Part shown: piece by piece, positions 1-64,000 of the stretch | Numbering within the stretch: the stretch's first letter is position 1 | How the letters are laid out: each line of letters starts with the position of its first letter | NCBI GenBank assembly: GCA_025350105.1 | Contig: JANXYJ010000149.1 | Location: 1 to 64,000 of the forward strand | Direction of reading: 5' to 3' | DNA length: 64,000 bases | Origin: Terriglobia bacterium | Lineage (GTDB): Bacteria; Acidobacteriota; Terriglobia; Bryobacterales; Bryobacteraceae | The notes under the pieces: generated by a model | Databases searched by the model: none | Seen by the model: only the letters and a program-made list of their open reading frames with translations | What the model was told of the DNA's origin: nothing | Program-made: the position numbers and the translations under genes

Positions 1-604
1 TCTTCGCGGGTGAAGACTTTGCCGGTGGGATTGTTGGGCGAATTCAGAATGATGGCTTTGGTGCGCGGTGAAAACGCCCGCCGCAACTCGTCGCGCTCAA
101 ACCACCAGTCATCATGGATTGCATCGGGTGGATACAGCGTCACCAGCTTCCGCACCGCGCCGCTTAAGACAGAATCGGGTCCGTAGTTTTCGTAGTAAGG
201 CTCAAAGTTCACCACTTCGTCGCCCGGATTGGCCACGCCTAGCATGGCCGCAATCATACCCTCGGTTGCGCCGCAACAAACCGTGATTTCGCGTTCGGGA
301 TCGAACGAGAGCCCATAGTGCCTTTGATATTTGGCGGCGATGGCTTCGCGAAAAACCTTGGCGCCCCAGGTGATGGAATATTGATTAAACTCGTTGTCGA
401 TCGCCTCGTGCGCAGCGCGCTTCAATATGTCTGACGCCGGAAAATCCGGAAAGCCCTGCGCCAAATTCACCGCGCCATGGTGGATCGCCAAACGCGACAT
501 CTCGCGAATCACGCTTTCAACCAACTGGCCGGCGCGGTGGCTGCGGAAACGCGGACGGTCTAAAGTTTCAGAAATCGGCACGGACGTGGCGCTGGCTGTC
601 TTCA
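1..604 (-). CDS. Class I/II aminotransferase, 3' end outside window
   Basis: This PLP-dependent aminotransferase starts at the ATG at 604 and runs off the left edge, so about 201 residues of a usual 380-400 are visible. The N-terminal part shows the family's substrate loop (NLAQGFPDFPA), the cofactor-phosphate region (CCGATEGMIAAML) and the conserved Asn-Pro-Thr-Gly stretch (NSPNNPTGK). The catalytic lysine lies beyond the edge. Sequence style resembles the kynurenine/methionine aminotransferase branch (YbdL-like), but the substrate cannot be settled from half a protein. It is the last visible gene of a minus-strand operon: the slt stop is 11 nt upstream of this start, so co-transcription is likely. 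Confidence 0.85.
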
Positions 605-615
605 TTTCAGCAAAC

Positions 616-2841
616 TCATTTCACCAAATAGGATACGCGAGCCACCGGCAGCCCCGCCGGGGCGGGATACAACCGCCGGTAAATATCGGCGTTGCGCATC
701 ACGATTTGCACGTATTCACGCGTTTGGGTAAACGGAATGGTTTCCACAAATTCGGCCGGCTCGCGGAATTCGCTCCATTTCGACCAAGTGTCCACGCGGC
801 CAAGCCCGGCGTTGTAGGCCGCCAGCGCAGCCTCCCACCGGCCCGCCGCCCCCCACGTTCCCATGGCAAGATGATCGGCAATGGATTTCAGATAATACGT
901 CCCCATGCGCAAATTCACTTGCGGCGTGAACAACTGGTCCAGCGTGTAAGTACGCAGTCCCAAACGGCGGCTCAGGTCTCGGCCAGTCGCCGGCATGATC
1001 TGCGTCAGCCCACGCGCGTTGGCGGAGGAAACCGCCTTGGGATTGAACTCCGATTCCTGGCGGATCAGCGCAGCCATCAGAAACGGGTCCATGTTATATT
1101 CGCGTGCCAGCTTTTCCAGTTCCCCGCGATACGGCAAGGGAAACGCCAACTGCCAGAATTCAGTCTGTGAGGAATCCGGCGTCGCCGCCACTGAAGGTGC
1201 CGTGGCTAAGGCTAACGACAGGTAGTCCGGCACAAAATGCTTCAGATCGTGCAAGGCCTGATCGGGCGAGCCTTCCCGCGCCTCCAATCGAGCCAGTTCC
1301 AAGGCCGTAACCTGCGGCTGATCCTCATGCGCGGCTGCATAGCGCAATTCGTACTCGGCCCAGTCCACCAGATCAGCCGACGCCAGCAAGCGGGCGCGTT
1401 CCATCCGATAGCGCGACGTGGCGTTGGGCTCGAAATGTTTCACTTTCGCGAGCGGCGCCGGAGGAAAATCAGCCAGTGCCTGAGCACCGGTTTGGCCCGC
1501 ACCTGTTTGTTCTTCCGTCCGCACCTGCGCCAGCACTCCGTAATAACGATTGGGATAACGCCGCGCGATCTCACGATCGTAAGCCGCACTGCTGGTACGA
1601 TCGCCCTTGTCCTCCGCCGTGCGAGCAAGATAATACAATGCAGCCGAGGCGTTTTCGGAATCGGGATACAGCCGCAAGTGCTCGCGCAACAGATCCGCCG
1701 CATCCGGCCGCCGCTGCAGATAGTGCAGCCAGGTCACGCGCCAGTGGCATTGCGCGATCTTGTCTTTCGAGACCGTGAGCGCGGAACTCTGAGAGCAGGC
1801 CCGATACTGCGGCTCATACAGATCAGGCTGATTTTCCACCAGCGAGATATTGGCGGACGCGATCAACGCATCCACACGCAAAGGCGACGACGGATACAGC
1901 CGCGCGAACTGGGCCAATGCCGCGTCCATGGCTGCGCGGTCACTGGCGCGGCGGGCGCATAAAAACAGGTAGTAGATGCGCTCGGCGTCAGCTGTGGGAG
2001 ACTCCACCGCCAACGCCTTCAGGTAACGCTGCGCTGCCAAATTGTTGCGCGCCACGTAATCCGCCACGCCGATCTTCACGCGCGCCGTGTCGCGTTCGGC
2101 TCCGGAAAGCTGCGATGTCGTTGCTTCAGAGAGCGCCACCAATTCACGCCTGGCCTTGAGCGCATCGCCCGCATCCAAAAGTTTCAGCGCGCGCGACAAC
2201 CGCGCCGAACCCAGCACGGGAGGATAACGTTCCCCCAAATTCGCCTGCACCGCCGCAATGGTCACTTGTGCGTCCGCGGCTTCCATCGATGCCGGGTAAC
2301 CGTAATAAACGCGCTCGGCATAAATGGCCGCGCCTGCCTGATCTCCCGCCGCCAGCATTGCGCGGGAGGTTTCCAGATCGCCCTGCGGTTGCGCCAGCAG
2401 GCGCGAACGGGTTCGCAACAGCGTTACCGCATCCGCCGCACGGTTATTGTTTTCCAGCGCTCTCGCCCCTAACAACACTGCCTGCCCAGCTAACGGCGAG
2501 GCCGGCACCTGCGTCAAAATGCGTTCCACGGTCACCGGGACGCTGGCATAATCCTGCCCGTCAAACTGCGCCGTGGCCAGTAGAAACGCAGCGTAGTCTG
2601 CAAGCTGCGGATTGCGCGCCGCCGCCGTTCTCAACGCCGTTTTCGCCGCCGTTTTCAAAGACGACGGTGGCGCCGTAGCTGGTTTCGGCTCCAGCCGCAC
2701 TGCGCCCGGTTTCAGGTCCAACGCAATCACGGCGGATTTCAGTTCTGTCAACGAAGTCTGCGCGCCGGCCAGCATTGCCACGCCCAACGCAATCGCAAGT
2801 CCTCCGAGCAGACATGCAGCGAAACATTTACGCTTAAACAT
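616..2841 (-). CDS. slt: Soluble lytic murein transglycosylase (Slt70-like)
   Basis: This 741-residue periplasmic enzyme cleaves the MurNAc-GlcNAc bond of peptidoglycan to give 1,6-anhydro ends. A hydrophobic signal segment covers residues about 8-27. A long alpha-helical, TPR-like region (about 60-560) corresponds to the U and L superhelices of Slt70. The C-terminal SLT domain starts at RQESEF, where the catalytic Glu is about residue 596, and continues through ARGLTQIMPATG, AAYNAGLGRV and a terminal REYVQIVMRN block. All expected catalytic-domain motifs are present. The gene lies 32 nt downstream of the asmA-like gene and 11 nt upstream of the aminotransferase, which places it inside the minus-strand operon. 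Confidence 0.92.
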   Translation of the reverse strand: MFKRKCFAACLLGGLAIALGVAMLAGAQTSLTELKSAVIALDLKPGAVRLEPKPATAPPSSLKTAAKTALRTAAARNPQLADYAAFLLATAQFDGQDYASVPVTVERILTQVPASPLAGQAVLLGARALENNNRAADAVTLLRTRSRLLAQPQGDLETSRAMLAAGDQAGAAIYAERVYYGYPASMEAADAQVTIAAVQANLGERYPPVLGSARLSRALKLLDAGDALKARRELVALSEATTSQLSGAERDTARVKIGVADYVARNNLAAQRYLKALAVESPTADAERIYYLFLCARRASDRAAMDAALAQFARLYPSSPLRVDALIASANISLVENQPDLYEPQYRACSQSSALTVSKDKIAQCHWRVTWLHYLQRRPDAADLLREHLRLYPDSENASAALYYLARTAEDKGDRTSSAAYDREIARRYPNRYYGVLAQVRTEEQTGAGQTGAQALADFPPAPLAKVKHFEPNATSRYRMERARLLASADLVDWAEYELRYAAAHEDQPQVTALELARLEAREGSPDQALHDLKHFVPDYLSLALATAPSVAATPDSSQTEFWQLAFPLPYRGELEKLAREYNMDPFLMAALIRQESEFNPKAVSSANARGLTQIMPATGRDLSRRLGLRTYTLDQLFTPQVNLRMGTYYLKSIADHLAMGTWGAAGRWEAALAAYNAGLGRVDTWSKWSEFREPAEFVETIPFTQTREYVQIVMRNADIYRRLYPAPAGLPVARVSYLVK

Positions 2842-2873
2842 GTTTTCGTCTATTGTCTCATCAAATCCGCGCC

Positions 2874-5327
2874 TCAGCGATTCAGCACGGCCAGGCCACT
2901 CAACGCATCCGTCAGGTGAAGGTGCGGGGCTCCGTCCCCACTCGAACCTATTTGCACCAGATCAATTGCGAACTTGCCATCCGCCTGCGTTGCACCCTGG
3001 CCCGCAAATGTATCCGCCGCGTTCTTCATTTCCACCGACGGAACGCTCAAGTGCGGCGCCGCGTTTATCATACTCCATTCAAAACTCCCGCCGGCCCTCT
3101 GGAATACGGTGGTGGGGCCGAACGCCAGATTTTGGCCGGCGAATTTTCCCTGCGCGCGGGCCGTCGCCAGCGCCTTGGCCCCAATCCCACTGGCGGTAAT
3201 CGTTCCATCGACATTCAGTCTTCCGCTTTTATAGACCAGCCCTTCGATTTTCCCCTCAAAGCGATACGCTGGAACCGGGCCTGCAAGATCCACGCGTAGC
3301 TCCCCCGCAAGCGGCGAATCGTCAAACGTACTGCGCGACGGAGCCGCCCCCAGCGTCACCCGCGCCAGTTTTCCATCCCAAATCACGTGGGCATTGTCGA
3401 TTTTCAACCGATGAGCGGGGCTCCCCCTTGACATAAACGTCACCCCGCTCACACTCACCACCCCTTCCGCCTTCCGCCGTGCCAGCCATGTGGGTGCGGA
3501 CTGTGACGTTCCCAGATGCAGTGTGTTCGAAAGAAAACCGCTCTCGCGTGCAAGCGTTGGCGTGAACAATCGTTCCAATTCTTGCACCGATATATCGCCG
3601 GCCTGCAAGCGAAAGGTTTGCGCGGCGTCGTTGTTGGGACCGCCTTTTTGGGGATGGTCATTCGGATTCAAGTTCCAGGCGTATTCTCCGCTGATCGGCA
3701 CGCCTGCCAAGCGCGCATTAATCCGCGTCACCGTAACGCGATCCCCTTGCAGGCTCACTTTCGCCGATTGCACACGCAGCGGATCGGCAATGCCGTCCAG
3801 CGTCACCCGCGCATTCAGAATTTCGTAGTCGCCGGTCCAGCCCAAGTCCTTCGGCGCCGGATTGCCTCCGGCCCGATAGCGAACCGACCCTCGCCATAAC
3901 GCCGACGCCGTCCGCTGAATCACCGGAGCAAACGCCAGCATGCGAGTATCCAGGCTGGCCAAATTCAGTCCCCGGCTGGTAAACCGAAGATCCAGATTGT
4001 TCGACGAACCCAGCGGTACTTGCCCGCTGATTTCCGCCGTGCCACCCGCGCCACTTGTATTGGGAACACTGGCCCCGCCAATCTGAATTGCCACCGGGCC
4101 GAAAGTCAGCATTTGATGCTGAATCAAAAACGCGGCGCGCGGTATCTGCACCGGGACGGGTTCGGCATGCTCGTCGTCTGGCGATGCTTCATTTTGCTTT
4201 TCTGCTGTTTCATTTTTCACCGGCGCCAGCGCGGGAAATTGTAGCGACGCATCCCGAATCTCAAACTGCCCCTCCGGACCCTTCTCATCCCGCAACGCCA
4301 CTCCTCCCTCCAGCGTCCCGCTCGCCGAAAACTTTTCCGGCACCGGCGCTCCCAGGCGGCGTGCCAGATCCACAAACGTTTCTAGCGACGCATGTTGCAA
4401 AGTGGTTTCCCAATGCGGCACCTTCAGTAAGTCCCAAACATGCAAGTGAACCGCGCCGGGCCCATCCACGTTTTCCAATTGCAGTTGCTGGTCACGCAAA
4501 TTCAACTCCCCCGTATACGCCCAACGCGATGTGCCATCCAGCGTGATTTTTCCATTGATCGCCAACTTCGCGGGCGGGCCGGAGATTTCCGCATCCATGG
4601 CCACTGCGCCGTTCAACGGCAGGCTACCAGCCACAAACAATCGCGCCACCGCATCCACCGGGCTGGGCTCCAGTTCGGCCTTCAGAGTCAACTGCGTGGT
4701 CTGCGTCTCATACGTCCCGCGGATGAAAAAGTGCTCCAGGTTCGCCACCGTGCGGTCGGTCCGTGCTGGAACACCAGAGAAGCGAAGGTCCAGCGCCTGC
4801 CCCTGCGGAGTCACATCCAGATCGACATCGTCAAAATACACCACCGATTTCGTGGAGCCAAATTTCAGGTTCACCCGCCCCGCGCGCATCCGGACCGCCG
4901 GACGCGCATGATCCATTTCCTCGCCGCCACTGGCTGCCACTGGCCCCGGCCCCGCCAACAGCATCTGAAAATTCCACGGCCCGTTATCCGGCTTCACCAG
5001 ATTCAGGTTGGCATCGTCGAAACGCAAGCTGGAAAAACGCAGGCGCCCGCTCACCAGCGCCAGCAAATCCAACCGCGCCTGCACGGTCTCGGCGTAGGCG
5101 AACGGTTCCATCCCAGCGCGCGGATCTTCGTGAATGGTTACCCGATCCAGCGCCACGCCCGGTCCATTGGTCAGCGTCAGATGAACGCCGCCAATTTCCA
5201 CCCGCCGGCCTAGACTGCCCTCCATGCTGCGCGCAATCGATGGCTGCAGAAAATCCAAACGAAGAAACGTCACCGCATAGGCGGCAGCCAACAACAGGGG
5301 AATCGAAATCCAAAGGGTCTTCTTCAT
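2874..5327 (-). CDS. AsmA-family inner-membrane/periplasmic protein
   Basis: This 817-residue protein has one N-terminal membrane anchor (about residues 4-24) followed by a long beta-rich periplasmic region. The opening has the AsmA pattern of anchor, then LGRRVEIGGVHLTL and a repeated beta-groove region. The C-terminal part (GTITASGIGAK onward) matches the AsmA C-terminal domain. AsmA/TamB-like proteins are thought to bridge the periplasm and carry phospholipid to the outer membrane. No catalytic motif is expected or seen. It starts 8 nt after the mocA stop, which implies one transcript with the molybdenum-cofactor genes, an unusual pairing. The specific AsmA subfamily is not resolved. Confidence 0.8.
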   Translation of the reverse strand: MKKTLWISIPLLLAAAYAVTFLRLDFLQPSIARSMEGSLGRRVEIGGVHLTLTNGPGVALDRVTIHEDPRAGMEPFAYAETVQARLDLLALVSGRLRFSSLRFDDANLNLVKPDNGPWNFQMLLAGPGPVAASGGEEMDHARPAVRMRAGRVNLKFGSTKSVVYFDDVDLDVTPQGQALDLRFSGVPARTDRTVANLEHFFIRGTYETQTTQLTLKAELEPSPVDAVARLFVAGSLPLNGAVAMDAEISGPPAKLAINGKITLDGTSRWAYTGELNLRDQQLQLENVDGPGAVHLHVWDLLKVPHWETTLQHASLETFVDLARRLGAPVPEKFSASGTLEGGVALRDEKGPEGQFEIRDASLQFPALAPVKNETAEKQNEASPDDEHAEPVPVQIPRAAFLIQHQMLTFGPVAIQIGGASVPNTSGAGGTAEISGQVPLGSSNNLDLRFTSRGLNLASLDTRMLAFAPVIQRTASALWRGSVRYRAGGNPAPKDLGWTGDYEILNARVTLDGIADPLRVQSAKVSLQGDRVTVTRINARLAGVPISGEYAWNLNPNDHPQKGGPNNDAAQTFRLQAGDISVQELERLFTPTLARESGFLSNTLHLGTSQSAPTWLARRKAEGVVSVSGVTFMSRGSPAHRLKIDNAHVIWDGKLARVTLGAAPSRSTFDDSPLAGELRVDLAGPVPAYRFEGKIEGLVYKSGRLNVDGTITASGIGAKALATARAQGKFAGQNLAFGPTTVFQRAGGSFEWSMINAAPHLSVPSVEMKNAADTFAGQGATQADGKFAIDLVQIGSSGDGAPHLHLTDALSGLAVLNR

Positions 5328-5335
5328 TTTCTGCG

Positions 5336-5965
5336 CTACCTTTGCGTAAACGTCTTGTGCGTTAACGTCTCGATCAGACGCCGATAGGCCGCTGGATCAT
5401 CGATATCAGCCAGGATTCCCGGATCGTCCACCGCAATATATTTTGTCTGCCCGCGGTAAGCATGCACCACTTCACGCGCGCTGGCCGTCGGAGCCAGCGC
5501 CAACAGTTCCCGCGCAATCTTCAGCGTCGCGCACACCGGATGCCCGTGCCGCCCCTGAAAAATGGGCACCACAAATTCAGTTTCAGCAGCTTGATAAGAG
5601 CGTTGTTCAAACGCCTCCACAACGCCATGCACGGTTTCTGTTTTCACCGCCGGACAATCCACCGGCACAAAAAGAAACCCGTCCGCATCCGGGGGCACTG
5701 CCCGCAAACCGGTTTGCAGCGAACTCAGCTGGCCGTTTTCAGGAGCCGGATTGATAACGATCATCGGCGCGTGCGGCAGTGTACTCACGTGTTCGCAAAT
5801 CGCTTCCGCGTGATAGCCCGCCACCAGGATCACGGGATGACAGCTCTGTGCCAACACCCGCACTAGCCAGCTGACGAAGGTCTCCTGCCCCAATGCCAGC
5901 AGCGCTTTGGGACTGCCCATTCGGCTGGAGGCTCCTGCGGCGAGGATGATAGCTGAAACTGCCAC
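5336..5965 (-). CDS. mocA: Molybdenum cofactor nucleotidyltransferase (MocA/MobA-like)
   Basis: The 209-residue protein has the NTP-transferase fold of MocA, which links CTP to molybdopterin to give the MCD cofactor used by xanthine-oxidase-family enzymes. The nucleotide-binding N-terminus is clear (ILAAGASSRMGSPKALL), as is the metal-binding aspartate strand (FLFVPVDCPAV) and a GRHGHPV loop. Its partner xdhC lies directly upstream with a 6-nt gap. The same two maturation genes accompany IorAB-type hydroxylases, one of which lies at about 21-23.8 kb here. The CTP rather than GTP preference is inferred from that neighbourhood and not proven by sequence. Confidence 0.85.
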   Translation of the reverse strand: MAVSAIILAAGASSRMGSPKALLALGQETFVSWLVRVLAQSCHPVILVAGYHAEAICEHVSTLPHAPMIVINPAPENGQLSSLQTGLRAVPPDADGFLFVPVDCPAVKTETVHGVVEAFEQRSYQAAETEFVVPIFQGRHGHPVCATLKIARELLALAPTASAREVVHAYRGQTKYIAVDDPGILADIDDPAAYRRLIETLTHKTFTQR

Positions 5966-5971
5966 GGAAAC

Positions 5972-6808
5972 TTACTTCAAAAGCGTCCGCAAAGTTTCGT
6001 GCGCAAAGATGGACTTGGAAACCGCCTTCCAATTCACATCCGGCGAGCGGCGCACGGCGATCATTTCCGCCACCACCGAAACCGCGATTTCCTCAGGCGA
6101 TTCGGCGCCGATTTCCAACCCCATGGGCGCGAAAATCTTTGCAAAAGCTTCCCGCGGCAGCCCTTCTTTTTCCAGTTCCTTGACCACGGAAATCGTCTTG
6201 CGTTTGCTGCCGATCATGGCGATGTAGCGCGCCGGCGTGCCTACGGCCCAACGCAACACGCGCATATCGTCACGATGGCCGCGGGTGACAATCACCAGGT
6301 AACTCGAGGTATTCACCCCTAGCTTCGGGAAAACGCTTTCGTAATCTTCCGCGTAAGTGGCTTCGGCTTCGGGAAAGCGCTCGGCGTTGGCGAACGCTTC
6401 GCGGTCGTCCACCACGATCGTCGAAAACCCGGCGATGTTCGCTACCTTCGAAATGCTTTTCGAAACATGGCCGCCGCCAAAAATAATCGCCTGCGGCTGC
6501 GGCGCCACCGGCTCTATAAAGATGTTCAACTGCCCGCCGCAAATCAGGCCGTTATCGTACGCCGCGTCCTGCCCCAAACTGAACGTCAGGTGTTTCGGCT
6601 TATCGGTGGCGATCACCTCGCGCGCAGCGGTCCACACTTCGGCCTCCACGCACCCGCCGCCCACCGTCCCCATCATGCTCCCGTCCTCACGCACCAGCAT
6701 CTTCGCGGATTCGTAGCTGGGGATCGACCCGTTCACTTCCACGATCGTCGCCAATGCACACTTCTGCCCTTGCTTGCGAAGCCGCACGATTTCGCCGTAA
6801 ATATCCAC
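5972..6808 (-). CDS. xdhC: XdhC/CoxI-family molybdenum-enzyme maturation protein
   Basis: The 278-residue protein has an N-terminal XdhC/CoxI domain (LATIVEVNGSIPSYESAKM, then GTVGGGCVEAEVW) and a C-terminal Rossmann domain (IIFGGGHVSKSISKVA with VVDDREAFANAERFP). XdhC proteins bind molybdenum cofactor and promote its sulfuration and insertion into molybdenum hydroxylases. This is the first gene of the five-gene minus-strand operon. The gap to the divergent rhomboid gene, 6809-6981, should hold both promoters, but no clear -35/-10 pair was recognised there. Confidence 0.88.
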   Translation of the reverse strand: MDIYGEIVRLRKQGQKCALATIVEVNGSIPSYESAKMLVREDGSMMGTVGGGCVEAEVWTAAREVIATDKPKHLTFSLGQDAAYDNGLICGGQLNIFIEPVAPQPQAIIFGGGHVSKSISKVANIAGFSTIVVDDREAFANAERFPEAEATYAEDYESVFPKLGVNTSSYLVIVTRGHRDDMRVLRWAVGTPARYIAMIGSKRKTISVVKELEKEGLPREAFAKIFAPMGLEIGAESPEEIAVSVVAEMIAVRRSPDVNWKAVSKSIFAHETLRTLLK

Positions 6809-6981
6809 ATAGAAATTATATCGCGGGCAGAAACGCTCAATCGTCTCCAGGGAACAGCCGTGTGCAGGGAACAGCGCCTCCTGGAACAGGATGTTATGCT
6901 GGCATCAGAAGAGCAGGACACCAGCGCACTGCGCGGCTGACATTATTTGAGAAACCGCCGCTCCGCTGCACACCTATTCAC

Positions 6982-7812
6982 ATGAGCATCGGCACCAGAA
7001 CCTACGCACGCGGTTACGCCGGCTCCGGCGGATTGCCCGTCGGCATTCGTTGGCTGCTGATTGCCAATGTGGTCGCGTTCCTGTTTCACAGTTTTATTTA
7101 CGACCTCACCCGCTGGTTCGGGCTCAGCCCATCCGCCGTGGTCACTCGCCTCTTCGTCTGGCAGCTAGTCACTTACTTATTTGTCCATTACGATCTCAGT
7201 CATATTTTCTGGAATATGTTGGCCCTTTGGATGTTCGGCCGGGACTTGGAAACCACCTGGGGCACGCGCATTTTCCTGCGCTTTTATATGTTCTGCGGCA
7301 TCGGCGCTGGTATTTGCGTGGTACTGGGTAATTACCTCGCGCATATTTTTGCCGGAGCCCCCATGCCGCCTACGGTTGGCGCCTCGGGCGCTATCTACGG
7401 ACTACTGATGGCCAGCGCGCTGCTGTGGCCAGATCGCCAATTGCTTTTGTATTTCGTGATCCCCATCAAAATGAAGTATTTCGTGATGATTATCGGCGCC
7501 TTTGCGTTTTATAGTTCCTTTAATTCCAATAGTCCTGTAAGCAATGTCGCGCATCTGGGCGGCATGCTGGTGGCCTACCTTTTATTGAAGCAGATGCCGG
7601 GGGTCTTGCGCGGATCTGCAACGGCCGGCGCATCCGCCTACACCCGCCGCGGTCCCGGACCCATCGAACAAGCGCGCCAGGCGTACCATTCCTGGAAACT
7701 GCAACGCGCCAAAAGACGCTTTCAAGTGTATTTGAAAAAGCAAGGGGTTACGCAAGGTCCGCCTGAAGACGGCCTGAATCATAAGGACGACCACGACCGC
7801 TGGGTGAATTAA
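6982..7812 (+). CDS. Rhomboid-family intramembrane serine protease
   Basis: The 276-residue protein has about six hydrophobic segments. The catalytic serine lies in GASG (Ser135) and the catalytic histidine in VAHLGG (His191), the classical rhomboid dyad; the HIFWNMLALW loop before them is also typical. The start was set at the ATG at 6982, because the longer frame from 6754 adds a Cys/Arg-rich stretch that overlaps xdhC antisense. The C-terminal tail after residue about 215 is basic and cytoplasmic-looking. Rhomboids cut membrane proteins near the outer leaflet; the substrate here is unknown. The gene is divergent from xdhC. Confidence 0.9.
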   Translation: MSIGTRTYARGYAGSGGLPVGIRWLLIANVVAFLFHSFIYDLTRWFGLSPSAVVTRLFVWQLVTYLFVHYDLSHIFWNMLALWMFGRDLETTWGTRIFLRFYMFCGIGAGICVVLGNYLAHIFAGAPMPPTVGASGAIYGLLMASALLWPDRQLLLYFVIPIKMKYFVMIIGAFAFYSSFNSNSPVSNVAHLGGMLVAYLLLKQMPGVLRGSATAGASAYTRRGPGPIEQARQAYHSWKLQRAKRRFQVYLKKQGVTQGPPEDGLNHKDDHDRWVN

Positions 7813-7813
7813 G

Positions 7814-7977
7814 CCCATAGCGCAAGCTCTTCTCAGCGCCCGTCTTGCGCCGCGTTCAACCCGATGAATAACCGACTGAGCGACACTCCGGGCAGCGGTA
7901 GAATTGTCTTGCTGGATGTGCTCAACAGCCGCTTCAAGTTGGATAGCTGCTTCGGCTGTCCAACGAATAAGCCTCAC
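7814..7977 (-). pseudogene. ParE-type toxin relic
   Basis: Reading from a GTG at 7977, the frame gives a typical ParE/RelE-superfamily N-terminus (RLIRWTAEAAIQLEAAVEHI, then QQDNSTAARSVAQSVIHRV). The homology then switches to the next frame (LNAAQDGR, stop, EELALWA), where a ParE would have its GR...GTREL region, and ends at the rhomboid stop codon. One frameshift, one in-frame stop and loss of the C-terminal strand mark it as a decayed toxin gene. Upstream (7978-8086) the frame opposite the antitoxin position ends with a TGA overlapping the GTG, but no ParD motif was recognised. Confidence 0.55.
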
Positions 7978-8086
7978 AGGTGAAATAGCCCATTGATACG
8001 GCTTAGCACGTCTTTGTGCTCTACAACCATGCCTTTCACGACACGGGAAAACCGGCGTCGGGGCAACGCCACCCGTTTTACCTACG

Positions 8087-9346
8087 TTAGTTTGTCCGCG
8101 CCAGATCCAGCACCGGTAATCCGCTCGCCTGAATCTGCCGCATCACATCGGCCGATGGCACCTGCGTCAACACCAAATGGCTGGCCCACGACGTAACCTC
8201 GCTCAACTCACCCACCAGCACCCGTCCGATATGTGGAATCGCATTCAATAGAAAATTGCGATTGCTCCCGTAAATGCTATCCAGCCGGATGTGCGGATCC
8301 CACACCCGCATGTCGCGGCCCTTGCCAATCAGGCTTTCGAGCAAGGTTACCACCGGGCTTTCGCGCAGGTCGTCGGTATTCTCTTTGAACGCCAACCCCA
8401 CCACACCCAGTCGTGGACTGTGCAAATCCATCACTGCGTGCACCGCCCGCTCCAAATGCTGCTGATTGCTCTCCAGCGTATTCATCAGCATCGGCAATTT
8501 CAAATCTAGCCGCTGCGCGCGATACGTCAGCGCCCGCAAATCCTTCGGCAGGCACGACCCGCCGAACGCAAAACCTGGCTTCAAATACGCCGCCGACACA
8601 TTCAGTTTTTCGTCGCGGCACAATGTCGACATCACTTCCTGCGCCGGAACGCCCAGCGTCTGCGACAGCGCGCCGATCTCATTCGCGAAAGAAATCTTCA
8701 CCGCATGGAACGCGTTACAGGCATACTTGATCATCTCTGCGGTGCGCAGCGCGACTAAGCAGGGCTGCACCGGAAGCGGTTCGTACAAACCAGCCACGTA
8801 TTTCACCGCGGCCTGATCCGTCCCGCCGACAACTAACAGCGACGGCTCCATGAAATCCTTCACGGCGGTTCCCTCGCGCAGAAATTCGGGATTCGAAACG
8901 ACGCTTACGCCTGCGTGATTCCCTAATCCGGGAATCATCACTTCTTCAATCGTCCCGGGGAACACTGTGCTGCGCATGGCGACGATCAAGGGCTTCGTGC
9001 GACCAGCAAACGTCGCCGCGATCTCCTCGACAACTCGCCGCACCTGATCCAGGCCCAGATTGCCGTTCCGCTCCGAAGGCGTACCCACACAAATCAGCGC
9101 CACATCAGCGTTGGCGATGGCCTCAACCGTCGACGAAGTGGCCGTCAGCAGGCCCCGCGCTACCGTGCTTTCGATGATTTGGTCCAGGCCCGGTTCGTAA
9201 AAGGGTGCCTTGGCGGCCCGGATTTGATTAACTTTATGATCGTCGCGGTCGACGCCGATAACACGGTGTCCCAGCGATGCCAGACAGGCGGCGGTAACCG
9301 AGCCGACATAGCCCAGCCCGAAGACAGCAATATTGGATGGCTGCAT
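8087..9346 (-). CDS. Nucleotide-sugar dehydrogenase, GDP-mannose 6-dehydrogenase (AlgD)-like
   Basis: The 419-residue enzyme oxidises an NDP-hexose to the uronic acid with two NAD+. The N-terminal Rossmann motif is FGLGYVGSV (residues 9-17), and the catalytic cysteine is Cys265 in FAFGGSCLPKDLRAL. The central and C-terminal parts (KLNVSAAYLKPG, GLAFKENTDDLRESPVV) look more like AlgD than like common UDP-glucose dehydrogenases. GDP-mannose is therefore the better guess for substrate, with UDP-glucose as the alternative. Neighbours are a YdcF-type gene upstream on the same strand (46-nt gap) and the ParE relic downstream. The product would feed a uronic-acid-containing exopolysaccharide. Confidence 0.88.
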   Translation of the reverse strand: MQPSNIAVFGLGYVGSVTAACLASLGHRVIGVDRDDHKVNQIRAAKAPFYEPGLDQIIESTVARGLLTATSSTVEAIANADVALICVGTPSERNGNLGLDQVRRVVEEIAATFAGRTKPLIVAMRSTVFPGTIEEVMIPGLGNHAGVSVVSNPEFLREGTAVKDFMEPSLLVVGGTDQAAVKYVAGLYEPLPVQPCLVALRTAEMIKYACNAFHAVKISFANEIGALSQTLGVPAQEVMSTLCRDEKLNVSAAYLKPGFAFGGSCLPKDLRALTYRAQRLDLKLPMLMNTLESNQQHLERAVHAVMDLHSPRLGVVGLAFKENTDDLRESPVVTLLESLIGKGRDMRVWDPHIRLDSIYGSNRNFLLNAIPHIGRVLVGELSEVTSWASHLVLTQVPSADVMRQIQASGLPVLDLARTN

Positions 9347-9392
9347 GCAAAGTTTTTTAAGCAGAGATTCCCTTTAGTATGACATGCGCACA

Positions 9393-10124
9393 CTAAATCC
9401 AGCCATGCAATTGGTAGTACCCGATCTTAACCGTCTCCACCGCCAGCTCCACCGCGACGGTCCAGCGCCACCGCCAGCTGTTCATGCGTTTCATGGCATC
9501 TGGAAACGGCCGCGGCAACACCGTCAATCCCGCTTTGCTGAAAGCCCGGTGTGCGCGGAACATATGATAATCGCTGGTCATCAGGACATATGGACCCGCG
9601 AACTGCTTCAGCACCGGCACCGCGAATTCTGCATTCTCGCGAGTACTTTGCGATCGGCTCTCGCTGACAATCGCATCCGCCGGAACGCCTTCGCCAATCA
9701 TGAATTCGCGCATCGCGCCAGCGGCTTCTCCGCTCAGAAGTATTTTTTGAAATCCGCCCTCGCGCCACGCCCGCACCCCGTAAAGCGCCCGCCAGTACGA
9801 CGATTCCCCCACTAACCCTGAGGAACTGGTGTCCGCCGCCAATACGATCAGCACCGGACCCTTCGGATCCCGCCACTCCCCCGCCAGCATTTCCGGATAC
9901 CAGCGCGGCGGCAACAACATCGCCAACACCACCAACGCGCCTAAAATCGCCAGGACCGCGCGCAGAAAGCGAAACAACACGAATTGCTCAAAGCCAGAGC
10001 GAATTTGGTTCGATGGCTGCGACCCAGACCGCAGCGCCCTCGGTTTCCCAAATTGCCGCGAACCAAACTGCCGCGCACTCAACGGGCGCGAACTGGGCGC
10101 GTTCTGCAGAAACGGATTCTTCAT
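9393..10124 (-). CDS. YdcF-family (DUF218) membrane protein
   Basis: The 243-residue protein has a basic N-terminus, one membrane segment (about residues 53-72) and a DUF218 domain (about 85-220). The domain opens with GPVLIVLAADTSS and contains ILLSGEAAGAMREFM, SRSQSTRENA and the hallmark VLMTSDYHMFRA. Members such as SanA, YdcF and ElyC act at the envelope and several affect lipid-carrier or peptidoglycan metabolism; the reaction is not defined. The start ATG overlaps the stop of the small upstream peptide gene (TAATG), so translation is probably coupled. Some members bind S-adenosylmethionine. Confidence 0.82.
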   Translation of the reverse strand: MKNPFLQNAPSSRPLSARQFGSRQFGKPRALRSGSQPSNQIRSGFEQFVLFRFLRAVLAILGALVVLAMLLPPRWYPEMLAGEWRDPKGPVLIVLAADTSSSGLVGESSYWRALYGVRAWREGGFQKILLSGEAAGAMREFMIGEGVPADAIVSESRSQSTRENAEFAVPVLKQFAGPYVLMTSDYHMFRAHRAFSKAGLTVLPRPFPDAMKRMNSWRWRWTVAVELAVETVKIGYYQLHGWI

Positions 10125-10240
10125 TATTCACCGCGAACCTCAAGACGTTCGCTCATTCTTTCAGCCGCCACCTTCAAGCGAACGCCAGCCCCCGCCACAA
10201 CAACCACCGCCGCCGCAATCAAAGCCACGTCCCACTTCAT
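10124..10240 (-). CDS. 38-residue single-pass membrane peptide
   Basis: This small reading frame starts at the ATG at 10240 with a good ribosome-binding site (AGGAAG, about 6 nt upstream). It encodes a short MKWD start, one hydrophobic helix of about 17 residues (ALIAAAVVVVAGAGV) and a charged tail. Its stop overlaps the start of the YdcF gene by TAATG. The RBS, coupling and clean membrane-peptide composition support a real gene. No family is recognised; it may be a partner or leader peptide for the YdcF protein. Confidence 0.55.
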   Translation of the reverse strand: MKWDVALIAAAVVVVAGAGVRLKVAAERMSERLEVRGE

Positions 10241-10309
10241 GCTACACTTCCTATGGATGAATCGGGTGCTATTCGGCCTGATTTTCCCCTGGGCTCCTGC
10301 ATTAGTTAC

Positions 10310-10657
10310 ATGCGTATTGGACGGATCATCCTTGCACTTTTGGCCCCGCTGCTCAGCTCTTCCCCAGCGGTTCGAGCCCAAACGCCCGCTGAAAGCAAAC
10401 AGCCTGATCTCAAACAAACCAGCTTAAACCGCCTCGCGGTTCTGGGCCTTTCCGATTTTATTCGTTTGATGGCCGCGCCGGTCTCAACCGTGGGTGAATC
10501 CCAGGTCGCCCCTGTGCCACATGCCCACGGCGCACCGTTGGCCATTTTCGCGCCCGTCCATCATGCCCGCCCCTCGCTTGCAGCGCATCCACCGGAAACG
10601 GCCGCGTCCCTGCAATTGCTTTCCCGGCAAAGTCACCGCCTCCTCCTTCGCTGCTGA
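10310..10657 (+). CDS. Small hypothetical secreted protein
   Basis: From the ATG at 10310 the frame encodes about 115 residues. An apparent signal peptide (RIGRIILALLAPLLSSSP, cleavage near VRAQ) precedes a short region with His/Pro patches (PVPHAHGAP, FAPVHHARP). No domain is recognised. It lies 96 nt before secA on the same strand and diverges from the 38-residue membrane peptide. The signal peptide is the main support. An overlapping frame on the other strand (10306-10545) has no such feature. Existence is probable rather than certain. Confidence 0.45.
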   Translation: MRIGRIILALLAPLLSSSPAVRAQTPAESKQPDLKQTSLNRLAVLGLSDFIRLMAAPVSTVGESQVAPVPHAHGAPLAIFAPVHHARPSLAAHPPETAASLQLLSRQSHRLLLRC

Positions 10658-10753
10658 ACTGTGTTCCCTGCTGTTTCCCCGTTGTACCGGCGTTGCTTTT
10701 CCGTCACCACATATTTATCTCAAAACCCGTCTAAAAAACGTGGAAGGAATTTT

Positions 10754-13623
<2,870 letters not shown>

Positions 13624-13627
<4 letters not shown>

Positions 13628-14682
13628 GAACCGGGCTGCTGATTCTGCTAGCGGGGGCATCGCTCAGTGCCGCTATTTTTCCCGATCAGATCGGGCTCTA
13701 CCAACGATCCGCGCCCAAAACGATCGGCATCCCGGATCAGGCTCTCTACGACGAATATGGCCTGGACGCCGCCGAATCCGCCGATTACACCCTGAACGAT
13801 CCTGCCTCGAAGACAAAATCGGCCAAGCGCTTTTCAGCAAGTGCCTGGCGCCTGCACGATTCAACTGGCGCGCTGGCACTGTTTCAATCGCGCCGTCCAC
13901 CCGGGGCAACCAAGGCCAATTTCGCCGAGCTCTCCGTCCACACCTCCGACGGTGTCATCTTCGCCTACGGTAATTACGTCTTCCAGTTCACCGGCGGCCA
14001 GCCGGAACAAAAAGACCTGCCCGCGTTTTATCGCCAGTTAACCAAGTTTGAACATTCGCCGCTCCCCGCCTTGGCCGGTTATCTGCCTGACAGCCTCCCC
14101 AATGCCACCCTGATCCCTAACTCCGAACGCTATATCCTGGGCCCCGCCTCATTACAGCGCTTCGCACCGGGCATTTCTCCTTCAGCCGCCGCTTTCCACT
14201 TGGGAGCCGAGGCCGAGACGGCAAAATACAAAACGCCCAAAGGGCCCCTGGATCTCATCGTCTTCAACTACCCCACCCCTAGTATGGCCCGCGAGCAGGC
14301 CAACGAAATGCAGAAGATCCCCGGAGCCCTCGTCAAACGCACCGGCCCCCTCGTTGCGATGACGATCTCCCCGGCCGACGCCGACTCCGCCGAACGGATT
14401 CTGGCTAAGGTGAACTACGTAGCCACCGTCACCGAAGGCGAAAAAGTCCCGCAAAATGAGATAAAAGGCTTCGCCCAGTCCCTGCTGAACATGTTCGCGC
14501 TGGCCGGAATTGTCCTCTGCTTATGTGTGGTCGCCGGGGTGGGATTCGGTTGGTTTCGGGTCGTTGGAAAGAGGCTTTTCCACAAAAAGGACCCCGACGC
14601 CATGATCGTTCTCGGCCTCCGGGACACCGCCCAAGCCGGGCCCGTTCACGACACGGGCAATCGCCCGCCCACGGGCCAGTAA
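13624..14682 (+). CDS. DUF6599-like exported/membrane protein
   Basis: The 352-residue protein starts at the ATG that overlaps the secA stop (ATGA), so the two are translationally coupled. It has a signal peptide (LLILLAGASLSAA), an extracytoplasmic region with FPDQIGLYQR and NYVFQFTGGQPEQ motifs, and one C-terminal membrane helix (about residues 292-317) followed by a short charged cytoplasmic tail. This organisation matches acidobacterial DUF6599-type proteins, whose function is unknown; the family assignment is from memory. Coupling to secA hints at an envelope or export role, but that is only a contextual guess. Confidence 0.7.
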
Positions 14683-14833
14683 GTGGCGATGTTCCTGCCG
14701 TTTAGAAAGAAAAGAAGGCAAACAGCTGCGCCGAATTCGCCTGACTTCCAAATTAATTCGGTTGTCAAGCACTTTCTGTAAAGCTCTTGTAATCAATCAT
14801 ATGCGCCACGTTCCGCCTGGCTGGCTTTTTTTC

Positions 14834-14863
14834 TTGACTTGCCTGCCCTGAAAATCCTAAGAT
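14834..14863 (+). promoter_or_regulatory. Sigma-70-type promoter of the small RNA candidate
   Basis: TTGACT at 14834-14839 and TAAGAT at 14858-14863 are separated by 18 nt, a near-consensus housekeeping promoter. Predicted transcription start is about 14870, and no gene begins downstream on this strand before the terminator at 14951. Confidence 0.6.
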
Positions 14864-14869
14864 CCTATC

Positions 14870-14979
14870 ACAAAGGTTTTGACGGTCGCGATTCCGTTGG
14901 AACTGATTCTCCCATGTACATCCCCTGTCTGATAAACAGGGTCGTGAAAATGCCCACTGCAAAGTGGGCATTTTTGTTT
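14870..14979 (+). ncRNA. Unassigned small RNA of about 110 nt
   Basis: The segment lies between a good promoter (14834-14863) and a strong intrinsic terminator (14951-14979) with no convincing reading frame. Upstream of the terminator is a second hairpin: CCCTGT at 14923-14928 pairs with ACAGGG at 14936-14941 around a 7-nt loop. A 23-codon frame from the ATG at 14914 runs straight through the terminator stem and has no ribosome-binding site, so it is probably chance. The layout is that of a free-standing small RNA. It does not show the tmRNA, SRP RNA, RNase P or 6S signatures. Comparison with the Rfam Acido-1 and Acido-Lenti-1 families would be the natural test. Confidence 0.5.
14951..14979 (+). 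terminator. Intrinsic terminator
   Basis: TGCCCAC at 14951-14957 and GTGGGCA at 14964-14970 form a perfect 7-bp stem with a 6-nt loop, followed by a TTTTTGTTT tract and preceded by AAAA. This is a textbook Rho-independent terminator. Confidence 0.85.
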
Positions 14980-15272
14980 CTATAACCCTCAGTCTCTCTA
15001 CCGGATTACCCTCAGAAGCGCCTTAGGCGTCGCCAGCGCAAACCCCAGGCTACCTTTAAGGCTTGTCCGCCACCCTTGGCTCCTCAACGCCGTGGAGGCC
15101 GCAATTTTGCCTGCCGTTTCTGGGGCCCACCACCTAGCATCGGCGTGGATTCGCCGTCCTAATTTGGCTGTAGCCGCGGACGAGGGTTTAGACACTAACT
15201 GATATATCAATATGTGAGCGACGACGAACACGGCCGTCCCGGGGCTCCTTCGTGCCTCGGGTTTCGGCGTGG
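14980..15272. other. Intergenic stretch without a recognised gene
   Basis: Between the small RNA terminator and the cytochrome stop codon there is a 77-codon minus frame (14998-15231, GTG start) with no ribosome-binding site or recognisable motif. Just after the cytochrome stop, an imperfect GC-rich hairpin (CCCGGGGC about 15238 with GCCTCGGG about 15254) could end the cytochrome transcript, but it lacks a T-run. Nothing else is recognised. Confidence 0.4.
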
Positions 15273-16295
15273 CTACGGTTTTAACGACGCCGTGTATGCT
15301 GCAATTGCCAGCATGTCATCTTCGGCCAGACTCTCCACCACGGGCTTCATCAAAGGCGTCCAGGTGCCTTTGCGCATGCCCTGTTTCATGTCGTTCATCT
15401 GCCGGAACACATAGCTCGGCGACCGGCCGGCCAGTCCCGGCACCGGCCCAATCCCCTTCAAATCGGCGCCGTGGCAAACCGCGCACTGCGTGGTTTTGCC
15501 GTTCGCCTTGGTCACCAGCGCTTCGCCTTTTTTCACCGAACCCATCGGCACATAAGCAATGAAACTGGAATGCGGATCGCGCAGAACCTCCGTCGCCTCG
15601 GCGTTCACCGGAGTCTCAATAATGCGGTTGCCAATCGGCTCCGTCTCCTTGCCCTCCAGCGTCAAAAACATTCCACCCTGAATGCGTGTCTTCGGCACCG
15701 TCGCCGTTTCCATCACTTTAATCCACGGCGTATACGGCATCGCGGCGAAATATTCCGCCGCCGCCTTGATTTCGGCATCCGTCATGTTTTTGGCGAACTG
15801 CATCATCAAGTTGGTGTTGGCCTTGCGCGGTTCGGCGCTCTTGCGATTGCCATTCTTGAAGTCGTTCATCTGCTGGATGAAATACTCTACTGGATACCCA
15901 TTCACGGAAGCATTCTCCGGCCGCCCCTTGCCGTTCGGATAGTGGCACAACCCGCACGCAAACACTTCCGGCTTCTTGCCATGCGAAACCACGTCGGGCA
16001 TGGCCGGATGATCCCCCGGATACCAATCGGCCGGCCCAAATCGATCGCCAATTTGCGCACGTATGAACTGTCCACTTGCTCCGGGCAGGCTCTTCATGCT
16101 GGTATCCGGTGGTGGCGGTGTAGGCGGCGCAGGCGCCGGAGCCGCAACCGGCGTTCCCGCCGGTGGAAATCCATAAGCCCAGCCAGGAGGGTCCGCGGCA
16201 AATGCGGCGCTCGCCAGCACCGTGCACGCCGCGGCCGTCACCAACATCTTCACTCTTGTCCCTGTCTTTGTAAACCCAGTATTGGTCAACTTCAT
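15273..16295 (-). CDS. Exported dihaem cytochrome c
   Basis: The 340-residue protein has a signal peptide (about residues 1-33, ending SAAFA) and two class I haem c domains with CGLCH and CAVCH attachment motifs. A Pro-rich linker (PVAAPAPAPPTPPPP) sits after the signal. Each domain has a PSYVFRQMNDMKQG- or YFIQQMNDFKNG-like helix with a downstream methionine as likely sixth ligand, as in cytochrome c4-type proteins. It would carry electrons in the periplasm. No oxidase genes are adjacent. It could accept electrons from the exported molybdenum hydroxylase at 21-23.8 kb, since IorB-type enzymes often use cytochromes, but this link is inference. Confidence 0.85.
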   Translation of the reverse strand: MKLTNTGFTKTGTRVKMLVTAAACTVLASAAFAADPPGWAYGFPPAGTPVAAPAPAPPTPPPPDTSMKSLPGASGQFIRAQIGDRFGPADWYPGDHPAMPDVVSHGKKPEVFACGLCHYPNGKGRPENASVNGYPVEYFIQQMNDFKNGNRKSAEPRKANTNLMMQFAKNMTDAEIKAAAEYFAAMPYTPWIKVMETATVPKTRIQGGMFLTLEGKETEPIGNRIIETPVNAEATEVLRDPHSSFIAYVPMGSVKKGEALVTKANGKTTQCAVCHGADLKGIGPVPGLAGRSPSYVFRQMNDMKQGMRKGTWTPLMKPVVESLAEDDMLAIAAYTASLKP

Positions 16296-16508
16296 CGCAA
16301 AGCTCCTCTGCCAACAAATCTCGCCGTCGAATCACGCCCACGAATCAAACAAAGCAACCCCGCCAACCGCACCGCCTGATTCTACCCCACCGGTTCTTTT
16401 TTTGATAGCGTCCCAAATCCAATCGCGCCGCGTTTGCGTAGACCTGGTTGAAGCCAACAAACAGGCTCACAAGATTCAAATCACACCAGAAAGAGAAAGA
16501 GGACACCC

Positions 16509-17057
16509 ATGTTTAAACGTTTCTTATTGACCATATTCAGCGCGGCCGCGCTCATCTCCACCACCGCTCTCGCCAAGAACCCCATGGTGGGCGGCAAGGA
16601 GATGTTCCCGGACAAGAACATCATTGAAAACGCCGTGAACTCGGCCGATCACACCACCTTGGTGGCCGCCGTGAAAGCCGCCGGCTTGGTAGACACTCTG
16701 GAAAGCGCTGGCCCCTTCACGGTTTTCGCGCCCACCAACGCGGCTTTTGCCAAACTGCCCGCCGGTACCGTGGACACTCTGGTGAAGCCCGAAAACAAGG
16801 CTACTTTAACTAAAATCCTCACCTATCACGTCGTCGCCGGCAAGCTCTCCAGCGTCGATCTCAAAAAGCAAATCAAAGCAGGTAACGGCACGGCGGAACT
16901 CAAAACCGTCGCAGGCGGCAGGCTGTGGGCCATGCTGGACGGCAACTCCATCGTCCTGAAAGATGAAAAGGGCGGTATGTCCAAAATCACCCAAGCCAAC
17001 GTGTTCCAGTCCAACGGCGTCATCCACGTGATCGATACCGTCGTGATGCCTAACTAA
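16509..17057 (+). CDS. Fasciclin-domain secreted protein
   Basis: The 182-residue protein has a signal peptide (residues 1-22, ending STTALA) and one complete fasciclin (FAS1) domain. The domain shows H1 (GPFTVFAPTNAAFAKLP), the YHVVAGKLSS motif and H2 (NGVIHVIDTVVMP). Such proteins mediate adhesion at the cell surface. The ATG at 16509 follows AGAGGA at about 7 nt. A strong terminator follows at 17113, so the gene is monocistronic. Confidence 0.93.
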   Translation: MFKRFLLTIFSAAALISTTALAKNPMVGGKEMFPDKNIIENAVNSADHTTLVAAVKAAGLVDTLESAGPFTVFAPTNAAFAKLPAGTVDTLVKPENKATLTKILTYHVVAGKLSSVDLKKQIKAGNGTAELKTVAGGRLWAMLDGNSIVLKDEKGGMSKITQANVFQSNGVIHVIDTVVMPN

Positions 17058-17112
17058 GTCAACAAGCCCCGCAGAGGGTACAACCCAACCCTGAGATAAG
17101 ACGCAATCGAAA

Positions 17113-17156
17113 CCCCTCACAACGGCATTCCAAATGCCCGCGTGAGGGGATTTTGT
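17113..17156 (+). terminator. Intrinsic terminator after the fasciclin gene
   Basis: CCCCTCAC at 17113-17120 pairs perfectly with GTGAGGGG at 17142-17149. The loop itself contains GGCATT/AATGCC, giving a second short stem. The stem is followed by ATTTTGTTTT. Because the stem's right arm contains the GTG at 17142, that codon is unlikely to start the next gene. Confidence 0.8.
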
Positions 17157-17181
17157 TTTGCGCTACTTTTGTTTTGCGCTA
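17150..17181 (+). repeat. 16-bp tandem duplication before the GGT gene
   Basis: The 16-mer TTTTGTTTTGCGCTAC occurs twice head-to-tail between the terminator stem and the ATG at 17193. The first copy overlaps the terminator T-tract. Confidence 0.75.
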
Positions 17182-17192
17182 CGCTGGTCCGC

Positions 17193-18845
17193 ATGACTCC
17201 GCTTTCCGGTTTTGCCGGTGAATATGGACGCGACTACGGCCGCTCCATGGTGATCTCGCAACAAGGCATTGTCGCCAGCAGCCACACCCTGGCTTCGCAA
17301 GCCGGAGCGCAAATCCTTGCGCAAGGTGGAACCTCGATTGACGCCGCGATCGCCACCAATGCGGTCCTCGGCGTCGTCGAGCCCATGATGAACGGCATCG
17401 GCGGCGACATGTTCTGTCTCTATTGGGAAGCGCGCAGCGGCAAACTCACTGGCTTGAATGCGTCCGGCCCCGCACCAAACGCGCTATCGCCGGAGTTCCT
17501 CGCTCGCAACGGAATCACCACCACGCCGGCCTTCGGCATTCATGCCGTTACCGTTCCCGGAGCCGTCGACGGTTGGGCGAAAATGCATCAACGCTTCGGC
17601 AGAGCCAAATGGGCCAGCTTATTTAACAGCGCCATCGCTTACGCCGAACAAGGTTTCCCCGTCAGCGAAGGCATCGCCGAATTATGGTCCGCGCCCATTT
17701 CTCTCGAGCGCTTGGTGAGCCATCCCGAATCCGCCCGCGTCTTTTTGCCGAATGCGACGCCCTTGCGCGAAGGTGAAGTCTTTCGCAATCCCGATCTCGC
17801 CCGCGCCTATCAATCGCTCGCCCAGCAAGGCCCCCGTGCCTATTACGAAGGCGACATCGCCGCGAAAATCCTGCGCACCTCGCAAGCCCTGGGCGGAACC
17901 ATGACGGCGGAAGACCTCCGAACATTTTCCGCCGAATTTGTCGAACCCATCTCCGTCGACTACCGCGGCTGGCGCATCTTCGAACTTCCTCCCAATGGCC
18001 AGGGCATGGCCGCGCTCGAAATGCTGAACATCATGGAATGCTTCCCTCCCGCTCATCCCTCCACCGCGCAGGAACTCCACAAACGTATCGAAGCCATGAA
18101 GCTCGCCTACTCCGACGTCTATCGTCATAACGCAGACCCGCGCGTGGTGCAAGTGCCCGTCGCCGAATTGCTTTCGAAGACCCATGCCCGCCAACGCGCT
18201 TCATTAATGGATGCACAACGAGCGAACCCAACCGTGGCCCCCGCCGAAACGTTAGGCTGCGATACCGTCTATCTCACCGTTGTTGATCGCGAAGGCAACA
18301 TTGCCAGTTGGATCCAAAGCATCTTCGGCAATTTCGGTTCCGGTGTTTGCGTCGAAGGCGCGGGCTTTGAATTGCAAAATCGCGGCGCCGGTTTTTCGCT
18401 CGACCCTCGCCACCCCAACGTACTCGCCGGTGGCAAGCGCCCTTACCACACCATCATCCCCGGCTTCATGCAGCGCGGCGATGGACATAGGGGCGAGTAC
18501 ATCGGCTTCGGCATCATGGGTGGACCCAACCAGCCCATGGCCCATGCACAGTTTGTTTCGAACCTGGTCGACTTCCAAATGAATCTGCAGCAAGCCATGG
18601 AGTTTCCGCGTTTCACAAAGTTTTCGCCCGCCGGAAACGACGTGCTGATCGAATCGCGAATCCCGCGCGCCACCCTCACCGAACTATCGCAAATGGGCCA
18701 CGAAGTTCTCGCCCGCCGAAACTATACGCAAGAGATGGGCCGCGGCCAGGCTATTCTTCACAACACCAGCACCAACACAAATTACGCCGCGTCAGATCCA
18801 AGAGCTGACGGTGCCGCTATTCCTGAACCCATCTGCCCCTACTGA
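17193..18845 (+). CDS. Gamma-glutamyltransferase-family protein
   Basis: The roughly 550-residue Ntn-hydrolase precursor belongs to the family that transfers or hydrolyses gamma-glutamyl groups. The N-terminal half has AGAQILAQGGTSIDAAIA and MNGIGGDMFCLYW. The autocleavage/nucleophile Thr is about residue 358 in GCDTVYLTVVDREGN, followed by SIFGNFGSGV. The usual HTTHFSVVD is replaced by CDTVYLTVVD, which suggests an acyl substrate other than glutathione. The start is placed at the ATG at 17193, because the GTG at 17142 lies in the upstream terminator stem. The cost is loss of a hydrophobic stretch (FCFALLLFCATLV) that could have been a signal peptide, so the start is not certain. Confidence 0.82.
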   Translation: MTPLSGFAGEYGRDYGRSMVISQQGIVASSHTLASQAGAQILAQGGTSIDAAIATNAVLGVVEPMMNGIGGDMFCLYWEARSGKLTGLNASGPAPNALSPEFLARNGITTTPAFGIHAVTVPGAVDGWAKMHQRFGRAKWASLFNSAIAYAEQGFPVSEGIAELWSAPISLERLVSHPESARVFLPNATPLREGEVFRNPDLARAYQSLAQQGPRAYYEGDIAAKILRTSQALGGTMTAEDLRTFSAEFVEPISVDYRGWRIFELPPNGQGMAALEMLNIMECFPPAHPSTAQELHKRIEAMKLAYSDVYRHNADPRVVQVPVAELLSKTHARQRASLMDAQRANPTVAPAETLGCDTVYLTVVDREGNIASWIQSIFGNFGSGVCVEGAGFELQNRGAGFSLDPRHPNVLAGGKRPYHTIIPGFMQRGDGHRGEYIGFGIMGGPNQPMAHAQFVSNLVDFQMNLQQAMEFPRFTKFSPAGNDVLIESRIPRATLTELSQMGHEVLARRNYTQEMGRGQAILHNTSTNTNYAASDPRADGAAIPEPICPY

Positions 18846-18867
18846 GCCGCGATTACCGAGCCGCGAC
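18840..18867 (+). repeat. 14-bp tandem duplication over the GGT stop codon
   Basis: TACTGAGCCGCGAT (18840-18853, containing the TGA stop) is followed directly by TACCGAGCCGCGAC (18854-18867), the same unit with two changes, one of which removes the stop. Confidence 0.7.
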
Positions 18868-18955
18868 CAAAGAGAGCGGTGTGTAATGCTGTTCCTCCCC
18901 ACTCGCGAGCGTCAGCGAGCGCCATCGACTAAGACCACGATCCCCAAAATTTCTA

Positions 18956-18984
18956 TTGACGCAATGTACTTTGTTGTGTAAAGT
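18956..18984 (+). promoter_or_regulatory. Promoter with an internal dyad, possibly leaderless
   Basis: TTGACG (18956-18961) and TAAAGT (18979-18984) are 17 nt apart. The spacer and -10 also contain an inverted repeat, TACTTT at 18966-18971 with AAAGTA at 18980-18985, so a repressor bound there would block the -10. The predicted start of transcription coincides with the ATG at 18991, suggesting a leaderless message. Confidence 0.5.
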
Positions 18985-18990
18985 AAATGC

Positions 18991-19758
18991 ATGAATAGGC
19001 ACTGGCTTTCCTACTTTCGCGCCAATCAATCCGAACCCGACGAAATCCCTTGGGACCGCGCACAAGCTCCACCGAATGAAATCGCCCACTTCTTCATCCC
19101 GTCTCTTCAGCAATTTCAATTAGGCGAAGGCGCCAGCGGCGTGACGTTTTTGGAACTTGGCCGCAGGCACGCGGTCGCCTCTGCGGACCACGACTTTATC
19201 GAAGCTCTAGCACTGTTTATTGCAGAGGAACAGCGCCACAGCGCCCTGCTGTGCCGCTATTTGCGCAGCATTGGCGTGCCGCTCATCGAAAAACATTGGG
19301 TGGACAAAATGTTCCGCCGCATCCGCAAGCTGGCCGGTCTCGAATGCATGGTGACGGTTCTGGTTATCGCCGAAATCATGGCCGTCCCCTACTACGCCGC
19401 GGTCCATCGCCTATCAGCTTGTCCGGTGCTGCGCGCCATTTGTGTTCGCATCCTGCGCGAAGAAGCCCAGCACTTGCGTTTTCAGGCATCCACCTTGCGC
19501 TCGCTTCAGAAACGTCGGTCGCCACTTTTCATCGCGCTAACGCGCACTTTCCAGCGCGCACTCCTGCTGGCAACCTGCGCTCTGCTTTGGGCAGAACACC
19601 ATCAGGTCCTGCGCGCCGGTGGATTCACCGTAACCTCGTTCGTCGCCAAGTGCCGCGGCTTATTAATGAACCTGCAGCGCGACTCATCTCGCGAAAAGGT
19701 TTTCGCGCCGCAACTCCTGCCCGCGCAGATACACACGCGCAATCTTCCGCGTGTTTGA
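18991..19758 (+). CDS. Ferritin-like di-iron protein
   Basis: The 255-residue helical protein carries two Glu-Glu-x-x-His clusters, EEQRH (79-83) and EEAQH (157-161), plus glutamates near 70 and 128. This is the ligand pattern of the ferritin-like/ribonucleotide-reductase-like superfamily. The residues between the clusters are hydrophobic (MVTVLVIAEIMAVPYYA). The reaction is unknown; di-iron oxidases and hydroxylases use this layout. The final 25 codons overlap the 3' end of the convergent amidohydrolase gene by 75 bp. No classical ribosome-binding site precedes the ATG, consistent with a leaderless transcript. Confidence 0.75.
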   Translation: MNRHWLSYFRANQSEPDEIPWDRAQAPPNEIAHFFIPSLQQFQLGEGASGVTFLELGRRHAVASADHDFIEALALFIAEEQRHSALLCRYLRSIGVPLIEKHWVDKMFRRIRKLAGLECMVTVLVIAEIMAVPYYAAVHRLSACPVLRAICVRILREEAQHLRFQASTLRSLQKRRSPLFIALTRTFQRALLLATCALLWAEHHQVLRAGGFTVTSFVAKCRGLLMNLQRDSSREKVFAPQLLPAQIHTRNLPRV

Positions 19759-20994
19759 AACATTCTCCAGTGGATTCGCATCCAGCACCACAAAGTCAGC
19801 GCTCTTGCCTGCCTCCAGCGTCGCGTGATCGCCCAGCTTCAGGAACGCCGCCGAGTTCACCGTAACCGATGTCAACGCCTGTGCCGGAGTCATACCCGCA
19901 TGCACCATCAGTTCCAATTCCCGATGCGTGGTGAACGCGTGAAAATAATCAGGCACCGCGCCCGAATCCGCGCCAAAACCAATCAGCGCCCCAGCGGAAT
20001 TCAGCTTAGCCAGATTATGTTCCATGATCTGATAAGTCTTCTGCGCCGCTTCGGTGGCCTGCGCCGTTCGCCCTGCATACGACGCCCGTACGCGATCGAT
20101 CACCGCCGCCGGCGTAACAGCCCTATATAAAGGATCGTCCAGCCACGCTGGCGGCGTCATCGTTGTCCGCGTTTCCGCCAGCCCCATATTCGGCATGTTG
20201 AAAATTCGCCGCTGCTTGATCAGCGCAACCGTCTTATCGTCCATCTCTTTATCGCGAACCAAATGCGCAAACCCGTCTATTCCAGCGCGCACCAGATCCT
20301 TGGCATCCTCCAAATAGTACACATGCGCAATCACGCGCGCTGCATGCTTGTGCGCCTCGTCGATGATGGCGCGATACAGCGCGGGTTCCAGCTTCTTCAC
20401 TGTCCCATTGCGGTCGTCCACCCAAATCTTGATGATGTCCACGTGCTTGGCAAGCTGATCGCGCACGCCCTGGCGCGCTTCCGCTTCGTTGGTCACTCCA
20501 ACCGACGATCCGCGCATCGCCGGCGTCCCCGGCCCCGCATTCGGAGCCGCAAATCCACGTCCCGCGGTAAACAACCGCGCAGCGGTTTTAGCTTCGCCGC
20601 GCACTTGCAACTCCGCGCCGTTAATATCCGTCCCCAACGACATCACCGCCGCCACGCCCGCATAGGCGTAACGATTCAACTGATCGATCACGTTCTCGCG
20701 TGTGAAGTTTTCCGCCGCATATGTGCCATCTTTTTGGTAGCCCAGATGCACATGCGGATCAAGCAGCGCCGGCATCACGGTTTTGCCAGTGAGATCGACG
20801 CGCGTAGCTCCGGCGGCATTTACAGATCCCCGCTTGCCCATCTTCACAATGCGCCCGTTATCCACCACAAAAGCCGCGTCTTCAATCGGAGCCTTCCGCG
20901 CATCCACAATCACGCGAGCCCCCTCAAACAAAACTCGAGCCCCATGCAAATGGGCCGCAGTCGCGGCAAGAACAAGGAGACTAACCCCGCGCAT
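19684..20994 (-). CDS. Exported amidohydrolase
   Basis: The 436-residue amidohydrolase-superfamily enzyme has a short signal peptide (SLLVLAATAAHLHG). The metal ligands are visible as HVH in LLDPHVHLGY, His in VIAHVYYL and GFAHLV, and Asp in GFGADSG. The closing ADFVVLDANPLENV block is typical of the imidazolonepropionase/prolidase-like branch. It would hydrolyse a C-N bond in a cyclic or acyl-amide compound. Its start overlaps the 3' end of the molybdenum hydroxylase large subunit by 14 nt, so it belongs to that operon and may act on the hydroxylated product. Confidence 0.85.
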   Translation of the reverse strand: MRGVSLLVLAATAAHLHGARVLFEGARVIVDARKAPIEDAAFVVDNGRIVKMGKRGSVNAAGATRVDLTGKTVMPALLDPHVHLGYQKDGTYAAENFTRENVIDQLNRYAYAGVAAVMSLGTDINGAELQVRGEAKTAARLFTAGRGFAAPNAGPGTPAMRGSSVGVTNEAEARQGVRDQLAKHVDIIKIWVDDRNGTVKKLEPALYRAIIDEAHKHAARVIAHVYYLEDAKDLVRAGIDGFAHLVRDKEMDDKTVALIKQRRIFNMPNMGLAETRTTMTPPAWLDDPLYRAVTPAAVIDRVRASYAGRTAQATEAAQKTYQIMEHNLAKLNSAGALIGFGADSGAVPDYFHAFTTHRELELMVHAGMTPAQALTSVTVNSAAFLKLGDHATLEAGKSADFVVLDANPLENVSNTRKIARVYLRGQELRRENLFAR

Positions 20995-23299
20995 TCAAAG
21001 CCGCCTTCACCCGCTCCGGCGTAAACGGAATCTGCCGCAGCCTTGCCCCCGTCGCGTCAAACACCGCGTTGCCAATCGCCGCGCCAATCACCGTGATCGA
21101 CGTTTCCCCCGCGCCCGTCGCCTCTTCATCCGGCTGATTCACCAACACACATTCGATCTTCGGAATCTCAAACCCCACCGGCAACGAATGATACGTCCGC
21201 CAGTCCACCGACGTAATCTTTTCGCGATCCCACGTCACCTCTTCCCCCAATGCGCGGCTCATCCCCTGCAAAGCGCCGCCCTCGGCCTGTTGCTTCAATC
21301 CATCCGGATTCGAAATCGGACCCGCGTCAATCGCCACCCACATGCGCTTCACATCGATCTTGCCGGTTTGTTGATTCACGTTCACTTCCACCACAATGCC
21401 GGTGTAGCCGTTGTCGCCCTCATACGCCACCACCGCCACGCCGCGCCCCGTTACGGTTCCCGTCTTCGCGTTCGCGCGAGGTGAAACCCGCTTCTCCCAC
21501 TTCGCCGCCTTTGCCGCGGCTTCCAAAACACCAATCACACGTTCACTCTTCAAATGTTTTAAACGGAATTCCACCGGATCGGCGCCCACCTTCGCGGCCA
21601 GTTCATCCATGAAACTTTCGTGCGCAAACGTATTCTGCAAACGAGCGGGAGACCGCAGCGGCCCTGTAAACACCGGCGATTGCAAATTGTGCACCAAAAC
21701 ACGTTCGCTCGCAATGGTTCCGGTGCCCTGATTCATTCCCTTCACTCGCCCGGCGACATAAGACGGAATGCCATTGCTGTTGTTGTTATATGCGTTCGGT
21801 GCCGGAGCCGGCGTGCGCGGTTGAAAAGTATCCGGCTCAAAACCCAGCAAGCTACCGGTGACGATGTTGCCCGGCCGCGCGGCCCCCGGCCGATTCCCCT
21901 TCGCCGGAATCCACGCTTCATGCTCCCAGGCAAGGATGTTGCCCTGCGCGTCAAGTCCAGCGCGCTCATCCATCACATGCGCGTGGCCGTAGTTTTCCCA
22001 GGCCATCTCATCCTTGCGCGTCAACTGCACCCGCACCGGCTTGCCCGCGGCTTGCGACAAAATCGCCGCATCATAGGTGGCAGCATCCGCGCCGTTCAGT
22101 CCGTAACAACCGGACCCGCGGCGAAACATAACGTGAATGTTTTCCGGCTTCAAACCCAGCAGCGTCGCGCACGCGCTCCGTTGGTACCACACGCCTTGGG
22201 TTGCGGAATAAATAGTCGCCTTGTCGCCCTGCACATCCGCTACCGCGCAGGATGCGCCCAATGATCCGTGCATCTGATTCGGATGAATGTAACTGGCTTT
22301 CACCACCGTCGCCGCGCCGCTGATCTTCGCCGCGCTGTCACCGGAATCCACCAGCAAAATATCACGCGAGGGTTGGGCTTGGCGCAAGGTTTCCAGGAAA
22401 CCGGCCTGATCCGGCATGCCGGTGCCTTTGCTCCATTCCACTTTCAGCTTGGCTGCGGCCTGCACCGCTTGAAATTGTTTCTGCGCAACCACGCCGACAA
22501 AGTTTTTGCGCACGACGATCTTTTCAACACCGGCTAGATCCTTGATCGAAGCCTCGTCGACGTTGACCACCGTCGCTCCGGGAACCGGCGGTCGCACCAC
22601 GCGCCCATGCAGCATCCCCGGCACCTTCACGTTATGAACATATTCAAATGTGCCAGTAGCCATCAACGGCATGTCCGGACGCTGCAGCGGCTGGCCCAAA
22701 ACGGTCCATTCGCGCGGGTGTTTGCGTTTGGCGGTCTTGCTAAGGGGGAGATTGAATTTCTTGCCGGCCACCAATTCGCCGTAAGTAACTTTTTTCGACG
22801 CGTCGTTCCTGGCTTGAATTACGCCCTTCGCTGCCGTCAGTTGATCCACCGGCAGGCCCAACTTTTGCGAAGCCATCTGCAGCAGAGCCTCGCGCGCGGT
22901 GGCTCCCGCCTGGCCCAAATTCGAGTTGTTGAAATTCACCGGATGAGACTGGCTGCCCGACGTGTGTGCCTGATCCGGCGTCAACGCGGTATCGCAATAG
23001 ATCAGCTTCACGCGTTCGAAGGGAACCGAAAGCTCTTCGGCCACCAACTGCTGCTGCGCCGTGGAAATTCCTTGGCCCAATTCTTCTTTGCCGCTGTACG
23101 CCGTAATGCTGCCGTCCGCCGCTATGGCGATCCACGAATCCACTTGACCCATGGCGGGCGCACCCGGTGACGGGCCGCCTTGCGCAAAAGCGTCGGATGA
23201 AATTTGTGACGCCGCGCTGAATCCAACAATGATTGCTCCGGATGTTTTAAGGAAATTGCGGCGAGAGAGCGCCATTTGTGCTTCCGCGGTGAACTTCAT
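20981..23299 (-). CDS. Molybdenum hydroxylase large subunit (IorB-like), Tat-exported
   Basis: The 772-residue subunit resembles isoquinoline 1-oxidoreductase beta and aldehyde oxidases of the xanthine-oxidase family, which hydroxylate aromatic N-heterocycles or aldehydes with water. The N-terminus has a twin-arginine signal (SRRNFLKTSGAIIVGFSAA). Cofactor-binding segments include SGKEELGQGIS, HTSGSQSHPVNFNNS, MFRRGSGCYGLNGADAATY and the C-terminal GAGETSITVIGAAIGNAV, where Glu in GAGE is the usual catalytic base. The start at 23299 overlaps the small-subunit stop by ATGA. No FAD subunit is encoded nearby, as expected for the IorAB layout. Confidence 0.92.
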   Translation of the reverse strand: MKFTAEAQMALSRRNFLKTSGAIIVGFSAASQISSDAFAQGGPSPGAPAMGQVDSWIAIAADGSITAYSGKEELGQGISTAQQQLVAEELSVPFERVKLIYCDTALTPDQAHTSGSQSHPVNFNNSNLGQAGATAREALLQMASQKLGLPVDQLTAAKGVIQARNDASKKVTYGELVAGKKFNLPLSKTAKRKHPREWTVLGQPLQRPDMPLMATGTFEYVHNVKVPGMLHGRVVRPPVPGATVVNVDEASIKDLAGVEKIVVRKNFVGVVAQKQFQAVQAAAKLKVEWSKGTGMPDQAGFLETLRQAQPSRDILLVDSGDSAAKISGAATVVKASYIHPNQMHGSLGASCAVADVQGDKATIYSATQGVWYQRSACATLLGLKPENIHVMFRRGSGCYGLNGADAATYDAAILSQAAGKPVRVQLTRKDEMAWENYGHAHVMDERAGLDAQGNILAWEHEAWIPAKGNRPGAARPGNIVTGSLLGFEPDTFQPRTPAPAPNAYNNNSNGIPSYVAGRVKGMNQGTGTIASERVLVHNLQSPVFTGPLRSPARLQNTFAHESFMDELAAKVGADPVEFRLKHLKSERVIGVLEAAAKAAKWEKRVSPRANAKTGTVTGRGVAVVAYEGDNGYTGIVVEVNVNQQTGKIDVKRMWVAIDAGPISNPDGLKQQAEGGALQGMSRALGEEVTWDREKITSVDWRTYHSLPVGFEIPKIECVLVNQPDEEATGAGETSITVIGAAIGNAVFDATGARLRQIPFTPERVKAALNARG

Positions 23300-23769
23300 C
23301 GCGCACCTGCCTTCGACTTCGCATAAGTATTGATCGCCGCCAGCATCCGCGTGTGCGTGAAGCACCGGCACAAAACGTTGCTCAGGGCTTGTTGCATCTC
23401 CCCCTCATTGGCTTTGGGGTTCTTATCCAAAAGCGCTTTCGCCGTCAGGATCACTCCGTTCAAACAAAACCCGCACTGCGCGGCGTTTTCATCCATGAAA
23501 GCTTTTTGCAGCGGATGCGGCTTTCCGGGCGTGCCCAAACCCTCCAAGGTCACGATGTCGGCGCCCTGGGCTGCCTTTACCGTGGTGACGCAGGACCGCA
23601 CCGCCTGCCCCTTGATGATCACTGTGCACGCGCCGCACTGGCCCAGGCCGCAGCCAAACTTCGGACCACCAACGCCCACTTCATCGGTCAACGCATATAA
23701 CAGCGGCGTCGCCGGATCCAGATCCAGCGCATGCGGCTGGCCGTTCACTTTAAGATTGATTGTGCTCAT
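23296..23769 (-). CDS. Molybdenum hydroxylase small subunit, 2x[2Fe-2S] (IorA-like)
   Basis: The 157-residue protein carries both iron-sulfur clusters of a molybdenum hydroxylase. The plant-type cluster has CGLGQCGACTV with a later Cys (VRSC), and the second has CGFC and LCRC. It has no signal peptide and is expected to be exported in complex with the Tat-tagged large subunit. The usual CGFCTPG is CGFCLNG and the usual LCRCGTY is LCRCFTHT. The gene is first in a three-gene minus operon (small subunit, large subunit, amidohydrolase) with ATGA coupling to the large subunit. It diverges from the MBL-fold gene across 90 bp. Confidence 0.93.
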   Translation of the reverse strand: MSTINLKVNGQPHALDLDPATPLLYALTDEVGVGGPKFGCGLGQCGACTVIIKGQAVRSCVTTVKAAQGADIVTLEGLGTPGKPHPLQKAFMDENAAQCGFCLNGVILTAKALLDKNPKANEGEMQQALSNVLCRCFTHTRMLAAINTYAKSKAGAR

Positions 23770-23859
23770 AAACCCTGTTTCTTTGTCCTTTGTTCAGATT
23801 AGGGCCGTGCGGACGTGGGGTCAAGCGCAGTACGATGATGTTGCAGAGGAGTGCGTTTC

Positions 23860-24753
23860 GTGAAAACAGTTTCCATCCTATTATTGTCCGCATGCGCTTT
23901 CGGCCAATTCGGCGGCGCCATCCTGCCCGAAAACGCCACAACAAAGGTATCGGATCATGTTTGGGCCATCATGGGCTTTCCCAACATCGCGATTGTCGTG
24001 GGCAGCAATGCAACCCTGGTTGTCGATACCGGTCTCGGCCCGCGCAACGGTCAAATCATTATGCGCGAAGTGCAGAAGCTGGCAAAATCCCAAAAACTAT
24101 TTCTGACCACAACGCACTTTCATCCCGAACACGCCGGCGGAGAAGCCGGCTTTCCGGCGAACACCGTCTTGCTTCGGCCGTCTGTACAACAAGACGAGAT
24201 GAACCAAAACGGCATGCAGATGGTGGAGACGTTCAGTAACATGAACGCGCAAAACAAAGAGTTGCTGGCCGGTGTAGGGTTCCGCCAGCCAGACGTGGTG
24301 TTCGATGGCGACATGAAAGTGGACCTGGGTGGTGGGGTGACCGCACGCCTGCTATGGACCGGCGGCGGCCATACACTGGGGGACGAATTCATTTTCGTGG
24401 AACCTGATCGCACGCTGATGTCCGGCGATTTAGTGGAAAAGGATCTGGTCCCCGCCATTTTTGGTGAAGCGTCCAGCGCGCAACGCTGGTTAACAAGCTT
24501 AGATAAAATCGCTCCACTGAACCCGCGTTTGGTGGTGCCAGATCATGGACCGCTCGGTGACGGCAGTTTGGTGGCCAAGCAAAAAACATTTATGACCGAG
24601 ACCCAAACGCGGGCGCTGGCGCTGAAACGCGAAGGCAAATCCGCCGACGAGGCTGCCGCGATCATGACCGCGGAGATGAAGACGAAATACCCCAGCTACA
24701 CCAATCCGAATGGAATTGCGAACTATGTGAAGCGAGTGTATTCGGAAGACTGA
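23860..24753 (+). CDS. Exported metallo-beta-lactamase-fold hydrolase
   Basis: The roughly 297-residue protein has a signal peptide (KTVSILLLSACAFG) and an MBL domain. The zinc motif is HFHPEH (in TTTHFHPEHAGGEAGF), with Glu where many members have Asp. Further ligands are His in GGGHTLGDEF, Asp in LMSGDLVEK and His in VVPDHGPLGDG. It resembles SoxH/quinoprotein-relay-type proteins associated with oxidative catabolism rather than a true beta-lactamase. The GTG at 23860 is preferred because AGAGGAG lies 8 nt upstream; an in-frame GTG at 23851 overlaps that site. Confidence 0.85.
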   Translation: MKTVSILLLSACAFGQFGGAILPENATTKVSDHVWAIMGFPNIAIVVGSNATLVVDTGLGPRNGQIIMREVQKLAKSQKLFLTTTHFHPEHAGGEAGFPANTVLLRPSVQQDEMNQNGMQMVETFSNMNAQNKELLAGVGFRQPDVVFDGDMKVDLGGGVTARLLWTGGGHTLGDEFIFVEPDRTLMSGDLVEKDLVPAIFGEASSAQRWLTSLDKIAPLNPRLVVPDHGPLGDGSLVAKQKTFMTETQTRALALKREGKSADEAAAIMTAEMKTKYPSYTNPNGIANYVKRVYSED

Positions 24754-24820
24754 AAGCCAGTATCATGTGATAGGACACCCGCGCGGCGTCGATCATCATC
24801 AATTTTCGGGAGCAAACAGA

Positions 24821-25684
24821 ATGCGGCTTTGCCGTTTTGGGCATAATCAGTTGGGTGTAGTGGAAGGTTTGGAAGTTCAAGATGTCACGGCGGCGCTGGA
24901 TGTGTTGCCTGCGGTGCGCTATCCGTTGCCCAAGCACGATATTTTCATCGAGCACCTGGATTCGGTGATCGGGCGCATTCATGAAATTAAAACCTCTGCC
25001 CCCAGGTTAGTGCTGGCGGGCCTGAAGCTGTTGAGCCCGGTGGCCAATCCCAGCAAGATCATCGCGGCTCCGGTGAATTATCAAAAGCATCTGGAAGAAG
25101 TGAAGGGCGACGCCGCGCTCAACCAGGGCAACGTGGCGCACACCATCACCATTCAAAAAGCGGGATTGTTTTTGAAGGCCAATAGCTCTCTTGTGGGGCC
25201 GGGGGAGGGCATCGCGCTGCGTTTTCTTGATCGCCGCAATGACCATGAAGTGGAATTGGCGGTGGTGATCGGCAAACAGGCGCGCCAGGTGTCCAAAGCA
25301 AATGCGCTCGATTATGTCGCGGGCTATTCCATCGGCTTGGACATCACGATTCGCGGCACCGAAGATCGCAGCTTTCGTAAATCGCCGGATACCTATACGG
25401 TGCTGGGGCCGTGGCTGGTGACTCCCGATGAAGTGGGCAATCCGGACGCGTTGGACTTGAGCATTGCCGTGAACGGCGAGACGCGGCAAAGCTCCAACAC
25501 AAAGTACATGATTTTGAAAGCGGCGGAGCTGATTGAGCTGGCGTCGTCCTTTTATACGTTGTATCCCGGCGACATCATCAGCACCGGAACGCCGGAGGGT
25601 GTGAGCCCGATTGTGCCGGGCGATACGGTGGTGGCGACGGTGGAAAAAGTGGGTACGATGGAAGTGAAAGTTCGGGCGTTTTAA
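24821..25684 (+). CDS. Fumarylacetoacetate hydrolase-family protein, likely fumarylpyruvate hydrolase
   Basis: The 287-residue protein has the FAH fold: IIAAPVNYQKHLEE at the lid/substrate region, metal-binding acidic residues in DRRNDHEVELAVVIG and YSIGLDITIRG, and the closing GDIISTGTPEGVSPI. FAH-family enzymes hydrolyse C-C bonds in 2,4-dioxo acids. The next gene is gentisate 1,2-dioxygenase, 19 nt downstream, so hydrolysis of fumarylpyruvate or maleylpyruvate is the natural role, though the family is broad. The ATG at 24821 follows GGGAG. Confidence 0.9.
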   Translation: MRLCRFGHNQLGVVEGLEVQDVTAALDVLPAVRYPLPKHDIFIEHLDSVIGRIHEIKTSAPRLVLAGLKLLSPVANPSKIIAAPVNYQKHLEEVKGDAALNQGNVAHTITIQKAGLFLKANSSLVGPGEGIALRFLDRRNDHEVELAVVIGKQARQVSKANALDYVAGYSIGLDITIRGTEDRSFRKSPDTYTVLGPWLVTPDEVGNPDALDLSIAVNGETRQSSNTKYMILKAAELIELASSFYTLYPGDIISTGTPEGVSPIVPGDTVVATVEKVGTMEVKVRAF

Positions 25685-25703
25685 GCGCCTGCCGGGGGAC
25701 CGC

Positions 25704-26768
25704 ATGTCCGTATCAGCCTTGGACGTTAAACCTGCCCGTACGCCGGAGCGCGAAGAGTTTTACCAACGCCTGTTGGTGAAAAATGCATCACCGTTGTGGG
25801 AAGTGCTAAGCGAAGTAGTGCCGCCGCAACCGCGGCCACATTGCGTGCCGTTCCTATGGGCCTACGATGTGATGCGCCCGATGCTGATGGAAGCCGGCGG
25901 CATTATCACTGCCGATGAAGCGGAGCGGCGCGTGCTGATGCTGGAGAATCCGGGCACGATAGGCACCGCGCATATCACCGGCAGTTTGTACGCGGGCTTG
26001 CAGTTGGTTTTGCCGGGCGAAGTCGCTCGGACGCATCGGCATGCGCCATCGGCGTTGCGTTTTGTGATGGAATCAAGCGGCGGTTACACTGCGGTGAACG
26101 GCGAGCGCACGGTGATGCAACCGGGCGACTTCATCGTCACCCCATCGATGACCTGGCACGATCATGGCAATTCGGGAATTGGCCCGGTGATCTGGATGGA
26201 CGTGCTGGATCTGCACTTGATCAATTTCATGGACGCGGGTTTCGCGGAACATCATACGCAGGAAATCCAGCCGTTGACGCATCCCGATGGCGATGCTTAT
26301 GCACGCTATGGGGCGAATCTGTTTCCGGTGGATTATCAGCCGGAGCGGCCCTCGACGCCAGTGTTTTCGTATCCGTATTCGCGGAGCCGGGAAGTTTTGG
26401 AGGCGATGCACAAAAACAGCGGCGTGCATGTGTGCCATGGAGTGAAGATGCGGTTTGTGAATCCGGCAACCGGCGGGCCGCCCATGCCGTCGATTCAAAC
26501 TTTCATTCAATTGCTGCCCAAGGGTTTCAGGGGCGCCGAGCATCGCTTTACGGATTCGACGATTTACTGCGCGGTGGAGGGCAGCGGGCGGACACACATC
26601 GGCCATACGACGCTTGAGTGGAAGCAACACGATATTTTCATGGCGCCATCGTGGATGACGGTTTCGCATGAAGCTGACAATGATGCTGTTTTGTTCAGCG
26701 CCTCGGATCGTCCGCTGCAACAGTATTTGGGTGTTTGGCGCGAAGAAGCGCCGGTGCGCAAGGGTTAG
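25704..26768 (+). CDS. Gentisate 1,2-dioxygenase
   Basis: The 354-residue bicupin cleaves gentisate between C1 and C2 to maleylpyruvate with Fe(II). The first cupin has THRHAPSALRFVMES with the metal histidines, then QPGDFIVTPSMTWHDHGN. The second, degenerate cupin contains AVEGSGRTHIG and FMAPSWMTVSHEADN. Length and motif order match the family. GGGGGAC provides a ribosome-binding site 3-8 nt before the ATG. With the FAH-family gene it forms a two-gene ring-cleavage cassette; no maleylpyruvate isomerase is present in the window. Confidence 0.92.
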   Translation: MSVSALDVKPARTPEREEFYQRLLVKNASPLWEVLSEVVPPQPRPHCVPFLWAYDVMRPMLMEAGGIITADEAERRVLMLENPGTIGTAHITGSLYAGLQLVLPGEVARTHRHAPSALRFVMESSGGYTAVNGERTVMQPGDFIVTPSMTWHDHGNSGIGPVIWMDVLDLHLINFMDAGFAEHHTQEIQPLTHPDGDAYARYGANLFPVDYQPERPSTPVFSYPYSRSREVLEAMHKNSGVHVCHGVKMRFVNPATGGPPMPSIQTFIQLLPKGFRGAEHRFTDSTIYCAVEGSGRTHIGHTTLEWKQHDIFMAPSWMTVSHEADNDAVLFSASDRPLQQYLGVWREEAPVRKG

Positions 26769-27197
26769 TTTTTGGGCGCGGCTGGGCCATGCCGGTATCG
26801 CTTGTAACGGTTCGCTATCGCTCACTATTTTCTACCCGCCCGGTTACGGTCGCGGCTCGGAAGCATTTTTAAAGGGGCCCCTCGATCCCAAAGAGTACGC
26901 CGTCAGGCCGGCGGCTATCGTCACCCGCATAGCACGGACCGGATATCGTTCCGATGTGACGCCCATCACTCGCAAACCCCCGACGAGTTTTACTAGTATT
27001 CCCGCCGTTGGTCGGTCCAAGCCCTCTGACAGGTGAGCGCTTCGAACTCCTTGCTCACAATGTAATGGGATGGGGAGGAGTTGAGGCTCCGCCATGATTC
27101 CATGTGTCTGATTCGGTTTGAGATTGAGGTGCGGCTGGTTTGGGGATTGGTGGTTATTACGGCTCCCTACCGGTCGCCGCTGCGTGCTGAGGGGTTT
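26769..27197. other. Intergenic stretch, no gene recognised
   Basis: A plus frame (26668-27036) and a minus frame (26844-27293) cross this stretch. Neither has a ribosome-binding site or recognisable motif, and their amino-acid composition (Arg/Pro/Gly-rich) looks like translated GC-rich noise. The stretch separates the gentisate genes from the TonB receptor's terminator. Confidence 0.4.
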
Positions 27198-27286
27198 GCT
27201 TTTCCGTCCTCCGGTCTGGCGACCTGAGCTAGCGATTGCTTTCCGTCCTCCGGTCTGGCGACCGGAGCTACTGGCGACCGGAGCTA
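27198..27286 (+). repeat. Short interspersed/tandem repeat cluster
   Basis: Two copies of a roughly 33-bp unit (27198-27231 and 27238-27270, beginning GCTTT(T)CCGTCC) are followed by an extra tandem copy of the last 16 bp: CTGGCGACCGGAGCTA at 27255-27270 and again at 27271-27286, with a one-mismatch copy at 27216-27231. The internal TCCGGTC/GACCGGA arms can form hairpins, as in REP-like elements. Confidence 0.7.
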
Positions 27287-27294
27287 CTGGCAAT

Positions 27295-27324
27295 GAAAAA
27301 GGCTCCCCTTAACGAGGAGCCTTT
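27295..27324 (-). terminator. Intrinsic terminator of the TonB receptor gene
   Basis: AAAGGCTCC (27298-27306) pairs with GGAGCCTTT (27316-27324). On the minus strand the stem is followed by TTTTTC, giving a good terminator 39 nt after the receptor stop codon. Confidence 0.8.
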
Positions 27325-27362
27325 GGTTTTGGCCTGATCGCCGGGTTTTGTGTTGGTTGTGG

Positions 27363-30300
27363 CTAAAAAATGATCTTGCCGGCCAATTGAATGATGCGCG
27401 GGTCCATGGCGTTGGTGATGCGGCCGAAGGTTGGGGTCCCGAAGTTGGTGCCGACGAAGCCGCCGAAGCCGGAGAGATTCACACCGGAACAGAGAGCGCC
27501 GGTGGGGCAGCCGGGACGGAAGTGGTTGGGGAGGTTGAAGACATCGCCGCGGACGTCGAACTTCACTTTTTCGGTGATGGGGAAAGTGCGTGACAAGGAC
27601 ATGCTGATGTCGGAGAAGCCAGGGCTGCGGATAGCGCCCGGGCTCATGTTACCGAGGGTGCCAAGCGCCGGTAGAGCGAAGGCAGAGCCGGCCACCGAAT
27701 TCAGCAAGCCGACACAAGGAGCCACGTTGACCGGGCAGGCAGGGGTGGAAGAATAGACAGCGTTACCATCGACCAGGTTCGGACGCTGGCCCGCGACGTT
27801 GGTCAACTGGGTGTCGACGGAGTCAATTACGGTGAGGGCGGCTCCTGATTGAGCGCGAACGATCCAGCTCATCAGCCAACCGGTACCGACCATGCGCAGA
27901 GTTTTGTTGCTGAATTTTGGTGTGGCGAGGACAGCGGTGAGGTTAAAGATGTGACGTTTATCGAAGTTGCAATCGCCGCGGTCGTAGTTGAAGTTCAGAG
28001 GATTGAGGACCGTCTGACGGATATTTTGGGTGGTGCCACCGGCGCCCCAACGATCGTTGCTGATGCAATGCGACCAGGTGTAGTTCGCGTTGACGGTGAC
28101 TCCCTTGATGAGAGGCCGAGCGGCGGAAAGAATCAAGCCGTCGTAGCTCTGATTGCCGCCCGCGTTGTAGAGATCGGTATAGCCGAAGTATTGGCCACCG
28201 GTGGTGGGCTTGGCCAGGAACAGGGGCCGCCGTGCATTGTAATTGCTGGTGCTGGAGCAATTGCCGGGTGCGGTTAGGCCGTATTGGCCAGTCGAGCAAG
28301 TTCCCGGAATAAAGATGGAAGAATTCAGCGCCTCAGTCAACAGTAGATGGGAGGTTTGGCTGCCCACGTAGCTGCCCGAAAGAACCCAGGATTGAACCTG
28401 CTTTTGAATGGTGAGGTTCCACAAATTGGAAGTGGTGGTTTTCAGATTCTTGGGCGTGGCGATGTAGGGCCCGAAGGGAACAAACAGCGCATTCTTGGGA
28501 TCGAAACTGATGGGGAAGGGATTGCCGCCGGGGAAGCCCTGGTAAGGATTCACCAGTCCGTCAATGGTGCGGGACGGAGTGGGGATGACTTCATTGCCGA
28601 AGGGCGGCGCGATGGCGGTGTTCAAATATTGTTGGCCGTCGGAGAAGTCGTACGCAATGCCGAACGAGGCGCGGATGACGGTACGGCCGTTGCCCTTGGG
28701 ATCAAACGCTAAGCCCACGCGCGGCGAAAAGTCGTTGTATTTTTTATTGATGCCGGATTGGCCGGGGAAGCCGGCGTCGCCCGGATAAGTGAGGCCAGGA
28801 GGCGCGGTGGAGTAGATGCTGCTGATGGTGCCCGCGTTGAAACGGTTGACGTCGAAGTTGTAAATCGCGTTGTTGGTGACCGAGGAGGGAAAGTAGGGCT
28901 CCCAGCGCACCCCATAGTTGGCCGTGAGGCGGGAAGAGATTTTCCAGGTGTCCTGGGCGTACAGACCGAGGTACCACTGTTTCATGAACAGGTTGTTGGG
29001 CGCGGCCTGGTCCAGGTTGCCGAGCCTGCCGGTAAGGAAATCCGCCAGCGCATAGCCGGTGTAGGTGTTGCTGAAATTATAGGTACCGGGGGAGCGCACG
29101 TTGGCCAAGGATTCGGAAGGCCATTTGGCGCCGACCACACCGAAGGCGATTTGATGCGCGCCGTGCACGATGTTGAAATCGTCGTTCAATTGATAAGTGG
29201 TGGTGTGGAACGAGGAGTTGCTCTCGGTGCCGTTGCCGATGGCGAAGCCACCCGTGATGGAAAGCAGGAAATAGTTTGGAGTGTAGCTGAACGCGTTGAT
29301 GCCCACGTCCTGAGGACCGAAGTCGGGCACGCTGGAACGGGCGATGGCAGTGCGGTTGAAGGCCAGGCGGAAAGCGTTCACCATGCTGCCGTTCAGTACA
29401 TACGTATCACCCAAGGTGGCGGATTGCGCCAGATTGTCACGGCCACCGGAAGCGGTAACCAGGATATTGTCGGGTGCCAGCGTATAGGGAATGACGCGGG
29501 TGAGCGCGGTGGCGACGTAGCGGCCGAACAGGGTTTGCTTGGAGGACAGCTGATAGTCGGCACGGGTAACCAATTGATATTCGTTGTCGTTTTGCGGAAT
29601 GCCGTAGTTGAAAGTACCGCAGGAATCCTGCGGCTTGGGCAACTTAGCGGCGATCTTCAACGCAGCGGAGCTCAAGAAACTGGATGGAATAATTTTGCTG
29701 GGGATGGCGGCGTTGGTGGCTGGATTACGAATCGCCGCGATGGAACTGCACTGGCTGAAATCGCCAGTCAACATGGCCGCAGTGGGAACGGTTGCGGGCG
29801 CGGCCGCCGGGGCCGAACGGGTCTTGGTGCCCTGATAGCCGACGAAGAAGAAGAGCTTGTCCTTCTTAATCGGCCCGCCGACGGTGCCACCGTATTGGTT
29901 GCGCTTCAACTGATCGCGGTTGGCCTGGAAGAAGTTGCGGGCATTGAACTGGGCGTTGCGCACGAAGTAGAAAGCGTCACCGTGGAAGTTATTGGTTCCG
30001 CCCTTGGTAACGGCGTTGACCGCGGCGCCGGAGTGCACGCCGTTTTGCGCGGTGAGCGAACTGGTTTCGACCTTGAATTCCTGCAGCGCGTCGGGGAAGG
30101 GCAGCGGGAGGTTCAGGTTGTCATAAGGATTGTTGTGATAAGTTCCATCGAGAAAATAAGACGTTCCGAAATAGAGACCGCCCGCGACGGCGATGGCTTG
30201 GCCACCGTTGGAGCCACCGAAGGAGCGGCTGACGGGAGGAGCGACGAAGACCGCGCCGGCCGAGAGCTGAACCAGATCCGTGGAGTTGCGGCCATTCAAG

Positions 30301-30737
30301 GGGAGTTCAATAATGCGCTGGTTTTCGATGACGGAGCCGATGCCGGTGGCCTGGGTTTCCACCTGAGTGGCGTTGGCTTCAACTTGCACCTGATCGGTGA
30401 CCGCGCCGATTTTCATGGCGATGTCGATGGTTGGATTGACGTTCACCTGCAGCACGATGCCGGTTTGCACATATTTGGTGAACCCGTCCTTGGCGACTTC
30501 CAGACGATAGGGACCGGTGGGCAAGTTGGGCAGAACGTAGACGCCGTCGGCTCCGCTATTCACGGTACGGACCAAGCCGGTTTCGGTTTGCGTGACTTTG
30601 ATTTCAGCGCCGGGGACTGCGCCACCGGAGGCGTCCTGGACGGTTCCCTGAATCTGTGATGTGGCTTGGGCCCAAGCGTTCAAGCTGAACGCGATGGTGA
30701 AGATGAACAGCAGCGCTGCCCGTAGGTACTTTTGCAT
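27363..30737 (-). CDS. TonB-dependent receptor, Oar-like with carboxypeptidase-regulatory domain
   Basis: The 1124-residue outer-membrane protein has a signal peptide (residues 1-24). A carboxypeptidase-regulatory-like beta-sandwich follows (about 26-105: SQIQGTVQDASGGAVPGAEI and LPTGPYRLEVAKDGF). Next is a plug region (VIENQRIIELPLNGRNSTDL, about 135-240), and then a long beta-barrel ending in a terminal Phe (LAGKIIF). The internal GRYV, NYTWSH and KRHIFNLTAV blocks are typical of the large acidobacterial Oar family. It would import large substrates, probably oligosaccharides or peptides. AAGGGGGA precedes the ATG. The gene is monocistronic with its own terminator. No sigma/anti-sigma pair or SusD-like gene is adjacent. 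Confidence 0.93.
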   Translation of the reverse strand: MQKYLRAALLFIFTIAFSLNAWAQATSQIQGTVQDASGGAVPGAEIKVTQTETGLVRTVNSGADGVYVLPNLPTGPYRLEVAKDGFTKYVQTGIVLQVNVNPTIDIAMKIGAVTDQVQVEANATQVETQATGIGSVIENQRIIELPLNGRNSTDLVQLSAGAVFVAPPVSRSFGGSNGGQAIAVAGGLYFGTSYFLDGTYHNNPYDNLNLPLPFPDALQEFKVETSSLTAQNGVHSGAAVNAVTKGGTNNFHGDAFYFVRNAQFNARNFFQANRDQLKRNQYGGTVGGPIKKDKLFFFVGYQGTKTRSAPAAAPATVPTAAMLTGDFSQCSSIAAIRNPATNAAIPSKIIPSSFLSSAALKIAAKLPKPQDSCGTFNYGIPQNDNEYQLVTRADYQLSSKQTLFGRYVATALTRVIPYTLAPDNILVTASGGRDNLAQSATLGDTYVLNGSMVNAFRLAFNRTAIARSSVPDFGPQDVGINAFSYTPNYFLLSITGGFAIGNGTESNSSFHTTTYQLNDDFNIVHGAHQIAFGVVGAKWPSESLANVRSPGTYNFSNTYTGYALADFLTGRLGNLDQAAPNNLFMKQWYLGLYAQDTWKISSRLTANYGVRWEPYFPSSVTNNAIYNFDVNRFNAGTISSIYSTAPPGLTYPGDAGFPGQSGINKKYNDFSPRVGLAFDPKGNGRTVIRASFGIAYDFSDGQQYLNTAIAPPFGNEVIPTPSRTIDGLVNPYQGFPGGNPFPISFDPKNALFVPFGPYIATPKNLKTTTSNLWNLTIQKQVQSWVLSGSYVGSQTSHLLLTEALNSSIFIPGTCSTGQYGLTAPGNCSSTSNYNARRPLFLAKPTTGGQYFGYTDLYNAGGNQSYDGLILSAARPLIKGVTVNANYTWSHCISNDRWGAGGTTQNIRQTVLNPLNFNYDRGDCNFDKRHIFNLTAVLATPKFSNKTLRMVGTGWLMSWIVRAQSGAALTVIDSVDTQLTNVAGQRPNLVDGNAVYSSTPACPVNVAPCVGLLNSVAGSAFALPALGTLGNMSPGAIRSPGFSDISMSLSRTFPITEKVKFDVRGDVFNLPNHFRPGCPTGALCSGVNLSGFGGFVGTNFGTPTFGRITNAMDPRIIQLAGKIIF

Positions 30738-30959
30738 AAATCCCCCTTGTGCCGACTGGGCACGTGAAACTCAGTTTGCCATTGTGAAGTTAGCTGAAAC
30801 GAAGTCAGCATACCGCACAAAGCCCCTTATGGAGGAAGTTTAGGGCTTTGGTGGGAAGGGTGTCAAGGGAGGGTTGCCGGAATGTCCTTGAAGGGTGGGG
30901 CGATGAAAGGCCCGCCCTGGCGCTTGGCCGGAGCGGGCTGGGGATCGTTAGTGGCGGTG

Positions 30960-31898
30960 TTAGTGGCGATCTTCTTGGCGGCGATTGTCGCGGCCGCCTC
31001 TTGCGGGGACTTCGCGGCGGTCGTGGGATTCGCGGCGGTCGCCCGCTTGCGGGTAGCGCGGCGCTTCATAAGGATGAACGTAGGCTCCACGGTTGTCGAG
31101 CGTACGGCCCCACGGGCGATCGTTGATAAACACGCGATGATCTTCCCAACCGAAACGGTCGTGGCCCCAACCCCAGGGAGCGAAGGCGGCGCCGAGCAGG
31201 ATGCCAGGACCCCAGTTGATGCCGAAGCCGATGCGCACTCCAGGGCGGCCCACGAAGATGACGGCGGGATCGTACAAAGGCGCGTAGAGCATTTCCCCGT
31301 TGGCAGGCACAATTTCAATAAAAGGACCGTTGCGGACGATGACTTCACGAGTGGTGCGGAGGTAGCCAGCGTCGTAGGCGCGGTGGCGCATTTGCTGGAC
31401 GGCGTCCATCACGGCGGCCTGATTATTCAGGAAAGCGTAGCCGAGGGCGCGGGTCCAATCGATGTCGCGGGCCATGGTGTCCAGCACTTGAGGGAACGGC
31501 AGCAGGGCTTGCACGCTGGGATCGAAGGGCAAACGGTCTTCGGCGATGGCCCGGGCGAGGTCGCCGCCGCGCAGATACGTGTGGCGATGGGCCCAGGCTT
31601 CGGCATCCAGAATCTGTTCCGGGTAGGTGGCGGCTACCAGGACGTTCGAAAGAAGGGCGTCGGGGTACAGAGCGACGCGGTCGACCAAATGAGTGAGATC
31701 GGCGTAGGCAGGATAGCCTTGTTGTGGATAGGGCACGGGTGGATAGGCCTGCTGGGGATATTGATTCTGCGGATACTGGCCCTGTGCCGGGTATTGCTGT
31801 TGCTGCTGTGGATACGGTTGTTGCGGCTGGGCAGACAGACTACCAATACCGATTACGCTGGCGATTGCCACGGCGGCGAATGTTTGCAAGTTTTTCAT
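30960..31898 (-). CDS. DUF3300-family secreted protein
   Basis: The 312-residue protein has a signal peptide (ending SLSAQ), a Gln/Tyr/Pro-rich repeat (about residues 25-65: PYPQQQQQYPAQGQYP), and then the DUF3300 hallmark VALYPDALLSNVLVAATYPEQI. A glycine/tryptophan-rich C-terminal region (GFGINWGPGILLG, FAPWGWGHDRFGW) precedes a strongly charged Asp/Arg/His tail (about 285-312). Function is unknown. The family is common in proteobacteria and acidobacteria as an exported protein. The start region is unusual, with three tandem copies of the ribosome-binding-site/start segment (see the repeat at 31896). Confidence 0.85.
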   Translation of the reverse strand: MKNLQTFAAVAIASVIGIGSLSAQPQQPYPQQQQQYPAQGQYPQNQYPQQAYPPVPYPQQGYPAYADLTHLVDRVALYPDALLSNVLVAATYPEQILDAEAWAHRHTYLRGGDLARAIAEDRLPFDPSVQALLPFPQVLDTMARDIDWTRALGYAFLNNQAAVMDAVQQMRHRAYDAGYLRTTREVIVRNGPFIEIVPANGEMLYAPLYDPAVIFVGRPGVRIGFGINWGPGILLGAAFAPWGWGHDRFGWEDHRVFINDRPWGRTLDNRGAYVHPYEAPRYPQAGDRRESHDRREVPARGGRDNRRQEDRH

Positions 31899-31953
31899 AA
31901 AGCCCTCTATTTTTATAAAGCCTTCGATATTTTCATAAAGCCTTCGATAGAGG
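31896..31953 (-). repeat. Triplicated translation-start segment of the DUF3300 gene
   Basis: Three imperfect 18-20-bp units (31896-31913, 31914-31933, 31934-31953) share the plus-strand core CATAAAGCCTTC. On the minus strand each unit carries a GAAGG- or GAGGG-like ribosome-binding site. Two keep ATGAAAA and the middle one has TATAAAA. The outer copy makes a 7-codon frame MKISKAL ending in TAA (31936 to 31913) just upstream of the real start at 31898. Confidence 0.7.
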
Positions 31954-32027
31954 AAGATGCCAACCGGAGGGCAATAGTTTCCCTACGACCGATGAAAGTG
32001 GGTTAATGCCTGTCGGAGTTTCCGGTG

Positions 32028-33014
32028 TCAGAGTTTTATGACCGCACGGCCGCGGACTTTGCCGGCGAGGATTTCGTCGGCGAGGGCGAAGACGGCTTCG
32101 AGCGGATGTTCGGTGGTCATTGAATCCAGAATAGGGAGAGGGAGATCGGCGGCAAGGCGGCGCCAGATTTCCAGGCGTTCGGGTTTGGGGACGTAGACGG
32201 AGTTGATGCCCACCAGTTTCACGCCGCGCAGGATGAAGGGGACGATGTGGGTGGTGAAGGGGCCCCCGCCAGCGATGCCGCACGCCGCGATGGTTCCGTT
32301 GGTGGCGACAGACTTGAGCGCGCCCGCGAGGGTTTCGCCAGCGACGGTGTCGACGACTCCAGCCCAACGTTCGGTGGAGATGGGGCCTTTGGTGGGCGCG
32401 GTGATGGTGGCGCGCTCGATGATTTCGCTGGCCCCGAGGGATTTGAGGTAGTCGGCAAGTTCAGGGCGCCCGGTGGAGGCGGCAACCTTGTAGCCCAGGT
32501 GCGAGAGGATGGCGACGGCGACGCTGCCGACGCCTCCGGCGGCGCCGGTGACCAGAACCGGGTGTTCGCTCTTTTGCACAGCTTGTTGTTCCAGCGCCAT
32601 CACGCACTGCATGGCAGTGAAGCCGGCGGTGCCGATGGCCATGGCGCGTTTCATGGAAAGATTTTTGGGCAGGGGAACCAGGAACTTGGCGTCCAGGCGG
32701 GCGAGTTCGGCGTAGCCTCCCCACTGGGTTTCGCCCAGGCCCCAGCCGGTGACGACGATTTCATCGCCGGGCTTGAATTCGGGCGACGCGGATTCTTCGA
32801 CCACGCCAGAGAGATCGATGCCCGGGACCATGGGGAATTTGCGGATGAAGCCGGGCCAGCCTTTGAGCACCGCGCCGTCTTTATAGTTGAGGCAGGAGTA
32901 CTTGACGCGGATGAGTACCTCCCCTTGTGGCAGGGCGGAAGGATCGAGTTGCTGAACCGAGACCTGGATTTTGTCGTCGACCTGCTGGGCGAGTACGGCT
33001 TTGAAAGTAGGCAT
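32028..33014 (-). CDS. YhdH/YhfP-family NADPH oxidoreductase (acrylyl-CoA reductase type)
   Basis: The 328-residue zinc-free MDR enzyme has the YhdH-family signature CLNYKDGAVLKGWPGFIRKF, followed by PMVPGIDLSGVVEES. The nucleotide-binding motif is TGAAGGVGSVAVAIL, with VAASTGRPELADYLKSLGA after it. Relatives (AcuI/YhdH) reduce acrylyl-CoA with NADPH. No zinc-ligand cysteines are present, as expected. It is divergent from the zinc-ribbon gene at 33088. No pathway partner for acrylyl-CoA is nearby. Confidence 0.88.
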   Translation of the reverse strand: MPTFKAVLAQQVDDKIQVSVQQLDPSALPQGEVLIRVKYSCLNYKDGAVLKGWPGFIRKFPMVPGIDLSGVVEESASPEFKPGDEIVVTGWGLGETQWGGYAELARLDAKFLVPLPKNLSMKRAMAIGTAGFTAMQCVMALEQQAVQKSEHPVLVTGAAGGVGSVAVAILSHLGYKVAASTGRPELADYLKSLGASEIIERATITAPTKGPISTERWAGVVDTVAGETLAGALKSVATNGTIAACGIAGGGPFTTHIVPFILRGVKLVGINSVYVPKPERLEIWRRLAADLPLPILDSMTTEHPLEAVFALADEILAGKVRGRAVIKL

Positions 33015-33087
33015 GGAAATATCTCAAGGATAATTCAGTTCCGGACGATAGAGCGAGTGAACGTTGTTTGATCCCCGTAAAAATGTC

Positions 33088-33633
33088 ATGACCTGCCCTC
33101 AATGCGGTGCGCCGCCTTCCTGCAAAAATTCGTCCATTGAAACACAGCACGAGACTGAAAACGATTTCCTGCGCTGCGACCATTGTGAAGCGCTCTATTT
33201 CCCGCAGCCGAATGCCGAGGGCATCCGCGTGTTGGGTGTGCCTTCCGATTTTTCGTGTCCGCAATGCAGAACGCAGCAACTGGTGCATGCGTCGGTGGGA
33301 GGCGAGCGCGTGTTCTATTGCGAAGTATGCCACGGCTTGCTGATCCGGATACGCGTGTTCCCGGATGTCGTTTCTCAAGTGGCTGAGCAGATGCGCTTGC
33401 ATCATTTGACGTCTGAATATCCGGGCAAGCAGCCGGATTGGGACCAGCTGAAGCGCTTAGTGAAATGCCCGCTGTGCGACGCGCCGATGGATGCGCATCC
33501 GTATGCGGGGCCGGGCGCGGTGATCATCGATTCGTGCTCAGACTGTTGCGTGAATTGGCTGGACCGTGGAGAGTTGCAGCGGATTGTGCGGGAGCCGGAT
33601 CATCATTTCTCGGTTTCCCTGGTGGATGTGTAA
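33088..33633 (+). CDS. Zinc-ribbon (zf-TFIIB-like) protein
   Basis: The 181-residue protein contains six CxxC knuckles (CPQC, CDHC, CPQC, CEVC, CPLC, CSDC), enough for three zinc ribbons. The last pair, KCPLCDAPMDAHPY with IDSCSDCCVNWLDRGELQRI, is the zf-TFIIB pattern (PF13453). Role unknown; such proteins may bind nucleic acid or protein. The ATG at 33088 is preferred to a TTG at 33064. The 3' end lies in a short tandem repeat that covers the stop codon. Confidence 0.8.
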   Translation: MTCPQCGAPPSCKNSSIETQHETENDFLRCDHCEALYFPQPNAEGIRVLGVPSDFSCPQCRTQQLVHASVGGERVFYCEVCHGLLIRIRVFPDVVSQVAEQMRLHHLTSEYPGKQPDWDQLKRLVKCPLCDAPMDAHPYAGPGAVIIDSCSDCCVNWLDRGELQRIVREPDHHFSVSLVDV

Positions 33634-33681
33634 GCTGGTGGTTGCGTAAGCTAGTGGATTGTAAGCAGGTGGATGTGCAAG
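33619..33681 (+). repeat. Four tandem 16-bp units over the zinc-ribbon stop codon
   Basis: Units CTGGTGGATGTGTAAG (33619-33634, with the TAA stop), CTGGTGGTTGCGTAAG (33635-33650), CTAGTGGATTGTAAG (33651-33665) and CAGGTGGATGTGCAAG (33666-33681) are consecutive imperfect copies of the last four codons plus the stop. Confidence 0.75.
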
Positions 33682-33767
33682 GGAACAAGATTCGCGGCAG
33701 CGCATTTCCTGATTAAGCGTACGACAACCTGAGTTAGCGCTGGTTCTGTGTGATAACATTCCCGCAT

Positions 33768-34328
33768 ATGGCTATTTCTCGGAGGGGGATGCTGGCCAAA
33801 GCCGGCCGGGGTTTGGCGATTTCCGCTTTTTTTGCCGATTCGGTTTTACCCAATCTTTGGGCCGTTGATTCAAAGGTAAGATTCAGGGCCAAGAGTTTAG
33901 ACGGCGAATCTTTCAGCAGCGAATCCACCAATGGCAAAGTCGTGTTGGTGGAGTTTTGGGCCACCTGGTGCCCCTATTGCAAGCGCGATGCGCCCGCGGT
34001 AGATTCACTCGCCGAAGAGTTCAAAGACCAGGGCTTATTGGTTTTGGCCGTGGACGTGGCGGAATCCAAACAAACGGTGACCCGCTTTCTAGCGAAAGCG
34101 CCGCGAGAAGCCAAAGTGGTGCTGATGACCGACACCAATCTGGCGGCGTGGTTCGCTCCTAAAAGTTTTCCGCACTATGCGGTGATCGATCGTCAGGGGC
34201 ACGCGGCGGCGGAGCAAAAAGGCGCGGGCGGCGAACGGTCCTTACGCCGATTATTAAGCAAGGCCGGATTGACCGCCGAAGATGCAGACGGCCCGGATGA
34301 GTTATCAGCGTCGCCGCGCCGGGATTGA
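33768..34328 (+). CDS. TlpA-like thioredoxin-fold protein, Tat signal
   Basis: The 186-residue exported thioredoxin has a twin-arginine-like N-terminus (AISRRGMLAKAGRGLAISAF) and a TlpA/ResA domain with the active site WCPYCK (Cys68, Cys71). The cis-Pro region is KSFPHYAVID. TlpA/ResA proteins reduce disulfides in the periplasm, for example on apocytochrome c, which would suit the dihaem cytochrome in this window. The ATG at 33768 is chosen over a GTG at 33750 because the Tat motif then sits at the very N-terminus. It lies upstream of lpxB with a 78-bp gap. Confidence 0.85.
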   Translation: MAISRRGMLAKAGRGLAISAFFADSVLPNLWAVDSKVRFRAKSLDGESFSSESTNGKVVLVEFWATWCPYCKRDAPAVDSLAEEFKDQGLLVLAVDVAESKQTVTRFLAKAPREAKVVLMTDTNLAAWFAPKSFPHYAVIDRQGHAAAEQKGAGGERSLRRLLSKAGLTAEDADGPDELSASPRRD

Positions 34329-34406
34329 AATCTACCGTGCTGTTACTTGCAACTTTGACTTGTTCAGTCTTTTGACCATGCCGCGCCACCCGCTAGACTG
34401 GTGTTT

Positions 34407-35588
34407 GTGCGGATTCTGATTTCAGCGGGTGAAGCCTCAGGCGACCTGTATGCGTCGCGGGTGATTGCCGTGCTGAAATCGCGGCACCCCAAAATCAGCT
34501 TCTTCGGTTGTGCGGGCCCGCGCATGCAGGCGGAGGGCGTGCGGACCATCGTCGATGCACGGTCACTTTCCGTGGTGGGGATCGTGGAGGTCCTGGCGCA
34601 TATCCCGCGCATTTACAGGGAATTTCGCAAGCTGGTGCGGGCGGCAAAAAGTGAAAAGCCGGATCTGGCCATCCTCACAGACTCGCCCGACTTCCACTTG
34701 CGGTTGGCGAAAAAACTGCATGCATTGGGGATTCCGGTGGTGTACCTGATCGCCCCGCAGGCTTGGGCGTGGAGGCAAGGCCGGGTGCGCGGCATGCGCC
34801 AAAACATTCAGCAGCTTTTGTGTATTTTCCCTTTCGAAGAAGCGTTTTTCCGCCAACACGGCGTGCCTGCGCAATTCATAGGGCATCCTTTGGCCAGGAT
34901 CGTCAAACCCAGCATGGGCCGCGCGGAATTCTGCCGAAAGTTTGGTTTTCAGGAATCTGACCGGATCGTCGTTTTGCTGCCAGGCAGCCGCCATGGCGAG
35001 GTGGCCAGGCATATGCCGTTTTTGATCGACGCGGCGCGGCGGATTCAGAAAGCTGCCCAAGTCCGGCTGATTTGCGCCTTGCCGGGCGGTTTTGGCCTGA
35101 AAAATGCAAATTTTCCGGAACCTCTTTCCACGGCATCCATCCAAGCATTAGGTACCCCGGAAGCAGGCATCCAAGTCATAGAGGGAAGCACCTGGGATTG
35201 CTTGGCCCAGGCAGAAGTGGCCTTGGCGGCCAGCGGTACCGTTACTATTGAGGCAGCCCTACTGGGAGCGCCGATGGTGACTTTTTACCGCGTAAACGCG
35301 TTAAGTTGGATATTGGGGCGCTGGCTGGTGACGGCGCCATTCCTGTCGATGGTGAATTTGGTGGCCGGGCGTCAGGTGGCGGCGGAATTGATTCAAGGCG
35401 ATATGACGGGCGAGCGCATGGCGGATGAAACGCTTCGCCTGCTGAAAGATCCCGCCGCGCGGGCGAAAATGAAAGCGGACTTGCAGGAAGTACAGGCCAA
35501 GTTGGCCAGCGATCGTGACCCGATGGAGACGGCGGCGGAGTGGATCGAAAAGGTAGCGCAAAAGAACCTGGATTTGGTCAAGATATGA
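34407..35588 (+). CDS. lpxB: Lipid-A-disaccharide synthase
   Basis: The roughly 393-residue GT19 enzyme joins UDP-2,3-diacylglucosamine and lipid X to make the lipid A disaccharide at the inner membrane. Signatures are the N-terminal ILISAGEASGDLYASR, FFGCAGPRMQAEGV, YLIAPQAWAWRQGR and LLPGSRHGEVARH. Two GTG starts (34401, 34407) are possible; the second gives the standard family N-terminus. The stop overlaps the next gene by ATGA. Presence of lpxB shows a Gram-negative LPS-making organism. Confidence 0.94.
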   Translation: MRILISAGEASGDLYASRVIAVLKSRHPKISFFGCAGPRMQAEGVRTIVDARSLSVVGIVEVLAHIPRIYREFRKLVRAAKSEKPDLAILTDSPDFHLRLAKKLHALGIPVVYLIAPQAWAWRQGRVRGMRQNIQQLLCIFPFEEAFFRQHGVPAQFIGHPLARIVKPSMGRAEFCRKFGFQESDRIVVLLPGSRHGEVARHMPFLIDAARRIQKAAQVRLICALPGGFGLKNANFPEPLSTASIQALGTPEAGIQVIEGSTWDCLAQAEVALAASGTVTIEAALLGAPMVTFYRVNALSWILGRWLVTAPFLSMVNLVAGRQVAAELIQGDMTGERMADETLRLLKDPAARAKMKADLQEVQAKLASDRDPMETAAEWIEKVAQKNLDLVKI

Positions 35589-37603
35589 AAATGTTTTCGC
35601 ATGGGGCGTTGGTGATGATTGGGTTGTTGGCTCATGTGTTGGCTCCGGTTCTGCTGTTAGCGCAGAGCGGAACACAGTCCGGTGCCCAGGAGCGCAGTGC
35701 CAGCGCCGCTGCCCGCGCACGCGTCGACGTGCAGACGCTCACCCTGCAAGCGCAGATCGATCCGCAAGCGCAAACCATCACCGCAACCGCGCAAATTACG
35801 TTCATTCCAACGGAAAATACCTCCAGCGCAACTTTTGAGTTGAACAACGCGCTAAACCTGAACGGCGTAACCGATGGCGAAGGCCGCCAGGTGATGGCGT
35901 CGCGCTATCAAGAGGATCAAAGCGTGCGGCTGACCTTTCCGCGTCCGTTGGTGAAGGGGCAGTCCTCCACGTTGACGTTCGCTTATGGCGGCAAATTGAC
36001 TGGCCAGGAAGAATCGCCCGTATTCGGCATTAAATTCGCGGCGATTCAGGCCGGTTATGCGTATCTGATGTACCCGGCGCGCTGGTTTCCGGTGAGCGAT
36101 TACTCGGTGGACCGCTTCGCGTCGGACTTCAAGATCACGGTGCCGGATAGCTACCGGGTGATTGCCAGCGGCAACAGCAGCGTGGAAAAATCGGCGGCCG
36201 GTATGCGAACGGAGCGGTTCCAGTTCACCAACGCGTCCTTCCCCGGCAGCATTGCCATCGTCAAGGGCGAACCCAAAACGGTGAACTCCGAAGGCGGGGT
36301 GTCTACGCAATTTTATGTTCGTGAATCCAGCGCCGTGGTGCAGGCTTACGGCGACGAAATCGCCAAGGCGATGGTGTTTTTCGGCGGAATCTACGGCTTG
36401 CCGGTGAAAAAAAATCTCACCGTGATCGAAACCGAAAGCGGCACGCCGAACGGATACGCGGCACCGGGCATCATTTTCTTTTCGCCCCGCGGTTTGACGC
36501 TTCCCGTGAGCCAAAAACTGGTGGCCAACGAAGTGGCGCGGCAATGGTGGGAAGCCTTGGTTTCGCCCACTACCCGCAATCACATGTGGATTCAAAATGG
36601 CATGGCGCGCTATTCGGAAATCATGTATCTGGAAAGCCTGAACGGGGCCAGCGCGCTGGAAGGCGAAGTGCACGATACTTATGTGGAAGCGCTGACGGTG
36701 GAACAGCCGCCGCTGATTCAAGCGGGCCGCCTGGAAGATTATTCGCCGGAATATTGGGCGGCCACAGCCGGAAAAGGCGCGGCGGTGGCCCATATGCTGC
36801 GCGGCATCATGGGAGACGAAAACTTCCAAAAGATGTTGAAGGCGGTGCCCGATCGCTTTGCATGGAAATCCATCAATACCGAGGATTTTCGTAAGGTCGC
36901 CGAGGAGTTCGCCGGGCAAAGTCTGCAGGGCTTCTTTCTGCAATGGATAGAATCCAGCGGCGCGCCGGAACTGAAAATGGAGTACACCGTGTTCCGCACG
37001 CAAAAGGGTTTCCGCGTGATGGGCAAGGTTTCGCAGGATCTGGATACGTTTCGCATGCCCGTGAAATTGCACGTGGAAACCGAAGGCAATCCGGAAGAAA
37101 AAACCATTGACGTGGTGGGCACGTCGTCTGAATTCGCCATGGAGACCTTCGGCAAACCGAAGATGGTGACGCTGGACCCCAAGGGATCCGTTCTGCGTTT
37201 CGATAATCCGATGCGCGTGGCGGTGGCCATCAAGCGCGGTGAGCAGTTCGCCGAAGTGAGCGAATTCTCCGAAGCCCTGAAAGAATACCAGAAAGCGGTA
37301 GACGTGCGCCGCAACAGTTCGCTGGCGCACTATCGCATCGCAGAGTTGTTTTTTCTGCAGAACAATTATCAATCCGCCGCCAACGAATTCCGCGAATCTC
37401 TGAACGGTGACCTGGATCCCAAATGGACTGAAGTGTGGGCCCATATCAACCTGGGAAAAATTTTCGATATCACCGATCAACGCGACCGCGCGGTGAACGA
37501 ATATCGCCAGGCGCTGCGCACCAAAGACAACACGCAGGGTGCACTCGAGGAAGCCGGCAAGTACGTCAACGAAAAATACAAGCGCCCGCCCAGCAATAAC
37601 TAA
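35585..37603 (+). CDS. M1-peptidase-fold pseudoenzyme with C-terminal TPRs
   Basis: The 672-residue exported protein has a signal peptide (about 1-26), an M1-type N-terminal beta domain (about 50-235), a peptidase-like helical domain (about 250-470), and C-terminal tetratricopeptide repeats (about 555-665, e.g. ALKEYQKAVDVRRNSSLAHY). Where M1 peptidases have HExxH-(18)-E, this protein has NEVAR (315-319) and Asn338. All three zinc ligands are replaced, and only the general-base Glu316 remains. The exopeptidase GAMEN loop is also absent (GTPNGYA at about 287). It should be catalytically dead and act as a binding or scaffold protein. The start overlaps the lpxB stop (ATGA). It ends 1 nt from the convergent KS gene stop. 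Confidence 0.82.
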   Translation: MKMFSHGALVMIGLLAHVLAPVLLLAQSGTQSGAQERSASAAARARVDVQTLTLQAQIDPQAQTITATAQITFIPTENTSSATFELNNALNLNGVTDGEGRQVMASRYQEDQSVRLTFPRPLVKGQSSTLTFAYGGKLTGQEESPVFGIKFAAIQAGYAYLMYPARWFPVSDYSVDRFASDFKITVPDSYRVIASGNSSVEKSAAGMRTERFQFTNASFPGSIAIVKGEPKTVNSEGGVSTQFYVRESSAVVQAYGDEIAKAMVFFGGIYGLPVKKNLTVIETESGTPNGYAAPGIIFFSPRGLTLPVSQKLVANEVARQWWEALVSPTTRNHMWIQNGMARYSEIMYLESLNGASALEGEVHDTYVEALTVEQPPLIQAGRLEDYSPEYWAATAGKGAAVAHMLRGIMGDENFQKMLKAVPDRFAWKSINTEDFRKVAEEFAGQSLQGFFLQWIESSGAPELKMEYTVFRTQKGFRVMGKVSQDLDTFRMPVKLHVETEGNPEEKTIDVVGTSSEFAMETFGKPKMVTLDPKGSVLRFDNPMRVAVAIKRGEQFAEVSEFSEALKEYQKAVDVRRNSSLAHYRIAELFFLQNNYQSAANEFRESLNGDLDPKWTEVWAHINLGKIFDITDQRDRAVNEYRQALRTKDNTQGALEEAGKYVNEKYKRPPSNN

Positions 37604-38811
37604 GCCACGGACTTGAAGGCCAGCACCGCATTCATCCCGCCGAACGCGAACGAGTTGGATAAGGCGAACTCCACTTGCTGCTGTCGCGCCTGATTGGCGA
37701 TCACATCCAAGTTGCATTGCGGATCGGTTTCGCCGAAATTCGCAGTAGGCGGCAGCACGCCATGATGCAGCGCCAATACGGTAGCCGCCGCCTCTAACGC
37801 CGCCGCCGCGCCCAGCGCGTGCCCGTGCATGGATTTGGTCGAACTCACGGGAATCCGCGGCGCACAATCACCAAAAACAAGCTGAATGGCTTTTGTTTCG
37901 GTGGCATCATTAGCCTCCGTGCCCGTCCCGTGCGCGTTGATGTAACCGATTTGATCGGCGTGCACGCCGGCGTCTCGCAACGCTGCTTGCATCGCTCGCG
38001 CGGCCCCTTCCGGCGATGGCTGAGTGAGATGATGCGCATCGGAGGACATGCCGAAGCCGACCAGTTCACAATAGATTTGTGCGCCCCGCGCGCGGGCGGC
38101 GTCCCAGGTCTCCAGCACCAGCATCGCGGAGCCTTCGCCCAGAATCATGCCGCTGCGATTTTTCGAAAACGGCCGGCAGGTGTCGGGGGAAACCACGCGC
38201 AGGGCCTCCCATGCTTTCAAAATTCCGTAACTGAACGGCGCTTCGCTCCCTCCGGCCAAAGCGAGTTCCGCTTGCCCGCCGCGGACCATCGTGAAGGCCA
38301 TTCCAATCGCATGCGCTGCGGACGAGCATGCCGTGGAAAGCGTGAAGCTGGGCCCGGTGATTCCCAAATCCATCGATATGTGGCTGGCGCCGGCGTTGGC
38401 CATGGTGCGCGGAATCGTAAAAGGATGAATGCGGCTCTTGCCCAGTTTGTACAAATCCCAGAACTGATGATCCTGGCTGGATTGCCCGCCGATGCAGGAA
38501 CCTGTGGCGATCACCGTACGCTCACGAAGGTCCGCGGTCCACTCAATCCCGGAGTCGGATGCGGCCTCGCGTGCCGCCACCACCGAGAATTGCGCGAAGC
38601 GGTCCATGGTGTCGGCGTGTTTTGCAGCGAAATAGTTTTCGGGCTGAAACCCGCGCACTTCGGCCGATTGTGAAAAACGTAAGTCTTGATGATCGGGATG
38701 GGTGAGGGGCCCAATGCCGCTACGGCCGTTCGATAGCGCGTCCCAAAACTCATTGCGGTTTAGACCCAATGCCGAGACGGTGCCGATTCCGGTGACGGCC
38801 ACGCGTCTCAT
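37600..38811 (-). CDS. Beta-ketoacyl-ACP synthase, FabF-type
   Basis: The 403-residue condensing enzyme elongates an acyl chain with malonyl-ACP. The catalytic triad is intact: Cys162 in STACSSAAHAIG, His in NAHGTGTEANDATE and His in SMHGHALGAAAALEAA. The C-terminus SNSFAFGGMNAVLAF is standard. It is translated from an ATG overlapping the stop of a dedicated ACP gene (ATGA), with no fabD, fabG or fabZ in the window. This points to a specialised lipid or secondary-metabolite step rather than the core FAS operon, which normally has its own fabF. Confidence 0.92.
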   Translation of the reverse strand: MRRVAVTGIGTVSALGLNRNEFWDALSNGRSGIGPLTHPDHQDLRFSQSAEVRGFQPENYFAAKHADTMDRFAQFSVVAAREAASDSGIEWTADLRERTVIATGSCIGGQSSQDHQFWDLYKLGKSRIHPFTIPRTMANAGASHISMDLGITGPSFTLSTACSSAAHAIGMAFTMVRGGQAELALAGGSEAPFSYGILKAWEALRVVSPDTCRPFSKNRSGMILGEGSAMLVLETWDAARARGAQIYCELVGFGMSSDAHHLTQPSPEGAARAMQAALRDAGVHADQIGYINAHGTGTEANDATETKAIQLVFGDCAPRIPVSSTKSMHGHALGAAAALEAAATVLALHHGVLPPTANFGETDPQCNLDVIANQARQQQVEFALSNSFAFGGMNAVLAFKSVA

Positions 38812-39089
38812 TTGTTTTGCATCAGCGCTCTATTTTTCATGAGAGAGACGACGCCATCCACCATTTCGCGCACCGTGCGAATGGATTTCGCCGCGTCGTC
38901 GGGGATGGAAATATTGAACTTTTCTTCCACGGCAAAGATCAGGTTGATGGCGTCCAGCGAATCCATTTTCAACTCTTCAAAGGTGCTGTTCAGCGTCACC
39001 TGTTCGCGGGGCAGGCGCTGCGAAGTGGCGAGCAGGTCCAACACCGTGCTAGCGACATCGTTGTGCGCGTTTTCTACGGCGGAACTCAT
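38808..39089 (-). CDS. Acyl carrier protein
   Basis: The roughly 93-residue ACP has the phosphopantetheine attachment serine in MDSLDAINLIFAVEEKF, with the typical helix IV IRTVREMVDGVVS. The start at 39089 (MSSAVENAHND) gives a normal ACP length. An upstream in-frame ATG at 39128 would add 13 residues and cannot be excluded. The stop overlaps the ketosynthase start by ATGA, so the two form a coupled pair. The ACP is divergent from the beta-propeller gene at 39154. Confidence 0.9.
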   Translation of the reverse strand: MSSAVENAHNDVASTVLDLLATSQRLPREQVTLNSTFEELKMDSLDAINLIFAVEEKFNISIPDDAAKSIRTVREMVDGVVSLMKNRALMQNK

Positions 39090-39153
39090 TTCTTTCAGGA
39101 TAACTTCTTCGGGATGACTTCCGCGCATCCAACTTGTATGACAATAGAGCGAT

Positions 39154-40098
39154 ATGCGATTCCATCATTTGGTTGTGAAGATGGCCGGACTAACCTGCAT
39201 GGCCGCCAGCGCTTTCGCGGCCTCCGCCATTACTGAAATTACCCTGCCGGGTACGCGCGTGTTTCCGGAAAGCATCACCTCCACTTCAGACGGCACGTTG
39301 ATTGTGGGAAGCCTGGGCCACGGCAACGTCAGCCGCATCGCGCGTGGTTCAACCAATGCAGTGGAGTGGATCAAACCTGGCACCGGCGGATTGAATCAGG
39401 TGCTGGGCGTTTACGCCGACGAAAAAAACAAATTGCTGTGGGTCTGTTCCAACAATCTGGATAAGAATAGCGGCGAAGGCGCGGCGGTGAAATCGTTTGA
39501 CCTCAAAAGCGGCGTGCCGAAGGGCAGCTATCCTTTGAAATCGATCGCGGCGGGCACGGACGCTTTATGCAATGACATTGCGGTGGCGGACGATGGCACT
39601 GCGTATATGGCCGACACTCGTCAGGCCATCGTCTGGATGTTAAAGCGTAACGCGAAAGATCTGGAAATGGCTGCGAAAGATCCGTTGTTGGCGGGCGCGG
39701 ACGGATTGGCGTTCGGAGAAAAATCGATCCTGATCGTGAACAGTGTGAGCGCCGGAAAACTGCTACGCCTGGAACTGGGCGCCGACGGCAAAGCGACCAA
39801 GGTGGTGGATCTGAAGCTTTCGCGTCCGCTGGAACGCCCCGATGGTATGCGCGCCATTGGCAAGAATCGCATGCTGCTGGCCGAAAATTCAGGCAAGATG
39901 TCCATTGTCACTTTCAGCGGCGATAACGCGGAAATCAGGAACATCAAAGAAGGATTGGAAGCGACGCCCGGCGTGACGGCCACCCGTGGCATGGCGTGGA
40001 TTGTCGAAGGCAAGCTGAACTATCGCAACGATCCGAAGATGAAGGATAAGGATCCGGGTATGTTCAGGATGTTTGCTGTGCCGCTGCCGAAAAATTAG
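39154..40098 (+). CDS. Exported beta-propeller (SMP-30/gluconolactonase-like) protein
   Basis: The 314-residue protein has a signal peptide (residues 1-25, ending AFAASA) and repeated propeller blades, with motifs such as SDGTLIVGSLGHGNVSRI, NDIAVADDGTAYMADT, GADGLAFGEKSILIV and RPDGMRAIGKNRML. The AD/DG-type loops resemble the SMP-30/lactonase group, which hydrolyses lactones with a calcium or zinc ion. The exact metal ligands are not secure here, so a non-enzymatic surface role is possible. Confidence 0.75.
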   Translation: MRFHHLVVKMAGLTCMAASAFAASAITEITLPGTRVFPESITSTSDGTLIVGSLGHGNVSRIARGSTNAVEWIKPGTGGLNQVLGVYADEKNKLLWVCSNNLDKNSGEGAAVKSFDLKSGVPKGSYPLKSIAAGTDALCNDIAVADDGTAYMADTRQAIVWMLKRNAKDLEMAAKDPLLAGADGLAFGEKSILIVNSVSAGKLLRLELGADGKATKVVDLKLSRPLERPDGMRAIGKNRMLLAENSGKMSIVTFSGDNAEIRNIKEGLEATPGVTATRGMAWIVEGKLNYRNDPKMKDKDPGMFRMFAVPLPKN

Positions 40099-40112
40099 GC
40101 TGCTACGGAATA

Positions 40113-40135
40113 GCGCGCCGCGCTTGGCGGCGCGC
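40113..40135 (+). terminator. GC-rich hairpin after the propeller gene
   Basis: GCGCGCCGC (40113-40121) and GCGGCGCGC (40127-40135) form a perfect 9-bp stem with loop GCTTG, 15 nt after the stop. There is no T-run, so it may be a mRNA-stabilising hairpin or a weak terminator. Confidence 0.5.
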
Positions 40136-40241
40136 CACATAGCTTAGCCAATGTCTAAGGTGCTTGGGCGGATTTTAGTGCCGAACCGAGTCGAGATATA
40201 ACGCGCTGAAAAACCAACAGCAAGCCTGTTATGGTGGGGTG

Positions 40242-41039
40242 ATGCGAAATGGCACAACGCGGCCTCTTGGGATAGTGGCGTTGGTTGGTTTTGGGCAACT
40301 GTTGTTCACGCAGTTCGGACTAGGGCAAACGACTGCGCGACAGCCTGCTGCTATCGCTCAGGCGATGGAGGGTTTGGTGCGCGCGCACCGGGCTTGGGGG
40401 CCCGCGGCGAGTCTTCCGCCGGGAGCTACTCTTATTGCAAAGGAATCTTTGCATGACGGAAAGGTAATCAAATTTCGCCTGTACGCCAATGGAGTGCCTA
40501 CACCCGGAGTGTATTCGTTGGTTAACTGGCCGGTGACCCAACGCGATCCAGCAGTAGTGATGACTGGCGTTACTCTCGATAAAGATGGCTTGGCGGTTTG
40601 TGCTGGAACTCCAGGAACCTGCGTTGGAAACGGTCCGAATGACCCAATTGACGTTGTGCTCAATCCGGTTCCGGGAGAACCCGCTCGCTTGGGCCTGATT
40701 TCGCCTGACCAATCCGCAAGAGCTTTAGTCACCTTTGTGCCCGTTCCTTTGCAAGGAACCGACACAGGATGCAAAGTTCAAATTGTTTTGTTGACGCCCG
40801 CATCGGAACTTCTCTTGGTGGAAGGGTCCGGATTCGCGCCAGGAAGCGATATTAATATGACTTCGGAATCGGAAGGCGAACGCCATGGTGGTGGCAAGGC
40901 TAAGGCGGATAGCAACGGACAATACAGCGCGGCGATCAGTCCTTATGTGCAAGGGAAGGCCAGCGGCACGGTGCAGGTGACGCTGAAATCCGCTGAGTGC
41001 AGTCCATCCGTGAGAGCACCATGGGGAAGACGGAATTAG
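40242..41039 (+). CDS. Secreted protein of unknown function
   Basis: The 265-residue protein has a signal peptide (about residues 1-28, ending GLGQ), four Cys residues that could form two disulfides (VCAGTPGTC and later Cys), and a Gly/Ser-rich C-terminal beta region (GSGFAPGSDINMTSESEGE, then KADSNGQYSAAISPYVQG). That last block resembles an Ig-like or FAS-like module in which SG.FAPGS motifs are common. No family is recognised with confidence. GGTGGGG lies 3-9 nt before the ATG at 40242. It converges on the GT-C gene, with stop codons 1 nt apart. Confidence 0.65.
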   Translation: MRNGTTRPLGIVALVGFGQLLFTQFGLGQTTARQPAAIAQAMEGLVRAHRAWGPAASLPPGATLIAKESLHDGKVIKFRLYANGVPTPGVYSLVNWPVTQRDPAVVMTGVTLDKDGLAVCAGTPGTCVGNGPNDPIDVVLNPVPGEPARLGLISPDQSARALVTFVPVPLQGTDTGCKVQIVLLTPASELLLVEGSGFAPGSDINMTSESEGERHGGGKAKADSNGQYSAAISPYVQGKASGTVQVTLKSAECSPSVRAPWGRRN

Positions 41040-41040
41040 T

Positions 41041-42888
41041 TCAGCGAGCCGGTCGCACAGTAATTACCCGCGCGTTCTCTACCATCCGGCGATTCGCAAA
41101 CACAAATTTCCCGCCGCTATCGGCTAACGTGTACATGCTCTCCCTGCCGACCAATTTCTCAAAACGCACGACCTGCTCCTTATCGGCGCAGAGATAAAAC
41201 AACTCCGGCGAAAGCCAGCGTTCGCGAAACTCAGCGTCGTTGATGAACACATCCTTCGGCGCATCGGGCGCGTTGGCGCCATACTCCAAATTGTTCACGC
41301 GCCCGTTCAACAGCAGTAAACGCTCGCTGTGATACGCCGACGCATAAAAGACGATGGAGGAATACGTGTAATATTGATCGTCCAAAATCAGCTTGCCATG
41401 CGGAGCCTTGTTGAGAGCCTCCGCCAACGGCCGCGACGCCAGGTAGGGATCGAAGGTCACCAACGCAAGCCGCGCCGCGTGGAAGAAGAGAATCATCATG
41501 GCCACCGCGCCCACGTGGCTTCCCCGCCAGGACGAACGCGAGCCGATCAAGAACGCGACCCCTGCGATCAACAGCGGCAACTTAAGGTAAGCGAATGCAT
41601 TAATGGTCAAATCGCCCATGTGGCCCAGCGACAGAGTGTAGTCTTCCGGATGCTGCACCAACGCGCGTGAAATGTCGCCAGGCGTGGGGAGATTCCATAC
41701 TCGCGCCAATAAATAGATGATGGCGACTAATGCAACGGAGGTCACCAGCGACAGCACAATCTGCCCATATTTGCGCCATTGCGCGGCACGTTCATCCACA
41801 ACCGCCGATCCCAGCAGCAGCGCCAGTGCCGGATACGCCGGCATCGAATAGTATTCTTGCGTGGAGGAAAACGTAAAGAACACCAACAAAAAGCCAGCCC
41901 AACACAAACATAGCAGGCGCATGCGCGAGGCGCGGTCGTCTCCTTTGAATTTCAGCTTGGCGACTGCAGGAAAATAGACGCTCCACGGAAATAGCCACAG
42001 CAAATGAAACAGCCAGAAGTACGCGCGCGGCACCGTATTGTAGTCGCGCGGGAAGCGCAGGTTCAAAAAGCGCAGTACATGCTCGTTCAAAAAATAGAAC
42101 CAGAAGAAGCCGCGATAATGGCCCGGCCCACTGGACATTGTAAAATCGAAATACGGCGGATTGCGCAACGTCGCCATCACATGCCAGGGAGCCGCAATCA
42201 CCAGCGCAATCAAAACACCGCGCATGATATTTAAGCGCTGCCACGTGCTGCGCTGTTTCCACAAACCGGTGATGCCCAAATAGAGTAGCGCCGCGGCGAT
42301 GGGAAACACCGCCGCGATCAGGCCCTTAAGCAGCAAGCCAGTCCCGATGGCGCCGGCCATGACGGCGGCCCACCAAGAAAATCGCGCTTCTTGTGGATCC
42401 AGGGCGCGCAGAAACGCCCACATGGCCAAGGCAATGGTCGCCGTGACCGTGACGTCGGGAATCTGAATGCGCGTGAACAGCCACAATCCTATTGACGTTG
42501 CCATCACCAGGCCGCTGTATAGACCCGCGCGGGCATCAAACGCCCAGGCGCCAATACGAAACGTCAACCAACACAAAATCACTGCCGATAGCGCGACAGG
42601 GATGCGTGCCGACCAATCGTGCACGCCGAAGATTTCGTAGGACACCGCGATCATCCAATAGATGAGCGGCGATTTTTCCAGATACTGAACGCCGTTCAAG
42701 CGCGCGGTAACCCAATCGCCCGAATCCAGCATGTTGCGGGCGATCTGCGCCTGCACGGCGTCCACGTCGTCCATCAGCGATGGCGGACTGATGATGCAGC
42801 CCAGAAAAATGACGGCCGCCACGGCCACCACCATCAGAGAATAGAGGCGGTGCTGCCGTGCATTTGTGTTGGTGGTTGAATTTGCCAT
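41041..42888 (-). CDS. GT-C glycosyltransferase (ArnT/PMT, GT39/GT83-like)
   Basis: The roughly 615-residue polytopic inner-membrane protein has about 12 hydrophobic segments. It has the GT-C acidic loop after the first helix (PPSLMDDVDAVQAQIARNML) and the EKSPLIYWMIAV stretch seen in ArnT-like enzymes. These transfer a sugar from a polyprenyl-phosphate donor onto lipid A, glycan or protein at the periplasmic face. The start at 42888 overlaps the asnB stop by 55 nt; an alternative ATG at 42834 overlaps that stop exactly (TGATG). It is the last gene of the 266-aa/asnB/GT operon. Confidence 0.85.
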   Translation of the reverse strand: MANSTTNTNARQHRLYSLMVVAVAAVIFLGCIISPPSLMDDVDAVQAQIARNMLDSGDWVTARLNGVQYLEKSPLIYWMIAVSYEIFGVHDWSARIPVALSAVILCWLTFRIGAWAFDARAGLYSGLVMATSIGLWLFTRIQIPDVTVTATIALAMWAFLRALDPQEARFSWWAAVMAGAIGTGLLLKGLIAAVFPIAAALLYLGITGLWKQRSTWQRLNIMRGVLIALVIAAPWHVMATLRNPPYFDFTMSSGPGHYRGFFWFYFLNEHVLRFLNLRFPRDYNTVPRAYFWLFHLLWLFPWSVYFPAVAKLKFKGDDRASRMRLLCLCWAGFLLVFFTFSSTQEYYSMPAYPALALLLGSAVVDERAAQWRKYGQIVLSLVTSVALVAIIYLLARVWNLPTPGDISRALVQHPEDYTLSLGHMGDLTINAFAYLKLPLLIAGVAFLIGSRSSWRGSHVGAVAMMILFFHAARLALVTFDPYLASRPLAEALNKAPHGKLILDDQYYTYSSIVFYASAYHSERLLLLNGRVNNLEYGANAPDAPKDVFINDAEFRERWLSPELFYLCADKEQVVRFEKLVGRESMYTLADSGGKFVFANRRMVENARVITVRPAR

Positions 42889-44759
42889 CGCTTCATCCAC
42901 AACAACAAAATAAGCAGGCCCCAAAGGTGATAGCCGTAGTTGGCGCGCCGCTCCATGTGCGCGCGCAGCAAATTCTTAATCGCGTCCCACCGGAACAGGC
43001 CGGTTTCCCGAACATTTGTTTCACTCAGCGTGTCCTCTAACAGTGGGCGCAATACGGTTCGTAGCCAATGGTGCGCCGGAATATCGAAGCCCTGCTTCTT
43101 GCGATGCAGGACCGAAGGGGGCAATTTGCTCCGCATTAATTCCCGCAGGATATGTTTTAGCGAATTGCCGCGAATTTTGAAACTCTCCGGCAACCGCGCC
43201 GCGAATTCCACAATACGATGATCCAGAAACGGAGGCCGCACTTCCAGCGAATGAGCCATGCTCATGCGGTCGCACTTCACCAAAATGTCGCTGGGCAGGT
43301 AGCAAAGTTGGTCCAAAAACAAAAAACGGTTTAGGTAACCAATGTTCTCACTTCCCGGCAGCGGAATGGGAGCGCCCCGCGAACCGCGCACCGCCATCAA
43401 CTCGGCTTTCTGCTCTTCCCCAAAAGTCCCGTTCCAATAAAAATGCGCGGCCACCGGATCCAGTTGCGCGCCTTCCAGCATGCGCGTGATCTTGTAGTCC
43501 AGTCCTATTTTTTCGTCCGATACCGGCAGCATGTGCGCGATGTCAGCTCCGGTACGAAGCAGAAAACGCGGCACACCGCGCAAGCGGCGCGCATAACGAT
43601 CCGCAAGATAGGTTTGATAGCCACCGAATAGTTCATCGGCCCCGTCACCGGAAAGCGCCACCGTCACTTCGCTGCGGCACATCTTGGAAAGAAACCATAC
43701 GGGCAAGGCGCCGGCGTCGGCGCTGGGGTCGTCCGAATAATCCGCGAATTGGGAAACCGCGTCCGCCAATTCCGGAACCATGTTTGCATCAGCGCTTAAA
43801 TCAAATTCATGATGATCCGTTTGGTAGTGCGCCGAGACTTCGCGGAAGAATTCGGTCTCGTCAAAACTGCGTCCTTTAAAGGAAACAGAAAATGTCTTCA
43901 GTTTGGTGGAGGCTGCGCAATGTGTCGCATAGTGCAGAATCGTCGATGAATCCAGACCGCCGCTGGACCACACGCCTAACGGCGCATCGGAAATCAGGTG
44001 CTCTTTCACCGATGCCTGCAACAAGCGGTCTAACTCGCCTTTGGCCGATTCAAAATCCAGCGCCGGATCGGGCTGGAACTGCAATTCCCAATAGGGCTGC
44101 GTGGACACTTTCCCGTCGTGCCATTCCAGCCAATGCCCCGGCGCCACTTGCGAAATACCTTCCACCAGCGACTCCGTGCCGGAGGCGTAATTGCAAGACA
44201 AGTAGCGATCCAGCGCCGGCAAGTTGATCCGCCGCTCCACTTCATCATGCAGCAGAATCGTTTTCATCTCCGAGCCAAAGTAGAGTTCGCCCCTGCGCTG
44301 GTGAAAGTGCAAGGGCTTGATGCCCATGCGGTCGCGCACCAGCACCAGCCGTTGTTGGTGCACGCTCCACAGCGCCGCCCCGAACATTCCGCGCAATTTC
44401 GGGAAAGCCTGCAGGTCCCACTGCATGAAGGCGTGCAGCACCACTTCGGTATCGCAACGCGAATGAAAGCGGTGGCCCAGCGCCTCCAACTCAATCCGTA
44501 ATTCCGCGTGATTGTAAACCTCACCGTTGAAGGCGATGACGAAGCTGCCATCGTCACTGACCATCGGCTGATGCCCGTGCTCCAGATCAATAATCTTCAG
44601 GCGCACGGCGCCCAGCGAAATCAGATCGGATTGCCAGACGTCCTGCTCATCCGGACCCCGATGATGCAGGGCGCGGGTGATTTGCCAGATTTTATCGCGC
44701 CAGATTTGGGATGAACCGGGCCTTTCGCGCGTATGCGTGAAACCCGCAATGCCGCACAC
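42834..44759 (-). CDS. asnB: Asparagine synthase-like glutamine amidotransferase
   Basis: The 641-residue enzyme has an N-terminal class II glutaminase with catalytic Cys2 (MCGIAGFTH), then SDDGSFVIAFNGEVYNHAE. The synthetase domain has the PP-loop VWSSGGLDSSTI, LSGDGADELFGGYQTY and VRPPFLDHRIVEFA. It is longer than E. coli AsnB (554) and resembles the amidotransferases found in exopolysaccharide and exosortase-associated loci, which are thought to amidate sugar carboxylates or lipids. A GT-C transferase gene overlaps downstream and an unknown protein lies 6 nt upstream, so a surface-modification role is at least as likely as free asparagine synthesis. Confidence 0.9.
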   Translation of the reverse strand: MCGIAGFTHTRERPGSSQIWRDKIWQITRALHHRGPDEQDVWQSDLISLGAVRLKIIDLEHGHQPMVSDDGSFVIAFNGEVYNHAELRIELEALGHRFHSRCDTEVVLHAFMQWDLQAFPKLRGMFGAALWSVHQQRLVLVRDRMGIKPLHFHQRRGELYFGSEMKTILLHDEVERRINLPALDRYLSCNYASGTESLVEGISQVAPGHWLEWHDGKVSTQPYWELQFQPDPALDFESAKGELDRLLQASVKEHLISDAPLGVWSSGGLDSSTILHYATHCAASTKLKTFSVSFKGRSFDETEFFREVSAHYQTDHHEFDLSADANMVPELADAVSQFADYSDDPSADAGALPVWFLSKMCRSEVTVALSGDGADELFGGYQTYLADRYARRLRGVPRFLLRTGADIAHMLPVSDEKIGLDYKITRMLEGAQLDPVAAHFYWNGTFGEEQKAELMAVRGSRGAPIPLPGSENIGYLNRFLFLDQLCYLPSDILVKCDRMSMAHSLEVRPPFLDHRIVEFAARLPESFKIRGNSLKHILRELMRSKLPPSVLHRKKQGFDIPAHHWLRTVLRPLLEDTLSETNVRETGLFRWDAIKNLLRAHMERRANYGYHLWGLLILLLWMKRWQIQPPTQMHGSTASIL

Positions 44760-44765
44760 GGCGTG

Positions 44766-45566
44766 TTATTGCTCCAACTGTTCGGGAAAAACGGCGTAGC
44801 CTTTGGGCGGTGGAAACATTTCTTCCAGCACCAACAAACGCTTGCGCAGATAACGGCTGGGCAGTTGGCGCGGGCCGGTGTCTACGTCTATGTCGCAGCA
44901 AATGCCGTGCAGATATAGAGTAAGCGTATCGATGAAAGATTGCCGAGCGTATTCGTGAAACGCCTTGCTTTCGCGCACACCCCGTCCGCGGCGCAACGCT
45001 TGCTTGGCGCGCCAACTGGCTTCATCCACTTCCCCATGGACGTCGGCCATCAACTCCTCGCGCAAAATGCGGCTAAACATATCTTCGCCATTTTTGTCCC
45101 AGTTTTCGCCGGTGAGCGATGCCAGTAAATGATAGAAGCGGTAATGGTATTCGGCCACTTCCTGTTCCTTCAACGCGAAGGCCAGCACGGTTTCCTCGCC
45201 CAATTTAAGTTGGGTGGACGCAGACTGCTTGCCCGAAGGCGGACGCTCGTTGGATACAAAATCGCCCGCCGGTTCATCCGCCGATTTTTCCAGAGCTTTT
45301 TTCGCGGCGCTTTCCGGTTTGCGGACATGCGCGTGGCCCCGCTCCAAATAAGGAACCAGCAAGATGGAGATTTTCGGCAACGCCTGTGCGATCGAAGGAG
45401 GGAGAGCCGCTACCGGTTCCTCCAGATACTCCTTCAAGTCCTCCTCTGACAGCGGACTGGACCCGCAGTAGTACGAAATGGTGGTGCTGAGCGGAATCAT
45501 CTCGCCGCGGAATCGTTCCGCAAACTGACGAACGCTTAATTTAGAGAGATCGAGTTGGGCCGGCAT
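44766..45566 (-). CDS. Unknown 266-residue cytoplasmic protein in the asnB operon
   Basis: No signal peptide or membrane segment is seen. The protein is mostly helical. A low-complexity linker (about residues 85-125: KPESAAKKALEKSADEPAGD) separates an N-terminal part (SVRQFAERFRGEMIPL, SPLSEEDLKEYLEE) from a C-terminal part. The C-terminal part is rich in Glu/His/Tyr (EQEVAEYHYRFYHLL, EELMADVHGEVDEASW), ends in a basic/aromatic tail and includes LTLYLHGICCDIDVDTG. The spacing of acidic and His residues hints at metal binding but is not diagnostic. Its stop lies 6 nt before asnB, so it works with that amidotransferase. No family recognised. Confidence 0.75.
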   Translation of the reverse strand: MPAQLDLSKLSVRQFAERFRGEMIPLSTTISYYCGSSPLSEEDLKEYLEEPVAALPPSIAQALPKISILLVPYLERGHAHVRKPESAAKKALEKSADEPAGDFVSNERPPSGKQSASTQLKLGEETVLAFALKEQEVAEYHYRFYHLLASLTGENWDKNGEDMFSRILREELMADVHGEVDEASWRAKQALRRGRGVRESKAFHEYARQSFIDTLTLYLHGICCDIDVDTGPRQLPSRYLRKRLLVLEEMFPPPKGYAVFPEQLEQ

Positions 45567-45607
45567 CGAGTGGCAACTTCAATTGTAACCATACCCGGCC
45601 CGTGCCG

Positions 45608-45777
45608 CACGCCAGTGCGGCACGTAGTTCAAGCCAAGGTGCACGCCCGTGCGGCGCATAGTTCAAGCCAAGGTGCACGCCAGTGCGGCACGTGGTTCAA
45701 GCCAAGGTGCACGCCAGTGCGGCGCATAGTTCAAGCCAATGTGCACGCCAGTGCGGCACGTAGTTCAAGCCAATGCG
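45608..45777 (+). repeat. Five 34-bp tandem repeats with alternating A/B types
   Basis: Five 34-bp units begin at 45608, 45642, 45676, 45710 and 45744, each starting CACGCC(A/C)GTGCGGC. Odd units continue ACGT(A/G)G, even units GCATAG, so the array is really a 68-bp dimer repeat (A-B-A-B-A). The repeat joins a perfect 10-bp inverted repeat at 45604-45624 (GTGCCGCAC with GTGCGGCAC). The unit length is not a multiple of three, so it does not encode a protein repeat. It fills the 315-bp gap between the 266-aa gene and the acyltransferase gene at 45882. Confidence 0.85.
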
Positions 45778-45871
45778 GCGACAGCATGTAACGTATACAC
45801 CCAAAGCGGCGCCGTATCAGCCAATGAGTATGCTTAAGTGGGTTGTGTTTCAGTCATGCTACACTCCAGTT

Positions 45872-45889
45872 GTAGACCCGCATGTCTAC
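45872..45889 (+). promoter_or_regulatory. Start-codon hairpin of the BioF2-like gene
   Basis: GTAGAC (45872-45877) and GTCTAC (45884-45889) form a perfect 6-bp stem around a 6-nt loop. The ATG at 45882-45884 sits across the loop/stem border. A TACACT -10-like box lies at 45860-45865, which would start the mRNA at about 45872, so the hairpin would be the extreme 5' end. Confidence 0.45.
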
Positions 45890-47051
45890 TCACACTCTTG
45901 TGAGGCAAACTCCTAGTCAGGAGTCGGCGGATCGTGGACAATTCGTGACGGTCGGGGGACCTACGGAATTGCTGGTGCGAGTTATCGCACCAAAGGACGC
46001 TGGCTCACGTCTTGTCGAATCGTGGTGCGAACTGGAATCGCGCGCTCTGGCTCCAAATCCCTTTGTTACAGCCGATTTTGTCCTGCCGGCACTCAAATAT
46101 TTAACCCCGGGGGCGCAAATTCTCTTGGTGCTGGTGGAGGATGCCAACGGACGGCTCCGCGGCCTTGGTGTTTTCGAACAATTTGGTGCTGTACCCAGCT
46201 TTCCCCTGCGCCACCTTTCGGCTTACTCCTGTTTGCATACCTATTTAGGCGGTTTTTTGGTGGATCGGGAATGCCCCGAGCAAGTGGTGGACGCTTTCCT
46301 GCGTTTCTTCGCCAGTCCGAACGCGGATTGGCACGGAGTGCGTTTTTCGCAGCGGCCTTCGGACAGCGAGTTTGCGGCGATGCGCGAAAACCGGGCCAGC
46401 CGTATGGGTTTGCTGTGGCATTGTTCGGAAACCATGGAACGGGCGGTGCTTCACCCAGCCGCCGCCGGCCAGCCCTACCTTGAATCCAAGTTGCACGCCC
46501 GCAACAAAGATTGCCGGCGCCTGATGAAGCAACTGGCGGTTCGCGGAAAGGTCGAATGGCGTTTTCTGCGCGGAGAACAAATCGGCGACCCGAGCGTGGC
46601 CCGTTTTCTCGATCTCGAAAACAAAGGGTGGAAACGGGACCAAGGCACTTCGCTATTGTCGCGGCCCGCCGAGAAGTCGTTTTTTTTGGAAATGATCACT
46701 CGCTTCCGGCGCCGCGGGCAGGTGTTCTTCACGGAACTGCTGCTGAACGGCGAAATTATCGCCTCCACCGCCAATCTCATTTGTGGCAACGAGGGTTTTG
46801 CCTTCAAACTCGGCTGGGACCCTCGCTATGCCCACTTTGCCCCGGGAATTTTGAACGAAGTGGAGTTCATCCGCAACGCACCGCAGGTGTGCCCGGATCT
46901 GCAATGCATTGACAGTGGAGCCCTGCCGGGAACCTTCATCGAGGATCTTTGGCTGGACCGCCGCACCCTCTCTTCCGGCATCTACACCACATCGACATTG
47001 GGTGAAAAGGCAGTGGCTGCCACCAAGATGCTGAAGCGCCTTACACGCTAG
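45882..47051 (+). CDS. BioF2/CelD-like GNAT acyltransferase
   Basis: The 389-residue protein has a double GNAT-like fold of the FemAB/BioF2 type. The C-terminal acetyltransferase-6 domain includes HARNKDCRRLMKQL, FLDLENKGWKRDQGT, FFTELLLNGEIIASTANLI and FAFKLGWDPRYAHFAPGIL. Such enzymes N-acylate amino sugars or peptides, often in exopolysaccharide and cellulose-type loci. Its 3' end shares the CTAG tetramer with the stop of the convergent MFS gene. It diverges from the asnB operon, consistent with shared surface-glycan biosynthesis, but substrate is unknown. Confidence 0.85.
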   Translation: MSTHTLVRQTPSQESADRGQFVTVGGPTELLVRVIAPKDAGSRLVESWCELESRALAPNPFVTADFVLPALKYLTPGAQILLVLVEDANGRLRGLGVFEQFGAVPSFPLRHLSAYSCLHTYLGGFLVDRECPEQVVDAFLRFFASPNADWHGVRFSQRPSDSEFAAMRENRASRMGLLWHCSETMERAVLHPAAAGQPYLESKLHARNKDCRRLMKQLAVRGKVEWRFLRGEQIGDPSVARFLDLENKGWKRDQGTSLLSRPAEKSFFLEMITRFRRRGQVFFTELLLNGEIIASTANLICGNEGFAFKLGWDPRYAHFAPGILNEVEFIRNAPQVCPDLQCIDSGALPGTFIEDLWLDRRTLSSGIYTTSTLGEKAVAATKMLKRLTR

Positions 47052-48352
47052 CGCGCAGCAGCCAATAACGTCGCCCGCCTCACCGCCGGCCGCAGAAACA
47101 AAACTAAAATCCCCGATGCGATGGAGCACACGGCCATAAACAGCAGCGCCCATTCAAAGCCCCCGTACTTGTCAGTGACGTAGCCGATCACATACGGCCC
47201 AATAAATCCGCCCAGGTTTCCGAACGAGTTAATCAGCCCGATACTGGCCGCCGCTTCGGTTTTGCCGAACAACAAATTCGGCAGCGGCCAAAATCCCGGA
47301 TGTGCGCTATAGAACCCCACCGTGGCAATCGACAACAGCAGCACACTGATCCATACGTTTGCGGTGGTGAAAAAACAAATGAACATGGCGATGCCCGCCA
47401 CCGTTCGCGGAATGGCCGCATGGAAGATCCGTTCGCCGGTTTTATCGGAATGCCAGCCGTTCAGCAGCATGGCCGGCAACGCACAGAGGGCGGGAATGGC
47501 GGCCATCAAACTGACTTGCGAAACCCCAAAGGTTGATATGCGCTGAACCATCTTGGGCAGCCACAAACTCACGCCATAGGTCGCGGTCAGCCCCAGCATC
47601 AGCGTGAAAGCCATCAGCAGGACGATAGGATTGCCCAGAGCCCTTAGTACGGAACCATGGCGATGCGTTTCCGAACTCCGCAGTTCCTTCACCAGCCATT
47701 CACGCTCGTCGTCCTTCAGCCAAACGGCCTGCTCCGGCCGGTCGGTCAAATAAAAAATACAAACGATGCCAAACACCAGCGACGGAATGCCTTCCAGCAT
47801 CAGCAACCAGCGCCAGCCGGAGAGGCCCATCCAGTGAATCTTCAGCAGCAGCGCCGATAGCGGCCCGCCAATCACAGCCGAAGCCGGTATCGCCGCGAAA
47901 AACGTGGCGATGGCCTTGCCCCGATCCTGCGGCCGATACCAGTGGCTCAGATACACCAGAATGCCAGGGACAAAACCTGCTTCGGCAATGCCCAAAATAA
48001 AGCGCAGCCAATAAAATTGCGAAACCGTGTGAATCAACCCGGTGAGCGACGCCACAAAGCCCCAGGTGATCATGATGCGCGCAATCCATTTTCGCGCGCT
48101 CCACACTTCGGCAAGGATCGACCCCGGAACATCCAGCAGAAAATAGCCAATGAAAAAAATGCCGCCGCCGAAACCGAAAACCGTGTTGGTAAAGCCCAGT
48201 TCTTTGGTCATTTGCAGGCCCGCGTAGCCAACGTTTACGCGGTCCAGATAAGAAATCACGAACAGCAGAAACACAAACGGCAACAGCCGCCGGTTTACGC
48301 GCCGAACGGTGCGCGCGGCGAGATCCGTTAGCTGTGCATTGCTGGTTCCCAA
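47048..48352 (-). CDS. MFS transporter, anion:cation symporter (ACS)-like
   Basis: The 434-residue permease has about 12 membrane helices. The N-terminal FVISYLDRVNVGYAGLQMTKELG and the loop FFIGYFLLDVPGSILAEVWSARKWIARIM match ACS-family (phthalate/hexuronate/tartrate) permeases of the major facilitator superfamily. Likely substrates are organic acids. Uronates would fit the AlgD-like enzyme at 8-9.3 kb, and aromatic acids would fit the gentisate genes, but neither is adjacent. Its stop overlaps the convergent BioF2 gene's stop. Confidence 0.87.
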   Translation of the reverse strand: MGTSNAQLTDLAARTVRRVNRRLLPFVFLLFVISYLDRVNVGYAGLQMTKELGFTNTVFGFGGGIFFIGYFLLDVPGSILAEVWSARKWIARIMITWGFVASLTGLIHTVSQFYWLRFILGIAEAGFVPGILVYLSHWYRPQDRGKAIATFFAAIPASAVIGGPLSALLLKIHWMGLSGWRWLLMLEGIPSLVFGIVCIFYLTDRPEQAVWLKDDEREWLVKELRSSETHRHGSVLRALGNPIVLLMAFTLMLGLTATYGVSLWLPKMVQRISTFGVSQVSLMAAIPALCALPAMLLNGWHSDKTGERIFHAAIPRTVAGIAMFICFFTTANVWISVLLLSIATVGFYSAHPGFWPLPNLLFGKTEAAASIGLINSFGNLGGFIGPYVIGYVTDKYGGFEWALLFMAVCSIASGILVLFLRPAVRRATLLAAAR

Positions 48353-48466
48353 AAAATCCTCCTAAATACCAGGCCGCCCTGCGTTAGCGTGCGGCCCACA
48401 CCCATTCCCCAAACCGTAGCACGATGCCCACTCCTCTAATCTGCGTTACACTGAAGTTTCCCTTTT

Positions 48467-49024
48467 ATGATTTCCGCAACACATCTACGTCCAGGCATGG
48501 TGATCAAGTTCAACAAGGAACTTTTCTCCGTCTTTAAAATGGAGCACCGCACCCCCGGCAACCTCCGCGGCTTCGTCCAGGTGAAGATGCGCAAACTGTC
48601 ATCGGGCAGTATGATGGAGCATCGTTTTTCTTCCGAAGACAAAGTGGAACGCGCCGCGCTGGAGCAGCATGACATGGAGTTTCTCTATTCCGATAGCGAA
48701 GGCTATCACTTCATGAATACCGAAACCTACGAACAGATCCAGCTTTCCGAAGATTTTCTGGGCGATGCCACCGGCTTTCTCATCGCCAACCTGAAGGTGA
48801 GCGTGGAGTTCTACGAGGGCAAACCCATGGGTGTGGAACTGCCGCCATCGGTTACGCTCACCATCGTCGAAACCGAACCGGGCATCAAAGGCGCTACGGT
48901 TTCCAACGTCACCAAACCGGCCAAGCTGGAAACCGGCCTGGTGGTGCAGGTACCTCCGTTCTGCAGCGAAGGCGAAAAGATCCGCGTCTCCACTTCGGAA
49001 TCGGCGTATTTGGAACGGGCGTAA
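48467..49024 (+). CDS. efp: Elongation factor P with Asn at the tip position
   Basis: The 185-residue EF-P rescues ribosomes stalled at polyproline. The three-domain layout is intact: domain I to about residue 62, then domains II and III with MGVELPPSVTLTIVETEPGIKG and ETGLVVQVPPFCSEGEKIRV. In domain I the beta-Omega-beta tip reads TPGNLRG (29-35) instead of PGKGQ or SGRN. The residue at the modified position is Asn32, not Lys or Arg, so neither beta-lysylation (EpmAB) nor rhamnosylation (EarP) is possible. The gene is monocistronic with a short leader. Confidence 0.95.
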   Translation: MISATHLRPGMVIKFNKELFSVFKMEHRTPGNLRGFVQVKMRKLSSGSMMEHRFSSEDKVERAALEQHDMEFLYSDSEGYHFMNTETYEQIQLSEDFLGDATGFLIANLKVSVEFYEGKPMGVELPPSVTLTIVETEPGIKGATVSNVTKPAKLETGLVVQVPPFCSEGEKIRVSTSESAYLERA

Positions 49025-49302
49025 ACGCAACGTCCCGACCTGTGCAAAAATGCCCAGGTGTCTTTCTGCAAGCGGCTGAAAATCAGCGAAGTGGGCCTAA
49101 TTTTTGCCAAAAACGGCGAGCCGGCGGGCACGTTTCCATAGGCAGGGTGCGGAAAATTCAACGCCGCGTCCTACAGCGCGCCAGGCACCAAGAAACGGAA
49201 AATGTTTTAGAAACGTTGGTGCTAGAGTTGTGTTCGTGCTCTTCCGCTTCGCACTTTGCCCATCGTGATGTTGCTGGCGGGGCAGGTCTGGGCGGGTTGT
49301 GA

Positions 49303-49566
49303 ACATTTCCGTATGCTGGCTGGTTAGTGGAACGTGAATTAGGCAAAAAATTCACGCTGGGCAGCGAATTCTTTTACCACGGCCCGGAAGGCGAGGCGGC
49401 AGCCCAGACCAAATCCGCTGTTTTGCTGGATGTCGGCGGTTATTACAAATTCCGCGACCCTGGCTTGCGGCTTTTGTTTTGCTGCGGCCACACCATTGCC
49501 GGGCAGTCTGAGAATTACGCCTACCTTGGACTCCACTGGACTTGGGGCCATCACGACACAAGGTAG
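49303..49566 (+). pseudogene. C-terminal relic of a MetA-type outer-membrane barrel protein
   Basis: After a TGA at 49300, an open frame reads FPYAGWLVERELGKKFTLG, then SEFFYHGPEG and a closing LLDVGGYYKF...LLFCCGHTIAG...YAYLGLHWTW. This is the C-terminal beta-hairpin pattern of PF13557 (Phenol_MetA_deg) transporter-like barrels, including the GYY and H.W end. Homology begins upstream of any start codon and only about 85 of the roughly 270 expected residues remain, so it is a truncated relic. The gap 49025-49302 before it contains no recognisable N-terminal part. Confidence 0.5.
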
Positions 49567-49641
49567 CGATAAAGAATTTCCTCACGATCTTTGTAATAAT
49601 GGACCAGACCGTATTCGCACTAAACATCCGCACTGAAAACC

Positions 49642-50661
49642 ATGGCCGCCCTGCCAGAGATCCCGAATCTTCGTTCGCGGCAACTAGGGGACGGCCTGCG
49701 CGTGGTGGATCTCCGCAAAATCGCCGCGCACGATTTAGCGCCTGTGCTGGCCGAAGAAGCCCAGGTATGGAGCGAGCAGTTGCACTGGGACCTGGCTCCC
49801 TCGGTCGAATTGATTGACCGTTTTGTAGACATGCAGGCGCTGAGCGGTTTTGCGCTGCTCGATAAACATCTCGACAAACAACGGCTGATCGGCTATTCCT
49901 ATTTCGTTTGCGACGAACACAAAGGCTTGATCGGCGACTTGTATCTATTGCAGCGCGAGCACACCCCGGAACGCGCGGGCCTGCTGCTAAGCGCGACGCT
50001 TGAAACCTTGCTGCGCGAGCCAGGCATCCGCCGCGCCGAGACCCAGTTGTTATTGCTCAGTGGGCAGCCCTTGCTGCAAATGCCTTTCCCGCGTTGGTTC
50101 AAGGCGTTTCCGCGCATATTTTACGAAACGAACGCGCGGCGCGCGGCTGCGCTTCCGGCGAAACACTTGTGGAACACCACCATTGTGCCCTGGCGCCAAA
50201 CCCATCACCAGGCCTCTGCCTGGCTGGTGGCCGCCGCCTATCGCGGCCACATCGATAGCGAAATCAACGATCAATACCGCTCTCCCGGCGGTGCGCGAAA
50301 GTTCTTAACCAACATCGTGCAGTACCCCGGCTGCGGGTCTTTTTTCCCGCCCGCATCATTCGCGGCTTTTGACGGACTCAACGCAGGCTCGAATAACGCG
50401 CTCTCCGGAATTTCGCTGGCCAGCCTGGTGGCGCCCGGCTCTGGTCACATTACGCAACTGTGCGTTTCGCCTTCGCACAAGGGTTCCGGTATTGGTTACG
50501 AGCTTCTGCGCCGCAGTTTGCAAGCCTTGGCCGCCCACGGCTGCCAGCACATCAGTCTGACGGTTACCAGCGCCAATCACGAGGCCGTTCGGTTGTATGA
50601 GAGCGTCGGTTTCCAGCGCACGCGCGAATTTGCGGCTTGGGTTTGGGAAACGCGGGCGTGA
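49642..50661 (+). CDS. Tandem-GNAT acetyltransferase
   Basis: The 339-residue protein has a divergent N-terminal GNAT-like half (about residues 15-150, with IGYSYFVCDEHKGLIGDLYLL) and a clear C-terminal GNAT domain. The C-terminal acetyl-CoA loop is LCVSPSHKGSGIGYELLRRSL, and the closing block is SLTVTSANHEAVRLYESVGF. It acetylates an unknown amine, peptide or metabolite. The start ATG at 49642 follows the decayed MetA relic. A 75-residue membrane protein follows 10 nt downstream. Confidence 0.85.
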   Translation: MAALPEIPNLRSRQLGDGLRVVDLRKIAAHDLAPVLAEEAQVWSEQLHWDLAPSVELIDRFVDMQALSGFALLDKHLDKQRLIGYSYFVCDEHKGLIGDLYLLQREHTPERAGLLLSATLETLLREPGIRRAETQLLLLSGQPLLQMPFPRWFKAFPRIFYETNARRAAALPAKHLWNTTIVPWRQTHHQASAWLVAAAYRGHIDSEINDQYRSPGGARKFLTNIVQYPGCGSFFPPASFAAFDGLNAGSNNALSGISLASLVAPGSGHITQLCVSPSHKGSGIGYELLRRSLQALAAHGCQHISLTVTSANHEAVRLYESVGFQRTREFAAWVWETRA

Positions 50662-50671
50662 TTCATTATCC

Positions 50672-50899
50672 ATGATCAAATTAGACGCGCTTACGCTCTT
50701 CGGCCTCTTTGCCGTCACCGCCATGCTGGTGACCTACGCTCTGGAAAAACGCAGCCGCTGGTTCATCCTGGCTTTTGCGGGTAGCTGCGTGTTGGGCTCG
50801 GCTTATGGATTTTTGCAGGGCGCGTGGCCGTTCGGATTGGTGGAAGCGATCTGGTCTGTGGTGGCGGCGCGGCGCTGGTGGACGGCGCGGTACTCGTGA
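50672..50899 (+). CDS. 75-residue conserved membrane protein
   Basis: The small protein has two membrane helices (about residues 5-22, LTLFGLFAVTAMLVTYAL, and about 30-50, WFILAFAGSCVLGSAYGFLQ) with a Trp/Arg-rich end (VEAIWSVVAARRWW). It starts 10 nt after the GNAT stop, so it is co-transcribed. The regular pattern with GFLQGAWPFGLVEAIWSVVA seems to recur in many unrelated bacteria (from memory); function unknown. Confidence 0.75.
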   Translation: MIKLDALTLFGLFAVTAMLVTYALEKRSRWFILAFAGSCVLGSAYGFLQGAWPFGLVEAIWSVVAARRWWTARYS

Positions 50900-50917
50900 C
50901 CAACTCCCCAATCCGCA

Positions 50918-51123
50918 TCAGACCTGCGCTAGCCGCAATGTTTTCGACTCTTCCAGAACTTGCACGGCTTGTTCCCGGCTAACGGTGGAACCCTGCCAGG
51001 AAGTCTTCAAGCGAGTCTCCGCCTTCCAGGTAGTCAAAAAGCGTTAAGCACCGGGACACGGGTCCCCCGAAATACAGGGGTTCCGTGCATGATTTCCAGG
51101 TCGCGTGTGATTACCTCCTGCAC
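50918..51123 (-). pseudogene. DUF433 antitoxin relic with two frameshifts
   Basis: From a GTG at 51123 the frame gives MHGTPVFRGTRVPV, the DUF433 core, then stops. One base shifted it continues LFDYLEGGDSLEDFLAGFH, then stops. Shifted again it reads SREQAVQVLEESKTLRLAQV to a TGA at 50920-50918. Together these cover a complete DUF433 protein (roughly 70 residues). Two single-base indels disable it. DUF433 proteins are antitoxins of DUF5615 (PIN-like) toxins; no DUF5615 relic is seen downstream. Confidence 0.75.
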
Positions 51124-51283
51124 GGCTCTATTGTCGCTCAAAATTTACCCACTGGTCGCGGTAAAGCTGGTGCCCGTTATATGCCCGTTGTGTCCCCGTT
51201 GTATTATCGGATGAGTATCGTCGATATTTGCCTGCGTCACCTGAACCACGCAAGCTCCCCAGTCCCTAACGCCGAGGTCATTC
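51124..51283. repeat. Gap with three imperfect 11-bp repeats
   Basis: GCCCGTTATAT (51172-51182), GCCCGTTGTGT (51183-51193) and CCCCGTTGTAT (51194-51204) are consecutive 11-bp units in the leader of the next gene. Together with the DUF433 relic they fill the 384-bp gap 50900-51283. No gene is seen here. Confidence 0.5.
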
Positions 51284-52894
51284 ATGTTTGTCCGTTTCAC
51301 AAAAGCTGTGTTCGTGATCAGTGCCGCGTTCTCCGCATTCTCCTGGGGGCAGAACGCCTTGCCCCGCACGCCGCAAGGCAAACCCAATCTGCAAGGCATC
51401 TGGAAAGCGCAAAGCCGAGCCGCCTACGACCTTCAGGATCACGCCTCGAAAGACGACATGCCCGCCGGCAAAGGCGTGGTGGAGGGTGGAGCAATTCCCT
51501 ATCAACCCTGGGCCGCCGCCAAAAAACTGGAAAATTTCGCCAACCGCAAAACAGCGGACCCGCTGGGAAAGTGTTATTTCCCGGGCGTCCCGCGCATCAT
51601 GTATCTGGATTTCCCGTTCCAGATCTTCCAGACCGCCGATCACATCGCCATGACGTTTGAATGGTCGCAGGTCTATCGCGTTATCTACACCAGTGGTAAA
51701 CCGCCCTTGCACGATGGGTTCGCATTTTGGATGGGCGATTCGCGCGGCCATTGGGAAGGCGAAACTCTGGTGGTGGAAGTGAAGGGCCACAACGACAAAA
51801 CCTGGTTCGACCACGCCGGTGATTTTCACTCCGAAGCTTTGAAGTTGACCGAGCGCTACCGCCTGCTGGACGCCGATACCATGCAGTATCAAGTTACTTT
51901 CGACGATTCCAAGGTCTTCACCAGACCCTGGCAGATTACCCTGCTGCTATCTCGTCAAAAGAACATGGACCGCCTTCTGGAATACCAATGCCAGGCTGAA
52001 GCCGAGGAAGCCAGCGGTGCCTTTGAACGCGACGACCGCACCTGGTACCCGGAAGCCGGCATGAAGCCGAACGCGGCGATTTTGCCCACCAACCCCATGC
52101 CCGCGCCAGCCGCCCTGGCGCCCGTCAAAACCGATGTGAAAACGGCGGCCAGTCTGCGGCGCACCGCTGACGGTAAGCCGGATCTAGCGGGCTATTATCA
52201 GTCCGATGGCGGCGGCGCGAACTACGGTTTGGAACAACACGTCAAAGATTTTTTGACGCCCCCCGGCCGCGGCGTGGTGATCGAGCCCGCCGATGGATCA
52301 CTTCCTTATCAGCCGTGGGCCCGCGCCGAAAGAATTGAGCGCGAATTGCCGCAGCGTGGCTACGACGACCCCACCGCCCATTGTTTGGTGGCCGGCGTGC
52401 CGCGGTCGATGTATGTGCCGTCTCCGCTGCAGATCCTGCAAACGCCTACGCACATTGTCATGTTGTTTGAACGCATGTCGTGGCGAATTATTCCTTTGGT
52501 GAACCCGCTGGCTAACCGCGCGCATTTACCGGATCATGTCCGCCTTTGGCAGGGTGATTCCATCGGGCATTGGGAAGGCGACACGCTGGTGGTTGATACC
52601 ACCAATCTGAACGGCAAAACCTGGTTGAATGAAGTGGGAGATGTGCTGAGCCACAGCGAACATGTGGTGGAACGCTTCACGCCCGTGTCGCCGCAGAAGA
52701 TCATGTACCGCGCCACGGTAACCGATCCCATTGTCTACACTCGTCCATGGACCATCGAAGTCCCGCTCAATCGAGAAGCAGAAGAACTGCTGGAAGTAGC
52801 CTGCCACGAAGACAACGGCGATCTGCAGCATCTGAAAGACGTCCGCGACGAATACCGGAAGCAGCATCCGCAAAATAGTACAGGCAAAAAGTAG
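51284..52894 (+). CDS. Secreted protein with two copies of one unknown domain
   Basis: The 536-residue protein has a signal peptide (about residues 1-22) and two homologous domains of about 230 residues (about 28-245 and 290-520). Each copy repeats the same order of motifs: P-YQPWA, then a Cys in KCYFPGVPRIMY or HCLVAGVPRSMYV, then QTADHI.MTFE or QTPTHIVMLFE, GHWEGETLVVEVKG or GHWEGDTLVVDTTN, and ERYRLL or ERFTPV. The invariant Cys, PR.MY and HWEG-TLVV suggest a conserved active or binding site, but no function is known. The gene is 30 bp upstream of a DUF6152 gene, a frequent acidobacterial pairing. Confidence 0.8.
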   Translation: MFVRFTKAVFVISAAFSAFSWGQNALPRTPQGKPNLQGIWKAQSRAAYDLQDHASKDDMPAGKGVVEGGAIPYQPWAAAKKLENFANRKTADPLGKCYFPGVPRIMYLDFPFQIFQTADHIAMTFEWSQVYRVIYTSGKPPLHDGFAFWMGDSRGHWEGETLVVEVKGHNDKTWFDHAGDFHSEALKLTERYRLLDADTMQYQVTFDDSKVFTRPWQITLLLSRQKNMDRLLEYQCQAEAEEASGAFERDDRTWYPEAGMKPNAAILPTNPMPAPAALAPVKTDVKTAASLRRTADGKPDLAGYYQSDGGGANYGLEQHVKDFLTPPGRGVVIEPADGSLPYQPWARAERIERELPQRGYDDPTAHCLVAGVPRSMYVPSPLQILQTPTHIVMLFERMSWRIIPLVNPLANRAHLPDHVRLWQGDSIGHWEGDTLVVDTTNLNGKTWLNEVGDVLSHSEHVVERFTPVSPQKIMYRATVTDPIVYTRPWTIEVPLNREAEELLEVACHEDNGDLQHLKDVRDEYRKQHPQNSTGKK

Positions 52895-52924
52895 CGCGCC
52901 GAAGAATAGTAAATTGAAAAGAGC

Positions 52925-53317
52925 ATGAGTACACTCAAAAAAATCGCCGCCTTGGTCTTTTTTCTGGTAGCCACCGCTTTCGCGCACCACTCCTTTACCG
53001 CTGAGTTTGATGATAAAAAGCCCGTCAAACTCACTGGCAAGGTGACGGAAATGAAGTGGTCTAACCCGCATTCCTGGATCTATATGGATGTGGAGACCAA
53101 CGGCAAAGTGGTGAACTGGGCGCTGGAAACCGGTGCTGCCAACGCGCTGATCCGCCGCGGTTGGAAGCGTGATTCGTTGCCCGCTGGGACGGTTCTTTTG
53201 GTCGACGGCTGGCAGGCGCGCAATGGTTCCCCCACCGCCAACGTCGGCTCCATCACTTTCGCGGACGGCCGCAAACTTTTCGCGGGCTCCTCGAATGAGG
53301 CCGCACCCGCGAAGTAG
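52925..53317 (+). CDS. DUF6152 exported protein
   Basis: The 130-residue protein has a signal peptide (ending ATAFA), directly followed by the DUF6152 opening HHSFTAEFD, then KPVKLTGKVTEMKWSNPHSWIYMDV and GWKRDSLPAGTVLLVDGWQARNGSP. The His pair right after the cleavage site and the NPH motif are conserved in the family and could bind metal. It forms a pair with the duplicated-domain protein upstream. Its TAG directly abuts the TAA of the convergent GT gene within a 20-bp palindrome. Confidence 0.85.
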   Translation: MSTLKKIAALVFFLVATAFAHHSFTAEFDDKKPVKLTGKVTEMKWSNPHSWIYMDVETNGKVVNWALETGAANALIRRGWKRDSLPAGTVLLVDGWQARNGSPTANVGSITFADGRKLFAGSSNEAAPAK

Positions 53318-53327
53318 TTACTTCGCG
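53308..53327. repeat. 20-bp palindrome containing two convergent stop codons
   Basis: CGCGAAGTA and TACTTCGCG flank a GT centre. The left arm and centre include the DUF6152 stop (TAG, 53315-53317) and the right arm the GT stop (TAA on minus, 53320-53318). Both proteins end in Ala-Lys-stop as a result. Confidence 0.75.
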
Positions 53328-54877
53328 AATTGGTACAAGTGCACGCCGTCCAGATACGGTCCTGGAATCTGCGCCAGATGTTGATAGTGCCTGCGGATTT
53401 CCGCCAGTTGCCCTTCCGGCAGACTGGGAATTTCGGGGTCGTGATCGTAAGGGCGATTCAAGTCGAAATACAATACGACCAGCGAAAACGCGCCGTTTGC
53501 CAGATCCCTGCGGAGCGGCTCCGGATCGATCCTGCCGCCGTTCACCAGCAGAGTGTAGATTAGCGGCTCCACTTCCAGCTTGGCCCCCACGGGCACGCGC
53601 AGGTGCACCAGGGCATTGATATCCGTCGACAGGACGCGGCCCGGCTGGTTTAGATACGGCCGCAACTGCGCCACTTGCTGGCGAAACATTTGCTCCTTGG
53701 CCACGCGCATGATCAGGAAGGGACCTGTCATGCGAAAATTCAGAATCAAAAAAATACCCAGCGGCGCATGCAGCAGCGTCACCCAGGCCTTGCTGCCGCG
53801 CAACATTTTCGGCAGGTACTCCAGTGCATCGAGAGCCGCCACCGCGCACATGGCACACAGCACCGTCGTCTCCATCTGATAATTGGAATCCGAGCCCAGC
53901 TTGGGAGCCGTCGCTAGCCACATCAGCAGCGCCAGACCAAAGTAAATGTAAAGCGGTTTGGCCCGGCCGCCCCAAGCACTTTTCGCGCCGAGAATCGCTA
54001 CCAGCAACAGCACGCCGCAAGTCATCAGGAAAAATTGCACGTGCTGCTCCAGCCGGTCCCATACGAAGGGATTCAGGTTGGCGAAAACCGTGTTGGCCAG
54101 AAAGCTGCCGTGCAAGGCCGTGTTTAGCGCGCCCACCAGCAGCAGACCAATTCCCAAGTAAGCTAAACCGAACTCCAAAGCGCGCCGCCAATTCTTGAAC
54201 AGCAGACTAAGAAAGATAGCCACCGGACAGGCCAGCGTGGTCTGTTTCGTGAACAGAGCCAATAACGCAAACAGCAACGCAAAACGCAGGGCGGGATGAC
54301 GTTCGCTAAGGTCGCCCTCCGCCAGCCACGCTTGCGAAAAATGATAAAACGCAGTGAGCGCAAAAAATAGCGCCAGCGCATCTACCTGGCCCACGGTGCC
54401 CCAGGAAAGCAGCAATGACGAGGATCCGCACAACAGCATCGCGATCCATGCTAAGTATTTGTTGCCGGTGTGCAGCAGCATCATCCGCCAAACCGTAAGG
54501 TAAATGCCCAGCAGCGCGGCGAATGCCATCAACCTGCCGGAGGTGAACGCTGGGATTCCGAGACGGATCAGCAAGGCGTCCAACCCGTAAAAAATGGGCA
54601 TGTACGCGGATACCGTATAAGGATATTCGCGCAAATTGTAGTACAACGTTCCATGCTGTGCCAGCATCATGGATTGCGCCGCCACTACGGATTCAGGTTG
54701 GCTGAATTCGTTCTGGCTCCACAATAGTAGGCCGAAATGCGCGAGAACCCCGGCAGTTGCAACCACGGTGAACACCAGCAAGACGCGGCGCAGCCACACT
54801 TCCCGCAATGCGCGGCTAGGGGAAGTCACATCGGGGGATTCGAGCGGACCAGATGCTATAGAGTTAAGTGAAGACAC
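53318..54877 (-). CDS. GT-C membrane glycosyltransferase
   Basis: The 519-residue protein has about 10-12 hydrophobic helices after a short polar N-terminus. The acidic first-loop motif NEFSQPESVVAAQSM resembles that of GT39/PMT-like, dolichyl-phosphate-using transferases. A periplasmic C-terminal domain (about 420-519) follows the last helix. Substrate unknown. It diverges from the DPM1-like GT2 gene at 54995, which makes polyprenyl-phosphate-linked sugars, so the GT2 could supply the donor. This pairing is an inference. Confidence 0.8.
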   Translation of the reverse strand: MSSLNSIASGPLESPDVTSPSRALREVWLRRVLLVFTVVATAGVLAHFGLLLWSQNEFSQPESVVAAQSMMLAQHGTLYYNLREYPYTVSAYMPIFYGLDALLIRLGIPAFTSGRLMAFAALLGIYLTVWRMMLLHTGNKYLAWIAMLLCGSSSLLLSWGTVGQVDALALFFALTAFYHFSQAWLAEGDLSERHPALRFALLFALLALFTKQTTLACPVAIFLSLLFKNWRRALEFGLAYLGIGLLLVGALNTALHGSFLANTVFANLNPFVWDRLEQHVQFFLMTCGVLLLVAILGAKSAWGGRAKPLYIYFGLALLMWLATAPKLGSDSNYQMETTVLCAMCAVAALDALEYLPKMLRGSKAWVTLLHAPLGIFLILNFRMTGPFLIMRVAKEQMFRQQVAQLRPYLNQPGRVLSTDINALVHLRVPVGAKLEVEPLIYTLLVNGGRIDPEPLRRDLANGAFSLVVLYFDLNRPYDHDPEIPSLPEGQLAEIRRHYQHLAQIPGPYLDGVHLYQFAK

Positions 54878-54887
54878 GGATACGAAA

Positions 54888-54946
54888 TGATCGGCGGAAC
54901 CGCGGGAAATCGTTAGTATGGCGACGCTCGCCGGAACCGCCGATCA
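54888..54946. promoter_or_regulatory. Long hairpin between divergent glycosyltransferase genes
   Basis: TGATCGGCGG (54888-54897) is perfectly complementary to CCGCCGATCA (54937-54946). The 39-nt interior contains GGCGA/TCGCC arms, so the region can fold as a long hairpin on either strand. It lies upstream of both genes and may be a shared operator or leader structure. Confidence 0.45.
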
Positions 54947-54947
54947 C

Positions 54948-54998
54948 TTAGACTAGTGTCGTGCTTAAATTAGTGTCATGCTTAAATTAGTGTCATGC
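54948..54998 (+). repeat. Three 17-bp tandem units over the GT2 start codon
   Basis: TTAGACTAGTGTCGTGC (54948-54964), TTAAATTAGTGTCATGC (54965-54981) and TTAAATTAGTGTCATGC (54982-54998) are consecutive. The last holds the ATG at 54995, the middle holds an out-of-frame ATG at 54978, and the first has GTG, so three start codons fall in three frames. Confidence 0.8.
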
Positions 54999-55843
54999 TG
55001 CTAGGAAACCGCGTGATTGCGGTACTGCCCGCCTATAACGCCGAATCCACCGTGGCCCGTACCGTGGCCGCCATCGCGCGCGACGTGGTGGACGACATTT
55101 TGCTGGTGGATGACGGAAGTTCCGATCACACGGTTGAGGTTGCCAAGAGCTTGGGGCTGAAAGTTTTCCGCCACGAACGCAACCTGGGATACGGCGCCAA
55201 CCAGAAAACCTGCTACACCGAAGCGCTGCGGCTGGGCGCTGACATCGTCGTCATGCTGCATCCCGATTATCAATATGATCCTCGGCTGGCGCCGGCGATG
55301 GCGGGCATGATTGCGTCCGGCGTTTACGATACCGTGATTGCTTCGCGCATTTTGGGTGGAACGGCTCGTGCGGGCGGCATGCCGTTGTATAAGTACGTCG
55401 CCAATCGCTTGCTTACGGCGGCGCAAAACATGCTGCTAGGCAGCAAGCTTTCGGAATTTCATACTGGCTATCGGGCATTTTCACGCAAGGTTTTGGAGTC
55501 GCTTCCGCTGTTGGCCAATTCCGATGATTTCGTTTTTGATAATCAAATGCTGGCGCAGATCATTGGCTTGGGTTATTCCATTGGCGAAGTGTCTTGTCCA
55601 ACCAAATATTTTCCGGAGGCCAGCTCCATCAATTTCAGCCGCTCGGTGACCTACGGGTTGGGTGTATTAGGCACCAGCGTGCGATTCCGTCTTGCGCGCT
55701 GGGGATGGATCCAGCCGAATATTTTCAGCGCCTCACCAAAGTTCCGGCTGCCGCGGGCGCATCAACACAGTGACTTATCTCCCAGGGCCGTAGCGGTTGC
55801 GAACCAGCCTGAGGCTGGTCTGGCGCCAGATCACGCAGGCTGA
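54995..55843 (+). CDS. GT2 glycosyltransferase, polyprenyl-phosphate mannose synthase (DPM1)-like
   Basis: The 282-residue GT-A enzyme has [17 protein letters not shown] at the donor site, [13 protein letters not shown], the HPDYQYDP metal-binding region, [13 protein letters not shown] and [13 protein letters not shown]. It transfers a sugar from GDP- or UDP-sugar to polyprenyl phosphate. It lacks the C-terminal membrane helices of ArnC-type proteins. The final 25 residues are a low-quality tail that contains a short hairpin in DNA (55803-55819), possibly an extension over an inserted repeat. A DUF2721 gene follows 5 nt after the stop. Confidence 0.85.
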
Positions 55844-55848
55844 CGAAT

Positions 55849-56322
55849 ATGCCGGACGTCGTCGCCGTGTTCAATGATCCGCTGCGCATTGTCGCCGCCG
55901 CCGTCACACCCGTGGTAATGGTTTCGGCCACGGCCATTTTGATTTCCGGCGTGAACTCGCGCCATATTTCCATCTCGGACCGTATCCGCTCGCTTTCGCG
56001 CGAATATCGCAGCGGCGGTTTGGATGTTTCGCGGCGGCGCGTCATCCAAAGCGAGGTCGTGATTTTTCAGCGCCGTCTGCACTTGGTTTCCTGGGCCACG
56101 CGCTTACTGTATGCGTCGGTGGGCTGTTTTATTCTGATGGCTCTGTTGATCAGCGCCTCGGTGGTTAAGGCCGGATTCCAGGGCGTTACCTTGCTCATCT
56201 TTCTGGTTGGCCTGGTCCTGATCGCGGTTGCGATTGTGCTTGAACTGGTGGAACTGCAGGAGTCCAATTCCACGATTGAACTGGAAGCGGCCGACGTATT
56301 ATCGGATCAAATTCCGGATTGA
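55849..56322 (+). CDS. DUF2721-family membrane protein
   Basis: The 157-residue protein shows the DUF2721 pattern: an N-terminal membrane helix (VTPVVMVSATAILISGV), a polar stretch with SDRIRSLSREY and RRRVIQSEVVIFQRR, and two more helices (LLYASVGCFILMALLISAS and TLLIFLVGLVLIAVAIVL). Function unknown. It starts 5 nt after the GT2 stop and is likely co-transcribed with it. Confidence 0.8.
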   Translation: MPDVVAVFNDPLRIVAAAVTPVVMVSATAILISGVNSRHISISDRIRSLSREYRSGGLDVSRRRVIQSEVVIFQRRLHLVSWATRLLYASVGCFILMALLISASVVKAGFQGVTLLIFLVGLVLIAVAIVLELVELQESNSTIELEAADVLSDQIPD

Positions 56323-56329
56323 GACGGCG

Positions 56330-56376
56330 TCACTTTGGTTCGCATCACTTCGCTTCGCCTCATTTTGGTTCGCATC
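56330..56376 (-). repeat. 17-bp near-tandem duplication over the epimerase stop codon
   Basis: TCACTTTGGTTCGCATC (56330-56346) and TCATTTTGGTTCGCATC (56360-56376, holding the stop at 56360-56362) differ by one base and are 13 bp apart. On the coding strand this is GATGCGAACCAAA(A/G)TGA twice, so a second TGA-ended copy of the last codons follows the gene. Confidence 0.7.
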
Positions 56377-57289
56377 GTTCCCAACGGCGAACCAAATCTT
56401 CCGCGGCCGTCGTCCAATCGGGAAACGAAAATGCAAACCCCGTGTCCAGCAATCGCCGTGGAGTGACGCGGCGGCTTTTCAGGATTAATTCGGTTTCGGT
56501 GCGTAGAAAAAGCGCGCCAATTTCCAGCATCCATTTTGGAGCGGGCAAGCCCGCTGGGGTGCGGTAAGCGTCGCGCAGCGCGGCCATGAACTCGACGTTG
56601 GGCAGCGGATGCGGAGAGCCGACGTTCACCGCACCATCCATACTAGGATCGTCGATCAGAAATTCCACGGCGCGGATAAAGTCTTCGTCGTGAATCCAGC
56701 TGACGTACTGCTGGCCGCTGCCGGCTTTTCCGCCCAGGCCGCGTTTCACTAAACCCATCAGCACGTCGAAAACACCGCCGCGATCGGGGCTCATGATCAT
56801 GGAACTGCGCAGGGCGATTCTGCGGGTTGCGGGGGTGTTCGATTCGAAGAATGTTTGTTCCCAGGCCTTGGCTACATCGACGCTGAAGCCGGAACCGATT
56901 TCGCCGGTGAATTCGTCCATGTCGCGATCGAGCGAATGCCGGTAAATGGTAGCCGTCGAAGCGTTCATCCATAGTGGTGGAGGGCTGGCGGCCCGCCGTA
57001 TCGCTTCGCCGATGACGCGGGTGGAGTTGATGCGGGTCTCCAGAATCTCGCGACGGTTCTCCGCGTTATAGCGGCAATTGACGCTGCGGCCCGTGAGGTT
57101 GATGACCAGATCGCAGCCATCGACGGAATCGGCCCACGCTCCCAGATCGCGCCCATTCCAGGCCGTCATCTTCCAAGGGGCAGGGCGAGGAAAGCGGCCA
57201 AGCACGTCCACCTGGTGCCCCTGAGCGTGAAAATGGCGAGCCAACATTTGACCTACTTGACCGCTACCGCCAGCGAGGATCATGCGCAT
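56360..57289 (-). CDS. TIGR01777-family NAD(P)-dependent epimerase/oxidoreductase
   Basis: The 309-residue SDR (SDR39U type) has the N-terminal dinucleotide motif ILAGGSGQVGQMLARHF, INLTGRSVNCRYN, the family-typical STRVIGEAIRRA and a terminal DUF1731 block (LPAPKWMLEIGALFLRTETELILKSRRVTPRRL). The reaction is unknown. Relatives in cyanobacteria and E. coli (YfcH) act in septum or chloroplast-related functions without a defined substrate. Divergent from the methyltransferase across a 259-bp gap with a perfect palindrome. Confidence 0.88.
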   Translation of the reverse strand: MRMILAGGSGQVGQMLARHFHAQGHQVDVLGRFPRPAPWKMTAWNGRDLGAWADSVDGCDLVINLTGRSVNCRYNAENRREILETRINSTRVIGEAIRRAASPPPLWMNASTATIYRHSLDRDMDEFTGEIGSGFSVDVAKAWEQTFFESNTPATRRIALRSSMIMSPDRGGVFDVLMGLVKRGLGGKAGSGQQYVSWIHDEDFIRAVEFLIDDPSMDGAVNVGSPHPLPNVEFMAALRDAYRTPAGLPAPKWMLEIGALFLRTETELILKSRRVTPRRLLDTGFAFSFPDWTTAAEDLVRRWERCEPK

Positions 57290-57342
57290 GGTCGCCTTGG
57301 TGTCCGCATTTAAGAATAGACGCTACCTGATGAACGGCGTGT

Positions 57343-57358
57343 ATTGAACAGGTTCAAT
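57343..57358. promoter_or_regulatory. Perfect 16-bp operator-like palindrome
   Basis: ATTGAAC (57343-57349) and GTTCAAT (57352-57358) flank an AG centre. It lies in the divergent intergenic region between the epimerase and the methyltransferase, as a dimeric regulator site would. No cognate regulator is in the window. Confidence 0.45.
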
Positions 57359-57548
57359 CACAAGGTAATCCTAGTCGCCGCCGGAGTCAAGAGAAATATG
57401 AACGCGTTCAATTACGGCGCTCTCGCTTGCCGTCCCAGGGTGCCAAACATCATCCCGCATATCCATTCAACCAGAACCGCATATGCTAAGCTAATGCTTT
57501 GTTATTCGTCAAAAATGTGGTTCTGACGGCGGCTTGGGGATTGACGCC

Positions 57549-58310
57549 GTGAATGGTGTGTCGTGGCGCTTTCGCGTGAGTTGGGCTCTGACGGCACGCT
57601 TCGCGCCCTGGTTACGCTCTTCGCAGGAAGCGTATTTTGCCACGGTGGAGTCCCTGATCCGCCCCCAGGTCCGGATGCTGGACATCGGGTGCGGAACCGA
57701 ATTCCTGATGACGTGGCTTCGGACTGACCTGCACAGCCGCTGGACCAAATCCATTGTGGATCGCGCCGAGATTTTCGGCATTGATCCGTATTTGCCCAGC
57801 CTGGTACGCAATCATAGCCGCTTGATCGCCTGTGCGCTGGCGGACCAAATCCCGTTCCCAGCCTCCCGCTTTGACCTCGTCACCGCCAACATGGTGGTGG
57901 AGCACCTTGCCGATCCAGCCACCGTCCTGCGGGAAATTTTCCGGGTGCTTAAACCCGGCGGCGCGGTGGTTTTTCACACACCCAATCTGCGCTCGCTTCC
58001 CATGCGGCTCTCGGACCTGCTGCCCTACGCACTGAAGCGAATGATCGTTCCCTTCATTGAGGGAGGCAGGGCGGAAGAAGATGTATTTCCCACTCTTTAC
58101 AGGATGAATACGAGAAAGGCAGTGGAAGCGGCCGCCGCCGAGGCGGGGTTTCAGGCGGAAGCGATTCAACATGTTTTCACCAGTCCCTTTACCAGTGCGC
58201 TGGGGCCTCTGGTAGCCGCCGAACTTTTGCTGGCCAATTTGTTCCGCGCTGAGAGGTTTGCCTGCTGGCGCCCCGATCTGATCTGCCTGTTACGAAAACC
58301 GCTTGGGTGA
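57549..58310 (+). CDS. Class I SAM-dependent methyltransferase
   Basis: The 253-residue enzyme has motif I MLDIGCGTEFLM (usual E/DxGxGxG, here DIGCGTE), motif II/III ALADQIPFPASRFDLVTANMVVEHL and motif IV VLKPGGAVVFHTPNL, as in the UbiE/Methyltransf_11 family. The C-terminal region has two hydrophobic helices, suggesting membrane contact and a lipid or glycolipid substrate. The GTG at 57549 is used; a TTG at 57534 is also open. Located upstream of carA but separated by about 105 bp. Confidence 0.82.
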   Translation: MNGVSWRFRVSWALTARFAPWLRSSQEAYFATVESLIRPQVRMLDIGCGTEFLMTWLRTDLHSRWTKSIVDRAEIFGIDPYLPSLVRNHSRLIACALADQIPFPASRFDLVTANMVVEHLADPATVLREIFRVLKPGGAVVFHTPNLRSLPMRLSDLLPYALKRMIVPFIEGGRAEEDVFPTLYRMNTRKAVEAAAAEAGFQAEAIQHVFTSPFTSALGPLVAAELLLANLFRAERFACWRPDLICLLRKPLG

Positions 58311-58330
58311 GCAGAGCTGCGTGCATGCGT

Positions 58331-58358
58331 GTAGTGCAAGTAGGGTAGTGCAAGTAGG
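58331..58358 (+). repeat. 14-bp tandem duplication upstream of carA
   Basis: GTAGTGCAAGTAGG occurs at 58331-58344 and 58345-58358, followed by a partial third copy (GTAG). It sits about 58 bp before the carA start. Confidence 0.75.
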
Positions 58359-58415
58359 GTAGCGCCTTCGCCCCTGGCTGTGGTCAAATAGAGATTACCC
58401 CCAAGCCTGGAGGCA

Positions 58416-59552
58416 TTGACCCGATTGAATACAGCAGTCCTTGCTCTGGAAGACGGCACGGTCTTCGAGGGTCGCAGTTTTGGTGCGCCTGTCGAGAGAG
58501 CGGGAGAGGTCGTTTTCAATACCGGCATCACCGGCTACCAGGAAATCTTCACCGATCCATCGTATGCGGGCCAAATTGTGGTCCTTACCTATCCGCAAAT
58601 TGGCAACTATGGAGCCAACAGCGGAGATAGCGAAGCCGGCCGGCCGCACATTGAAGGCTTGGTAGTGCGCGAATTTTCGCCGTTATCGAGCAACTGGCGC
58701 GCCGATGAAACCGCGCAGGACTTTCTGACCAAGAGCGGCGTGCCGGTGGTTTCGGACATCGACACAAGAAGGCTGGTAAGGCATTTGCGCTCGCGCGGCG
58801 TGATGCGGGGAGTACTTTCAGCCGGTACTCAGGTGGACGCAAAAGTATTGGTGGAGCGCGCCAAGCAATCGGCTTCGATGGCGGGGTTGGATTTGGCTAC
58901 GCGCGTAAGCACAACGCATAAATATGACTGGACCGAAAGTGTGGTGCGCTGTTCGCCATCGGACTTAGAAAAGGCCGATGCGCCGTTGCGTCATCACGTG
59001 GTGGCTTACGACTTCGGCATCAAACGAAACATTCTGCGCAAACTGGTGCATTCCGGATGCCGGGTGACGGTGGTGCCGGCGGGCACATCGGCCGAAGATG
59101 TAATGGCGCTGCAACCCAACGGCGTGTTTCTTTCCAACGGACCGGGTGATCCGGAGCCGCTCACCCATCAAGCAACGCAGGTGCGTAAGCTGGTGGGCAA
59201 AGTGCCGATTTTTGGAATCTGTCTGGGGCATCAGGTGTTGGGTTTAGCGTTGGGCGGAAAGACTTATAAGCTGAAATTCGGCCATCGCGGATCGAATCAT
59301 CCTGTGATTAACAAAATCAGCGGGAAAGTGGAAATCACTTCGCATAATCACGGGTTTGCCGTGGACCCCGATTCGCTGAATCTAAATGACCTGGAAATTA
59401 CCCACATCAATTTGAACGACGACACCCTGGAGGGTTTTCGTCATCGCAATTATCCGGTGTTTTGCGTGCAATATCATCCGGAGGCCGCACCGGGTCCGCA
59501 TGATTCACACTATTTATTTGGCGATTTCGTAAAGTTGATGGATCAAGCATAA
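58416..59552 (+). CDS. carA: Carbamoyl-phosphate synthase small subunit
   Basis: The 378-residue subunit hydrolyses glutamine and passes ammonia to CarB for arginine and pyrimidine synthesis. N-terminal domain: [14 protein letters not shown]. The class I glutamine amidotransferase domain has [15 protein letters not shown] with the catalytic Cys, [12 protein letters not shown] and [15 protein letters not shown]. The start is TTG: 58416 and 58425 are both in frame, and GGAGG at 58409-58413 suits the second better by spacing, so the true product may be three residues shorter. The stop overlaps the carB start (TAATG). Confidence 0.95.
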
Positions 59553-62500
59553 TGCCGCGCCGCAACGATATTCACCGGATTTTGATTGTAGGCAGCGGGC
59601 CTATCATTATTGGACAGGCCTGCGAGTTTGATTATTCCGGGGCCCAAGCCTGCAAGGCACTAAAAAGCGATGGCTATGAAGTCATTCTGATCAATTCGAA
59701 TCCCGCCACCATCATGACGGATCCGAATTTGGCGGACAAAACCTATGTCGAGCCTTTAAATGTCCAATACGCCGAAGAAGTGATTCGCCGCGAGCGGCCC
59801 GACGCTCTGCTTTCCACTGTAGGCGGGCAAACTGGATTGAATTTGGCCGTCGCACTGGCCGAAGCGGGTGTTCTCGATAAGTATGGCGTGGAGTTGATTG
59901 GCGCCAAAATCGATTCCATCAAGAAGGCCGAAGACCGCCTGCTGTTTAAAGACGCGATGAAGAAGATCGGCTTGGATCTACCGCAATCGCAACTGGTGAG
60001 CAGCGTGGAAAAAGGCCTGGAGTTCGCTGCGCGCATTGGCTACCCGGTGATATTGCGCGCCAGTTTCACCATGGGCGGCAGCGGCGGCGGCATTGCATAT
60101 AACCGCGAGGAAGCGGAAGAAATTCTGGAACGCGGCCTGGATCTTTCGCCGGTGCACGAAGTACTGATTGAAGAAAGCGTGCTGGGCTGGAAGGAATTTG
60201 AGATGGAGGTGATGCGCGATCTGGCGGATAACTGCATCATTGTTTGCTCCATCGAAAATTTCGATCCGATGGGCGTGCACACCGGCGATTCAATTACGGT
60301 GGCGCCAGCGCAAACGTTGACCGACCGCGAATATCAGATGATGCGCGATGCCTCGCTCGCGTGCTTGCGGGAGATCGGCGTAGATACGGGAGGGTCGAAC
60401 GTTCAGTTTGCCATCGATCCCAAGTCGGGCCGCATGGTGATTGTGGAGATGAACCCGCGCGTGTCGCGCAGTTCCGCGTTGGCGTCAAAAGCGACGGGTT
60501 TCCCCATCGCAAAAATTGCCGCGAAACTGGCCGTGGGCTACCGGCTGGACGAAATCAAGAATGACATTACGCGGCAAACGCCGGCGTGTTTTGAGCCCAC
60601 CATCGACTACGTAGTCACGAAAATCCCGCGCTGGCAATTCGAAAAATTCCCGGGAGCCGAGCCCGTACTGGGTACGCAAATGAAGAGCGTGGGCGAAGTG
60701 ATGGCGATTGGCCGGACGTTCAAACAATCGCTGGGCAAAGCCATGCGCAGTTTGGAAACCGGCAAGGCCGATGGCGCAACGAAACTGCAAGCGGATTTGA
60801 TCGCCACGCGTTTGATCACGCCGAATCCGGATCGGCTGAACTACATTCGTTATGCTTTTGAAAACGGCTATAGCGAAGCGAAAGTGCATGAGTTGACAGC
60901 CATTGACCCGTGGTTCCTGCGGCAGGTGCGGGAGATGGTGGATCAGGAAAAAACGCTGGCAAAGAATTCACTTTCCGCGGTCACGCGGCAAGAAATGTTG
61001 GAGGCCAAGCGCGACGGTATCTCTGATAATTTTCTGGCGCGGGCATGGAAGGAAGATCCACTGGCGGTGCGCAAGCGCCGTAAGGAATTGGGCGTGAGCG
61101 CCGTGTTCAATCGCGTGGACACCTGCGCGGCGGAGTTTGAAAGCTTCACGCCGTATCTGTATTCGAGTTATGAATCGGAATGCGAAGCCAATGTCTCGCA
61201 GCGCAAAAAGGTAATGATTCTGGGCTCCGGCCCCAATCGCATCGGGCAGGGAATTGAGTTTGATTACTGCTGCTGCCATGCATCGTATGCGCTGCAGGAG
61301 TTCGGCGTGCAATCGATCATGGTGAATTGCAACCCGGAAACGGTTTCCACCGATTACGACACCAGCGACCGTTTGTATTTTGAGCCGTTGACGCTAGAAG
61401 AAGTGCTGAATATTTGCGACACCGAAAAGCCGGATGGCGTGATTGTGCAGTTCGGCGGGCAAACCCCGTTGACGCTGGCGATTCCGCTGAAAAACGCCGG
61501 CGTGCCGATTATTGGGACCGATCCGGCGAACATCGATCTGGCGGAGGATCGCAAGCAGTTCGGCAAATTGTTGGACGATCTGAAGATTCCATCGCCGGCC
61601 AATGGGTCTGCGACCAATGCCGATGAAGCCTGCACGGTGGCGCGATCGATTGGGTTTCCGGTTCTCGTCCGGCCCAGTTATGTGCTGGGCGGGCGGGCCA
61701 TGGTGATTGCTTACGACGAAGACACGGTGCGCCGCTACATGCACGAGGCCGTGACGTTTTCGCAGAGCCGGCCGGTTTTAATCGATCGTTTCCTGGAAGA
61801 TGCAACCGAGGTGGACGTGGACGCCATCGCCGATTCCACCGGCGCGGTGCTGATTGGCGGCATCATGGAACACATTGAAGAAGCGGGCGTGCATAGCGGC
61901 GATTCCAGTTGCGTGCTGCCGCCGACGTCGCTGGCTGCCAGCGTTATCGAAACCATCACCAGCTACACCCAGCAACTAGCGCGGGCGCTGAAAGTGATCG
62001 GCCTGATGAACGTGCAGTACGCGGTGAAGGATGGAACGGTGTACGTGCTGGAAGTGAATCCGCGGGCGTCGCGGACAGCGCCATACGTCAGCAAAGCGAC
62101 GGGCGTGCCTCTGCCGAAGATCGCGGTGGGAGTGATGTTGGGCGGCAAAATTTCCGATTTCACAAGCGCGACGGGCGTACTCACCGTGCCGCAGTATTTT
62201 GTGAAATCACCGGTGTTTCCGTTCAACAAATTTCCGGGAGTAGACCCGACGCTGGGGCCGGAGATGCGCTCCACCGGCGAAGTGATGGGCGTGGGCGAGA
62301 ATTTCGGCGAAGCATTTGCCAAGGCCCAATTGGGCGCAGGCACGCCGTTGCCCGATAAGGGCCGTGTGTTCATCAGCGTGAACGATCGCGATAAGTTAGT
62401 GGCGGTGGCGTTGGCCAAACGTTTTCAGGAATTGGGTTTTGATATTACGGCGACACGGGGAACTGCCGAAGCCATTCGCGCGGTGGGCGTGCCGGCGAAG

Positions 62501-62779
62501 ACGGTGTTCAAAGTAAACGAAGGCCGGCCCAATGCGGTGGACTTAATCAAAGCGGGCTCGATCGATTTGATCATTTATACGGCTACCAGCGGAGCCCATG
62601 CGTTTACGGACGAAAAAGCCATCCGGCGCGGCGCAGTGACGTATCGGATTCCGTGCATCACCACGATGAGCGGAGCGCGGGCTTCAGTGGAAGCGATTCT
62701 GTCACGCCGGCGCGATCCGGTGCGGGTGTGGAATTTGCAGGAAATTCACGCCCGCCACAAACAGACCGGGCAAAACTAA
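59552..62779 (+). CDS. carB: Carbamoyl-phosphate synthase large subunit
   Basis: The 1075-residue protein contains two homologous ATP-grasp halves. The first half (to about 550) has [34 protein letters not shown] and [15 protein letters not shown]. The second has [32 protein letters not shown] and [14 protein letters not shown]. An oligomerisation/allosteric C-terminal domain ([34 protein letters not shown]) completes it. Length is standard. Translation is coupled to carA by a TAATG overlap. Confidence 0.97.
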
Positions 62780-62788
62780 AAAATTAAC

Positions 62789-63484
62789 CTAGGCGAGCGC
62801 GGCCCGTGGGGTTTCCTTCGCAGGGGTTTTATCGGTGAAGAACACCTCAAACCCGTAGCGTTCGCAGCCCTGGCTGTGGAACACTTTTTTCTGCCCGTGG
62901 AGGATATAGACCTTGCCGAAATCCTGGTAGCCCAAGCGATAGCAGGATTTGAGTGAGGCCAGGTTCAGCGCTTCCACATAAGAAACGATGCCCTTGGAAC
63001 CTGCGGCCAAATAGGCGTTCAGGGCCATACCCATGCCCACGGCGTGCAAACGTTGGCCGCGGTAGTTGGGATGCGTGAAGCCTTTGTACATATAGGCGTA
63101 ATCGGGATGGAAGCGCAAGCTTAGCTCATCATCAACCACGGTCGGTTTGGTGGAATACCAACCATAGGAGGCCAGAGTTTCGCCGTCGAGAATGGCAAAG
63201 CAGCGGTCCCCCTTCGATGTGGCGAGCCTGAGGAACTCCTGGTCCAACTGAAGGGACGGGTCCTGCGAATAACGCTGCAGTTCCGCGTTGGTGAGAAAAC
63301 GGCAGCTGTACTGGGGTTTGGTTTTCAGTGATTCCGCCGAAACCGAGGGCAGGAAGACGCACTGCATCGTGATCACTCCAGCTGCGCGGCGCGCCACCCG
63401 CAGCGACCCACAGTACAGAGCTTTACTTAGACCAAAGTGCTGATAGTCACTTTTGGCGGTGGAAAGCGAGGATGAAATTCCCAT
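62789..63484 (-). CDS. GNAT-like acetyltransferase of unknown substrate
   Basis: The roughly 231-residue protein has GNAT elements: YKGFTHPNYRGQRLHAVGM matches the acetyl-CoA-binding R/QxxGxG/A region, and ALNLASLKSCYRLGYQ matches the closing motif. The start at the ATG at 63484 has GGAG 9 nt upstream; a TTG at 63523 would add 13 residues. No signal or membrane segment. The gene is convergent with carB and monocistronic by position. Confidence 0.7.
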   Translation of the reverse strand: MGISSSLSTAKSDYQHFGLSKALYCGSLRVARRAAGVITMQCVFLPSVSAESLKTKPQYSCRFLTNAELQRYSQDPSLQLDQEFLRLATSKGDRCFAILDGETLASYGWYSTKPTVVDDELSLRFHPDYAYMYKGFTHPNYRGQRLHAVGMGMALNAYLAAGSKGIVSYVEALNLASLKSCYRLGYQDFGKVYILHGQKKVFHSQGCERYGFEVFFTDKTPAKETPRAALA

Positions 63485-63879
63485 GTCAAAAATCTCCGAC
63501 CAATCAAATCTCTGCACGTCCAATGAACATTCAAACGGCTGAATATTACAACGGCGTTGCTGGCGTGGGTAAGGTTACCCCCAAACGTGCTACCCCCCAA
63601 AAGGGCACCGCTAACGGGTCACGCACAAACGCGGCCGCCACAGGTCACCGTAGGTCTCTGCACGATAACGGCTTAACCCTGTGTACGTATCGTACAACGA
63701 AGCTTGCCGGGGTTGCAACGGAAATACGGTCCAATCGGTACTGCGAGGGAAGCGTAGTACTTTTGATACCAACCGTTGCCGCATGGTCAGCCGGCCGCGC
63801 GGACGTGCGGTGCGTTGGGGTAGGGTGCTGATGGGATTCACTAAACCGCTCATCGGCCTGGCCTTGGCAAGTATGACGG
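63485..63879. other. Intergenic stretch, no gene recognised
   Basis: Frames on both strands (63472-63831 plus, 63611-63853 minus) lack ribosome-binding sites and family features. The stretch contains a perfect 14-bp palindrome GGGTAAGGTTACCC (63567-63580), 83 bp upstream of the GNAT-like gene start, that could be an operator. Confidence 0.4.
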
Positions 63880-63921
63880 CTATTGGTAACGCAAAGCGAT
63901 CTATTCGTAACGCAAAGCGTC
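63880..63921 (-). repeat. 21-bp tandem duplication over the ABC permease stop codon
   Basis: CTATTGGTAACGCAAAGCGAT (63880-63900) and CTATTCGTAACGCAAAGCGTC (63901-63921) are consecutive. On the minus strand each encodes Ala-Leu-Arg-Tyr-x-stop, so the permease's last codons and stop are repeated just downstream. Confidence 0.75.
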
Positions 63922-64000
63922 GGTGGGGTTCAGGCGTGAAGCGCGGCTGGCGGGCAGAAGGCCGAACACCAGTCCCACTAAAAGCGAGACGCCGAAGGCC
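63901..64000 (-). CDS. MacB/FtsX-type ABC transporter permease, C-terminus only
   Basis: The last 33 codons of a minus-strand gene reach the right edge: FGLLPASRASRLNPTDALRYE then TAG. That ending is the signature of the FtsX/MacB permease family (ADOP-type permeases in acidobacteria often end this way). Most of the protein lies outside the window, so the subfamily and substrate are unknown. Confidence 0.75.
   Translation of the reverse strand, partial: AFGVSLLVGLVFGLLPASRASRLNPTDALRYE

Follow-up and report, generated by a model that had tools for sequence, protein, structure and literature searches.

The region spanning positions 14834-14979 of the window (the whole 64,000-nucleotide stretch analyzed here) is supported as a small RNA gene that stands alone, between a promoter and a terminator of its own that are both conserved, and the predicted RNA is a single-copy small RNA of the class that holds Bryobacterales and Terriglobales. 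We consider it likely that this RNA acts in trans, pairing with the mRNA of a micro-gene recovered in related genomes and thereby repressing translation of a Lys/Ala peptide, probably with the assistance of Hfq. An earlier note on this DNA had guessed at a conserved acidobacterial small RNA without a known role. The first part of that guess is borne out by class-wide conservation with covarying stems and by the lack of any Rfam match, while for the second a role can now be proposed, as the unpaired elements of the RNA match the micro-gene mRNA in relatives, with changes occurring in both partners. Trans-acting base-pairing small RNAs are a known kind of regulator; what is new here is the family and its target, both of which are absent from Rfam 15 and from the literature searched.

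Promoter, fold and identity of the small RNA

The putative promoter is composed of a -35 box, TTGACT (14834-14839, plus strand, as are all features described below unless stated), preceded by a T-tract at approximately 14826-14832, and a -10 box, TAAGAT (14858-14863), at a spacer of 18. Its sequence is as described in the earlier note, and is of the sigma-70 type. Taken alone, the match is at chance level, with one found and 1.2 expected in shuffles in a pattern scan over 4 kb; it becomes significant because TTGAC, kept in nearly all relatives, and the -10 box are conserved, the two lying 17 or 18 nt apart in 181 of the 184 distinct sequences. The small RNA itself would be approximately 110 nt long (14870-14979), its start being placed from the -10 box and its end from the terminator of this conserved unit.

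For the predicted RNA (14870-14985), the computed folding energy is -40 kcal/mol, as compared to -26 in shuffles (z -4.2), and none of 200 dinucleotide shuffles folded as well. Three stem-loops make up the predicted fold (14875-14904, 14923-14941 and the terminator, 14946-14975). The first of them, stem-loop 1 (GGTTTTGACGG / CCGTTGGAACT, loop TCGCGATT), had previously been overlooked; its sequence is highly conserved, its stem covaries, and its loop reads TTGCG in most relatives. It is followed by a seed, TGATTCTCCC (14904-14913), and by a distal pairing block, ACATC (14918-14922), which extends to AACATCA in most relatives. Stem-loop 2 (14923-14941, CCCTGT / ACAGGG), formerly reported as an internal hairpin, is real as judged by the predicted fold and by stems that covary in the family. 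The intrinsic terminator with its T-run (14946-14979) is also present, but the 7-bp stem first assigned to it is too short: approximately 13 positions are paired (14946-14958 with 14963-14975), and 7 of the 12 modelled pairs show compensatory changes.

The RNA could not be assigned to a known family. No Rfam model reached its gathering score in the window, and in the region itself searches at E values up to 10 returned chance-level hits only. As anticipated from the sequence, none of the models for tmRNA, SRP RNA, RNase P RNA and 6S RNA matched the region, and a separate tRNA/tmRNA search found none. The 6S RNA model (RF00013) was set aside on these grounds, and the 6S RNA of this genome lies elsewhere in it (C79:8894-9094). 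Acido-1 (RF01686) and Acido-Lenti-1 (RF01687), two acidobacterial noncoding RNA candidates (PMC2864571), had been singled out as families to check; neither model matches the region at E up to 10. Membership in the RoxS/RsaE group was also rejected, with no Rfam match of such a family among the hits to E 10. Regarding coding potential, closed frames in the RNA of relatives are short, the longest having a median of 6 aa and a maximum of 31, in an inconstant frame; the earlier reading of a region without a convincing reading frame thus holds, and a coding gene was discarded because no frame is conserved across relatives.

Conservation across the class and selection on the structure

When the region was compared by BLASTN to 150 family genomes, most of them proved to contain related DNA; E values up to 10 were allowed in this search, and its weakest matches are chance. 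Once oriented, the alignment showed conserved -35 and -10 boxes, stem-loop 1, the unpaired stretch CTGATTCTCCCAT.GAACATC and stem-loop 2, while in the terminator the sequence shifts and the pairing is kept. At E 0.01, a covariance model (R1) matched 118 of 150 order genomes, and weak R1 matches proved on reading to be true relatives in the class families f4, f7, f8, f10, f11 and f12. R1 matches outside the class (families f31 and f39), together with several weak f11 matches, were terminator-only and were discarded. A second model (R2), comprising the promoter, stem-loop 1 and the seed and built on 63 sequences, matched 147 of 299 class genomes, always with exactly one match per genome. Among 297 phylum genomes, R2 matched 33, namely 32 class members and one weak case (G529, E 0.009), and no convincing copy was found outside the class with either model. 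Divergent copies lie behind the gene for a DUF6599 protein in genomes of families f5 and f6 (L286, L287 and L288), while among the genomes read from families f3 and f9 this gene is present and no small RNA was seen behind it. Moreover, a GTDB pattern scan returned records from Edaphobacter lichenicola, Granulicella, Acidicapsa, Terriglobus albidus, Ca. Sulfotelmatobacter and Bryobacterales, with the core present in 78 of the 80 tabled loci; the two core-less loci were pattern matches in Bacillus and Actinobacillus, which were rejected.

Covariation in the stems of aligned relatives, which the earlier note had named as a check, was found. Jointly, the three stems of 28 family members hold 19 double-change cells versus 5.2 in shuffles, and in the class-wide alignment 8 of the 11 pairs of stem-loop 1 are changed on both sides, with 35 double-change cells versus 10.6 in shuffles, comparisons in which shared ancestry inflates the covariation. 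When the partner strand of stem-loop 1 is slid, pairing falls from 90% to 33-59%; these slid controls, together with the compensatory changes in the terminator, strengthen the case for selection acting on the predicted structure. Among unpaired elements, UUCUCCY is found directly after stem-loop 1 in 180 of 184 distinct sequences and is the only one that nearly all families retain; the distal block is found just in the family of the window and is lacking in other families (f11).

A micro-gene as candidate target

The invariant and unpaired UUCUCCC within the seed is complementary to the Shine-Dalgarno sequence GGGAGAA. As a search pattern, this 7-mer near ATG gave too many matches to interpret, and the target search was carried out with GGGAGAAT close to ATG in 14 family genomes. 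It returned approximately 190 sites, versus fewer than 20 for the reversed pattern, a control that is imperfect, given that Shine-Dalgarno sequences are rich in purines. One 17-mer, GGGAGAATCAATCGATG, was recurrent among these sites, and the same micro-gene was present in 10 of the 14 genomes; an eleventh copy with an altered site, in G144, came up fortuitously in a stretch retrieved because of a different site.

The micro-gene (L474, L352, L356-L361, L380, L419 and L333) is a monocistronic unit of approximately 190 nt, with a promoter consisting of a T-tract and CTTGAC, a hairpin in the 5'UTR, an open reading frame and a terminator, and its surroundings differ from genome to genome. The encoded peptide, of the form MK(N/S/T/Y)ATKK... 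(for instance, MKNATKK...), is 19-27 aa long and Lys/Ala-rich. Pfam and NCBIfam scans of the peptide gave no match, and its composition suggests a nucleic-acid-binding mini-protein. The promoters of the micro-gene and of the small RNA are alike, both having the T-tract, CTTGAC and an AATCACA start region, which suggests a common promoter class or co-regulation. In the approximately 0.72 Mb (~15%) of the window's genome that was read, window included, the partner micro-gene was not found; the nearest case is in a genome of the same genus (G024, L352), and the small RNA of the window presumably has the same partner.

Four consecutive elements of the micro-gene mRNA, located in the 5'UTR and first codons and covering the Shine-Dalgarno sequence and the start codon, match the small RNA in antiparallel order: UGAUGUU, GGGAGAAUCA, UCGAUG and CGCAACC. 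The first of them, upstream of the Shine-Dalgarno sequence, is matched by AACAUCA of the distal block; the Shine-Dalgarno element itself by UGAUUCUCCC of the seed; UCGAUG, which includes the start codon, by CGUCGA; and CGCAACC, corresponding to codons 3-5, by GGUUGCG in the loop of stem-loop 1. The search itself imposed seed complementarity, and recurrence among seed matches was the criterion by which the target was picked; however, only the second block was part of the search pattern, the distal, start-codon and codon 3-5 blocks lying outside it. In G073, the two RNAs folded together reach -56.6 kcal/mol, versus -23.4 and -10.2 alone, the full complementarity requiring that stem-loop 1 be opened. 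In addition, computed pairing is stronger at the micro-gene sites than at 90 other GGGAGAAT start sites (p 5e-6).

In divergent lineages, a change in one partner tends to go with a matching change in the other. In G144, the small RNA loop reads GGUCGCG, as it does in the window, and the mRNA codons CGCGACC; in G008, AAACGUAAA of the small RNA meets UUUACGUUU of the mRNA; and in G042, AAUGUCA meets UGACGU, with one G-U pair. Matched pairs of small RNA and mRNA were better than permuted ones for the seed and distal region (p 0.0002) and for the full region (p 0.002). For the distal block alone the p value was 0.005, a co-variation that rests on two or three lineages and is not significant when G008 and G144 are removed (p 0.16), and for the loop block alone it was 0.10. 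Moreover, the Ala codon at position 4 is GCA in 10 of the 11 micro-genes, the remaining one having GCG in G144, whose small RNA loop is changed, while GCA is used in only 3 of the 67 other Ala codons; this choice is as expected if codon 4 were held by pairing between the two RNAs. In relatives, a conserved seed is therefore found to face a ribosome-binding site encoded elsewhere, with co-variation, as in base-pairing small RNAs.

Based on these results, we propose that the micro-gene is transcribed elsewhere in the genome and that the small RNA, acting in trans, would pair across the Shine-Dalgarno sequence, the start codon and the first codons of its mRNA. As a duplex over the Shine-Dalgarno sequence and the start codon would block binding of the 30S subunit, translation would be repressed. 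Hfq probably helps the pairing, and genes for Hfq are present in all 13 genomes tested, that of the window included. A more elaborate version of this proposal, which we put forward tentatively and regard as rather doubtful, is that of a class-specific pair in which an ancient Hfq-type small RNA and a micro-mRNA would be kept together by long co-varying complementarity reaching through the start codon into the coding sequence, the micro-mRNA both encoding a mini nucleoid- or RNA-binding protein and sponging the small RNA.

Three observations concern other sites. In the window's genome, a gene with a signal-peptide-like start (L374, G000:C55 near 74744) carries GATGATGTT-GGGAGAATGTGGATG; as both pairing blocks are present, it may be a second target. 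In G070, where the micro-gene was not seen, the gene for a longer K-A-P-rich histone H1-like protein has a similar 5' site, TGATTGATAGGGAGAAT (L348 / L392). On contig C1 of G144, GGGAGAAGGTGGGATG occurs in identical form more than 10 times in one genome, and is probably a repeat family.

The small RNA could instead be a general anti-Shine-Dalgarno regulator, acting on many mRNAs of which that of the micro-gene is one without special importance. This would fit the fact that the unpaired UUCUCCY is kept in nearly all families and the distal block only in that of the window. Such a regulator seems unlikely, as the distal block and the codon 3-5 pairing co-vary with one gene, and no other recurrent gene was met among approximately 100 sites read. 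Alternatively, the micro-gene transcript could be mainly a sponge, an RNA of ~190 nt that titrates the small RNA, whose main targets would be the many other mRNAs with a GGGAGAA Shine-Dalgarno sequence. The pairing is indeed long for a pair of small RNA and mRNA, the two promoters and start regions are similar, GGGAGAAT near ATG is common, and an RNA sponge is reported for RoxS of B. subtilis (PMC8216469). However, the micro-ORF is kept as coding, its Lys and Ala codons varying synonymously and its lengths differing by whole codons; the duplex encloses the start codon and the Shine-Dalgarno sequence, which is what translational control would call for; and the enrichment of GGGAGAAT over the reversed pattern may reflect ordinary Shine-Dalgarno use. 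We therefore see little probability in a transcript that serves mainly to titrate.

The combination of a tiny open reading frame under a strong-looking promoter with a Shine-Dalgarno sequence occluded by a separate antisense-like RNA also recalls type I toxin-antitoxin pairs, the cationic peptide being harmful if over-made and the small RNA its antitoxin. Type I toxins are typically hydrophobic. The present peptide is hydrophilic and Lys/Ala-rich, and the small RNA occurs in one copy at a fixed chromosomal place, unlike mobile toxin-antitoxin loci, so that an antitoxin role is very improbable. Repression of the micro-gene by the small RNA in trans is thus retained as the preferred reading.

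Genomic neighbourhood and relation to known systems

The constant upstream neighbour of the small RNA is the gene for the DUF6599 protein (13624-14682; Pfam PF20244, E 2.9e-11), which lies outside the RNA; in 134 of 138 loci it immediately precedes the small RNA on the same strand, and likewise in 73 of 78 named loci. It is preceded by secA in many loci. The DUF6599 protein of the window has a signal peptide-like start and a C-terminal hydrophobic segment. Downstream, the gene is variable, encoding, by sequence, RNase J in 46 loci and an ABC transporter in 24; in the window it encodes a cytochrome c on the minus strand. The fixed position behind DUF6599 and the recurrence of RNase J could hint at a cis-acting leader of the downstream gene or at a remnant of the DUF6599 3'UTR, but the small RNA has its own conserved promoter, a terminator stands ahead of the next gene, and the fixed same-strand downstream gene expected of a riboswitch or cis-leader is not seen, its identity and strand both varying, which argues against a leader and leaves this reading barely credible.

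Many or most relatives carry a palindromic element, GTAAGT-N-ACTTAC, in the interval that separates DUF6599 from the -35 box, tens of bp ahead of this box, with TAA and TTA nearly invariant and a roughly fixed spacing. It is weak in the window (14778-14805), and looks like a putative activator site. In f1 relatives (for example, L120, L124 and L139), TTTTCCACA / TGTGGAAAA is repeated between DUF6599 and the small RNA and bears a resemblance to DnaA boxes, while f11 relatives have direct repeats of the AAGCGAATA type in this intergenic region instead. The idea of a chromosome origin, based on the TTTTCCACA motifs, was abandoned: positions of the small RNA are scattered in one-contig genomes, and the skew of the window switches at 22-24 kb.

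RoxS and RsaE are C-rich small RNAs of Firmicutes, with a single-stranded pyrimidine-rich motif, stem-loops and an intrinsic terminator. The RNA described here resembles them in its stem-loops, its intrinsic terminator and its pyrimidine-rich single-stranded UUCUCCC, which can pair with a Shine-Dalgarno sequence. It differs from them in having no Rfam match, in its stems, promoter and context, and in a pairing that, in one micro-gene, reaches across the start codon and on to codons 3-5. With Hfq-dependent trans-encoded small RNAs of the enterobacterial type, it shares a separate locus, its own promoter, a terminator with a U-run, a seed facing the Shine-Dalgarno sequence and the presence of hfq in the genomes; unlike them, it has no sequence relation to any Rfam family, and its binding to Hfq is putative. 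Trans-encoded antitoxin RNAs of type I systems, such as those of the IstR/TisB and OhsC/ShoB type, offer a further comparison: as in these, the ribosome-binding region of a tiny open reading frame is covered by extended complementarity, but here the peptide is cationic and Lys/Ala-rich rather than hydrophobic, and the locus is a single conserved chromosomal one.

A survey from 2022 counted only four distinct annotated small RNAs for the whole phylum (PMC9029176), and our literature search found no paper on regulation by small RNAs in Acidobacteriota. Overall, the present analysis adds a class-wide family of small RNAs for which the fold is defined, a covariance model is available and a specific, experimentally testable candidate target can be named, in a dominant soil group whose cultured genera include Edaphobacter, Granulicella and Terriglobus. 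It also provides a case of intermolecular co-variation between a small RNA and an mRNA in a phylum other than the customary models, and suggests that a family of tiny lysine-rich proteins has gone unnoticed.
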